Assembly: GCA_013813435.1 (NCBI GenBank)
Contig: JACCRS010000216.1
Location: forward strand, 1-47,203
Reading direction: 5' to 3'
Length of the DNA: 47,203 nt
Source of the DNA: Gemmatimonadales bacterium
Lineage (GTDB): Bacteria > Gemmatimonadota > Gemmatimonadetes > Gemmatimonadales > GWC2-71-9
Each line of letters starts with the position of its first letter. Positions within the stretch are counted from its first letter, which is position 1. The position numbers and the translations under genes are program-made. Below are positions 1 through 47,203 of the stretch, in pieces. The notes under the pieces are model-generated. The model did no database searches and was not told the origin of the DNA. It saw only the letters and a list, made by a program, of their open reading frames with translations.

Positions 1-56
1 TCCTCTCAAATCCTCTGGAAGAATGCTCTCACTATCGATACTGGCCGCATGCACGC

Positions 57-1640
57 TTAGGCCGGTTGATGTTGTCTCCACCAGCGCTGCGCTTCTTCCT
101 GGCTCCAGGGCTCAGTCTGAATTTCCCCCAGCTCCCGGTCCAGCTCCGCCGCGGTCTGAGGCCGGCCCTCCGGGTTCTTCGTCAGGCATGAGAGCACCAG
201 CCGGTCGAGCGCGGGATCGATCTCGAGCTCGGTGCGCTGGGAGGGGGGAACCGGGTCCTCCTGTATGTGCTTTGCGATCACCTGCAGAGACGCACTACCC
301 TCGAAGACCAGTGTGCCGGTGAGCAGGTAGTATGCGACGCACCCCAGGGCGTACAGATCGGCACGCCCATCCACCTCCTGGCCCAGGGCAATCTCCGGTG
401 CCATGTAGGCCGGCGTTCCTGGCGTAAGCCCGGCGGCTGTGGCCATCGAGTCTTCACCGGTCAACCCGCCTACCGACTTGACCAGACCGAAATCGAGTAC
501 TTTGACGAAATCCTGCCGCAGTCCCAGGCGGCCCACGTGGATGTTGGCCGGCTTGATGTCCCGGTGCACCAGGCCGCTGGCATGCGCTTCCTCAAGTGAT
601 TCGCAAACCTGCCGCAGTATATGGATCACTCTCTTGGCCGGCAGCGGGCCCTCCCGCTGGACCAGGGTTTCGAGGTCCATACCCTGAAGCAGCTCCATTA
701 CGAAGTAGAGGACCCCGTCTTCGGTCACTCCGAAGTCGTAGAGCTCGACAGTGTGCGGTGATCTCAGATTAGCGGCGGCTTCCGCCTCCCGCCGGAAGCG
801 GGTTACCGCCAGCCCGGCACTCCCGCCACTGCGCTCGGCCAGCACCTCCGGCCGGATGAGCTTGATGGCGGCGGGGCGCGCGAGCATGCGGTGGGTGGCT
901 CGGTACACTTCACCCATCCCGCCACGTCCCAGCAACTCACCCAGTCGGTAGCTACCCATCTCCCGCTCCTTCGTCACCTGCTGTCCCAGGCGGGTCACGG
1001 CACCCGAGATGACGACGGCAACCCCGAGGAGCAGAAAGCTGGGATAGTGCATCAGAAAGGCGTTGCTGAGGGGGCCGAACTCGTACATGCCTGCGCTGCG
1101 CGCCAGCACCATACCGAGCGGGTCGAAAAGTACAGCGATCAACCCCGCCAGCAGCATCTTCACCGGCGGTGCCGGTACGATCGCGGCGAACATCAGAATC
1201 ACCGGACCCACCCAGCTGATCATAGGGTCCACGTCCACTGACTGGCGGGCGACCGGGCCAATATGATCTATCAGACCTAGGGCGAAGGCTGTGACCACCA
1301 TGTATGCCAGACCCAGGTCCATCACATGGGCTGGATTGCGACCGCTCTTTCGGAGGAAGAAGTACAGGGCCAGGGACACCGCGATGCTGGCTGCGGCTAT
1401 GACATCGGAAGCCTGGAGCTCGGTCCAGCGCGGATCGTCCGGATTCAGGGCATGAAAGGCGAAATGCGCCAGCGCGGGCGCGAGGAACCAGAGTCCTGCG
1501 CCGATCAGCGCTATGATCTGGAGCCGCCGCGAGACTTGGCGCAGCAAGTCGGCAGGGAGGCGTCGCGGCTGCTTCGGCGCGCTCTTGCTGTCCGCCGGGG
1601 TTTCTTTTGGTCGCTGGCAGATCAGCTTGGCTTGAGTCAT
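57..1640 (-). CDS. Ser/Thr protein kinase with N-terminal multi-TM region
   Basis: GELLGRGGMGEVYRA glycine loop, HRDIKPANIHV catalytic loop, DFG (LDFGLVK), GTPAYMAPE; hydrophobic segments in the first ~210 aa. Confidence 0.9.
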   Translation of the reverse strand: MTQAKLICQRPKETPADSKSAPKQPRRLPADLLRQVSRRLQIIALIGAGLWFLAPALAHFAFHALNPDDPRWTELQASDVIAAASIAVSLALYFFLRKSGRNPAHVMDLGLAYMVVTAFALGLIDHIGPVARQSVDVDPMISWVGPVILMFAAIVPAPPVKMLLAGLIAVLFDPLGMVLARSAGMYEFGPLSNAFLMHYPSFLLLGVAVVISGAVTRLGQQVTKEREMGSYRLGELLGRGGMGEVYRATHRMLARPAAIKLIRPEVLAERSGGSAGLAVTRFRREAEAAANLRSPHTVELYDFGVTEDGVLYFVMELLQGMDLETLVQREGPLPAKRVIHILRQVCESLEEAHASGLVHRDIKPANIHVGRLGLRQDFVKVLDFGLVKSVGGLTGEDSMATAAGLTPGTPAYMAPEIALGQEVDGRADLYALGCVAYYLLTGTLVFEGSASLQVIAKHIQEDPVPPSQRTELEIDPALDRLVLSCLTKNPEGRPQTAAELDRELGEIQTEPWSQEEAQRWWRQHQPA

Positions 1641-1748
1641 GAATGCGTCAGGGAAGGCGGGCTCGGGATCTTGGGATACCGAAAGCTATGCGCCGGGCTG
1701 ACTCTTTCAAACCGTGCGTGTCGGGCGAGACTGCTAGATTTGTGCTGA

Positions 1749-4652
1749 ATGAGTGACATCCCCGAGCGCCTCGCGGCCGCCCTCAGCGACCGGTACGTCG
1801 TGGATCGGGAGATCGGCGCCGGCGGCATGGCCACCGTATATCTAGCGCGCGACCTCCGCCACAAGCGGCTGGTGGCGCTGAAGGTCGTGCGCCCCGAGCT
1901 GGGCGGGCGCGAGGGGGTGGAGCGCTTCCTCCGCGAGATCGAGCTCGCCGCCCGTCTGCAGCACCCCCACATTCTTCCGGTCTTTGATTCCGGCGTCGTC
2001 AGTGATGAGGCTGGGGCTCCGACTCCGTATTTCGTCATGCCCTACGTCGAGGGTGAGACGTTGCGACAGCTGCTGCAGCGAGAAGGGCGTCTGCCGGTAG
2101 ACGCCGCCGTTACCATCGCTGGTGAGGTCGCGGATGCCCTGGCCTATGCCCACGGCAAGGGCGTGGTGCATCGCGACATCAAACCCGAGAACATATTGCT
2201 GAGCGGCGGGCACGCGGTCGTGGCCGACTTCGGCGTGGCCAAGGCACTGGAGCAGGGCACTGCGCCCGCGCCGGATGCCGCATCCACCCGCCTTACCCGG
2301 TCCGGGATGGCGATGGGCACGCCGCACTACATGAGCCCCGAACAGGCCACCGGCGACGCTGTGGTGGACGCCCGGTCCGACCAGTACAGCCTGGCCTGCG
2401 TGCTCTACGAGATGCTGGCTGGCGAGCCACCATTTGCCGGGACCACCGCGCAGACGATCATCGCCCGGAGCCTCACCGCGCCTCGCCCCCATGTCGGCCG
2501 CATCAGAGCTGGGGTCACTCCCGAGCTCGATGCCGTTGTGCTGAAAGCGCTGGCCCTGGAGCCGGCCGGCCGTTTTCCCGATATGGGGGCAATGCGGTCG
2601 GCGCTCCGCGGTGCTGGAGCGCCGGCGGTGTCGGGAGTGCGTCCGCGCTACCTGCTGGCCGGCGCATTGGCCGTTCTTGCTGTAGGGGGCGGCCTGTGGT
2701 TTACCACTCGAACCCCGGGGCAGACGGTTGCGGCGGCGGTCGAGATGCTGGCGGTGCTCCCCTTCCACACCTCAGGTCCTGGGGTCGAGTTCCTGGGCGA
2801 AGGAATGGTGGACCTTCTTTCCACCAACCTGCGTGGGGTAGGCGGCATCAACACGGTAGATCCCCGTTCGGTACTCAAGCGCTGGGGCGGCGCGGGGAGG
2901 AGGGGTTCGGATGAGGTCGCGCGGGCAGTAGCCGTGGGGCGCGATCTAGATGCCGGCTCGGTGGTGCTGGGAAGCGTGGTCTCTACCGGTGGGAGGGTGC
3001 GGGTCGCGGCCGACCTCTACAGCATTGCCGGCGAGCGAATCGGCCGAGCGCAGGTGGACGCTGCGGCGGACAGCGTGCTGGGCGCGGTGGACCGGTTGAG
3101 CCTGGCGCTGCTGCGCGACGTCTGGCGATCCAAAGAACCGATCCCGAACATGCGGCTCGCCTCGCTTACCACCGACTCGATCGACGCGCTGCGCTCCTAT
3201 CTCCAGGGCGAACAATATTACCGCCGGACGGAGTGGGATTCAGCGCTGACTGCCTACACCCGGGCGGTGGAGACCGACTCCACCTTTGCCCTGGCCCATC
3301 TCCGGCGGGCCCAGGTCTTCGGGTGGATCGGGGGGTACGGCAACAAGGACGCCCACGACGCCGTTGCCGCCGGGGTTCGCTTTGCCCAGCGCCTGCCTCC
3401 CCGCGACCGGCGGCTTCTGGCAGGGTATCAGCTGTTCGATCGGGGGAAGCCCGCGTCGATCGATTCGCTGCGCGCCTTTGTCGCCGAGTTTCCTGAGGAC
3501 GTCGAGGGCTGGTTCCTGCTGGGCGAGGCGATGTTCCACACCAAGAGCTTCCGGCCCAGCGCGCCGGACTCCATTGCCGCGGTATTTGACAGCGTGCTGC
3601 GGCGGGATTCGACCCTGTTTCCTGCGCTGATCCACCCGCTCGAGCTGGCGCTCATGTACCGGGATACCGCCCAGTTCGCGCGCTACTTCCCGGCGTTCGC
3701 CGGGACGGCGCCGCCTGCCAAGGTGAGCGCGTTACGCACCGCAGCCAACCTGGTCTGGGGGCCGCCACCGACCGACAAGGCCCTGGGCGCCGCATTCGTG
3801 GAGCAGGGGTCGTGGCTGATTCAGTCGACGAGCTCGGCCTATCACTGGGACCAAGCCTCCTCGGACTCCATTGTGCGGCGGTTCGCGATGGTGCAGAGGG
3901 CGGGGCCCCGGTCGACCCAGTTTATGGCGGCGGCGCTGGCGGCGAGGAGCCATATGCTCGCCGGCATGGGGCGGTGGCGGGAGGCGCGGATGCTGCTGGA
4001 TTCTCTCTCGCCGCTCGACCGGGAGGAGGCACTGGGAGTCCAGGCCTGGGCGACGGCGCTGGGGCTCGCGCCCACCTCATCTGCCGGCTTCATGGATTCG
4101 GCGGTAGCGGCGTTGCCCCCCGGTCCGGAGGCCGAGTACGGGAGGGCGATGGTCCAGCTGCTGCGCGGTCAGGTGCCGGAGGGCCGGCGCCGGCTGGCTC
4201 GCGCGCTGGCCGACTCGGCCCGGATGTCGCCGCTTGATCGCGGGCTGATGGTGGCGGCCGACGGCTGGGGTGCCTTGATGCAGGGCGACACGGTCCTAGG
4301 TCTGGCGCGGCTCCGGTCGGGTCTGGACCAGGTGGCGGCGCCGGGAGTGGCGCAGGAGAGTGGGTTTCTCCGGCTTCAACTGGCACTGGCCCTGGCGGCG
4401 CGTACGGATACCCGGGCGGAAGGAATCCGGTACCTGCGCTACGGGTTCGACACCCAGCCGCTCTACCTGCCGCTCACTCAGCTGGCGCTGGGACGCACCT
4501 ACGAGGCGGCGGGGCAGCGCGACTCGGCGGCGGTGGCGTATGGCCGGTTTCTCCGGTTGTGGGATAAGGCCGATCCAGAGTTGCAGGGCAGGGTGAGAGA
4601 GGCAAGCGAGGTGTTGCAGGAGCTGAGCCGTGAGCGGCCGAGGTCACCGTAA
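1749..4652 (+). CDS. Ser/Thr protein kinase with C-terminal TM and TPR-like region
   Basis: IGAGGMATVYLARD, HRDIKPENILL, DFGVAK, GTPHYMSPEQ; TM (YLLAGALAVLAVGGGLWF) then helical repeats. Confidence 0.9.
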   Translation: MSDIPERLAAALSDRYVVDREIGAGGMATVYLARDLRHKRLVALKVVRPELGGREGVERFLREIELAARLQHPHILPVFDSGVVSDEAGAPTPYFVMPYVEGETLRQLLQREGRLPVDAAVTIAGEVADALAYAHGKGVVHRDIKPENILLSGGHAVVADFGVAKALEQGTAPAPDAASTRLTRSGMAMGTPHYMSPEQATGDAVVDARSDQYSLACVLYEMLAGEPPFAGTTAQTIIARSLTAPRPHVGRIRAGVTPELDAVVLKALALEPAGRFPDMGAMRSALRGAGAPAVSGVRPRYLLAGALAVLAVGGGLWFTTRTPGQTVAAAVEMLAVLPFHTSGPGVEFLGEGMVDLLSTNLRGVGGINTVDPRSVLKRWGGAGRRGSDEVARAVAVGRDLDAGSVVLGSVVSTGGRVRVAADLYSIAGERIGRAQVDAAADSVLGAVDRLSLALLRDVWRSKEPIPNMRLASLTTDSIDALRSYLQGEQYYRRTEWDSALTAYTRAVETDSTFALAHLRRAQVFGWIGGYGNKDAHDAVAAGVRFAQRLPPRDRRLLAGYQLFDRGKPASIDSLRAFVAEFPEDVEGWFLLGEAMFHTKSFRPSAPDSIAAVFDSVLRRDSTLFPALIHPLELALMYRDTAQFARYFPAFAGTAPPAKVSALRTAANLVWGPPPTDKALGAAFVEQGSWLIQSTSSAYHWDQASSDSIVRRFAMVQRAGPRSTQFMAAALAARSHMLAGMGRWREARMLLDSLSPLDREEALGVQAWATALGLAPTSSAGFMDSAVAALPPGPEAEYGRAMVQLLRGQVPEGRRRLARALADSARMSPLDRGLMVAADGWGALMQGDTVLGLARLRSGLDQVAAPGVAQESGFLRLQLALALAARTDTRAEGIRYLRYGFDTQPLYLPLTQLALGRTYEAAGQRDSAAVAYGRFLRLWDKADPELQGRVREASEVLQELSRERPRSP

Positions 4653-5637
4653 ATTGAGCCCAGCGCCCGCCAAGAATGGCCCCAGCAAGAACGAGGGGAA
4701 GCCACGACGCAAGAAGAAAGCGGAAGCCGAGCCCCGATCCCGCGGCATCGCTCCCGACGCCATCGGCTCTGGTAGCCCGCCCGCGGCCATAACCCGGCTG
4801 GCCGAGGCGATCGAGGCTGACGGCGGGAGCGTTCTCGCCCCATACAGGGATCCACTCGGCGGGAACTGGCAGATCTTCGCCGCACTCCCCATCGATCTGG
4901 TCGAGCCCACCCCTTACCAACGTGATCTCTCCAAACCCCATGTCGAGCGTCTCTCCGTCGCCATGGACAAGCTCGGCCGCTACCTCGACCCCATGATCGT
5001 GGTCCGGTCAGACCAGGGAAATTACTGGACCCCCAACGGCAATCACCGGCTGGCCGCCCTCCGCCAGCTCGGTGTTAAGTCGGTCGTCGCCATCGTGGTG
5101 CCGGACATGGAGGTGGCCCACCGAATCCTGCTGCTCAACACCGAGAAAGCGCACAACCTGCGTGAGCGCTCCCTCGAGGTGATCCGCCTGGCCCAACTGC
5201 TGGCCCAAAGCGAGACCCGACCCGAGAAGGACTACGAGATCGAGTTCGAGGAGCCGGCCCTCCTGACGCTCGGGCTCTGCTACCAGGAGAACGGCCGCTT
5301 TGCCGGTGGTGCGTATCACCCGATCCTGCGCCGAGTCGAGCAGTGGGAGTCATCCGCGCTGCCCAAGGCGCTGGAGACGAGGCGGGAGCGGGCGGCCCGG
5401 GTGCTCGAGGTTGACGCGGCTGTGAGCGAGGCTATGAAGAAGCTGAAGGAGCGTGGGTTCGAGAGCCCCTATCTCCGGCCTTTCGTGGTGGCCCGGATCA
5501 ACCCGATTCGATTCAAGCGCGGCGCAGCGGACGTGGATGAGGTGATCGATACCATGCTGGCCTCGGCCCGGAAGTTCGACGCCGGACGGGTGCGGGCTGA
5601 TCAGGTTGCCAAGGCAGGGGGAGCGCCGGAGGAGTAG
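4630..5637 (+). CDS. ParB/Srx-fold (ParB N-terminal-like) protein, orphan
   Basis: PTPYQRDLSKPHVERLSVAMDKLG...NGNHRLAALRQLG; GTG start overlaps the upstream kinase stop; no ParA neighbour. Confidence 0.7.
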   Translation: MSGRGHRKLSPAPAKNGPSKNEGKPRRKKKAEAEPRSRGIAPDAIGSGSPPAAITRLAEAIEADGGSVLAPYRDPLGGNWQIFAALPIDLVEPTPYQRDLSKPHVERLSVAMDKLGRYLDPMIVVRSDQGNYWTPNGNHRLAALRQLGVKSVVAIVVPDMEVAHRILLLNTEKAHNLRERSLEVIRLAQLLAQSETRPEKDYEIEFEEPALLTLGLCYQENGRFAGGAYHPILRRVEQWESSALPKALETRRERAARVLEVDAAVSEAMKKLKERGFESPYLRPFVVARINPIRFKRGAADVDEVIDTMLASARKFDAGRVRADQVAKAGGAPEE

Positions 5638-5745
5638 AGAGGTAGGAGGGAAGGCGGGAACTCCAAGGCCTTCCAGGACTCCGTTAACTAGCACCCGCGC
5701 TCCTACTGACCTGCCCGCTTTCCCGCCTACCCGCGTCCCCGCTTA
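5635..5745. repeat. Inverted 8-nt periodic element A
   Basis: TAGAGAGG/TAGGAGGG/AAGGCGGG (5635-5658) vs CCCGCTTT/CCCGCCTA/CCCGCGTC/CCCGCTTA (5714-5745). Confidence 0.75.
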
Positions 5746-5778
5746 TACTTGCATTTCCTCCGTGTGGAGACACGCCTC

Positions 5779-6732
5779 ATGTTCCGGCACCACCCAATAC
5801 CATTCCTGACTTTGACTGCCGCCTTTGCGGTGGGCTCGGCCGCCTGCAGCCCCCGCGACACCGCCGACCGCAGTGCCAGCGTGGGCGACACCGCCGCCGC
5901 CGGCGACAAGTCCGCGGCCGGCTCTCGCATGGCAACCAAGACCGGCGAAGTCCGCGACCTCCAGGCCCCCGAGGCCGCGCGCTGGGACTTCGACCAGAAC
6001 GTCTGGTTCGTGGCCAACATCAACGGCGATCCCTTCGGCAAGGACAACAACGGCTTCATCGCCCGGCTCACCGCCGACGGCAAGGTGGACTCGCTCAAGT
6101 TCATCGCCGGGGGCAGGAGCGGCGCCACCCTGAACGCACCGAAGGGAATGGCGATAACCGGTGACACTCTCTGGGTGGCCGACATCGATGCCGTTCGCGC
6201 ATTCAACAAGCGCACCGGGGCACCTGCCGGCTCGGTGAGGGTGCCCGGCGCCAAGTTCCTCAATGACATCACCGCAGGGCCGGACGGCACGCTGTACATC
6301 ACCGATTCCGGCCTGGGTCCCAACTTCTCACACCCGGGGCCCGACCGCATCTACCAGATCAAGAGCGGCAAGGCCACGGTGGCCTTCGAGTCGCCCGACC
6401 TCGCAGCGCCCAACGGCATCACGTTCATGGACGACGCACTGCTGGTGGTGCCGTTCATGGGCACCAACCTGGTTGCCTGGAGCCCAGGGGAGAAATCCGT
6501 ACGGACCATCGGCACCGGACCGGGCCAGCAGGATGGAATCGAGATCCTGCCCGACAACCGCTTGCTGGTCACCAGCTGGACCGACTCCAGCCTGTTCCTG
6601 GTGGATGACGGCAAGGCAACCAGGATCGCCCACCCGGTTCCCTCCCCGGCGGACATCGGATTCGACGGCAAGTCACGGGTGGCCGTCCCGCTCCTGATGG
6701 AGAACCGGGTCGAGTTCTGGGAGCTACCATGA
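5779..6732 (+). CDS. SMP-30/NHL-type beta-propeller lipoprotein
   Basis: Lipobox-like AVGSAACS after signal peptide; repeated D-G-T-L-Y-I-T-D style blades; ATG 5779 chosen over TTG 5749. Confidence 0.7.
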   Translation: MFRHHPIPFLTLTAAFAVGSAACSPRDTADRSASVGDTAAAGDKSAAGSRMATKTGEVRDLQAPEAARWDFDQNVWFVANINGDPFGKDNNGFIARLTADGKVDSLKFIAGGRSGATLNAPKGMAITGDTLWVADIDAVRAFNKRTGAPAGSVRVPGAKFLNDITAGPDGTLYITDSGLGPNFSHPGPDRIYQIKSGKATVAFESPDLAAPNGITFMDDALLVVPFMGTNLVAWSPGEKSVRTIGTGPGQQDGIEILPDNRLLVTSWTDSSLFLVDDGKATRIAHPVPSPADIGFDGKSRVAVPLLMENRVEFWELP

Positions 6733-7598
6733 GAACCCTGCGTGCTCGGGCCGGTGCGGCCGCTACCTACGTTCTCATCGGACTGCTGGCGCTTCTGATC
6801 GGCGCGGCGGCGATGTGGACCTACAAAGGTGAAAGGGGCGAATCAGCCCTGAGCACTGCGCGTACCGCACCGGGGCAGTCGATGACTCCGGTGCAGCCGG
6901 ACTCGGTCACCACCCACGGCGAGTGGATCTCGATCAAGCGGGGCCGGGATTCGATTCGAGCCTACGTGGCCTATCCCGAGCGGAAGACCAAGGCGCCGGC
7001 CGTCATCGTGATCCACGAGATCTATGGCCTGACCAAGTGGGAGCCGACCGTGGCCGATCGGTTGGCCAAGGAAGGCTACGTTGCCATCCTGCCCGACCTG
7101 CTGTCCTCAAAGCACGGAATCACTCCCGCCGATCCCGATTCCGCCCGCAAGCTGGTGGGACAGCTGGAGCCCAAACGGGTGACCGCCGACCTCGATGCGG
7201 TCTACGCCTACGTGAACAACTTGCCATCCGTCGACCGGGACCGGGTCGGCACCATCGGATTCTGCTGGGGCGGTGGGGAGAGCTTCCGCTATGCCACTAG
7301 CAACCCAAACCTGCGGGCAGCCGTGGTCGCCTACGGTCCCGCTCCCGACACCGCAGCGATGAAGCGGATTCAGGCGCCAGTGCTCGGCATCTACGGCGAG
7401 AACGATGAACGGATCAACGCCAACCTTCCCGACGTCGTGGCGGTGATGCAGTCCGCGGGCAAGACGTTCACATCCGAGGTGTATCCCGCCACCGGGCACG
7501 GCTTCCTGAAGCCGGGCCGGCAGGGGTACGACACACCGGAGCGGGAGAAGGCGTGGACCCGAATCCTGGAGTTTTATCGGGCCAGGCTGGGGAAATAA
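6729..7598 (+). CDS. Dienelactone hydrolase family protein
   Basis: VIVIHEIYGL, GTIGFCWGGG nucleophile elbow, GHGF; ATGA overlap with upstream gene. Confidence 0.85.
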   Translation: MRTLRARAGAAATYVLIGLLALLIGAAAMWTYKGERGESALSTARTAPGQSMTPVQPDSVTTHGEWISIKRGRDSIRAYVAYPERKTKAPAVIVIHEIYGLTKWEPTVADRLAKEGYVAILPDLLSSKHGITPADPDSARKLVGQLEPKRVTADLDAVYAYVNNLPSVDRDRVGTIGFCWGGGESFRYATSNPNLRAAVVAYGPAPDTAAMKRIQAPVLGIYGENDERINANLPDVVAVMQSAGKTFTSEVYPATGHGFLKPGRQGYDTPEREKAWTRILEFYRARLGK

Positions 7599-7726
7599 AA
7601 GCGTAAGCGGGAAGGAACAGCGTGAGAGGTAAGCGGGAACACTATGCAGCCTGGGCAGACATTCTTTAGCAGGGGTGTTTCCCGCTCACGCTTCTGCTTT
7701 CCCCGCTCACCGCTTACGCTTTGCTC
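7599..7726. repeat. Inverted 7-nt periodic element B1
   Basis: Left AAGCGTAAGCGGGAAGGAACAGCGTGAGAGGTAAGCGGGAA; right CCCGCTC ACGCTTC TGCTTTC CCCGCTC ACCGCTT ACGCTTT GCTC-ATG. Confidence 0.8.
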
Positions 7727-9286
7727 ATGATCCCCCTCCTCCTGCTGCTGCAAGCGGCGCCGCCGCACGATGCGCTGCACTACGACATCACCCTGATCCC
7801 GAGCGACACCGGCACCCATGTGCTCGGGGAGGTGCAGATCACCTGGCGGCTCGGCTCCACCGCACCGGTCAGAATGCAGCTCGACTCCTCCATGCGGGTC
7901 ATCCGGGTTCTGGTGGACGGCAAGCCCAACACCCGGCTCTCGCGCACGATGTACGCCCGGTCCTCCACCGACATCGACGTCCCCCACCAGAAGCAGCCAG
8001 GAGACTCGATCAGCACCCGGGTACGCTACCGCGGCTTCCCCACTGATGGCCTCATCATCGGCAAGAATGCCTACGGTGAGCGCACCACCTTCGCCGACAA
8101 CTGGCCCAACCGGGCCCACCACTGGTTTCCCACGCCGGATGTCCCGGGAGACAAGGCAGCAGTTTCATTCCACGTCCAGGTGCCGCTCGGTCAACAGGTG
8201 ATCGCCAACGGCGTCCTGGCAAAAATCGATACGCTGCCCTACGGCCATGCGGTGTGGCACTACAACCTGAACACGCCGGTACCGGTTTACACCATGGTGG
8301 TGGGGATAGGACGTCTGGCGCGCACGCCACTCCCCGACGCCGGCTGTGGGGTGAAATGCGTTCCGCTCTCGGTCTGGAGCTACCCCCAAGACTCGGCCTA
8401 CGCCGCCGGCACCGCCTTCGGCCGGGCGGGGCAGATGGTGGATTACTTCAGCAGACTGATCGGCCCGTTTCCCTATCCCGCGCTGGCGCATGTCCAGTCG
8501 ACCACCCGCTACGGCGGGATGGAGAACTCGACCGCGATCTTCTACGATGGGAAGCTCTACCGGGACAAGAAGCTGGGGGAGCCGCTAGTGGCCCACGAAA
8601 CGGCTCACCAATGGTTCGGCGACGCCGTAACCATACGAGAGTGGCCCCACCTGTGGCTCTCCGAGGGGTTTGCCACCTACCTCTCGGCGCTCTGGACTGC
8701 AGATACTCAAGGCGACAGCGCATTTCGAGCGAGGATGAGAAATGCCGCGCTGACCATTTATAAGTCGCCGGACACCGAGCGGGGGGTGGTGGACTCGGCC
8801 ACTTCCGACCTGACGGAGCTGCTCAACAGCAACAGCTACCAGAAAGGAGCCTGGGTCCTGCATCAGCTCCGAGGGATGCTGGGCGACTCCGTCTTCTTCG
8901 GCGGTCTGCGCAGCTATTACGCTGCCTACCGCGACAGTACCGTGGTGTCGTCGGATTTCGCCCGGATAATGTCCGAGGCGGCGGGCCGCGATCTCGACTG
9001 GTATTTCCGGCAGGCACTGACGCAGCCCGGCTATCCGATACTCGACATCCGATGGATGCACAAAGGACAGAAGCTGACGATCCAGGTAGACCAGAGTCAG
9101 AAGACGGGATGGGGAGCTTACCGCATCCCCAACCTGCAGCTGCTGATCGACGGGAAAGTGGTACCCATTGAGGTGCAGGGTCGTACCACGAGAACGGCGA
9201 TCGATGGCGTTACCCGGCCCAAGAGGATCGATGTGGATCCGGACGGATGGTGGCTTCTCAAGAGTACAGTGAGAAGTGAGAAGTAA
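7727..9286 (+). CDS. M1 family metallopeptidase (aminopeptidase N-like)
   Basis: HETAHQWFGDAV...EWPHLWLSEGFATY = HEXXH-X18-E; GGMENS. Confidence 0.9.
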   Translation: MIPLLLLLQAAPPHDALHYDITLIPSDTGTHVLGEVQITWRLGSTAPVRMQLDSSMRVIRVLVDGKPNTRLSRTMYARSSTDIDVPHQKQPGDSISTRVRYRGFPTDGLIIGKNAYGERTTFADNWPNRAHHWFPTPDVPGDKAAVSFHVQVPLGQQVIANGVLAKIDTLPYGHAVWHYNLNTPVPVYTMVVGIGRLARTPLPDAGCGVKCVPLSVWSYPQDSAYAAGTAFGRAGQMVDYFSRLIGPFPYPALAHVQSTTRYGGMENSTAIFYDGKLYRDKKLGEPLVAHETAHQWFGDAVTIREWPHLWLSEGFATYLSALWTADTQGDSAFRARMRNAALTIYKSPDTERGVVDSATSDLTELLNSNSYQKGAWVLHQLRGMLGDSVFFGGLRSYYAAYRDSTVVSSDFARIMSEAAGRDLDWYFRQALTQPGYPILDIRWMHKGQKLTIQVDQSQKTGWGAYRIPNLQLLIDGKVVPIEVQGRTTRTAIDGVTRPKRIDVDPDGWWLLKSTVRSEK

Positions 9287-9384
9287 GAAGGGTTGTCACC
9301 TTCGCTACGCCACGGCTCAGGGGGACAAACATTTTTCCCGCTCACCGCTCACGCCTTTGCTCTTCCCGCTCACTCTTCTTCTCA
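9269..9384. repeat. Inverted 7-nt periodic element B2
   Basis: GTGAGAA GTGAGAA GTAAGAA (9269-9289); CCCGCTC ACCGCTC ACGCCTT TGCTCTT CCCGCTC ACTCTTC (9337-9378). Confidence 0.75.
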
Positions 9385-10109
9385 TCGCCGCCTGCGATCC
9401 GACGCTGCCGCCTCTGCGCGGCCAGATGGAGATCGGGCAGGACGGTTATGGCGTCTTCGTCGGAGGTCCAGCACTCAACGGCGACCTTTACGCGGTCCGG
9501 CCCGATGGTGGGCCACCGGTTCGAATCACTTTCACCAACGTCGCCGAGCTGTGGCCCGCGCTCTCGCCTGATGGCGGGGGGCTGGCATTTCTTCGAGGCA
9601 CATCGCTGCGTGACTCGACGCCGGCGACGGTCTGGCTGATGAACCTGCTGAGCGGTGCCGAGCGGGAGATGGCGCTTCCCAGGGGTGCCGGGCCGCCGGT
9701 CAGGGTAGGCTGGGAGCCGGGTGGGAGCTCATTGATTGTATCCACCGCGGATGGATTCTACCGGATCAGTACACCCCCGGCGGCGCCCGATGCGCGCCCG
9801 GTCCCGCCCCCGGAACGGGCAGAGGCCGAATCGAGCCTGGCGGTGCTGTTGGGAGATCCGGTATTTGCCGGCGTCGTGCGGTGCGAGAACGCCGCTGATC
9901 TCTGCGTAAGCGGCGACAGTGGCTCCGCGCTACTGGCCCGCGGGGCGCGCGACCCGGTGCGGTGGGGTTCGGACTCGGTCGGGTTCTTCGTTGGCGACAA
10001 TTTCGAGATTCGCCCGTTGCGTGCCGGACGCCCGCGCCGGCTGACGTGGTCCAGGCCGCCGGAGCGGCCGCGGGAGATGACGTTCTTTTCTGGAAAGCGT
10101 GAGCGGTAA
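9276..10109 (+). CDS. Beta-propeller (TolB/WD40-like) lipoprotein; start uncertain (GTG 9276 or TTG 9357)
   Basis: LLLIAAC lipobox; VRPDGGPPVRITFTNVAELWPALSPDGGGLAFLR. Confidence 0.65.
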   Translation: MRSKKGCHLRYATAQGDKHFSRSPLTPLLFPLTLLLIAACDPTLPPLRGQMEIGQDGYGVFVGGPALNGDLYAVRPDGGPPVRITFTNVAELWPALSPDGGGLAFLRGTSLRDSTPATVWLMNLLSGAEREMALPRGAGPPVRVGWEPGGSSLIVSTADGFYRISTPPAAPDARPVPPPERAEAESSLAVLLGDPVFAGVVRCENAADLCVSGDSGSALLARGARDPVRWGSDSVGFFVGDNFEIRPLRAGRPRRLTWSRPPERPREMTFFSGKRER

Positions 10110-10141
10110 CTGCAAAGAGCGTGAGCGGTAGGCGGGAAAGG
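10099..10141. repeat. 7-nt periodic element B3 (purine arm)
   Basis: GTGAGCG GTAACTG caaagagc GTGAGCG GTAGGCG GGAAAGG. Confidence 0.65.
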
Positions 10142-10224
10142 TTGTCTCGTGCTCAGGTGACATGGGGGTAGCCCACCGGCTAGTTTCCGGCACTTTTCTC
10201 CTTTCCTCTCTCCCGGATTCGGTG

Positions 10225-11367
10225 ATGAAACTGCTGGTTCTCGGTGCCGGACTTCAGGGCTGCGCCTGCGCCTACGACCTCCTCCAGAATCCTGCCGTCG
10301 GTCAGGTGACCCTGGCCGACGTGAGACCGGTCAAGCTTCCCAAGTTTCTGGCGGGGGATTGGAAGGGGCGCTTGCGTACCATCCAGCTCGACGTCACCGA
10401 TGCCCCCGCCGTACGGGCGGCCTTCGAGGGCCAGGCGGCTGTGATGAGCGCCATCCCCTACTATTACAACGGTCCCATGGCCAAGGCCGCGGTAGAGTGT
10501 GGCTGTCACTTTTCCGATCTGGGTGGCAATACCGATATCGTGCTGGAGCAGAAAAAGTTGCATCAGCAGGCACTGGCCAATGGTGTGTCGGTGATTCCGG
10601 ACTGTGGCCTGGCCCCAGGGATGGTCAACATCCTGGCGGCGGAAGGGATTCGGCGGCTGGACCGTGCCGACAAGGTAAAGATATTCGTCGGCGGTCTGCC
10701 GCAGGCCCCGGAGCCGCCGCTCAACTATCAGATCGTGTACTCGCTCGAGGGGGCCCTCGACTACTACACTACGCCCTCCTGGGTGCTCCGGGGCGGCAAG
10801 CCGGTACAGGTAGATGCCCTGAGTGAGGTTGAGCCGGTTGAGTTCCCCTCGCCGGTGGGCACGCTGGAGGCATTTCATACTGGGGGCGGAATCAGCACAC
10901 TGCCGTTCGCCTACGATGGCAAGATCGACACCATGGAGTACAAGACCCTCCGCTATCCGGGACACGTAGCCATCATGCGGCCCATCCGCGAGCTGGGTCT
11001 CCTGGCCAACGAGCCGATCGAGGTGAAGGGGAATAAGGTAGCGCCCCGTGACCTGTTTATCGCCGCGGTCCATCCCAAACTGCACAAGCCTGAAGGCCGC
11101 GATCTCGTCGCGCTTCAGGTCCAGGTGACCGGGAAAACCGGCGCGAATCCTTCCCGCATCACCTTCCGGCTGATCGATTACTACGACGCGCTACATGGAA
11201 TCAGCGCGATGATGCGTACCACCGGCTACTCGCTGTCCATTACCGGCCAGATGCAGGTAGACGGCCGGGTGAAAGCCAAGGGGGTTCACACGCCGGACGA
11301 GGCCATGCCCTTCGGTGAGTACGTGTCCGAGCTGGCCCGGCGGGGGATCAGGATCGAAGAGTTGTGA
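10225..11367 (+). CDS. Saccharopine dehydrogenase family / L-lysine dehydrogenase-like oxidoreductase
   Basis: MKLLVLGAGLQGCACAYDLL Rossmann start, DVTDAPAVRAAFEGQAAVMSAIPYYYN, DCGLAPGMVNI. Confidence 0.85.
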   Translation: MKLLVLGAGLQGCACAYDLLQNPAVGQVTLADVRPVKLPKFLAGDWKGRLRTIQLDVTDAPAVRAAFEGQAAVMSAIPYYYNGPMAKAAVECGCHFSDLGGNTDIVLEQKKLHQQALANGVSVIPDCGLAPGMVNILAAEGIRRLDRADKVKIFVGGLPQAPEPPLNYQIVYSLEGALDYYTTPSWVLRGGKPVQVDALSEVEPVEFPSPVGTLEAFHTGGGISTLPFAYDGKIDTMEYKTLRYPGHVAIMRPIRELGLLANEPIEVKGNKVAPRDLFIAAVHPKLHKPEGRDLVALQVQVTGKTGANPSRITFRLIDYYDALHGISAMMRTTGYSLSITGQMQVDGRVKAKGVHTPDEAMPFGEYVSELARRGIRIEEL

Positions 11368-11463
11368 AATTGTTGTCAACGTTCGCTGCGCTCAGTATTA
11401 CACCGATGGGGAACCTCCCCACTCGTGAGGGTGTTGTAGCAGAGTTCGTGTAACGGAGACGGG

Positions 11464-12000
11464 ATGCTGGACTTCAAGGCACTGTGGGACAAATCGCTAA
11501 GTTTCGACTCGTTCGTCGCCTCCTGTAAGGCCGAGCACTGCGGATTATGGCAGGGGATACGGAGGCTGGCGCGGATTCCCGATTGGGCGCTTGCCGCCGT
11601 GCCGGCCAACGCCGGGCGCAAGCTGCTGGTGATTGTCGAGGATTGGTGCGGGGATGCCTCGAACACCGTTCCGATCATCGCGAAGCTGACTGATATGGCA
11701 CCCGGGCTCGAGCTTCGAGTGATCCTGCGAGATGAAAACCCGGAGCTGATGGATCGATATCTGACCAACGGATCGCGCTCGATACCCATCGTGATTGCGC
11801 TGGACCACCAGTTCCAGGAGATCGGCCACTGGGGTCCTCGCCCGACTGAGCTCCAGGCCTGGGTGATGGCAAACCGGGGCACCACGCCCAAGGCCGAGCT
11901 CTATCCTCAAGTTCGAAAATGGTACGCCCGCGATCGGGGGGAGACCACCCTACGGGAGGTGCTGGAGGCCGCTGGGTTGCCGGCTGAGAAGGTGGCGTGA
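11464..12000 (+). CDS. Thioredoxin-like family protein (single-Cys WCGDAS motif)
   Basis: KLLVIVEDWCGDASNTVPIIAKL...SRSIPIVIALD. Confidence 0.75.
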   Translation: MLDFKALWDKSLSFDSFVASCKAEHCGLWQGIRRLARIPDWALAAVPANAGRKLLVIVEDWCGDASNTVPIIAKLTDMAPGLELRVILRDENPELMDRYLTNGSRSIPIVIALDHQFQEIGHWGPRPTELQAWVMANRGTTPKAELYPQVRKWYARDRGETTLREVLEAAGLPAEKVA

Positions 12001-12024
12001 AGGAAAGCCGCTCACGTCTTTATT

Positions 12025-13218
12025 TTAGAACATCCACCCGCTCCCCACCGAGTAGTTGAAACCGTCCGGCCCGCCCGCGAAGTTGAACGTGAAGATCGAC
12101 GAACGCAGGATCCGGAGTGCCACTCCCCCCCCGCCGCCGACTTTCACACCGTCAGTCGTCAGCTTGAACGACTCCCCCTCGAACACCCGCCCCGCGTCGA
12201 CAAACCCGAGCAGCGTTATGGCTCCCAGGTCGCCGAATGGCAGCAGATCGTGACGCACCTCCAGATTGCCTAACATCACGTGCTTGCCGGCAAAGCGTCC
12301 GGTGTCGAAGCTGCGGTGGGAATACTGCCCGCCTAACACCGGTATCTGGTTCTCCCAGGCCGGCAGATAATATCTGGCGTTGAGAGTGGGATCGCCGCCC
12401 ATTCCCGAAGCGGCAAGGCGGGCGGCGACAACTGTTCCCTCCCGAACCGATAGGTATCCCCGCAGCACGCCGTACAGCCGGGTGTACCCATCGTTGCCGC
12501 TTCCGACCTGGGCGCCGGCCTCGAACAGAAGCCCCTGGTGGGTGTTGAACTCGTTATCCCGGGTGTCGTATACCAGAGCAAGTCGAGCGGAGACATCGGT
12601 CTCCCTGAGCTCGGTGCCGAAGTCGCTCCTGAAGAGCGAGGGCTGGGGAAGTGTGGAGAAGCGGGTCCACTCGACATTCGCCAGTAGCGCGGCCTGCCAT
12701 GGCCCGCGCAGTCGGCGAGAGGCCTCCACTTTTCCGCCGTAGCGGACGCGCCGGACCCGATACAGAAATGGCTGCTCCGGGGTCACCGCCTCGTCGTTTT
12801 CTACCGTCTCGTTGCCGAGCCCGAAATATCCGAAGCGTGCTTCCCTCACTGCTGCACCGAGTGCGTTGAACCGCCAGTTATCCCAGAGCTGTGGAGCGCG
12901 GAATCTCACGGCGACGTGTCGGCTGCCCCGGTGGGTGATGCCGGCATCGGCTGTCAGGGCGGCATTGGTGGTAACCCGATCATCGTACTCGGCCGGTTGG
13001 AAGTGATGTACCCGGAATGCCACCACCGGCCCGTCATTGGTGCCACCCGTCAGATAGGGGAAGTAGCTGGTTCGCCAGGGAGAGTATGGGACCGGTTCCT
13101 CCGTTGTTTCCGAGGTGTCGAGCGTGACCGGCTCGGGAGTGTCCGTAGCTGAGGGGACCTGGGCGCTTAGCCGGACCGCGAGGACCAGTGCCGGCAGAAG
13201 CAGAGCAGTCAGCCGCAT
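12025..13218 (-). CDS. BamA/TamA-type outer-membrane beta-barrel protein
   Basis: VYDTRDNEFNTHQGLLFEAG, GGQYSHRSFDTGRFAGKHVMLGNLEVRHDL, C-terminal aromatic residue. Confidence 0.8.
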   Translation of the reverse strand: MRLTALLLPALVLAVRLSAQVPSATDTPEPVTLDTSETTEEPVPYSPWRTSYFPYLTGGTNDGPVVAFRVHHFQPAEYDDRVTTNAALTADAGITHRGSRHVAVRFRAPQLWDNWRFNALGAAVREARFGYFGLGNETVENDEAVTPEQPFLYRVRRVRYGGKVEASRRLRGPWQAALLANVEWTRFSTLPQPSLFRSDFGTELRETDVSARLALVYDTRDNEFNTHQGLLFEAGAQVGSGNDGYTRLYGVLRGYLSVREGTVVAARLAASGMGGDPTLNARYYLPAWENQIPVLGGQYSHRSFDTGRFAGKHVMLGNLEVRHDLLPFGDLGAITLLGFVDAGRVFEGESFKLTTDGVKVGGGGGVALRILRSSIFTFNFAGGPDGFNYSVGSGWMF

Positions 13219-14243
13219 CAGGCGCGCCTCGGGTAGAGATAGGCGGTGTCTCGCAGAGCGCCAACCCGGCCATCATGCGCCGCGAAGGTCGCGGGATAGA
13301 TCGAGGCTGAGCCGAGGTCGCCCCTCTTGTTTACGGCGTAGAAAGAGATATTGAACGATGGACGGCCGTTTTGGAGGAGCCGGGGCGGGGTGAGCTGAAC
13401 TACCCGCTTCAGCGTTTCCAGGCACGCATCGGTCGGCTTGAGTCCCCGGCGCATACCCTCCACGGTGAGAAACCCGCCGCACGCCGTGATGTTCGCCTCG
13501 CCTCGTCCAGTCGACCCGGCGGCTCCCACGTCGTTGTCCGTGTATTGGCCGGCACCGATTATGGGCGAATCGCCGGCCCGGCCCGGAATTTTCCAGGCCA
13601 GCCCGCTGGTGGTGGTAACCGAAGAGATTTCGCCCTTCGGGTTTACCACGTTGAGATTGATCGTACCGGTCGGTCTTGTTGGGAGCGGCTCGTTCTCCGG
13701 AACGTTGAGCCAGTCATCGTCGGCGCCTCGGTTGGCGCGCCATCTGATCCAGAGTTGGCGTGACTCGGGTGTCAGCAGGTCTTCCTCCTTGAAACCATAC
13801 GAGAGCGCGAACCGCTTTGCCCCTTCTCCGACCAGCATGACGTGGTCGGTGTACTTGAGCACCAGCCGAGCCACCTCGCTCGGGGTCTTGATCCCTTCGA
13901 GCGCCGCGACCGCGCCGGCTCGCCGGGTGGGCCCGTGCATGCAGGACGCGTCCAACTGCACCACGCCGTCCTCGTTGGGAAGACCGCCGTAGCCCACTGA
14001 GTTGTCGCTGGGGTCGAGCTCCTGAATCTTCACGCCTTCTATGGCGGCGTCGAGGGTGTCGGTTCCCTCCAGCACCAGCTCCATGGCTCGAAGCACCGCC
14101 GGCAGTCCGTTGCTGGAGCTCACCGCTGCCGGTCGGATTGCGCCGCGAAGGATTATGGCCGGAGAAATGGACGGTAACACCACGGTAGCCGCCGCAACGC
14201 CGCTCGCGCCGATGAAGGTGCGGCGAGAAACCGGCAGTGACAT
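13218..14243 (-). CDS. N4-(beta-N-acetylglucosaminyl)-L-asparaginase-like Ntn hydrolase, Tat signal
   Basis: SRRTFIGASG Tat motif; TGTINLNVVN...GLAWKIPGRAGDSPIIGAGQY. Confidence 0.9.
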   Translation of the reverse strand: MSLPVSRRTFIGASGVAAATVVLPSISPAIILRGAIRPAAVSSSNGLPAVLRAMELVLEGTDTLDAAIEGVKIQELDPSDNSVGYGGLPNEDGVVQLDASCMHGPTRRAGAVAALEGIKTPSEVARLVLKYTDHVMLVGEGAKRFALSYGFKEEDLLTPESRQLWIRWRANRGADDDWLNVPENEPLPTRPTGTINLNVVNPKGEISSVTTTSGLAWKIPGRAGDSPIIGAGQYTDNDVGAAGSTGRGEANITACGGFLTVEGMRRGLKPTDACLETLKRVVQLTPPRLLQNGRPSFNISFYAVNKRGDLGSASIYPATFAAHDGRVGALRDTAYLYPRRA

Positions 14244-14354
14244 GAGGAAAAGCCTCCACTGGCTGTTTAGGCGCCAGGCGGCGCCACGGGGATTTAGAAC
14301 CGCCGTGAAGCTAAAGTCAACCGAGGGGGCGCGCAGTCAGAAAGAAATGGTGAT

Positions 14355-14391
14355 CCAACGCACAGCACCTTGATCCCGGCTTTCTATACTT
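14355..14391 (+). promoter_or_regulatory. Promoter-like bipartite motif copy 1 (CCAACGCACAGCA-N17-TATACTTG)
   Basis: Same motif and spacing as 14614-14650. Confidence 0.35.
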
Positions 14392-14396
14392 GGCCA

Positions 14397-14573
14397 CAGT
14401 GGAAGTGCGGATGGACGGCGACCTGCGAGACGTCCGAAACAGCCCTGAGTCCCCTGCTCTGCGGCCGGATGAGCTGTCTAACCCAAGTTTCCGCTGCTTC
14501 TCCCATCACTACCCCCTTCTCTATATATCTCGCCGGGAACGGGCCTAATCGCCCGTTCCACCCGCCTTCTTTT
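14397..14573 (+). ncRNA. Candidate ~175-nt small RNA between promoter-like motif and intrinsic terminator
   Basis: Local helices GGACG/CGTCC (14413-14417/14431-14435), ACAGC/GCTGT (14439-14443/14473-14477), GAAG..GCGG/CCGC..CTTC (14402-14410/14491-14500); terminator hairpin 14536-14559 then T-rich tract. Confidence 0.3.
14536..14573 (+). terminator. Intrinsic terminator-like hairpin
   Basis: GGAACGGGC-ctaatc-GCCCGTTCC perfect 9-bp stem, followed by acccgccttctttt. Confidence 0.5.
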
Positions 14574-14613
14574 GAGAGCTCTTGGCTGCTGAACTCGCTC
14601 CCAGTCGTGTGAC

Positions 14614-14650
14614 CCAACCCACAGCAGCGAGTACTCACCAATCTATACTT
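14614..14650 (+). promoter_or_regulatory. Promoter-like bipartite motif copy 2, upstream of the 14746 CDS
   Basis: CCAACCCACAGCA-N17-TATACTTG. Confidence 0.4.
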
Positions 14651-14745
14651 GCGACGTCTGTGCATTTCAGGCTACCGGCCGCTTCGATTTCTACCGGCCA
14701 TCCTCGAGATCGGCATCCGACTCAACCACACGGGAGATCACGACC

Positions 14746-15225
14746 ATGCCACGAGGCGACAAGTCGTCCTACACCAGCAAGCAGAAGCGGCAAGCCGAGC
14801 ACATCGAAGAAGGCTATGAGAAGCGGGGTAGTTCACGTCGCCAAGCAGAGCGGCGCGCCTGGGCAACCGTGAACAAGGAAGACGGTGGCGGCAAGAAGAG
14901 CGGCTCTGGAAGGGGAAAGAAGAGCACCAAGAGCTCTTCCCGTAAAGGAGGCAAGAAGGGTGGGGCTGCCTCGGGATCGAGGTCCAAGGCCTCGGGCTCG
15001 AGGTCCAAGGCCTCGCGCTCCGCTGCCGCACGCAAGGGCGCCGCGACACGGCGCAGGAAAGCGGCAAGCAGTGGACGCAAGAGCAGCGGAGCCGGCCGTA
15101 AGAAGAGCACCGGAGGATCTCGCAGCAGGTCCACAGCGAGCTCTCGCAGCCGATCGACCTCGGGCCGGAAGAGCAGTGGCAGCAGCCGCAGCAGAAAAAG
15201 CAGCAAGAAGAGCTCGCGCCGCTGA
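14746..15225 (+). CDS. Small basic protein: conserved N-terminal domain plus long Lys/Ser/Arg-rich histone H1-like tail
   Basis: MPRGDKSSYTSKQKRQAEHIEEGYEKRGSSRRQAERRAWATVNKEDGGGKKSGSGRGKK..., then SRSK/GRKSS repeats. Confidence 0.8.
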   Translation: MPRGDKSSYTSKQKRQAEHIEEGYEKRGSSRRQAERRAWATVNKEDGGGKKSGSGRGKKSTKSSSRKGGKKGGAASGSRSKASGSRSKASRSAAARKGAATRRRKAASSGRKSSGAGRKKSTGGSRSRSTASSRSRSTSGRKSSGSSRSRKSSKKSSRR

Positions 15226-15260
15226 TACGGTAGTTCGGTCAGCGGTAACCGGCGAAAACA

Positions 15261-15300
15261 GCAAAGGGCAGCTTCCAAGTAGAAGCTGCCCTTTGCTTTG
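15261..15300. terminator. Bidirectional intrinsic terminator between convergent genes
   Basis: GCAAAGGGCAGCTTC-caagta-GAAGCTGCCCTTTGC perfect 15-bp stem. Confidence 0.8.
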
Positions 15301-15314
15301 ATGAATAGCTGCGC

Positions 15315-15959
15315 TCACTCCCCCATCTGGCCCAAACCCAGGAGGGGAATGCCGATGCCGAGAGAGAGGTGGATGTCATTCTGGGTCTTTTTCTCATCCG
15401 CCGGCCCGAAGCCCGGGATCTCTGCCTTCGGCTTGTAGATATAGTCCTCGGCACTGAGCTGGAGCCGGAGCAGGTTTCCCAGGCGAAACCTCGCCGACGC
15501 GCCGAACGTGCCGCCTACGTCCGTCTTTTCCTCCACGTTTTCGTAGAAGTCACCACTGCGGTTGATGACGCCCACCCCTCCAGTGATTACGAACGCAACC
15601 GGGCTGGTGTAAGGCACCAGCTGGAAGCTGACCCGGCCGCTTCCAGTAAACACATTCGCGTCCAGACTCTGATCGCCGAGTCCTGATGCAGTGAGCTTGA
15701 GGTCGCTGGGTGCATAGGCACCGGTGAACTCGAGCCCCAGCCGCCGGCTGAGAGCCACTCCCACACGTCCCCCGAGCGTGATGCTCACTTCCTGCTTGAA
15801 TTCCTCACCGCCGGCAGCCCTGACCAGCTCGGTCGTCGGGATGTAAACACCGATGTTGGGAGCGAAGCTTATCCCCTGAGCCGTCAGCCGATCCGCCTGA
15901 GCTACGAGCAATATGCCACCCACCAAAACGGCACGACCCAACCACGCGCTGCCACGCAT
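15315..15959 (-). CDS. Outer-membrane beta-barrel protein
   Basis: Signal peptide; ISFAPNIGVYIPTTELV; alternating beta strands. Confidence 0.65.
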   Translation of the reverse strand: MRGSAWLGRAVLVGGILLVAQADRLTAQGISFAPNIGVYIPTTELVRAAGGEEFKQEVSITLGGRVGVALSRRLGLEFTGAYAPSDLKLTASGLGDQSLDANVFTGSGRVSFQLVPYTSPVAFVITGGVGVINRSGDFYENVEEKTDVGGTFGASARFRLGNLLRLQLSAEDYIYKPKAEIPGFGPADEKKTQNDIHLSLGIGIPLLGLGQMGE

Positions 15960-15997
15960 TGTGCCTCCACTTGGGAATGAAGGAAATAGGGCGGCTC

Positions 15998-16357
15998 CTA
16001 CAGCTTAAGCTTGATATCGATATTAACCAGAACTGATGGCTCTGCTTCTTCGAAGAACACCCGGTCGCGCACCGTCCGGATCACCATTCTTTGAAGCGGA
16101 CCCTTACCCTTGCCCCGGCCGTTGTTGCCCCGCCGGAAGTAAATCACCTGTGTGGCTCCTACGCGCTCCACGCGCACTACATAATATCCTTGCTCGATCA
16201 GCACGGCACGGCTCACTCGAACAGCCTTGTCGCTCGACACTGCATAGTGCTTGTCTTTTCCCTTGGCCTTGCCCTGGGCATGTGCCGGTGCGGCAGTGAA
16301 GCCGAACAGGACGAGAACCACGAGACCCATCCAGAGCGTGTGGCGAGCAGCGAACAT
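15998..16357 (-). CDS. Small exported basic protein of unknown function
   Basis: Signal peptide MFAARHTLWMGLVVLVLFGFTAAPAHAQ; internal start chosen. Confidence 0.55.
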   Translation of the reverse strand: MFAARHTLWMGLVVLVLFGFTAAPAHAQGKAKGKDKHYAVSSDKAVRVSRAVLIEQGYYVVRVERVGATQVIYFRRGNNGRGKGKGPLQRMVIRTVRDRVFFEEAEPSVLVNIDIKLKL

Positions 16358-16554
16358 GGGACCTCCTCTTGGCGCATGGGTGGGGGGACAGCCTCGGAGG
16401 TCCCAAAGCAAGAACCATGCAGAGGCTATTCCGCGCCGCGCGTTCGAAGGTTGAGCTTGTAAGTCACTGCTATATAGGGGTAACCAACGGATGTTACAGG
16501 CGAGGATTCAGAGCTCTGATGGGAAAATGAGTGGAGACGGGTGGTCTGCGGTCC

Positions 16555-17571
16555 TCAGCTTTCTCGACGCACGTCTCGGGCTGGCTTGTCGTCTCGCAGG
16601 CCGAGGAAACGAGGGTGGCGCAGCAGTCCGGCGGATGTCCACTCGGAGAACCCGATCTCGGCTACCAGCTCGGGGCTGACCCACTGAATTTCGCCGGCCG
16701 GCTTGGGTCCCTCCAGGAAAGGCGAGGTGGTGCGGTGAAGCGGAGCCAGCAGGGTGTGCAGAAGCTCGAGGGTCCTGCGATCATATCCGGTGCCCACCTT
16801 ACCCGCGTAGCGCAAAGCCTGCCCTGAGCCCTGCCAAGGGGCGTAGTGACCCACCAGCAGCGCACCGAGTCGCTCGCGCGATCCCTGTGGCGCAGTGTAG
16901 CCGCCGATGACCAGCTCCTGGCGGCGCAGGCACTTGATCTTGAGCCAGTCAGCCGAGCGCGCGCTCACGTAACGCGAATCCGCTCGCTTGGCCATGATTC
17001 CCTCCTCCTCCCGAGCGCACGCCTTTCGAAGCATGGCCGCGGCTCCGGTGGTCTTGTAGCGGCTAAGCCGCAGGACATCATCAAAGGTGACGACGTCCTG
17101 CAGGACGGCTTTCCGCTCGAGCAGCGGCAGACCGGTAAGATCGAGGCCGTCGAAGTACATGCAGTCGAACAGGTAGAGGTACACCGCAACCTGGCTGCGC
17201 CGGGCGCGGACGGGGTCTCGCAACTGCATGCGCTGCTGCAGCCGGGCGAAGCTGGTAATGCCGCGTTTCTCGTCAAAGGCTATGATCTCGCCATCGAGCA
17301 CCGCCTCGCCGTTTACCGACCCGCTCAAGGCTTCCACCAGCTCGGGATAGGCATCGTTTAGCGGCTTCCGATTACGAGAATAGATTCGTACGGAACCGGG
17401 GCTGACATAGATCAACGCCCGCACTCCGTCCAGCTTCGGCTCGTATACCCACTTTCCCGAAATGGGCAATTCCTCGGAGAGCGTCGCCAGCATGGGCGGA
17501 AGCCAGGCGGGAATGGCACGGCGGCGGAGACCTGCTGCTGCAGCTGGGGCAGTGGTCGAGGGGCGAATCAT
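16555..17571 (-). CDS. ligD: ATP-dependent DNA ligase (stand-alone LigD-type ligase domain)
   Basis: EPKLDGVRALIY (motif I), SADWLKIKCLRRQELVIGGYT; ATG 17571 overlaps upstream stop. Confidence 0.85.
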   Translation of the reverse strand: MIRPSTTAPAAAAGLRRRAIPAWLPPMLATLSEELPISGKWVYEPKLDGVRALIYVSPGSVRIYSRNRKPLNDAYPELVEALSGSVNGEAVLDGEIIAFDEKRGITSFARLQQRMQLRDPVRARRSQVAVYLYLFDCMYFDGLDLTGLPLLERKAVLQDVVTFDDVLRLSRYKTTGAAAMLRKACAREEEGIMAKRADSRYVSARSADWLKIKCLRRQELVIGGYTAPQGSRERLGALLVGHYAPWQGSGQALRYAGKVGTGYDRRTLELLHTLLAPLHRTTSPFLEGPKPAGEIQWVSPELVAEIGFSEWTSAGLLRHPRFLGLRDDKPARDVRRES

Positions 17572-18632
17572 GCAGTCCTCTCTTCCAACAGCTGGGCGAG
17601 GTCCTGCTTGGCTGAAAGAATCTCCGCCCACGGGTCGCCCCGCTCCTCCAGAAGATCCGGCGCCGTACGTAGGGTAAAGTCCGTGGGATAGATCTCCTCC
17701 AATTGCTCCCAGGCCACCGGCATCGAAACGGTCCCGAGCGCGTTCCGGCGGGGCGAAAAGATGGCTGCCAGAGATTTGCCGCGGCTGTTCTGGTTGTAAT
17801 CGAAAAAGATCTTCCCGGTTCGGCGCTCGACCGACCACTCGAGCGTTACCTCCCCAGGCCACTGCTGAAGGGCGTACCGCCCGATGGTCTCGGCGATGCC
17901 GCGAGCAGCATCGTAGTCGAACTTGCGGAGGATCGGCAGATACAGATGCAGCCCGGTCCGACCCGATGTCTTGACGAACGTCTGAAGGCCCAGACCGGTA
18001 AGGAGCTCGCGCAGACGGAGCGCCAGGTCTCGCGTGCGATTGAATGCTCTGCGATGCAGCTCCGGCTCCTCGCCCTTACCCTCGCGCCCGGAATATTCAT
18101 ACGGGTCCAGATCAACCACTACGAAGTCAGGGAAATTGAGCACTGACTTATCCAGGGTGGCTTCAGAGCCCGAGAACTTGCGGCCTTTCCCCTTTGCGTC
18201 TGGTTGAGGATCTATGCGGGAAAACCACGGGTGCAGCTCCAACCCCGCCATCTGCGACAGCCAGAGCAGCGTCGCGAGATTCCCACAGATCAGGTAATCG
18301 CCGTCGCCCTCCTTGTGACTGGAGTAGATCGAGATATTGCGGGCAAAGTCAGGTGGCTCATCCCAATGCTTCTGATAGAAGCTCTTGCCGTTGATTCCAT
18401 CGGGATAGCGGGTGACAAACAGGGGGCGTCCGGCAAGATGGGGCAGCAGCCAGGGAGAGACCCGAGTCATGTATCGCAGCAAATCCCGTTTGGTCAGCGG
18501 ACTGCTGCCCTCAGCGGCAGGCCACAAGACTTTATCGAGATTGGTAACAGGTAGAGCGTGTCCCTCCACATTGAGTACCAAGCGTGGCTTGCGCTCGTCG
18601 AGCTGAGCCAGCACATCGCCAACCTCACTCAT
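17568..18632 (-). CDS. ligD: LigD-type polymerase/primase domain protein
   Basis: NLDKVLWPAAEG, GRPLFVTRYPDGINGKSFYQKH, VVDLDPYEYSGREG, KTSGRTGLHLYLPI. Confidence 0.9.
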   Translation of the reverse strand: MSEVGDVLAQLDERKPRLVLNVEGHALPVTNLDKVLWPAAEGSSPLTKRDLLRYMTRVSPWLLPHLAGRPLFVTRYPDGINGKSFYQKHWDEPPDFARNISIYSSHKEGDGDYLICGNLATLLWLSQMAGLELHPWFSRIDPQPDAKGKGRKFSGSEATLDKSVLNFPDFVVVDLDPYEYSGREGKGEEPELHRRAFNRTRDLALRLRELLTGLGLQTFVKTSGRTGLHLYLPILRKFDYDAARGIAETIGRYALQQWPGEVTLEWSVERRTGKIFFDYNQNSRGKSLAAIFSPRRNALGTVSMPVAWEQLEEIYPTDFTLRTAPDLLEERGDPWAEILSAKQDLAQLLEERTA

Positions 18633-19465
18633 CCCACCTTCCGCGTCCGGCGGCGCGCGGGACGGGTCCCAGCGCGGGCCGGCGGTTTGGGCTTGCTGCC
18701 CTTCTTCGCCGCTTCGACGCTTCGCTTCAGCGCTTCGGCCAGATCGATCACCCCGGTGTCTCGGGCGGCTGGTGCACTCACGACCTGCTTGCCTTCGAGC
18801 TTGGCCTCGATGAGCTGCGCTAGCGCCTCTCGATAGGTGTCGCGGTATTCAGAAGGATCGAAGGGCTTCTTCAACAGCTCGATCAGAGTAAAAGCCATGC
18901 CGAGCTCCTTCTCCGACACCTTCACCCGGTCCAGATCGCTGCTCCGTTCCTGCCTGATCTCGTCGGGGTAATACAGTGTCTCCAGCATTATGGTGCCCTT
19001 ATGCGGCCGCAGCACGCAGAGCTGCTCTTTTTTTCTGATGGTAATGCTGGCCGTAGCGCTCAGCTTCTTTTCCTCCAGAGCCTTCAACAGCAGCGCGTAA
19101 GGTTTTTCTGCCCGCTCAGCCGGCTCGAGATAGTAGCTCTTCTCGTAGAAGACCGGATCGATCTCCTGCTCTTCCACAAAGGCGCTCAGCTCGATGGTGT
19201 GCTTGCTCGGAAGCGGCAGCTGCTCGAAGTCCTCTTCAGTCAGCACCACGTACTGACCTTTGGCGAACTCGTATCCCCGTGAAGTCTCGTTCCAGGGCAC
19301 TTCTACCTCATCGGTGGGGCACCAGCGCTTCTGCTGCAGCTTGGACCCGCAGGTTGCGTGAATCAAATTGAACCTGATGTCACGGCTCTCCGTTGCCCCG
19401 AAGAGTTTGACGGGTATGGTCACCATCCCGAAGCTGATCGAACCACTCCAGATTGCCCTCGGCAT
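18629..19465 (-). CDS. ku: Ku protein (NHEJ)
   Basis: MPRAIWSGSISFGMVTIPVKLFGATESRDIRFNLIH; ATGA overlap with polymerase gene. Confidence 0.93.
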   Translation of the reverse strand: MPRAIWSGSISFGMVTIPVKLFGATESRDIRFNLIHATCGSKLQQKRWCPTDEVEVPWNETSRGYEFAKGQYVVLTEEDFEQLPLPSKHTIELSAFVEEQEIDPVFYEKSYYLEPAERAEKPYALLLKALEEKKLSATASITIRKKEQLCVLRPHKGTIMLETLYYPDEIRQERSSDLDRVKVSEKELGMAFTLIELLKKPFDPSEYRDTYREALAQLIEAKLEGKQVVSAPAARDTGVIDLAEALKRSVEAAKKGSKPKPPARAGTRPARRRTRKVG

Positions 19466-19544
19466 GTGCAGCACCTCCGAATAGGCCCGGAGCCGAACTA
19501 TCCCCCGAGACTTTTCCACAACGGATCGCGTATTGTCCACAGAG

Positions 19545-19567
19545 TTGTCAACACAACCTGTTGACAA
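19545..19567. promoter_or_regulatory. Operator-like perfect palindrome upstream of ku
   Basis: TTGTCAAC-acaacct-GTTGACAA. Confidence 0.45.
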
Positions 19568-19636
19568 ATAATAGCTTACGAAGTTTGATAATCAGGCTGA
19601 TACCAACGGGTTGCTGTGGGGCAAGTCACAGGGGTC

Positions 19637-20656
19637 CTACTGTTTCGATGATTTGGCCTCGGAAACAGGTGAGCCACCGATGGTGCGGAGAATTCGCTTC
19701 ATGGCCTGTTTGCCGCTGGAGTCTACCGCCGGGAGTATCAGCTGTTCGTTCTCGAGGGGAACGCCAGGCGTGATAGAGCCGGCGTCGGGGGCAGCCTCGA
19801 TTTCAGATGTTGAGCCGCTCACCGGTGTAAAGTCGAGGGCAGCAGCAACAGGTACGTTTGGTTCAGGCGGGGACACTATCCTGGAGCTCACTGGAACTAC
19901 AATCTTCGCGACCGATGCCGTGCCGCCCGGCGAACGGAGGCCGGGAATCGGAATGGACTGAAGCATTGGCATTACCGCGGCCACCGTGCGAGGAGTGACG
20001 TCTTTCAGTGCCTCGGTTGGCGCCGTGATCAGTTGCCGCGGCGTGCGGGGACGCGCGGATACGTCCGATGCCGACGTCGATGTGCCCGACACCACCAGCT
20101 GCGCACAGGCCACCATCACCGCGCCGCCCAGCGCGACCCGAAGGTAGTGCTGGGGCTTACTGCGGCGGCGCGAGCCTCTGGCCTGCACCGGCCCCGCCAC
20201 TTTTGCCGGCTCCACCATGCGGGGAGCTGCTGCCACCGGTACTGGCGTGGCCATTCGCTTCGGGTTCCTGCGAGCCGGCTCCGTCGGAGGCTCCGCTGCC
20301 CGCGGTGAGCTCGGCTTGGGTTCAGGCCATGCGGTGAGCGCCGCCTGTGTAGCAGCCTGCCGGGTTGAGGGTGCCGGGGTCACAGCTGGAGCGGACTGCG
20401 GCTGACCCTCACCCAGCTTCAACGCCGAGAGTGGGGCTACCGGCGGGCCAGCGACAAGATCCGCCTGGGTCAGCGGCATCGAGAGCGCGATCTTGTAGTG
20501 CGGATGGAACTGGATGGGCAGCCACTTGCTCGTAGCGTTGTGATAGATGCGTGCGCGGGAAGTCACGACCTTCCGTCGGATCGCGACAGCCAGCTCTTCT
20601 ATCGACCGAAACGCGGTCTCTTCGCCGGGCGAAAGCTCGATGCGATACATACACAC
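19637..20656 (-). CDS. Hypothetical protein: N-terminal conserved ~65 aa domain, Pro/Ala-rich linker, TM
   Basis: MCMYRIELSPGEETAFRSIEELAVAIRRKVVTSRARIYHNATSKWLPIQFHPHY; TM VALGGAVMVACAQLVVSG. Confidence 0.6.
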   Translation of the reverse strand: MCMYRIELSPGEETAFRSIEELAVAIRRKVVTSRARIYHNATSKWLPIQFHPHYKIALSMPLTQADLVAGPPVAPLSALKLGEGQPQSAPAVTPAPSTRQAATQAALTAWPEPKPSSPRAAEPPTEPARRNPKRMATPVPVAAAPRMVEPAKVAGPVQARGSRRRSKPQHYLRVALGGAVMVACAQLVVSGTSTSASDVSARPRTPRQLITAPTEALKDVTPRTVAAVMPMLQSIPIPGLRSPGGTASVAKIVVPVSSRIVSPPEPNVPVAAALDFTPVSGSTSEIEAAPDAGSITPGVPLENEQLILPAVDSSGKQAMKRILRTIGGSPVSEAKSSKQ

Positions 20657-20947
20657 CTCAACGGGCGGGGAAGTGTGCGAGGGGTGCTGAGGTAGTTCAT
20701 CGCATGCGATTTTCGTGCGCGGCGTCTATGCATTTTCGTTCATGACGGCCTGACAAGCGGTGGGGGGATGCAAAGAGTGTGACCTGATAAGACTGGCGTG
20801 GTGGCGCTATAGGAAATCCCGCTGCGATCAAATGGTTGCGAGCCTTCCCACAACCCGAAGAGCAGGTGCTCTTTTCTGCAGCTTGCCGGGACGGCAGAGC
20901 GGCTGAATTTTGGGAGGGGGGGCGAAGGTTTTGCGAACTCTGGTGGA

Positions 20948-21739
20948 TTGCGAGGAAAGCTGCCCGGAACAAGACAGGATACGGATCTGGAAGAGCGTGA
21001 CTCGGCGGCAGCCGCGCTATGGGCAGAGCACGTCTCCAAGCGCTATGGTCCTGTCCTGGCACTGGACACGGTCTCGATCGGCGTGTGGCCGGCAGAGTGC
21101 GTGGCGCTGATAGGGGAAAGCGGTTCGGGAAAGACCACGCTGCTCCGTTGTTTCAACCGGCTGATCGTTCCCGATGCCGGGCGGGTTCGGGTGGACGGAA
21201 CCGACGCAGCGGAGCTGGATGCCATAGCCTTGCGCCGGCGCATGGGATACGTCCCCCAGGATGGCGGGTTGCTTCCTCATTGGACCGTGCAACGCAACGT
21301 GGAATTGGTACCGTGGCTCCTCCGAATGACCAACGCTTCCGAGCTGGCCGAGCGCGCATTGACGTTGGTAGGGCTGGAGCCGGCCCGGTTCCGTGGGCGG
21401 GCACCGGGAGAGTTGTCGGGGGGAGAGCGCCAGCGGGTGGCCGTAGCGCGCGCGCTTGCCGCACAGCCGCAGGTCATTCTCCTGGATGAGCCTTTCGGGG
21501 CGCTTGACGCGATCACCCGTGCGGATCTTCAGATCGCATTTGCAGCGATTCGGCGGGAGTTGAGAATCACGGCATTGTTAGTGACGCACGATCTCAACGA
21601 GGCGTTTCTTCTGGCCGACCGAATCGTGGTGATGCGGCAGGGCAGGGTAGAGCAGGACGCGAGTCCGGGACAGCTTCGCGACGCTCCTGCCACCGACTAC
21701 GTGCGCCGGCTTTTGTCCCGTGCGCCGGTCGTGCCGTGA
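20948..21739 (+). CDS. ABC transporter ATP-binding protein (OpuCA/ProV-like); start uncertain
   Basis: GESGSGKTTLLRCFNRL Walker A, LSGGERQRVAVARAL, VILLDEPFGALD. Confidence 0.85.
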   Translation: MRGKLPGTRQDTDLEERDSAAAALWAEHVSKRYGPVLALDTVSIGVWPAECVALIGESGSGKTTLLRCFNRLIVPDAGRVRVDGTDAAELDAIALRRRMGYVPQDGGLLPHWTVQRNVELVPWLLRMTNASELAERALTLVGLEPARFRGRAPGELSGGERQRVAVARALAAQPQVILLDEPFGALDAITRADLQIAFAAIRRELRITALLVTHDLNEAFLLADRIVVMRQGRVEQDASPGQLRDAPATDYVRRLLSRAPVVP

Positions 21740-23298
21740 GTACTCCGATACGGGTGTCCATACTAATGGTCATCCTGACGTTCCTCTCGCCGATCGTTCC
21801 GGCTGAGGGCCAGAAGGTGCGCCCAATCATCGTGGCCTCGAAGCCGTTTGGCGAGTCGTTCCTCCTGGCTGAGATGTTTGCGCAGCTGCTGGAAGCTCGC
21901 GGCTTCGAGGTGGATCGCCGCCTCGGCCTCGGAGCCACCGAGATTGCATTCAATGCCCTGCGGACCAATGCCATCGATGTTTACCCGGAATACACCGGTA
22001 CCGGCCTGCTTGCCATACTCGGCCAGCAACCCAGCGCGGATCCCCGAGAGGTCTACCGCGAGGTCTCACGAGAGTTCGGTCGCCGCTATGGTGCCCGCTG
22101 GCTACCGCCGCTCGGCTTTCAGAACACCTACGCCATCGCGGTTCGGCGGACCACAGCACGGGACCTGAGGCTGGTGACCCTCAGCGATCTTGCGCGCAAC
22201 AGCCGGACCCTGAGGGCCGGGCTGACTCCCGACTTCATCGGACGGGCCGACGGCCTTCCGGGGCTGCAAAAAGCCTATGGCCTCCGCTTCCAGTCAACTC
22301 GCGCCCTTTTGCCGGCGGTCAAGTACCACGCGCTCGCTGCCGGCGAGGTGGATGTGATCGATGGCTACTCCACCGATGGATTCATTGCGCGCTATGATCT
22401 GGTGATCCTGGAGGACGACCGGGCGTTTTTTCCGCCCTACGAGGCTGCAGCACTGGTCAGCCCGGGCCTGCAGCGGGAGGTGCCTGCCGCCACCGCCACC
22501 CTGACGGAGTTGAGCGGCCTGTTGAGCGAGAGTGCCATGAGGAGACTCAACCGGCGGATCGAGGTTGATGGCGTCCCGGTAGCCCGCGTTGCCGCCGGTC
22601 AGCTACTGGCTCTGGGCCTCACCAGCCGCGCCACTGCCGAATCCCGCATGTCCGCAACCGATGCATCCGACCGTGGGGTTCTGTCGTACCTCTGGGGACA
22701 ACGGGTGACCATCTTCGGCCTCGCGCTTCGGCACCTGCTTCTCGTGAGTGTCTCCCTGATAGCGGCCATTGCAGTAGCCTTACCGCTGGGCCTGGCTCTG
22801 GAGCGGGGCCGGGGTGCGGCGGAGTCCGTCATCCGGGGAGTGGGAGTACTGCAAACCCTCCCCAGCATAGCTCTGCTGGCCTTCATGATCCCGTTGCTGG
22901 GTATCGGGGTGATACCCGCAGTCGTGGCGCTGTTTCTCTATTCGCTCTATCCGATCTTGCGCAACACTTACACCGGAGTAAGGGACGCGGCTCCCGCGGC
23001 CGTCAATGCTGCCTGGGCTCTGGGGATGACTCCGCGGCAGGTACTACGTTACGTTCGACTGCCGCTGGCGGCGCCGGTGATCATGGCGGGCATCCGCACC
23101 GCCGCTGTACTCAATGTCGGTACAGCCACCTTGGCGGCATTCATCGGCGCGGGTGGACTCGGAGACCCCATCGCTGCGGGGCTTGCCTTGTCGGACACCC
23201 GGATGATTCTCTCCGGCGCGTTGCCGGCTGCACTCCTGGCCCTGCTGGTAGACGGCGTACTCGGCGTATGCGAGCGTGCGGCTACCCCGCGCCGTTAG
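21736..23298 (+). CDS. Fused substrate-binding (N-term) + permease (C-term) ABC protein, OpuC/EgtU-type
   Basis: IIVASKPFGESFLLAEMFAQLLEARGFEV...YPEYTGTGLLAIL (OpuAC-type SBP); C-terminal EAA-like AAPAAVNAAWALGMTPRQVLRYVRLPLAAPVI. Confidence 0.85.
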   Translation: MSTPIRVSILMVILTFLSPIVPAEGQKVRPIIVASKPFGESFLLAEMFAQLLEARGFEVDRRLGLGATEIAFNALRTNAIDVYPEYTGTGLLAILGQQPSADPREVYREVSREFGRRYGARWLPPLGFQNTYAIAVRRTTARDLRLVTLSDLARNSRTLRAGLTPDFIGRADGLPGLQKAYGLRFQSTRALLPAVKYHALAAGEVDVIDGYSTDGFIARYDLVILEDDRAFFPPYEAAALVSPGLQREVPAATATLTELSGLLSESAMRRLNRRIEVDGVPVARVAAGQLLALGLTSRATAESRMSATDASDRGVLSYLWGQRVTIFGLALRHLLLVSVSLIAAIAVALPLGLALERGRGAAESVIRGVGVLQTLPSIALLAFMIPLLGIGVIPAVVALFLYSLYPILRNTYTGVRDAAPAAVNAAWALGMTPRQVLRYVRLPLAAPVIMAGIRTAAVLNVGTATLAAFIGAGGLGDPIAAGLALSDTRMILSGALPAALLALLVDGVLGVCERAATPRR

Positions 23299-23329
23299 TC
23301 TCTCTTCATATACCAGGCTGAATAGTCAG

Positions 23330-24553
23330 GTGCGACTCCACCCTTTCGACGCGCTTCGCCCCCGCCCAGAGCTGGCGCCTCAGGTGGCTGCCGTCCCCTA
23401 CGATGTTGTGAGCCGGCAGGAGGCCGCCCAGCTGGCGCAGGGGAATCCCCACAGCTTCCTTCACGTCGGACGCTCGGACATAGACCTCCCTGAGGATGTC
23501 GATGCCCATGATTCGCGGATTTACCGCCAGGCTCGCGAAGCATTGGATTCGTTTGTCGCTGGCTCTATTCTGGTTCGGGAGGGCGCGCCGGCGCTTTATC
23601 TCTATCGCCAGATCATGAATGGCCGGGCCCAGACCGGGCTGGTCGGGTGCGTCCACATCGACGATTATGAGCACAACGTCATTCGCAAGCACGAGAAGAC
23701 TCGCCAGGACAAGGAGGACGACCGCACCAGGCATGTGCTGACGTTGGGGGCACACGCCGAGCCCGTGTTCCTGACCTACGCCAGGCGTCCTGAGGTGGAG
23801 GTGCTTTACCAGCCGGTGCTCCTGACGGATCCCCTCTATGACTTCTCGGCTCCCGACGGGGTTCGGCACACAGTCTGGCGGATCTCCGATCCCGGGACCT
23901 GGATCGATGCGTTCCGCTCGGTGCCGCACGCCTACGTGGCCGATGGCCACCATCGCTCAGCCAGCGCATGGCGCGCCGGCCGGGAGCGCCGCAACTCCAA
24001 TCCGACCCACCGGGGCGACGAGGAGTACAACTGGTTTCTAGCGGTACTTTTTCCGCACGATCAGCTCCGAATTCTGCCCTACAACCGGGCGGTACGAGAT
24101 CTGGGAGGAAAGTCGCCCGCCGCCGTGCTCCAGGCCTTGAGACAGTTGGGTGAGATGTCGCAGACCGATGATCCGCGTCCGTCACAGCCCGGGACATTTT
24201 GCGTCTATCTCGCGAAGACCTGGTACCGGGTCGAGCTCGACGAAACCAGCATTCAGCGCCACGATCCGATCGGGTCGCTCGACGTGTCGTTGCTGCAGGA
24301 CCGGGTTCTGGGGCCCATTCTGGGAATCGGCGATCCCCGGACGGACGCACGGCTCGACTTTGTGGGTGGCATCCGGGGTACGGCCGAGCTCGAGCGGCGG
24401 GTGGACGCGGGCGAGATGGCAATCGCGTTTTCGTTGTATCCAACCACGCTGGATCAGCTGATGGCGGTCTCCGACGCCGGCGCTATAATGCCGCCCAAGA
24501 GCACCTGGTTCGAGCCCAAGCTGCGGAGTGGGTTGTTTGTGCATACGTTTTAG
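23330..24553 (+). CDS. DUF1015 family protein
   Basis: VRLHPFDALRPRPELAPQVAAVPYDVVSRQEAAQLAQGNPHSFLHVGRSDIDL; YVADGHHRSASAW. Confidence 0.85.
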   Translation: MRLHPFDALRPRPELAPQVAAVPYDVVSRQEAAQLAQGNPHSFLHVGRSDIDLPEDVDAHDSRIYRQAREALDSFVAGSILVREGAPALYLYRQIMNGRAQTGLVGCVHIDDYEHNVIRKHEKTRQDKEDDRTRHVLTLGAHAEPVFLTYARRPEVEVLYQPVLLTDPLYDFSAPDGVRHTVWRISDPGTWIDAFRSVPHAYVADGHHRSASAWRAGRERRNSNPTHRGDEEYNWFLAVLFPHDQLRILPYNRAVRDLGGKSPAAVLQALRQLGEMSQTDDPRPSQPGTFCVYLAKTWYRVELDETSIQRHDPIGSLDVSLLQDRVLGPILGIGDPRTDARLDFVGGIRGTAELERRVDAGEMAIAFSLYPTTLDQLMAVSDAGAIMPPKSTWFEPKLRSGLFVHTF

Positions 24554-24671
24554 AAGCGTCTAGGGTCTAGGGTCAAGAGTCTACGCTTCGACCGTCAACT
24601 CGGGTCGGTCGACTCAGGCTTAGACCCTTGACCCTGGACTCTAGACCCTAGACCCTAGACTCTGGACCCTA
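24554..24671. repeat. Inverted 7-nt periodic element C
   Basis: AAGCGTC TAGGGTC TAGGGTC AAGAGTC (24554-24581) vs GACCCTT GACCCTG GACTCTA GACCCTA GACCCTA GACTCTG GACCCTA (24623-24671). Confidence 0.9.
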
Positions 24672-24699
24672 GGCTCGTGGTTCATCTCTCGGAGCATCG

Positions 24700-25917
24700 A
24701 TGAAGGTTCTTGTAGCAGACAAATTCGAGAAGGTTGGTATTGACGGTCTCAAGGACCTCGGCTGCACCGTTGTGTCCGAGCCTGAGGTGAAGTCGGATGC
24801 GCTTCCCGAGCTGATTGGGCGGATCGATCCCCACATTCTGATCGTCCGGAGCAAGAAGGTAAATGCCGACGCTTTGCGGGCCGGCACGGCGCTTACGCTC
24901 GTGATTCGAGCTGGCGCCGGCATCGACACGATCGACGTCGCGTCGGCATCCGCTCTTGGCGTGTTCGTCTCCAACTGCCCCGCTAAGAACTCGATCGCCG
25001 TGGCGGAGCTGGTGCTGGGATTGCTGCTCGCCTGCGACCGGCGCATTCCGGACCAGGTGGTGGAGTTGCGGGAAGGCAAATGGAACAAGGCCTCATACTC
25101 CAAGGCGCGTGGACTCTACGGCCGAACCCTTGGGATCGTGGGTCTTGGGCAAATCGGCCGGGAGGTGGCCCTACGAGCCCGCGCGTTTGGCATGCGGGTG
25201 ATGGCCTGGTCCAGGAGTCTCACACACGAAGAGGCTGAACGACTAGGGATAACCTACGCTCAGACACCGCTGGAGGTGGCTCGCGACGCCGATGCCGTCA
25301 CTATTAACGTCGCCGCCAATACCGACACCAGGAACCTGGTCGATGCGGAGTTTTTGGCGGCCATGAAGCCGGGGGCGTATCTCATCAACACCGCACGGGG
25401 ATCGGTAATCGATGAAGCGGCTTTGGCGCAGGCCGTACGCGACAAGGGGATCCGGGCTGGCCTCGACGTCTTCCAGAATGAGCCCACCGGAGGGAAGGGC
25501 GAGTTCTCCAATGCGTTGGTTCAGATTCCGGGGGTGTATGGGACTCATCATGTGGGCGCGTCCACCGATCAGGCGCAGGTGGCCATCGCGCACGAAGTGA
25601 TCCGGATCGTTCAGTCGTTTCAGACAACCGGCGAGGTTCCCAACGCGGTCAACCGTCTGGCGCGGAGCTCGGCGACTCACGTGCTCACCATCCGGCACCG
25701 AAACCGCCCGGGTGTGCTGGCCCACGTCTTTGGCGTGCTCGCCGGCGCCTCGATCAATGTCGAAGAGGTCGAGAATATCATATATCACGGGGCGCAGGCC
25801 ACCCTGGCCCGTATCCACCTCGACGGGTGCCCCGAGGGGACCACGCTAACACAGATCCGGGAGGGGAACCCGGATATCATCAGTGCGGACCTGAGCGAGC
25901 TGAATGGCCGGAAGTGA
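24700..25917 (+). CDS. serA: D-3-phosphoglycerate dehydrogenase with C-terminal ACT-like domain
   Basis: GLGQIGREVALRARAFGMRVMAW, NTARGSVIDEAAL, THHVGASTDQAQ, ACT region THVLTIRHRNRPGVLAHVFGVL. Confidence 0.9.
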   Translation: MKVLVADKFEKVGIDGLKDLGCTVVSEPEVKSDALPELIGRIDPHILIVRSKKVNADALRAGTALTLVIRAGAGIDTIDVASASALGVFVSNCPAKNSIAVAELVLGLLLACDRRIPDQVVELREGKWNKASYSKARGLYGRTLGIVGLGQIGREVALRARAFGMRVMAWSRSLTHEEAERLGITYAQTPLEVARDADAVTINVAANTDTRNLVDAEFLAAMKPGAYLINTARGSVIDEAALAQAVRDKGIRAGLDVFQNEPTGGKGEFSNALVQIPGVYGTHHVGASTDQAQVAIAHEVIRIVQSFQTTGEVPNAVNRLARSSATHVLTIRHRNRPGVLAHVFGVLAGASINVEEVENIIYHGAQATLARIHLDGCPEGTTLTQIREGNPDIISADLSELNGRK

Positions 25918-26076
25918 GTCGGGATTCAGGAGTCTGGAGTCTCGACAATCCCACCACCTCCCCCGATCTTCTGGTGAAGCCGCTTTGCGCCTTGGGAGTT
26001 TCAGCTACTCCCCAACTCCCGACTCCCGACTCCCGACTCCCGACTCCTGACTCCTGACTCCCGACTCCCGACTCCT
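25916..26076. repeat. Inverted 7-nt periodic element D
   Basis: GAGTCGG GATTCAG GAGTCTG GAGTCTC (25916-25943) vs eight in-phase GACTCCC/T units (26021-26076) ending at the serC ATG. Confidence 0.9.
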
Positions 26077-27183
26077 ATGACTGACCGCATCCACAACTTC
26101 AGCGCAGGTCCCGCGGTGTTGCCCGAACCCGTGCTCCGTAAGGCCCAGGACGCCATCTGGAATGCGGAGGGCAGCGGCATCGGAATCATGGAGCACAGTC
26201 ACCGGGGAAAGGTGTTCGACCGTATAATCAACGACGCCGAGCAGGCCTGCCGTGAGCTGGGCGGAATACCCGACGGTTATCGGGTGTTGTTCCTCCAGGG
26301 GGGTGCTTCGCTCCAGTTTTCGATGGTGCCGATGAATCTGCTTCCGGCCGACCGCACTGCCGACTACCTGCTCACCGGCGTGTGGTCCCAGAAGGCGATT
26401 AAGGAGGCCCAGCAAACTGGCAAGGTCCACGTGGCGGCAACCAGCGAAGCCACCAACTTCGACCGGATCCCCAGGCAGGACGAGATCCGTTATTCCCCGG
26501 CTGCCGCATATGTGCACCTCACCACGAACAACACTATCTATGGTACTCAGTGGCAGATGGAGCCCCAGGTTCCGGCCGGTACTCCCTTGGTCGCGGACAC
26601 TTCGAGCGACATGTATAGCCGCCCCATAGACGTTCGGAAGTACGGATTGATCTACGCTGGAGCCCAGAAAAACCTGGGACCGTCGGGAGTCGTACTGGTA
26701 ATCATACGGGACGATCTTGTAGAACGGGGGCCCAAGACCCTGCCGACCATGCTGCAGTACCGCACCCATGCAGCGGAAAAGTCGCTCTACAACACCGCCC
26801 CAACCTTCGCGATTTACGTTATGGGAGAGGTGTTCAAGTGGATCCAGGCTCAGGGCGGGCTCTCAGCCATGGCTGAGAGCAACGAGGCCAAGGCTGGCAC
26901 TCTGTATGATTACCTCGATGGCAGTGACTTCTTTCGCGGCACCGCGCAGCCGGACAGCCGGTCCCGCATGAACGTCTGCTTCCGGGCCCCGACCGAGGAG
27001 CTGGAAGAAAAGTTCGTCAAGGAAGCCGCCAAGCGGGGGTTCGATGGTCTGAAAGGCCACCGTCTGGTGGGTGGTATGCGGGCCAGCATTTACAACGCAT
27101 GTCCGACCGCTGCAGTGGAAGCACTGGTCTCGTTCATGAAAGAATTCGAGCGCGCGAACCGCGTAGCCGCAACCCGGAGCTGA
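26077..27183 (+). CDS. serC: Phosphoserine aminotransferase
   Basis: [50 protein letters not shown]. Confidence 0.95.
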
Positions 27184-27186
27184 GCG

Positions 27187-28548
27187 GTGCTGATAGTAAA
27201 CATGGTTGTTCCCGCGTTGCTTCTGACGGCTCCAGCCCCGAGGCCACCGGATTCGGTAGTCGCATTCGTGGACGTGACCGTGATCCCCATGGATCGTGAC
27301 CGAATGCTTCCGGCGCAGACCGTGGTGGTGCAGGGCGACCGCATCTCGGCTATCGGGCCGCGAGGCCAGGTCAAGCTGCCGCGTGGTAGCCGGAAGGTGG
27401 ACGGGCGTGGCAAGTTCCTGATCCCCGGCCTGGCGGAGATGCATGCGCACATACCTGGCGGCGAGGTTGCGGACAGCTTGGTGGAGCGCACCCTCTTCAT
27501 GTATGTCGCACGGGGAATAACCACGATTCGGGGGATGCTTGGCCATCCGAAGCACCTCGACCTTCGCGCTCGCGTAGGCCGGGGCGAGCTGCTCAGCCCG
27601 ACAATCTACACCTCAGGACCTTCTCTCAATGGCAACAGCGTTCCCACTCCAGGCGCCGCCGCCCGGGCAGTCACCGAGCAGAAGGCTGCTGGATACGACT
27701 TCCTCAAAATTCATCCGGGCATCGACGGTGAGGTGTTCGATACTCTGGCTGTAACGGCTCAGCGTTTAGGAATCCGATTCGCCGGTCACGTACCGCTTGC
27801 GGTGGGCCTGGAGCGGGCATTGGAAACCGGGTACACCACGATCGATCACCTCGACGGTTATATCGAAGCAATGGTGCGTCAGGGCGCCTCGTCTGCCAGT
27901 CAGTCGGAATTCTTCGGGCTGAACCTCGGGCCGCATCTGGACCCGTCAAGGCTGCCCGCACTGGTGCAGGCCACCAAGGAAGCTCGGGTCTGGAACGTTC
28001 CCACCCAGGTGCTTATGGAGAATCTGGTGCCGGAGACGAGCGTAGAAGCCCTCGAACAGCGGCCCGAGATGCGCTACGTCTCACGGGAAACGAAGTCCGA
28101 GTGGGCCAAGACCAAGAGCTCGATGCTGGCTGAAACCGGCTCGACGCCGGAGTCGGCTCGCCGGGTGATGGATGTGCGCCGGAAACTTATTAAGGCGTTG
28201 AACGCCGCAGGTGCCGGCCTGTTGCTTGGATCAGACGCCCCACAGATCTACAACGTGCCGGGTTTCTCGACTCACCGGGAGCTGGAATCGCTGGTGGCTG
28301 CCGGCCTGACCCCATACCAGGCCTTGGAGACCGGAACCCGCAACATTGCCGTCTTTTTCAGGACGCAGCAGAGGACCGGTACCATCGAGGTCGGCAAGCG
28401 GGCAGACCTGGTCCTCCTCGATGCGAATCCTCTTGCCGCTGTGAAAAACACGGCCAGTCAATCCGGCGTCATGCTGCGGGGCAGGTGGCTACCCAAGTCG
28501 GAGATCGATACACGACTGGCGGCGATAGCGAAGTCAGTAGGGAACTGA
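27187..28548 (+). CDS. Amidohydrolase family protein (exported)
   Basis: GRGKFLIPGLAEMHAHIPG, GSDAPQIYNVPGFSTHRELE, GKRADLVLLDANPL. Confidence 0.85.
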   Translation: MLIVNMVVPALLLTAPAPRPPDSVVAFVDVTVIPMDRDRMLPAQTVVVQGDRISAIGPRGQVKLPRGSRKVDGRGKFLIPGLAEMHAHIPGGEVADSLVERTLFMYVARGITTIRGMLGHPKHLDLRARVGRGELLSPTIYTSGPSLNGNSVPTPGAAARAVTEQKAAGYDFLKIHPGIDGEVFDTLAVTAQRLGIRFAGHVPLAVGLERALETGYTTIDHLDGYIEAMVRQGASSASQSEFFGLNLGPHLDPSRLPALVQATKEARVWNVPTQVLMENLVPETSVEALEQRPEMRYVSRETKSEWAKTKSSMLAETGSTPESARRVMDVRRKLIKALNAAGAGLLLGSDAPQIYNVPGFSTHRELESLVAAGLTPYQALETGTRNIAVFFRTQQRTGTIEVGKRADLVLLDANPLAAVKNTASQSGVMLRGRWLPKSEIDTRLAAIAKSVGN

Positions 28549-28574
28549 GGGGAGGAAGTCTAGGGTCTCGACCT

Positions 28575-29699
28575 CTATCGCGCCGCGTTGATCGTCCGGA
28601 TCAGCTCATCGTTGGTAGGCTGTCTCTTGAGGTCGGTTAGCAGATCGTTCATGGCGTTGATCGGGGTCATACCGGCAATCCTCTGTCTGAGGACATGAGA
28701 TGCCGCCAGTGCCTCCTCTGACAGCAGCAGCTCCTCACGACGGGTAGCGCTGGCTAACAGATCGATGGCCGGAAAGATCCGCCGCTCGGCCAGCTCCCGG
28801 CTCAGCACCAGCTCGCTGTTTCCGGTCCCCTTGAACTCCTCGAAGATCACCTGATCCATCTTGCTGCCGGTGTCCACCAGAGCGGTGGCAATGATGGTGA
28901 GGGACCCGCCGCTCTGGGATGGGTCTATCCTCCGGGCACTGCCCAGAAAGCGCTTGGGTTTCTCCAGCGACTGCGCATCCAGCCCACCCGACAGTGTACG
29001 GCCGGTACCCTTCTCGACGGTGTTATAGGCCCGGGCCAGCCGGGTTAGGGAATCGACGATCAGCACCACGTCATCTCCCATTTCGACCCGGCGGCGGGCG
29101 CGTTCCAGCGTCAACTCGGCCAGGGCGACGTGTTGTTGCGCCGGGTTGTCGAAGCTGGAGGCAATGACTTCTCCAACTCCCGCGGCCTCCATCTCGAAAA
29201 CCTCTTCGGGACGCTCATCCACCAGCAGGATGAACAAATCGGCGCCCGGATAGTTGGCGCTCACACCCTGGGCGATGGACTGCAATACCATGGTCTTACC
29301 CGCTTTGGCCGGGGCGACGATGAGCGCCCGCTGGCCCTTGCCCATGGGGCAAAGCAGGTCGATGACGCGGTTGGTATGGTCCGATTGCCCGGCTGGCCTG
29401 CCGGTGGCCTCGAGCCGCAGCTGCTCGTTTGGATGTACCGCGCCCAGCCGGCTGAATTCGGGCCGCTGACGCAGGACTTCGGGTGATTTCCCCAGGACGG
29501 TTGTAATCGTCTCCAGCGAGGCGCTCTTACCTCTGCCCCCCTGCCGAATCGAACCGGCAATCTCATCGCCGGTCCGGAGGCCGAACTGCCGGATGAGCCT
29601 CTCCCCTACATGGACATCGCCGTGTGAGGGCAGGTAGCTCGCGTCCCGCCGGCGGAGAAAACCACTTCCCCGGCCCGCGACTTCGAGAACGCCGAGCAT
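28575..29699 (-). CDS. rho: Transcription termination factor Rho, short form lacking the N-terminal helix-bundle domain
   Basis: GVLEVAGRGSGFLRRRDASYLPSHGDVHV (RNA-binding domain at residue ~4), ALIVAPAKAGKTMVLQSIAQ, EEFKGTGNSELVLSR. Confidence 0.9.
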   Translation of the reverse strand: MLGVLEVAGRGSGFLRRRDASYLPSHGDVHVGERLIRQFGLRTGDEIAGSIRQGGRGKSASLETITTVLGKSPEVLRQRPEFSRLGAVHPNEQLRLEATGRPAGQSDHTNRVIDLLCPMGKGQRALIVAPAKAGKTMVLQSIAQGVSANYPGADLFILLVDERPEEVFEMEAAGVGEVIASSFDNPAQQHVALAELTLERARRRVEMGDDVVLIVDSLTRLARAYNTVEKGTGRTLSGGLDAQSLEKPKRFLGSARRIDPSQSGGSLTIIATALVDTGSKMDQVIFEEFKGTGNSELVLSRELAERRIFPAIDLLASATRREELLLSEEALAASHVLRQRIAGMTPINAMNDLLTDLKRQPTNDELIRTINAAR

Positions 29700-30118
29700 C
29701 AATTGGCCGCCGTTGCCACAGAGCGTTTTATGCGTTGCAGAATGGCCGTGAGCCCCTGGGTTCGAGTCATCCCGAGCGTTTCACTGAGACCGAGCTGGTC
29801 CAGCAGGTCGTTTGGAATACGAGCCACGGCGGCGGGCGTTTCACCTTCCAGGCTCCGGGCGAGTAGTGATATGAATCCTCGAACTGTGGGCGACTCCCTC
29901 GGTACATCAGCGTGAATGTGGACCTGGCCATCGTCTACCTCGACCCAGAGAAAAACCGGAGTCTGGCACTCGTGGACCCGACTATGTCCTAACTGCTTCT
30001 CAGCTTCGTAGCGCTCAGGCAGCGGTGGGAGCTTCTTGGAATAGTCCAGGAGTGTCTCGAGCCGGGTGGTGCGGTCGGCCGCCTTAAATCGGGGGATCAA
30101 TGCTTCCAGTGATGGCAT
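29699..30118 (-). CDS. sufE: SufE family protein
   Basis: LLDYSKKLPPLPERY, V-H-E-C-Q-T-P motif, DVPRESPTVRGFISLL; stop overlaps rho start. Confidence 0.85.
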   Translation of the reverse strand: MPSLEALIPRFKAADRTTRLETLLDYSKKLPPLPERYEAEKQLGHSRVHECQTPVFLWVEVDDGQVHIHADVPRESPTVRGFISLLARSLEGETPAAVARIPNDLLDQLGLSETLGMTRTQGLTAILQRIKRSVATAAN

Positions 30119-30291
30119 GGCTCGACCCCCAAGCCCACGGGCCTGGAACGAAGGTGGCTCAGAAGGAGTCCGAAGGCCCTGCCTCCCCAGTACTCCTGCC
30201 CCTGGGGGGTTATAAATCTGGGAATCCCGAGTGTGATGGAACTTACGTCACTCGGCGGGCGTTTTACCCATTGTATACGCAGGGAGATTCC

Positions 30292-31623
30292 ATGACAACT
30301 ATCGCTGCCACCCGCCGGGTCGACCCCGAAGTCATAGCCGAGCATCTCGCCGAGGCGCGGGCTCGCACTCTCCTCCTAATTGCGCCTCTTACGGACCAGG
30401 AGCTCCGTGCCCAGCACGATCCCTTGATGAGCCCTATCCTATGGGATCTGGGTCACATCGCCCACTTTGAGGAGCTTTGGCTCACTCAAAATCTCGAGGG
30501 CCCGGTCGAGTTCGTGGAGATGCCGGGTCTCTACAATCCCTTCGAGCACCCTCGAAATGAACGGGGGGCACTCCGGCTGCCCAATATAGCCGAGTGCCGG
30601 GAGATCATGGATCAGATCCGGGACAAGGTGCTGGCGCGGCTGGCTGACAATGACTGGGATGCCTCTAATGCCCTTTTGCGGGAGGGTTACGTATATCGCA
30701 TGGTGCTCCAGCACGAATACCAGCACAATGAGACCATGCTGCAAACCCTTCAACTGAAACAGGGTCGGCCATACTCGCCTGCGGCACGGTTCGACTTCCT
30801 CGATGGGCGGTTGGGGGCGGGCAGCTCTGTACCCAAGCACGACATGGTGCGGTTTCCCGGTGGGCCCGTGGATATAGGGACGGATGATCGTTCGGAGGCC
30901 TATGACAATGAACGGAGCCGTCACACACTCGTGCTGCCACCTTTCTGGATCGACCGTAATCCGGTAACGAACGGCGATTTCGCGGGCTTCGTGGCGGCCC
31001 TGGGCTATTCTACCCGGGAATTTTGGTCGGATGCGGGATGGGAATGGGTTACCAGGGCCGGTGCGCGGGCGCCGCTTTACTGGAGTTGGGAAGACGGTGG
31101 CTGGCAAACCCGCTCGATGGACCAGGCCGGTCCGCTCCAGCCCTCCAACCCGGTATGTCACGTCTCCTACTATGAGGCGGAAGCGTTCGCGCGCTTTGCC
31201 GGTAAACGCCTCCCTACCGAGTTCGAGTGGGAAGCTGCCGCTTCGTGGGACGTGTCGTCGCGCACAAAGCTCCGCTATCCGTGGGGTGAGCAGACACCAT
31301 CGAAGGATCTGGCGAATGTAGATCAACTGTCGTTTGGAACCAGGCCGGTGGGAAGTTACCCGCTAAATGTCTCTCCCCTCGGGTGCTACGGCATGATCGG
31401 CGATGTGTGGGAGTGGACGTCCAGTGATTTCCGGCCTTACCCCAACTTTCAAAGCTTTCCCTACGCGGAATACTCTGAGGCCTTCTTCGGAACGGAGTAC
31501 AAGGTGCTCCGGGGCGGGTCTTGGGCCACCCGGCCAGGGGCCATCCGCAACACTTTCCGCAACTGGGACTACCCTATCCGCCGCCAGATCTTCAGCGGCT
31601 TCCGGTGTGCCCGAGATGAGTGA
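30292..31623 (+). CDS. egtB: Ergothioneine biosynthesis sulfoxide synthase EgtB
   Basis: DinB-like LWDLGHIAHFEELWL, LQHEYQHNETMLQTL (HX3H), C-terminal FGE/SUMF1-like GCYGMIGDVWEWTSSDF and KVLRGGSWAT. Confidence 0.93.
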   Translation: MTTIAATRRVDPEVIAEHLAEARARTLLLIAPLTDQELRAQHDPLMSPILWDLGHIAHFEELWLTQNLEGPVEFVEMPGLYNPFEHPRNERGALRLPNIAECREIMDQIRDKVLARLADNDWDASNALLREGYVYRMVLQHEYQHNETMLQTLQLKQGRPYSPAARFDFLDGRLGAGSSVPKHDMVRFPGGPVDIGTDDRSEAYDNERSRHTLVLPPFWIDRNPVTNGDFAGFVAALGYSTREFWSDAGWEWVTRAGARAPLYWSWEDGGWQTRSMDQAGPLQPSNPVCHVSYYEAEAFARFAGKRLPTEFEWEAAASWDVSSRTKLRYPWGEQTPSKDLANVDQLSFGTRPVGSYPLNVSPLGCYGMIGDVWEWTSSDFRPYPNFQSFPYAEYSEAFFGTEYKVLRGGSWATRPGAIRNTFRNWDYPIRRQIFSGFRCARDE

Positions 31624-32626
31624 GTCTTCCATTAACCGGTGGTCCCGGGCAGGAAGCCCCGACCGGAATGAGGTGGCGTCGCGGGCCTACAAGCACCCCA
31701 ATCCGCGCATGCTCTTTGAGGTGGCCGCCGGGTTGTCTGCGCCGCGCAAGGAGCTGCCGCCGAAATACTTTTACGATCATCGCGGCTCCGAGCTTTTCGA
31801 GGAGATCACCCGGCTGCCGGAGTACTATCAGACCCGGACCGAACGGGCGATCCTCGAAGCCTGGATGCCGGAGCTCATTCCTGAGCTGGGGACCCGGGCT
31901 CTTGTCGAGCTCGGCGCCGGGAGCGCCGAGAAGAGCCGGATCATCATTACTGCCATGCGCGCTGCGGGAACGGCCGATCTCTACGTTCCCATCGATGTCA
32001 GCGCCAGCTTCCTCGACCAGACTGCGGCTCAGTTACGGCGGGATTATCCCGGGCTGACCATCGAGCCGGCCGTAGCTGACATAGCCGAGGGATTCGAGCG
32101 GCCCCGGGGACTCCCCCACCCGGCCATGTACGCGTTCCTCGGTGGGACCATCGGCAACTTCTACCCCCCGGCGGCGATCCGGCTCCTGAGCCGCGTGCGG
32201 GCCGCCATGACTTCGGAAGACCGGCTCCTCCTGGGCGTGGATCTTAGAAAAGATGCCGGCCGGATCGAACGGGCCTACAACGATTCTCAGGGAGTGACCG
32301 CGGCGTTCAACCGAAACATGCTTCTGGTAGTGAACCACGAACTGGGGGCGAACTTCGATGCGGCCGCCTTCGAGCATCGGGCCTTCTATGAGCCGATCAA
32401 CCATAGAATCGAAATGCATCTCGTATCCACCTTCGAGCATGAGGTCAGAATTCCCGGGATCGGCCTGGTCCCCTTTGCCGCGGGAGAATCGATACTGACC
32501 GAGATCAGTTGTAAGCATGACCGTGACAGTGTCGCCGAGCTGTTCGAGTCGGCCGGGCTCCATATCCAGATCTGGAGACCCGATCCGCAGGGGCTATTCG
32601 CCCTGGTTGTGGGGGCGGTCGCGTGA
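31616..32626 (+). CDS. egtD: L-histidine N-alpha-methyltransferase EgtD
   Basis: KYFYDHRGSELFEEITRLPEYYQTRTERAIL, LVELGAGSAEKSRIII, FLGGTIGNF. Confidence 0.95.
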   Translation: MSESSINRWSRAGSPDRNEVASRAYKHPNPRMLFEVAAGLSAPRKELPPKYFYDHRGSELFEEITRLPEYYQTRTERAILEAWMPELIPELGTRALVELGAGSAEKSRIIITAMRAAGTADLYVPIDVSASFLDQTAAQLRRDYPGLTIEPAVADIAEGFERPRGLPHPAMYAFLGGTIGNFYPPAAIRLLSRVRAAMTSEDRLLLGVDLRKDAGRIERAYNDSQGVTAAFNRNMLLVVNHELGANFDAAAFEHRAFYEPINHRIEMHLVSTFEHEVRIPGIGLVPFAAGESILTEISCKHDRDSVAELFESAGLHIQIWRPDPQGLFALVVGAVA

Positions 32627-33879
32627 CCACTCTGACGCCGGCAGTGCTGGAAACCGATCTGGCTGCGCGGGTTTTTGCCGGACCGATCTCCGGGTCACTG
32701 ACTCCTCGCCGCCTGGGCGCGGAGGTCGAGTTCATTCCGGTGGAATCACTCACCGGCCGGAGGTGCGGCATCGAGTCGGAGGGAGTTCCCGGCATCCTGC
32801 CGTTTCTCCGGCGCTATGGTGGCATGCAGGGCTGGGGAGAGAGCCGTACCTCCAAAGGAACTCCCTGCTTTACCCTCCCCGCCGGCGGTACGGTGACGTT
32901 CGAGCCAGGCGGCCAGGTTGAGTACAGCTCGCCGCCTTGTCGCTCGGCCAGTGCGCTCCTGCGGCTCTTGCGATCGGTGGTTTTCCCCCTGCGCGCCGCT
33001 GCCTCCGGAGAAGGCATCGACCTCTTGGCAGTAGGAATAGACCCCTTCAACTCGGCGGAAGCGGCACCGCTGCTGATTCACGCGAAGCGTTATCAGCGAA
33101 TGGCGGAGTACCTTTCGCGCTTGGGGCCTGCGGGAGCCCAAATGATGCGGCAGACCGCGGCGTTTCAGGTGAGCGTCGACTTCGATGATGAGCCATGGCT
33201 CCGCTGGCGGGTGCTCAATGCGGCCGCTCCTTTCGTGGTGGCGATCTTCGCAAACTCTCCGATCTATGCCGGCGAGCGAACCGGACATCAGAGCGCCAGG
33301 GCCGATGTCTGGCGCAAGCTCGATCCGCTGCGCACCGGTATCCCCTACGAGGAGCGGGCGCCGATTCAGGCGTATCTCCAGTTTGCCTTGGGAGCGCCGG
33401 CCATTCTGTTTCCCACCCTCGATGGTGAGCACCGGCCGTTTGGCGAGTGGTTGACGCGCGCCAATCCGAGCGCGGAGGAATGGCAGGACCATCTCAGCAC
33501 ACTCTTCCCTGAAGTGCGCCCCCGCGGGCACCTCGAGCTCAGATCGGCCGATGCCGTGGCCCCCGAGTGGTATGCCGCGCCGCTGGCCCTGGCCGCGGGG
33601 ATCTTGTACGACTCGAGGGCTCTTCGTGCCGCGGCCGACTTGCTGCCGCTGCCCGATCGGGGACTTCTCGAGCGCGCCGGACGGCTGGGACTTCACGATC
33701 CCGCCATCGCACGAACGGCCGCTGATCTCTTTGAGCTCGCGCTTTCCGGATGCGCCGGGCTCGGTCCCCGCTATTTCCACCCATCCGACCTGGAACAGGC
33801 CCGGGCCTATTTCGATCATTACACCAGGCGTTCGCGCGCTCCCGCCGACGATATACTGCAGGACGCCCTTGCAGCATAG
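32623..33879 (+). CDS. egtA: Glutamate-cysteine ligase, EgtA-like
   Basis: [49 protein letters not shown]; overlaps egtD stop. Confidence 0.85.
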
Positions 33880-33887
33880 GTAGCCTC

Positions 33888-34856
33888 GTGCAAGCCATCC
33901 GAGTTCACCAGACCGGAGGTCCCGAGGTTCTGCGTTACGAAAAGGTCGAGCAACCGGTACCCGGGCCGGGCGACGCTTTGGTTCAGGTTCAAGCCGCCGG
34001 CCTCAACTTTATCGAGGTTTACCAGCGAACCGGCCTCTACAAGGTTGCACTCCCGTTTACGCCGGGGTCTGAGGCGGCGGGAACGGTCGTCCAAATCGGC
34101 TCGGCCGTCTCCGAGGTGAAGGTGGGCGATCGAGTTACCTCACCGAGCTTCACCGGCTCCTACGCGGAGTTCTCCCTCGCCCCGGCAGAGAGGCTCCTGG
34201 TGCTGCCGGCTGGAGTGGCCACTCGGCTGGCCGCTGCGGCGCTGCTCCAGGGCTTGACCGCCCACTACCTGGCGTGTTCGACCTTCCCGCTCGACTCCAC
34301 ACACACCTGTCTGGTGCATGCCGCGGCCGGGGGAGTGGGTCTGTTGCTGTGCCAGATTGCGCATCTGCGGGGAGCTCGGGTCATTGGGACGGTATCTACC
34401 GAAGAGAAAGCTGCTCTGGCGCGCCAGGCCGGGGCTGACGAGGTCATTCTCTATACCCGGCAGGATTTCGCGGCCGAGACGAGACGCTTGACTGGGAATG
34501 CCGGCGTGCATGTGGTGTACGACTCGGTGGGCCGGACCACATTTGCCAAGAGCATCGACTGCCTCGCTCCCCGGGGCATGCTGGTGCTGTACGGCCAGTC
34601 CAGCGGGCCGGTGGGGCCGGTTGATCCCCAGATCCTCAGCGCGAAAGGGTCCCTGTTTCTCACCCGCCCTGCGCTGGGCCACTATGTGGCCAGCCGGGCC
34701 GACCTCCTGGCGCGGGCGTCCGCCGTGCTCGGATGGATGTCGGATGGGTCACTAAAGGTGCGCGTGGCGCGCGAGTTTCATCTATCCGCCGCCGCAGACG
34801 CACACACCGAGCTCGAAGCGCGCCGCACGGCGGGTAAGGTGCTGCTCATCCCTTGA
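33888..34856 (+). CDS. Quinone oxidoreductase (MDR/zinc-type alcohol dehydrogenase-like)
   Basis: [33 protein letters not shown]. Confidence 0.9.
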
Positions 34857-35719
34857 CCAGGCCGCTCCCACCGGTGGTCTCCACTGCATGGCTGGCCGCA
34901 AAGCTGGGCCATCCAGGACTGCGCGTGATCGACGCATCCTGGTACCTGCCCGGCAGCGGACGTGATCCGGCCGCCGAATATGCCGCAGGTCACATTCCGG
35001 GCGCAGTCTTTTTCGATGTAGACGCCAGCAGCGATGCCAGATCACCACTGCCGCACATGCTCCCGGCAGCAGCCGAGTTCGCGGATCGAATGGCCGCTCT
35101 CGGGCTCAACGACACGGATCAGTTGGTGGTGTATGATGGGTCGGGCGTGAACCTCAGTGCGCCCAGGGTATGGTGGACAATGCGCACGTTCGGACACGAC
35201 CAGGTTGCGGTGCTGGACGGCGGAATGGGCATGTGGCGCCGCGAGCGCCGTTCGCTGGAGGAGGGGGGTATCACACTCCCGGCAGGCCACTTCACCGCAC
35301 GCCTGGACAGCTCCGCTGTCCGGGATCTCGCCGCGGTACGCGCAAACATTCGGACCCAGGCGGAGCAGCTGGTCGATGTGCGATCCCGCCAGCGATTCGC
35401 CGGAATAGAACCGGAGCCCCGCCCCGGCCTCAGAAGCGGTCACGTTCCGGGCAGTATCAATCTGCCGTTCACTGAGCTGGTGCATCCGGATGGCTCGATG
35501 CTGCCACTGGGTGAGCTGCGACAACGCCTGGCAGGTTCAGGGATCGACTTCGCACGACCGGTGATCGCGACGTGTGGCTCGGGCACCAGTGCCTGCGCCT
35601 TGACTCTCGGTCTGCACCGGCTGGGGCACACCCAAACTGCCGTGTACGATGGCGCCTGGGCGGAATGGGGTGGACGCGCGGACACGCCAGTCGATTCCCA
35701 ACCAATTTCCCAGCGCTGA
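34853..35719 (+). CDS. 3-mercaptopyruvate sulfurtransferase / rhodanese
   Basis: [31 protein letters not shown]; active loop CGSGTSA; overlaps upstream stop. Confidence 0.9.
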
Positions 35720-35727
35720 ACCTTCTC

Positions 35728-37185
35728 GTGGCATCCGGCCGAGCTTCACGCAAGAACGTCGATCTGGGTGTTGGCTGCGTCGTCCTTTTCCTGATTCCCT
35801 TTGCGGCCATCGGGGCGTTCATGGCCGTGATAGCCGTCCAGCGGGCTGCCGCCAGGAACTGGTCCGACGCGCTCTTCCTCGCTCTCGTCGCGATCACGTT
35901 CGGTGGCGTAGGACTTGGCGGGATAGCCGCCGTTCTCGCAGGCCGGCGCAGGCTGAAGGAACAGGCGGCGCTCGAAGCCAGCCAACCGGATTCACCCTGG
36001 CTGTGGCGGCCCGACTGGGCCTCAGGACGGATCCTCGATGCCAGCCGGGTAACCATGTTCGCGGCTTGGATTTTCGCTGCGCTGTGGAATCTGATCAGCT
36101 TTCCGGCCGGCTTTCTTGGAGTGCGTGCGGCGATTGAGGAAAACAAGCCCGCCGCTCTTCTCGCCCTGCTCTTCCCCCTGGTGGGCCTGGGATTGCTGGT
36201 CTGGGCCGTGCGCTCGACCTTGCGATACCGCAGGTACGGCGCGTCACGGCTCGAGCTTTCCAGCGTTCCCTGCGTCATTGGCCGCACCATGGTTGGGATG
36301 GTGCGCGCCCCCGCCCGCATGCAGCCCGACGATGGATTTCAAGTCACGCTCAGCTGTGTACGGCTGGTGACGACGGGAGGGGGAGAGGACCGGCCGACCT
36401 CGGAGCGCATCCTATGGCAGGAGGAGCAGCGGGTCGTGGGGGAGCCGAGCCGCACCGCCACGGCAATGGAAACACACATCTCCGTGGCCTTTCGGCTCCC
36501 GGCTGATGCTGAACCGTGCGACGATAGCGATCCGGACAGCCGGGTTGTCTGGCGGCTTCACCTCACGGGAAGTATGCCCGGTGTCGACTACCAGTCGCAT
36601 TTCGAGGTCCCGGTGTTCCGGACCCCGGCAAGCGATCAGCCGCTGTCAGCGGACGAGAAGAGGATCACTCAGGCAGCACACACTGACGCAGACTATCAGC
36701 AGCCGCTCGACTCGCGCATCGTGGTCACTTCAAACACCCGCGGCACGGAGATCCTGTTTCCCGCTGCCCGGAATCCGGGTGCCGCAACCAGCCTGACACT
36801 ATTCCTTCTCTTGTGGCTCGGGTGCATCGCGCTCCAGATGTATTTCCATGCACCTCTCCTGTTTCCAATCGTCACCGGGCTCTTTGGTGTGCTGATTCTG
36901 ACTGGAGTGCTCGACTTGTGGCTTGAAGTATCGCGGGTGAGCGTGGACGCGGGGACTCTCACGTGGGCGATGGGATTGATCTTTCCGGCGGGTGAGCACA
37001 CGGTCGGCGCCTCCGAGATTGCGGGCGTCACCGCTTCGATCGGCATGCAGGCGGGAACTACACCGTACTACGATGTTGAAATCGTTCGGCAGAACGGCAA
37101 GAAGATCAAGGTGGGTCGCTCGGTGCGAAACAAGCAGGAGGCCGAGTGGCTGGCGAGGAAGATCAGGGAAGCTATCAGCGCTTAG
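35728..37185 (+). CDS. Membrane protein of unknown function (DUF3592-like region possible)
   Basis: Multiple TM segments; GTG start after the sulfurtransferase stop. Confidence 0.6.
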   Translation: MASGRASRKNVDLGVGCVVLFLIPFAAIGAFMAVIAVQRAAARNWSDALFLALVAITFGGVGLGGIAAVLAGRRRLKEQAALEASQPDSPWLWRPDWASGRILDASRVTMFAAWIFAALWNLISFPAGFLGVRAAIEENKPAALLALLFPLVGLGLLVWAVRSTLRYRRYGASRLELSSVPCVIGRTMVGMVRAPARMQPDDGFQVTLSCVRLVTTGGGEDRPTSERILWQEEQRVVGEPSRTATAMETHISVAFRLPADAEPCDDSDPDSRVVWRLHLTGSMPGVDYQSHFEVPVFRTPASDQPLSADEKRITQAAHTDADYQQPLDSRIVVTSNTRGTEILFPAARNPGAATSLTLFLLLWLGCIALQMYFHAPLLFPIVTGLFGVLILTGVLDLWLEVSRVSVDAGTLTWAMGLIFPAGEHTVGASEIAGVTASIGMQAGTTPYYDVEIVRQNGKKIKVGRSVRNKQEAEWLARKIREAISA

Positions 37186-37250
37186 CTATCAGCTATTGTC
37201 ATTGGAGCAGGTTCGCCCGCCCATGACTATAGCCGATAGCTAATGACTTA
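37169..37250. repeat. Inverted 7-nt periodic element E between convergent genes
   Basis: TTAGCTATCAGCTATTGTCATTGG (37182-37205) vs reverse complement of 37220-37243, 21/24 matches. Confidence 0.8.
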
Positions 37251-37263
37251 ACAGTGCCAGCGC

Positions 37264-37743
37264 TTACCTTGCCGGCGGCGCCAGGTTTCCGCAAGCAACG
37301 ATCGTCCCCATGTTGGCGGTCGATGCGTGCACGTTGACGAAGAAGGTTCCCGTCCTCGGCAGCGGAATCGGCAAGGTGGCAGTGCTTGTGGCCCGCCCGT
37401 TGCCTTCCACCTTGAGCGGCTTGTAGGAGTCAGTGGGACCGACGATGCCCTGATCCGAGCCGCACTGCCCCCGATGGATGTGCCAGGGATGCGCTCCGCC
37501 GGGTGCGGCGTTGGCTATCTCGGCCTGAACCCGGGTTTCACCTGAATTCTTCTCATCCGCAGCCATCCAGCCTTGCCCCCCGATCTGAAGGGCGCCGGAA
37601 AGGCTAGCAGGGGTGGACAGTGTGGCGTTCCAGCGGGGGCCGAGCGGCTGATTTTTGGGGTTGATCTCAACCGGCTGCCGCCCACCGCAGGAAGTCCCGG
37701 CGAGCGCAAAGAGAATCAGAGTGGCAGGGGTGTAGGCCTTCAT
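37264..37743 (-). CDS. CHRD / Cu-Zn SOD-like lipoprotein
   Basis: MKAYTPATLILFALAGTSCGG lipobox; HPWHIHRGQCGSDQGIVGP, FFVNVHAS, IVACGNL. Confidence 0.65.
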   Translation of the reverse strand: MKAYTPATLILFALAGTSCGGRQPVEINPKNQPLGPRWNATLSTPASLSGALQIGGQGWMAADEKNSGETRVQAEIANAAPGGAHPWHIHRGQCGSDQGIVGPTDSYKPLKVEGNGRATSTATLPIPLPRTGTFFVNVHASTANMGTIVACGNLAPPAR

Positions 37744-37855
37744 GTGGTTCTCCGAACGCGGGGGTGTCAGACAAGGGGGTGCGAGGTCACCTCGCGCCTT
37801 CGCCGGGCTATATGGGTCCACCGACGCGGTTTCGCCGTGACGAGCGACACAGGCG

Positions 37856-39097
37856 CTACTTGAAAAGGTGCTGGTATCTCAGCTTATCGCCTGACCCCCA
37901 GGGACGGTAGCGGTTCGCGAAATCGATCCGATCCCCCAAGGCCGGGTGACTTCCCCGCCAGAGCATATAAAGCGACCCCGGTCGGGGCACCGCGAGATTC
38001 TCCTCCTGAAGCCGCACGAATGTAGCCGCAGCTGCACGATTGTTACGGGTAATTTCGAGAGCGAATCTGTCGGCCTCGCGCTCCTGGTAGCGGCTGAAAG
38101 CCATCACACCGGGGGCCAAGATCAGTGACACCACGCCACCCAGCAGCAAGAGTAGCGGAAAGGATGCGACGTCCGAAAGTCGCTGAAAGCCAAAGCGGGA
38201 TGAAAATCGCCCGATCAGCCCACCAGCCAGCCGGTGCACGACGTAGAGCGACGTAGTGGTGAGAATCGTCGCCCCAAGAATCACCGCAAGCGTGTGCCGC
38301 AGGACAAAGTGACCCATCTCGTGCGCGGTAACAAATACGATCTGGTCGCCAGTCAGCTTTCCCACGCTTGTGTCCCACAGCACGATACGTTTGGAACCGC
38401 CGAAACCGGTCACATAGGCGTTTACCGCCCGGGTATCGATGCTCTTGTTCACCTGATACACCCGGCTCTTTCCGATACCCGCCCTCCGGGCTAGCGCCAC
38501 TATCCTGGCCTCCAGCGCCTTGTCTTTCATCGGGCCGTAGTCGTTGAAGATCGGGTCCACCCAAATCGGGCTGATAACCAGCAGCACGGTGGTGAGGGGG
38601 ACGGTGGCAACACCGGCATAGAGCCACCATCGCGCTGCACTGAGCCGGAGCAGAAAGTAGGGAATCCACAGGACCAGAGAAAGTCCGATCGCGCTCACCC
38701 CCGACCCCTTGAGCCACTCCCCCATCCATCTGCCGAAGGTCTGATTGGACAGACCATACTCATGCTGGCGCAGAAATCCCGCGTAGTAGGCCACCGGAAG
38801 GGTGAGCAATGCGGTGAGCAGCGTGAAAAGCAGAGCGTAAAGCGCGACAGTCGCCAGCCATCTACGTCCGACCCGTTCTGCCAGCGTTCGAAGCCGGGCC
38901 GACATTCCGCTGAAGAGCAATAGCGCGGGAATCAGGAGACCGAGACCGGTTTCGGCTGCCCAGAGCACGTTGCCACTCCTGTGGTAGCGAATGGCCAGCT
39001 CGCTTGGCTCCGGCACGGCCACGGCCTCCCCTTGCGTCGCCGGTGCGCTCGCCTCCGATTGGCCGCTCGATTTGATGTAGTGGATCGTCAGCTGCAT
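37856..39097 (-). CDS. M48 family metalloprotease (STE24-like)
   Basis: VTAHEMGHFVLRH zinc motif; multiple TMs; NKSIDTRAVNAYVTGFGGSKRIVLWDT. Confidence 0.92.
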   Translation of the reverse strand: MQLTIHYIKSSGQSEASAPATQGEAVAVPEPSELAIRYHRSGNVLWAAETGLGLLIPALLLFSGMSARLRTLAERVGRRWLATVALYALLFTLLTALLTLPVAYYAGFLRQHEYGLSNQTFGRWMGEWLKGSGVSAIGLSLVLWIPYFLLRLSAARWWLYAGVATVPLTTVLLVISPIWVDPIFNDYGPMKDKALEARIVALARRAGIGKSRVYQVNKSIDTRAVNAYVTGFGGSKRIVLWDTSVGKLTGDQIVFVTAHEMGHFVLRHTLAVILGATILTTTSLYVVHRLAGGLIGRFSSRFGFQRLSDVASFPLLLLLGGVVSLILAPGVMAFSRYQEREADRFALEITRNNRAAAATFVRLQEENLAVPRPGSLYMLWRGSHPALGDRIDFANRYRPWGSGDKLRYQHLFK

Positions 39098-39244
39098 GGA
39101 ACTATCGCCAGAGAGCGGTCGAGAACCTCTGCGGCACGAGGAGGTGGGGTCTCCCCATAGCGCCCGATGTCTGCTACACTAACCACGCAGAAGTAAATCA
39201 ATGGTTTCCAGCCCGGATGCAGCCTGTCACCTCATGAGGCCATC

Positions 39245-39466
39245 ATGCGTGCACTGTTTGCCCTACTCGCCGTTTTGGGCCTGGCCGGTATCGTTTTTGG
39301 CGTAATAACAATTATCCAGGGTGCACAGCGGGAGCCGTTCAGCTATGAAAACTACGGTGGGCCGGGCGCGATCATCGGCGGTTTGATGTTGATCGCCCTT
39401 GGTCTCTATCTGCTGTCTGTCTGGCCCAGAATAGAGCCCCGTTCCCGAGGAGTGAATCACCACTAA
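39245..39466 (+). CDS. Small two-TM membrane protein
   Basis: Two hydrophobic segments, ATG start. Confidence 0.55.
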   Translation: MRALFALLAVLGLAGIVFGVITIIQGAQREPFSYENYGGPGAIIGGLMLIALGLYLLSVWPRIEPRSRGVNHH

Positions 39467-39501
39467 CCCACCCCAGTGCACTTTAAAGATTGGAGCCGAT
39501 C

Positions 39502-39717
39502 ATGCGACCGCAAGCCCTGATTGGGATCGTCCTCGTAGTTCTCGGTGCCTTCATAGTTTTCCGGGGCATGAGCTACTCTTCGCGCGACGAGGTGCTGAAG
39601 GTGGGCGATGTAAAGGCGTCGGTGGAATCCAAGAAGGCTATCCCGACCTGGGCCGGGGGCGCGGCCATCGTTGCCGGCATCGTTCTCCTGGCCGCAGGGA
39701 TGAAGCGGCGGGCTTGA
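39502..39717 (+). CDS. Small membrane protein (DUF3185-like)
   Basis: MRPQALIGIVLVVLGAFIVFRGMSYSSRDEVLKVGDVKASVESKKAIPTWAGGAAIVAGIVLLAAG. Confidence 0.65.
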   Translation: MRPQALIGIVLVVLGAFIVFRGMSYSSRDEVLKVGDVKASVESKKAIPTWAGGAAIVAGIVLLAAGMKRRA

Positions 39718-39730
39718 TCTCCCGAATTTC

Positions 39731-40051
39731 GTGAGCTACCAGCAGATCTATCATGTGGTTCGTCGGATCCCCAGGGGACGCGTGGCCACCTACGGTCAGG
39801 TCGCCATCCTTGCGGGTCTTGGGGGACACGCCCGCCAGGTAGGGTATGCACTCCATGCGCTCGATGACGGGAGCGCAGTCCCTTGGCACCGGGTGGTAAA
39901 TGCGGCCGGCCGGATCAGCGCACGCGCTTCTCCCGGTGGAGAGCTGGTCCAGCAGCTGTTGCTGGAAAGAGAGGGGGTACATCTGGATTCGCGCGGGCGC
40001 GTCTCGCTTGATCAGGTACGCTGGCAGCCGCGGTTCCGGTCCCTCGAATGA
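39731..40051 (+). CDS. MGMT-family alkyltransferase-like (ATL) protein
   Basis: IPRGRVATYGQVA, PWHRVV (Trp replaces the acceptor Cys of PCHRV). Confidence 0.85.
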   Translation: MSYQQIYHVVRRIPRGRVATYGQVAILAGLGGHARQVGYALHALDDGSAVPWHRVVNAAGRISARASPGGELVQQLLLEREGVHLDSRGRVSLDQVRWQPRFRSLE

Positions 40052-40953
40052 TCGTCCAGGTTCTGGGCGTGCCGATGGATCTTGGCTCGGGACGGCGAGG
40101 GGTCGATATGGGTCCCTCAGCGATCCGGATCGCGGGTCTGGCTGATCGCCTGAAAGAGCTGGGGCACAAGGTTGTGGACGGCGGCGATCTCGTCATCAAG
40201 AACATGGAGGAGCTGAAGGTTGGGAATGAGCGGGCCCGATACCTGGGAGAAATCGCGCGGGTCTCCGCAGTCCTGGCTCGGAAGGTCGAAAACATCATGG
40301 AGCGGGGCCAGTTTCCCCTCGTGCTTGGCGGAGACCATTCGATCGCGGTTGGCAGCGTCTCGGGCATCGCTGCCCTGTGTCAGCGCCAGGGTAAGAAGCT
40401 CGGCCTCCTGTGGATCGATGCCCACGGCGACATCAACACGCCGGAGACCTCACCTTCCGGAAACATCCACGGAATGCCTCTGGCTACCCTGCTTGGCTTC
40501 GGTGTCAAAGAGCTGACGGAGGTCGGCGGTGTGTTTCCCAAGGTCGAAGCGGAGAATATCGCCCTGGTTGGCATCCGAAGCCTGGACTCGGGTGAGAAGA
40601 GCCGCCTGAAGGAGCAGGGGGTACAGGTTCACACCATGGCCGACATCGACCGCCACGGCGTGCACCGTATAATGAAGAAGGCGCTGGCCCGGGTTACCGA
40701 CGGCACTGACTATGTGCACGTGAGCTTCGACCTGGACGCGGTAGATCCCACTGTGGCGCCCGGGGTGGGCACTCCCGTAAAAGGGGGACTCGATTACCGG
40801 GAGGCACATCTGATCATGGAAGTGATCGCTGACGCATCGGTGATGACTTCATTGGAGATGGTCGAGGTGAATCCGATACTCGACCAGGGAAATGCCTCAG
40901 CTACATTCGCCGTCGAACTGGTTCAGTCTGCATTCGGCAAAAAGATCCTGTAG
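40048..40953 (+). CDS. rocF: Arginase
   Basis: GVDMGPSAIRIAGL, LGGDHSIAVGSV, IDAHGDINTPETSPSGNIHGMPLA, FDLDAVDPTVAPGVGTP. Confidence 0.92.
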   Translation: MIVQVLGVPMDLGSGRRGVDMGPSAIRIAGLADRLKELGHKVVDGGDLVIKNMEELKVGNERARYLGEIARVSAVLARKVENIMERGQFPLVLGGDHSIAVGSVSGIAALCQRQGKKLGLLWIDAHGDINTPETSPSGNIHGMPLATLLGFGVKELTEVGGVFPKVEAENIALVGIRSLDSGEKSRLKEQGVQVHTMADIDRHGVHRIMKKALARVTDGTDYVHVSFDLDAVDPTVAPGVGTPVKGGLDYREAHLIMEVIADASVMTSLEMVEVNPILDQGNASATFAVELVQSAFGKKIL

Positions 40954-41106
40954 GCCCGCCCGCCCTTCGAAAGGGCCCTGGGCAGGCTCTCTCTCGGGCG
41001 CGCACCAATTGCCAACGCCGCGGGAGGGTAGGTAGAATAGGTCCCATCAGTACCGGCTGGATCCGGGCTTCGGCCGGACAGCGGATCCCACTCAGGATGT
41101 CGGGGG

Positions 41107-41394
41107 ATGAAGATGTTCGACTTCGATCATAGTCCCCAGCGTTTCCAATCAGCGCAGCTTCGGGGCCGTCGGTCGACGGCGGCCGCAAACAGCGGCAGTC
41201 ATCCCCTTGAGGCCAGAGTCAAACCCGAGTGGGTACACCTGTATCCCGGAGTCGATCCGAAGCTTTGGTATCTAGTGGTGCAGGAAGGCGAGTATAAGGA
41301 CGATATGGAGGGACTTTGGATCCAGGTCACCGATTGGGTTACTTATGTACTGGCCAAGCATTTCGATCTACAGGCCAGCCCGGAAGTGCACTGA
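41107..41394 (+). CDS. Small hypothetical protein
   Basis: Coherent ATG-start ORF with non-random composition (WVHLYPGVDPKLWYLVVQEGEY). Confidence 0.5.
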   Translation: MKMFDFDHSPQRFQSAQLRGRRSTAAANSGSHPLEARVKPEWVHLYPGVDPKLWYLVVQEGEYKDDMEGLWIQVTDWVTYVLAKHFDLQASPEVH

Positions 41395-41399
41395 CCCGG

Positions 41400-41792
41400 T
41401 CACTGTTCGATCGGTTCTGCCAATAACTGGCGGACCTTTCTGGTCAGCTGTTCCGATGTGAATGGCTTCTGGATGAACGGTGCGGTCGGATCCAGCTCTC
41501 CTTCATCCACGATGCGCCTTGCCGGAAATCCCGACATAAAAAGCACCCGGACTCTGGGCCAACAGCGTGAGATCGTTTCTCCCAGCTGCCGCCCTCCCAG
41601 CCCCGGCATCGCCACGTCGGTGAGCACGCCGTCGATACGGCTGGAAGAGCGCTGCAGAACCCGTACAGCCTCCTCACCCCCGCTGGCTTCCAGCACTCGG
41701 TATCCCTCTCCCGCAAGTATCCGCGCAGCGAGCCGCCTTACCATCTCCTCGTCGTCCACGACAAGTACGGTCTCGCGGCCCGGTGGCGTCAC
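41400..41792 (-). CDS. Stand-alone response regulator receiver domain
   Basis: VLVVDDEEMVRRLAARIL, GVLTDVAMPGLGG, FIQKPFTSEQL. Confidence 0.9.
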   Translation of the reverse strand: MTPPGRETVLVVDDEEMVRRLAARILAGEGYRVLEASGGEEAVRVLQRSSSRIDGVLTDVAMPGLGGRQLGETISRCWPRVRVLFMSGFPARRIVDEGELDPTAPFIQKPFTSEQLTRKVRQLLAEPIEQ

Positions 41793-42043
41793 TCAGAACG
41801 TCTCCGTCGTAGCAAGAAATGAGTCGAAGCTCGACTGCAACCGGCACGGGTGACGGCTGCCAGGGTGGAGAAGAGCCTCGGGGCTTGTGCGTGAGCATCA
41901 TACAAGGGTTGCACGATGTTCCTTGAGAGAGGAAACAGCCCAAAGGCGATCAACGATGGGCCGCCCAAACGGGGACAAGTATTAGACGGTAGCGGCCATG
42001 AGGCCGTGCCGAGTGTCACAGGAAAGAGTGCTATACGGCTCAC

Positions 42044-42310
42044 CTATCTGGTGCGACCCCGCGCTTGGTCGCCGAGGAACCGCAGCATCTCCGCCGTCCG
42101 TTCGAAAACCCGCACGTCGGGTGAGGCAAGCGCCCGATCCCGGGGGAGCAACTTCAAGTCGAGGTGCGGCCAATGGCTCCCGAGATGCAGGGCTGAGATG
42201 GGAGCCCCCACTCGCGCACAGAACGCCTGCAGCTCGTTTATGTCGTTCGTGGTGGAAAGTACGTGCGACCAGCCGCGTGCGTAGATGTTCTCCCGGTCCA
42301 TTACGATCAC
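42044..42310 (-). CDS. DUF4031-like small protein
   Basis: VIVMDRENIYARGWSHVLSTTNDINELQAFCARVGAPISALHLGSHWPHLDLKLLPRDRALA; GTG start overlaps the upstream hydrolase stop (GTGA). Confidence 0.5.
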   Translation of the reverse strand: MIVMDRENIYARGWSHVLSTTNDINELQAFCARVGAPISALHLGSHWPHLDLKLLPRDRALASPDVRVFERTAEMLRFLGDQARGRTR

Positions 42311-42740
42311 CGGCAGAGGCCCTCTTGCAGGAAGGCAACAGCTCGCCGGATAACGTTGGGGTCCCGCACCAACATTCGATGGCCCAGTCCAGCTGTGGTC
42401 ATCAGCTCGGCCCTTGGCCACGCGCTGGCGATCTGTTCGCCGTGAGCGTATGGCACGTCCGGATCGTCGCGGTCGTGACGATCAGAACTGGAGCAACCAT
42501 CCCACGGGCCAGAGTCGGAATGTGCAACTTTTCCACCGGATCTGAAAACGGTTTTCCAGGTTTCGAAATCGCTTCGGCCCAGCGCGCAGCAATGCCCGGG
42601 GCAACCGTGACCATAGTGCGAACGCGATGCGGAGCACCAAAAGGGGATAGCGCCTTTCGATCAGTAGACTCCCTCAGCATTGCTTCCTGGATAGATCCAG
42701 GCCCTTCCCCAGAGTATGTCGGCAGAGGGACCGGTGCCAA
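42307..42740 (-). pseudogene. Alpha/beta hydrolase remnant with frameshifts
   Basis: ...LARGMVAPVLIV in one frame continues as HDRDDPDVPYAHGEQIASAWPRAELMTTAGLGHRMLVRDPNVIRRAVAFLQEGLCR* in another. Confidence 0.6.
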
Positions 42741-42830
42741 GGGCTGGTGACGAACATCACCCGGCGCGGCAACCTGAGCCCTTACAATGAACCTAGTTCT
42801 CTCGCGATAATTTCGACAAAGGAGGTCTTG

Positions 42831-43199
42831 ATGTCAGATCCGAACGCCTTCGACCGCGTCTCACCCGCGGAAGAGCCTGCCTGGCAGGCTGCGTGGGAAA
42901 CCGAGGACAACTACTGGGCCGAGAACTTCTCCAGCCGGCCTTACGCGCTGGGCCCGGACTTTTATGACAGATTCCGCCCGGCCTATCGCTACGGTTTCGA
43001 GTCGGCTCAGCACCACGTGGGCCGGCCGTGGGAAGACGCGGAGCCGGACCTCGAGAAAGGCTGGGAGCGTTACGAGCAGCGCAGCGAGACCTCTTCCACC
43101 TGGGATGAGATCAAGGAAGCTGTGCGGGACGCCTGGGATCGGGTGACTGGCGGCACGACGGCCAAAGCAGAGGAGCGAAACCCACAGGTACGCGAATAG
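42831..43199 (+). CDS. Conserved small acidic protein of unknown function (possible stress protein)
   Basis: Strong SD AAAGGAGGT 8 nt upstream; YWAENFSSRPYALGPDFYDRFRPAYRYGFESAQHHVGRPWEDAEPDLEKGWE. Confidence 0.75.
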   Translation: MSDPNAFDRVSPAEEPAWQAAWETEDNYWAENFSSRPYALGPDFYDRFRPAYRYGFESAQHHVGRPWEDAEPDLEKGWERYEQRSETSSTWDEIKEAVRDAWDRVTGGTTAKAEERNPQVRE

Positions 43200-43236
43200 G
43201 CCAGGAAACCGAAGGGCGGACGGGCGGGGGGTTTCC

Positions 43237-44091
43237 ATGCCACGGAAGCCGACTTCTCCAGAGTTCAGCGAGGCCCGAACCACCGGGGAATCGATCCGTG
43301 AGTACGGCCGGGGGGTCGCTGGAGGGCTCATCTTCAGCCTCCCCCTGCTTTACACCGCCGAGGTTTGGTGGGCAGGATATACCATGGAAGCCCCCCGCCA
43401 GCTCAGCTATGTTGTCATCACTTTCCTACTGCTGCTCGGCTATAACCGCTATGTCGGGCTGCATCCGGACACGAGCTGGGCCGAGGTGGGAATCGATTCC
43501 GTCGAGGAGCTGGGGCTCGGCCTGCTGCTCTCGGCAATGATCCTCTATACCTTGGGCCGCATCGGTCCGGAACAGCAGGTCGACGAAATCGTCGGGCTCA
43601 TCGTGGTAGAAGCGATGACGATTGCGATCGGCGTCTCAGTCGGCACAGCTCAGCTCGGCGGAGAGCCAGGTCCCGGGAAGAGCGGCGGTGACAAAGCCAC
43701 CTTCGGCGGGCAGCTCGTGCTTGGTTGCTGCGGCGCGGTGCTTTTCGCGGCCAACATCGCGCCCACGGAGGAGGTGGTTGTGCTTGGCTCCGAGCTCTCA
43801 CCGTACCGCCTGATAGCGCTCATTCTGATATCCATGTCCCTTGGCGCCCTCATTCTCCACTACAGCGACTTCCGGGGTGCCGACCGCCTGGTCGGCGACG
43901 GCACGGTGGGCGCCGTGCTGCACGGAACGGTTGTGACCTATGCCGTCGCAGTTGCCGTGTCTGCGACGATCCTCTGGGTGTTCGGGCGGTTTGAGGGCGT
44001 TGGACTCACCCCGGTCGTCGGGCAAACCATAGTGCTCGGTCTGCCCGCGACCCTGGGCGCTTCTGCCGGGAGACTACTGCTCAATGAATAG
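43237..44091 (+). CDS. TIGR02587 family membrane protein
   Basis: EYGRGVAGGLIFSLPLLYTAEVWWAGYT, LLLGYNRYVGLHPDTSWAEVGIDSVEELGLGLLLSA. Confidence 0.8.
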   Translation: MPRKPTSPEFSEARTTGESIREYGRGVAGGLIFSLPLLYTAEVWWAGYTMEAPRQLSYVVITFLLLLGYNRYVGLHPDTSWAEVGIDSVEELGLGLLLSAMILYTLGRIGPEQQVDEIVGLIVVEAMTIAIGVSVGTAQLGGEPGPGKSGGDKATFGGQLVLGCCGAVLFAANIAPTEEVVVLGSELSPYRLIALILISMSLGALILHYSDFRGADRLVGDGTVGAVLHGTVVTYAVAVAVSATILWVFGRFEGVGLTPVVGQTIVLGLPATLGASAGRLLLNE

Positions 44092-44467
44092 GTCTCTCGA
44101 CAAGAACGCGCTCGAATGGACGGTGTTCGGCATAGGGCTGGCTCTGGTTCTCGGAACGCTGGGATATCTCGTACGCGAAGCCGCCACGACCGGCTCCAAG
44201 CCGCCCGATCTCGTGGTTCAGCTGGGGTCTCCCCAACGGATGACGCAGGGTTTCCAGGTCCCGGTGACGGTGTACAACCGGGGGGATGACGTCGCGGAAG
44301 ATGCGAGCGTAACGATCACTGTGGTCTCCAGGGCACAGCGGGAAGAGGCGATTCTCAACATCGCCTTCCTGCCGAATCAGGCCCGGCACCAGGGGTGGGT
44401 GATGTTCCGGAGTAACCCGAGGGACGGGAAGCTTCAGGTGGGACCCGTGGTGTACGCATCGCCTTGA
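44084..44467 (+). CDS. TIGR02588 family protein
   Basis: LEWTVFGIGLALVLGTLGYLVREA, PVTVYNRGDDVAEDASVTITV; overlaps TIGR02587 gene. Confidence 0.75.
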   Translation: MNRSLDKNALEWTVFGIGLALVLGTLGYLVREAATTGSKPPDLVVQLGSPQRMTQGFQVPVTVYNRGDDVAEDASVTITVVSRAQREEAILNIAFLPNQARHQGWVMFRSNPRDGKLQVGPVVYASP

Positions 44468-44488
44468 GCCCCAGGGCATATTAAGTCC

Positions 44489-45646
44489 ATGGCTGATTCA
44501 ATCCGCGATCTTCTCTTCGGTGGTGCATCGAGTGGCCGTGATCTGGTCGACGCCGTAGAGCCGCGCCGCTCATTCGATGATGTGGTTCTTCCCGCCACCA
44601 CTCTGAGGGCCCTCAACAACGCCCTCGCCCTGGTGCGCAAGCACGACCTCATCTTTCAGCAGTGGGGCCTGGCGGAACGGCATTCGAGCGGTCTGGGGCT
44701 CGCCTTTCATTTCGCCGGACCTCCGGGCACCGGGAAGACGATATGCGCGGAGGCCCTGGCGTACGCACTGGACAAGAAGCTGCTCGTGGTTCGCTACGCC
44801 GAGTTGGAGTCTCGATGGGTAGGGCAAACCTCCAAGCACGTTGCCGCCGTATTTCGGGCGGCCGCGCGCCAGGATGCGGTTCTCTTCTTCGACGAAGCCG
44901 ATGCCATCGCAGGCCGGCGCTTTGCCTCCATCAGCGTAGCGTACGAGCGGGAGGCAAATGCCATCGTCAACGTGCTGCTCCACGAGCTCGAGAGCTTTCC
45001 TGGCGTGGTCATCTTTGCCACCAACCTGGCAGCCAACATCGACCCCGCCTTTGAGCGCCGGATCCGCACTCACATTCTCTTCGAGATGCCCGACATCGAA
45101 GAGCGGGAACGCATCTGGGGGGTGCAGCTCCACGCCCGCAAGACCCCACTGGCCGATGATGTAGACTTCCGCGCGCTGGCCGAGGCATATCCCCGAAGCG
45201 GCGGTGACATCAAGAACGCGGTACTCAAGGCGGCTCAGGTCGCTACGGTAGAGCCCGGCCCTGACTCGGAGAAGCAGATCCATCAGCGGCACTTTATCCA
45301 GGGCATGACGGAGGTCATGGCTGCTGAAAACGTTATGTCGCAGTCGCTGTTCGATGACCCGGCTGCTGGAGGTTCGCTCGGTGGGGTTATGGATCGGTTG
45401 GCGGAAGGGCAGGAAGAGCTACGAGGAGAGCTTGGGGTTCTGGCGGAGCGGGTCGATGCCCTGGACCACAAGGTGCGAGGATTCTCAGACCACCACTCCG
45501 CGGCCAGGGCTGAGCTGGAGCGCAGTCAGAGTCATCTGTTGGAGTCCTTCGCTTCCGGCCGGCGCGGAGAAGAACGGGTGCTGAGATATTCGGTCGCTGC
45601 GGCGGTGCTGCTTGCGGCCGCGGCTTTGGCGGTAGCGCTACTATAA
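44489..45646 (+). CDS. AAA+ ATPase with C-terminal coiled coil and tail TM
   Basis: GPPGTGKTICAEAL Walker A, AVLFFDEADAIAG Walker B, TNLAANIDPAFERRI; C-terminal VAAAVLLAAAALAVALL. Confidence 0.85.
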   Translation: MADSIRDLLFGGASSGRDLVDAVEPRRSFDDVVLPATTLRALNNALALVRKHDLIFQQWGLAERHSSGLGLAFHFAGPPGTGKTICAEALAYALDKKLLVVRYAELESRWVGQTSKHVAAVFRAAARQDAVLFFDEADAIAGRRFASISVAYEREANAIVNVLLHELESFPGVVIFATNLAANIDPAFERRIRTHILFEMPDIEERERIWGVQLHARKTPLADDVDFRALAEAYPRSGGDIKNAVLKAAQVATVEPGPDSEKQIHQRHFIQGMTEVMAAENVMSQSLFDDPAAGGSLGGVMDRLAEGQEELRGELGVLAERVDALDHKVRGFSDHHSAARAELERSQSHLLESFASGRRGEERVLRYSVAAAVLLAAAALAVALL

Positions 45647-45665
45647 TGGATCTCGAGCTGCCGGC

Positions 45666-46478
45666 TCACCGTCTCCGAAGACGAACATCCTCGCTGCGGC
45701 TAGGTCCTACCACCACCACCAGCAGGCGGGATTCATACCCCGCAGCCGTAACTCTGACATACTGTGTTCGGCAGTTATCCACCAGCGTCAGGTCGAATCG
45801 GAACCGATACTCACCGGTCCCATCGGTGAACGCCACGTACGGGGTGCCAATCATCTGAAGATGCGCCCCGGCCAGCGGCCGCCCGTTATCCTGCCTGTAG
45901 ATTCGGCCTACGACCGTTCCGTGTTGCGTCGAATCGGCAGAACTAACCGGCGCCAGCTCGCGTGGAGTGCACCGCTCCGAGTTATCCGGTAACCAGGCCT
46001 GCATCGGCCGGGTTGCCTGTGGTCCGGCGCCAGCTCTGGTGGCCAGCCGGGGCCGTCCGAAAATACGGCGGGCTTCGGATTCCATGGTAACCGGGATAGT
46101 CGCCTCTTCCATCGGGGCAGCTTTAACCGCGGATGGAGGATTCGATGGAAGAGCGTCGGCGTCGGCTCCTCTCGACGGGGTCGCCTCCGGAGGAGCATTG
46201 GGCTCGGGTTCCGGTAAGGTCTGACTCACGATCGGTGGCGCTAGCGGCCTGGGACGGAGATCCTGCGGTGGAGACGGCTCTGGCTCCGGTGGCGGCAGGT
46301 AAATCATTTCAGCCCGGCGCGCGTCCTCCACCGGGCCGTCCCGGCGTTCAGCGGGTTCAGTCTCGGTCGTTTGCCGGGACAGTACCGCTCCTCCCAGCAG
46401 CACCAGGAGATGTACTGCTGCACTGACGGCGAGCGGACTCCAGGCGCGCTTGGGGGAGGGTGAGGCGGGTGGCTTCAA
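45666..46478 (-). CDS. TonB-like N-terminal anchor + Pro-rich linker + carboxypeptidase-regulatory-like domain
   Basis: AWSPLAVSAAVHLLVLLGGAVL, PPPEPEPSPP, GTVVGRIYRQDNGRPLAGAHLQMIGTPYVAFTDGTGEYRF. Confidence 0.65.
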   Translation of the reverse strand: MKPPASPSPKRAWSPLAVSAAVHLLVLLGGAVLSRQTTETEPAERRDGPVEDARRAEMIYLPPPEPEPSPPQDLRPRPLAPPIVSQTLPEPEPNAPPEATPSRGADADALPSNPPSAVKAAPMEEATIPVTMESEARRIFGRPRLATRAGAGPQATRPMQAWLPDNSERCTPRELAPVSSADSTQHGTVVGRIYRQDNGRPLAGAHLQMIGTPYVAFTDGTGEYRFRFDLTLVDNCRTQYVRVTAAGYESRLLVVVVGPSRSEDVRLRRR

Positions 46479-46555
46479 TCGAGCATGCTTCCTTGGAAGA
46501 TGAACAGGACTGATTCAAGATAACCGGAGAATCCACCCCCTCGACCTCGAGTCAC

Positions 46556-47203
46556 CATGGACCTGAACACCTGGAAGCCCCATGCTGCGGCGATGGAGGA
46601 TTACCACCGCGGAAAGCACGATGCGACACTCGTGGTCTACGACGACTTCGAGCGGGACGAGGTTCCGGTCTCCTACTTCTTCCGGGGGCCCGAAGAGTTT
46701 CCCCCGCTCGAGCAGCTCGCTCTGGAGCTCTGCCGCGGCAGCGTGCTCGACGTGGGCGCCGGCTCCGGCTGCCACTCCCTGGCACTTCAGGAACGCGGAC
46801 TCGAGGTCACCGCTATCGAGATCCTTCCATCACTGGTTCGCATTCTCCAGGAGCGCGGGGTTCTTGATGCCCGGCTGGCCACCTGGATGGACCTCCAGTC
46901 GGAGCCTTTCGACACTGTCTTCATGATGATGAATGGCCTGGGCCTCACCGAGACGCTGGCCGGGCTGCGCCAGTTCTTCTCAGGAGCTCGGCGGCTGGTG
47001 GGTCGTGGTGGGCAGGTACTGGCTGACTCGACCGACGTGCGAACCCGCCTGGACGCCGAGGCTGGCCGGACTGGAACGCTCGAGCGCGCCGATGGACGCT
47101 ATGTAGGTGAGTTGCATTTCCAGATCGAGTACGAGGGCCGGAAAGGCGAGCCCTTTCCTCAGCTGTACGTGGATGCCAACACCCTCATTCGCTATGCGCG
47201 TGA
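46556..47203 (+). CDS. SAM-dependent methyltransferase (partial, runs off window end)
   Basis: VLDVGAGSGCHSLALQERGLEVTAIEILPSLV; no in-frame stop seen before 47203. Confidence 0.8.

Follow-up and report, generated by a model that had tools for sequence, protein, structure and literature searches.

Inverted heptad arrays at gene boundaries of a Gemmatimonadales genome and their probable occasional absorption into N-terminal signal peptides

Degenerate heptads are known from the cyanobacterial STRR heptamers and from the tRNA-Leu intron, and they can reportedly pair as stems. A precedent for a signal peptide encoded by a repeat is the YPAL/RU-2 repeat at the Yersinia gene YPO1552 (Delihas 2007, PMC2759123; review PMC2229807). 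The Rickettsia palindromic elements (RPE; Ogata et al. 2000, as described in PMC2229807) lie between genes and also occur within conserved protein genes, in frame and tolerated there. The arrays analysed here lie in the gaps of a run of genes for dienelactone hydrolase, M1 peptidase, a lipoprotein and saccharopine dehydrogenase, in this order, and are designated B1, B2 and B3 (Table 1). The reading that we consider probable from the sequences compared is that dispersed intergenic inverted heptad arrays reach both gene boundaries and are occasionally absorbed into tolerant N-terminal signals, without being export-signal cassettes.

The window, i.e., the whole stretch of 47,203 nucleotides that was analysed, is one contig (C201) of the 2.86-Mb draft genome of a soil Gemmatimonadales bacterium, of which 1.07 Mb was sampled together with stretches of relatives. 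The homologous loci belong, where named, to metagenome bins of Gemmatimonadales/Gemmatimonadota, and translation starts at all loci were inferred from sequence. The saccharopine dehydrogenase start is likely ATG 10226, after the B3 array. Elsewhere in the window, inverted arrays at 24553-24676 (unit GTCTAGG) and 25913-26075 (GTCGGGA/GAGTCTG) precede the genes at 24700 and 26077, respectively; both strands of the GTCTAGG unit carry a stop, and no coding sequence (CDS) was found to contain an array of it. At 37181-37244, AGCTATC-like units form an inverted repeat that directly follows the stop of the 35665-37185 gene.

Table 1. Genes and array arms around B1, B2 and B3 (positions in the window)
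Feature	Position	Strand	Content	Support
Dienelactone hydrolase	6729-7598		upstream of B1	
B1 left arm, purine-rich	7598..7639	+	GTRAGCG-type units; adjoins the dienelactone hydrolase stop at 7598	inverted repeats I1-I4; BLAST matches elsewhere in the genome
B1 right arm, pyrimidine-rich	7679..7722	+	predicted untranslated leader of M1 peptidase; M1 frame reads FPLTLLLSPLTAYA	
M1 family peptidase	7727..9286	+	predicted start ATG 7727	Pfam PF01433, E 5e-34
B2 left arm	9268..9290	+	unit AGTGAGA x3.3; holds GTG 9276; gives the last codons of M1 and its TAA stop (9284-9286)	
B2 right arm	9335..9386	+	GCTCACC-type units; encodes SPLTPLLFPLTLLLI, the predicted lipoprotein h-region; holds start candidate TTG 9357	
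Lipoprotein gene	9276..10109	+	start GTG 9276 or TTG 9357; lipobox LIAAC, Cys codon 9393-9395	no Pfam family
B3 array (arms 10095-10141 / 10200-10215)	10095..10215	+	upstream of saccharopine dehydrogenase	

The array stretch gave 27 BLAST matches elsewhere in the genome, which indicates many intergenic copies. In self-reverse-complement alignment 105 of 530 intergenic regions score at least 24, the 99.5% value of the shuffles being 23. Tandem arms were found in 52 regions, with a period of 7 in 29 of them and of 8 in 17, and with many unrelated units; the units are mainly of 7 nt, and relatives of 8-9 nt occur too. Neither the length nor the sequence of an array is fixed: the tandem units form stretches of variable length, the loops vary and the units differ by locus. 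In 46 of the 52 tandem arrays the purine-rich arm precedes the pyrimidine-rich one. Arrays fill the intergenic gap from the upstream stop to the downstream start (median distance 5 nt to the left gene and 13.5 nt to the right one).

Dimers of GTRAGCG number 77 in the host genome, 20 in the relative G006 and 84 in G018, with few or none in most other genomes, and for GTRAACG dimers the corresponding counts are 5, 40 and 122, with 39 in G009. We infer that the arrays spread by slippage together with copying between loci, since slippage within loci would not by itself carry a single unit across the genome. Their position is not conserved between species beyond what independent placement would give, both members being arrayed in 4 of 182 reciprocal-best pairs against an expectation of about 3 (estimated by hand on a partly selected sample). 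Mobilisation of the REP/RAYT type was rejected, as the RAYT Y1 transposase family (PF01797) showed no association with array-rich genomes: it had no match in the array-rich G018, G009, G007 and G008 and two in G000, these being incomplete drafts. Rfam covariance models yielded 0 matches at the gathering score across the window. Hairpins of the CCACGAAGGCACGAAGGACACGAAGG type constitute another repeat class of the host (L104 751-923, L084 3958-4177 and L154 upstream of 7887). A control pattern, the GTRAACGGTRAACG query reversed, gave 17 matches, in G001 alone, suggesting a further genome-specific heptad unit.

The unit length of 7 shares no factor with the codon length of 3, so that translation of a pure heptad array yields one 7-residue cycle whichever frame is used. 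With the unit GTGAGCG this cycle is RSPLTAH on the pyrimidine strand, which is free of stops in every frame, whereas each frame of the purine strand runs into a stop within 21 nt. The arms of the GTRAGCG/GTRAACG type behave likewise: the pyrimidine-rich arm is stop-free in all frames and reads P-L/F-T-A/V-Y/H-R-L/S, and the purine-rich arm has a stop in each frame over the same distance. In line with the purine-strand stops, purine heptad chains (GTRARC) lying near a gene stop begin before the end of the stop codon in 40 of 82 cases, and in 0/82 more than 20 nt inside the gene, with resulting C-termini such as VSGER*, KRER* and VNGER*. The combination of a stop-free pyrimidine arm and a stop-rich purine arm therefore allows arrays to extend into the 3' end of the preceding gene at small cost, which would amount to a few C-terminal residues. 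Of 53 genes with a chain at the 5' end, 45 have it ending short of the start; in the other 8 it extends 26-77 nt inside, and the start of one of these 8 appears to be miscalled. Stop-free units lie inside CDS in 11/70 cases and stop-bearing units in 2/26, a difference in the expected direction that is not significant. Arg codons at the unit junctions (CGY to TGY) were not depleted in coding compared with non-coding arms (p 0.74), which gives no sign of selection on the array-coded peptide. Among 45-46 arms that precede a start, the hydrophobicity of the gene's frame exceeded that of the remaining two by a small margin only (p 0.02-0.03), and a good number of the genes concerned look cytosolic; given this slight excess, our count of translated arms may be too low.

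The initial annotation had read QGCFPLTLLLSPLTAYALLMIPLLLLLQAAPPH in the M1 frame and HFSRSPLTPLLFPLTLLLIAACDPTLPP in the frame of the next gene, and had concluded that the right arms of B1 and B2 encode the same hydrophobic string in frame. The strings are present as written; the conclusion, however, is weakened by the lack of an upstream ATG/GTG/TTG for the B1 arm and by the identical reading of pure heptads in all frames. B1 and B2 themselves are degenerate, so that their frames do differ (frame +1 of B1 gives SRSRFCFPRSPLTLC). The B1 arms are true inverted repeats (13 nt at 100%, 19 nt at 84%) whose hairpin folding beats that of shuffles (z -3.8). After TAG 7667, the start-like codons in frame ahead of the conserved M1 protein are CTG 7694, TTG 7721 and ATG 7727, the last being also the choice of a codon-based gene caller. 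Translation of the array string is unexpected, because between TAG 7667 and TTG 7721 the frame contains no ATG/GTG/TTG, only CTG 7694. From ATG 7727 the product begins MIPLLLLLQAAPPHDALHYD, with a short signal of its own, MIPLLLLLQAA; the M1 orthologs from the same genus and family carry no B1-like array and have short hydrophobic M..LLL..Q starts of like kind, for example MLTLLLALQLAAPQHDALRYD in G007. This separate signal and the array-free orthologs with similar ones argue that B1, on standard start codons, is the untranslated leader of M1; M1 may instead start at CTG 7694, within B1. With the start at ATG 7727, B1 represents the ordinary case, in which the array ends just ahead of the start codon. 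The proposal that the array provides the export signal of M1 is thus not supported, as the predicted start follows the array and is itself followed by a separate non-repeat signal, an outcome that the initial annotation had named as refuting it. Upstream of the G006 ortholog of M1 (L010), the direct repeat ATGCTCTCACTCCTCATACTTC is present twice at the start and duplicates the beginning of the signal peptide.

The left arm of B2 supplies the C-terminus of M1 (..STVRSEK*) and does contain GTG 9276, as the initial annotation had stated. This codon and TTG 9357 are the only in-frame ATG/GTG/TTG codons before the Cys at 9393. The Cys and the PLRG-like motif after it are conserved among the genus orthologs, most of them array-free, and the type II lipobox pattern [LVI][ASTVI][GAS]C is matched by LIAAC at 9381-9395, after the h-region LTPLLFPLTLLL. 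Because only these two starts precede the conserved Cys, the predicted lipoprotein signal must be array-encoded at its h-region whichever of them is used, the right arm having presumably been absorbed in this role. The choice would affect the n-region, for which a positive charge is expected: GTG 9276 gives a long leader of 39 aa beginning MRSKK.., and TTG 9357 one of 12 aa without K/R. The location of the lipoprotein signal in the array, claimed earlier, is borne out in this way and by similar arrangements built on different units in the closest ortholog, that of G006, and in the unrelated DUF1028 protein. In G006 the unit is GTRAACG, and a clean ATG is followed by the right arm, which encodes MKALFTVYCLLFTPLALIAC; in G022 an array of 8-nt units at the equivalent site (inverted-repeat score 52) has a right arm that enters the frame ahead of MLLTGC.

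These loci bear on the possibility, also raised initially, that only the annotation of starts is at fault, the arrays never being translated and every true start lying downstream. This is indeed the appropriate description of B1 and of most genes next to arrays, which start after the array. B2, in contrast, has no start codon between TTG 9357 and the conserved Cys, the ATG in G006 precedes the array arm, and in one DUF1028 ortholog (L257) the protein starts MKGPLTAYCLPLTLLVPALLVAQ from an ATG immediately before an arm, so that we see hardly any room for this explanation as a general one.

The arms of the G006 ortholog form a long, strong hairpin with the ATG in its loop (fold z -5.6), and a hairpin of this form is also found in G009 (z -3.6). 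Such structures, together with the rarity of a Shine-Dalgarno-like motif at array-abutting genes (2/20 vs 343/1002), would suit a hairpin that presents the start codon in its loop and regulates downstream translation, the coding overlap being a by-product. At B2, however, the arms pair poorly (14 nt at 79%) because the left unit is GTGAGAA and the right one GTGAGCG, and the folding is no better than that of shuffles (z -0.15). Arrays also occur between convergent genes, and two DUF1028 orthologs (L257 and L250) keep a right arm with no left arm detected. We therefore regard hairpin regulation as unlikely to account for the arrays.

The DUF1028 protein starts MTALVFLVLTAHRSPPTLFAQ in the host and MLCGAAIAFAPFTVHPLPFTPSSIHAQ in G009, with different units in the two. 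Array-type or arm-only sequence is present in the signal of 6 of 22 orthologs (L250, L251, L252, L254, L256 and L257), and the rest have ordinary signals; L256 has a GGTTCCC-type unit, and L252 appears to be the G009 locus (identical sequence) and so adds no independent support beside it. In the DUF1028 tree the array-bearing members fall within one well-supported clade of 13, with at least 4 gains or losses over the tree. Further array-coded leaders were found in an M19 dipeptidase, a TonB-plug protein, a T2SS pseudopilin and two other proteins, while array overlaps with non-exported products comprise an M16 peptidase, an FAD oxidoreductase and one unknown. The M16 peptidase orthologs of G000 (L199 372-3029(-)) and G018 (L235 3109(+)) both have heptad arrays at the start; the GTG start called in G000 places the arm inside the CDS, and the ATG of G018 comes after the array. 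Two apparent overlaps of array and CDS, L145 7598 and L159 5860, were set aside since they look like wrong start calls.

The array-coded leaders of the B2 lipoprotein, its G006 ortholog, DUF1028, the M19 dipeptidase, the TonB-plug protein and the T2SS pseudopilin might be taken to mean that arrays are modular export-signal sequences for downstream genes, and the arrays that penetrate a CDS do lean towards exported proteins (6/9 families, p 0.05; 5/6 in the heptad family only, p 0.02; small numbers classified by hand). Yet the expected enrichment of exported products next to arrays did not materialise: hydrophobic N-termini were found in 8 of 40 genes preceded by an array at a distance of up to 60 nt and in 275 of 787 genes without one (p 0.06 towards depletion). 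Most array-adjacent genes look cytosolic and start after the array, and good signals are present in the array-free orthologs, which makes a modular export signal highly improbable. The original idea of an intergenic repeat serving as export signal thus survives for B2 and DUF1028, and finds no support for B1 or as a general role. Under the preferred reading of dispersed arrays with occasional absorption, an array would now and then extend into the beginning of the next coding sequence and be taken up there by a signal or leader peptide that tolerates it, and we infer that arrays persist in signal peptides by tolerance rather than benefit.

A broader formulation, which we advance tentatively and at somewhat less than even odds, is that of a frame-independent repeat class, with a unit length coprime with 3, one strand stop-free and the other with stops in all frames, which may repeatedly make gene boundaries into shared repeat-coded C-terminal tails and N-terminal signals, the whole set switching its unit between related genomes. 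The arrays offer a concrete recurring case of non-coding repeats turned export signals, which is possible because the 7-nt unit has one reading in all frames and no stop on the strand facing the next gene. For annotation, they are a warning that strings such as PLTLLL or VSGER* beside genes usually represent repeat boundaries. The array-bearing and array-free orthologs are natural variants for probing signal-peptide tolerance.

Among the described systems, YPAL/RU-2 is an element of ~168 bp with one highlighted case, whereas the Gemmatimonadales arrays are tandem heptads with genome-specific units that recur at orthologous genes. The RPE resemble them as intergenic palindromes tolerated in frame within CDS, but are described as insertions of unique sequence of 105-146 bp within genes, while the arrays are tandem and located at gene boundaries. 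The TAACTGA heptamers of Beggiatoaceae and cyanobacteria (PMC4679880) likewise have 7-nt units directly before start codons and few canonical ribosome binding sites; they are direct repeats of one unit, and inverted arms or coding use are not described in the available text of that source. The GGGNATC-type repeats of Xanthomonas and Nostoc (PMC4692102) are also heptameric intergenic arrays, often near the end of an ORF and with a unit number that varies between relatives; they were studied as G-quadruplex repeats, and the available text does not describe overlap with signal peptides. Not described in the available accounts of these systems are tandem heptads that occupy both gene boundaries and recur, with different units, at orthologous signal peptides.
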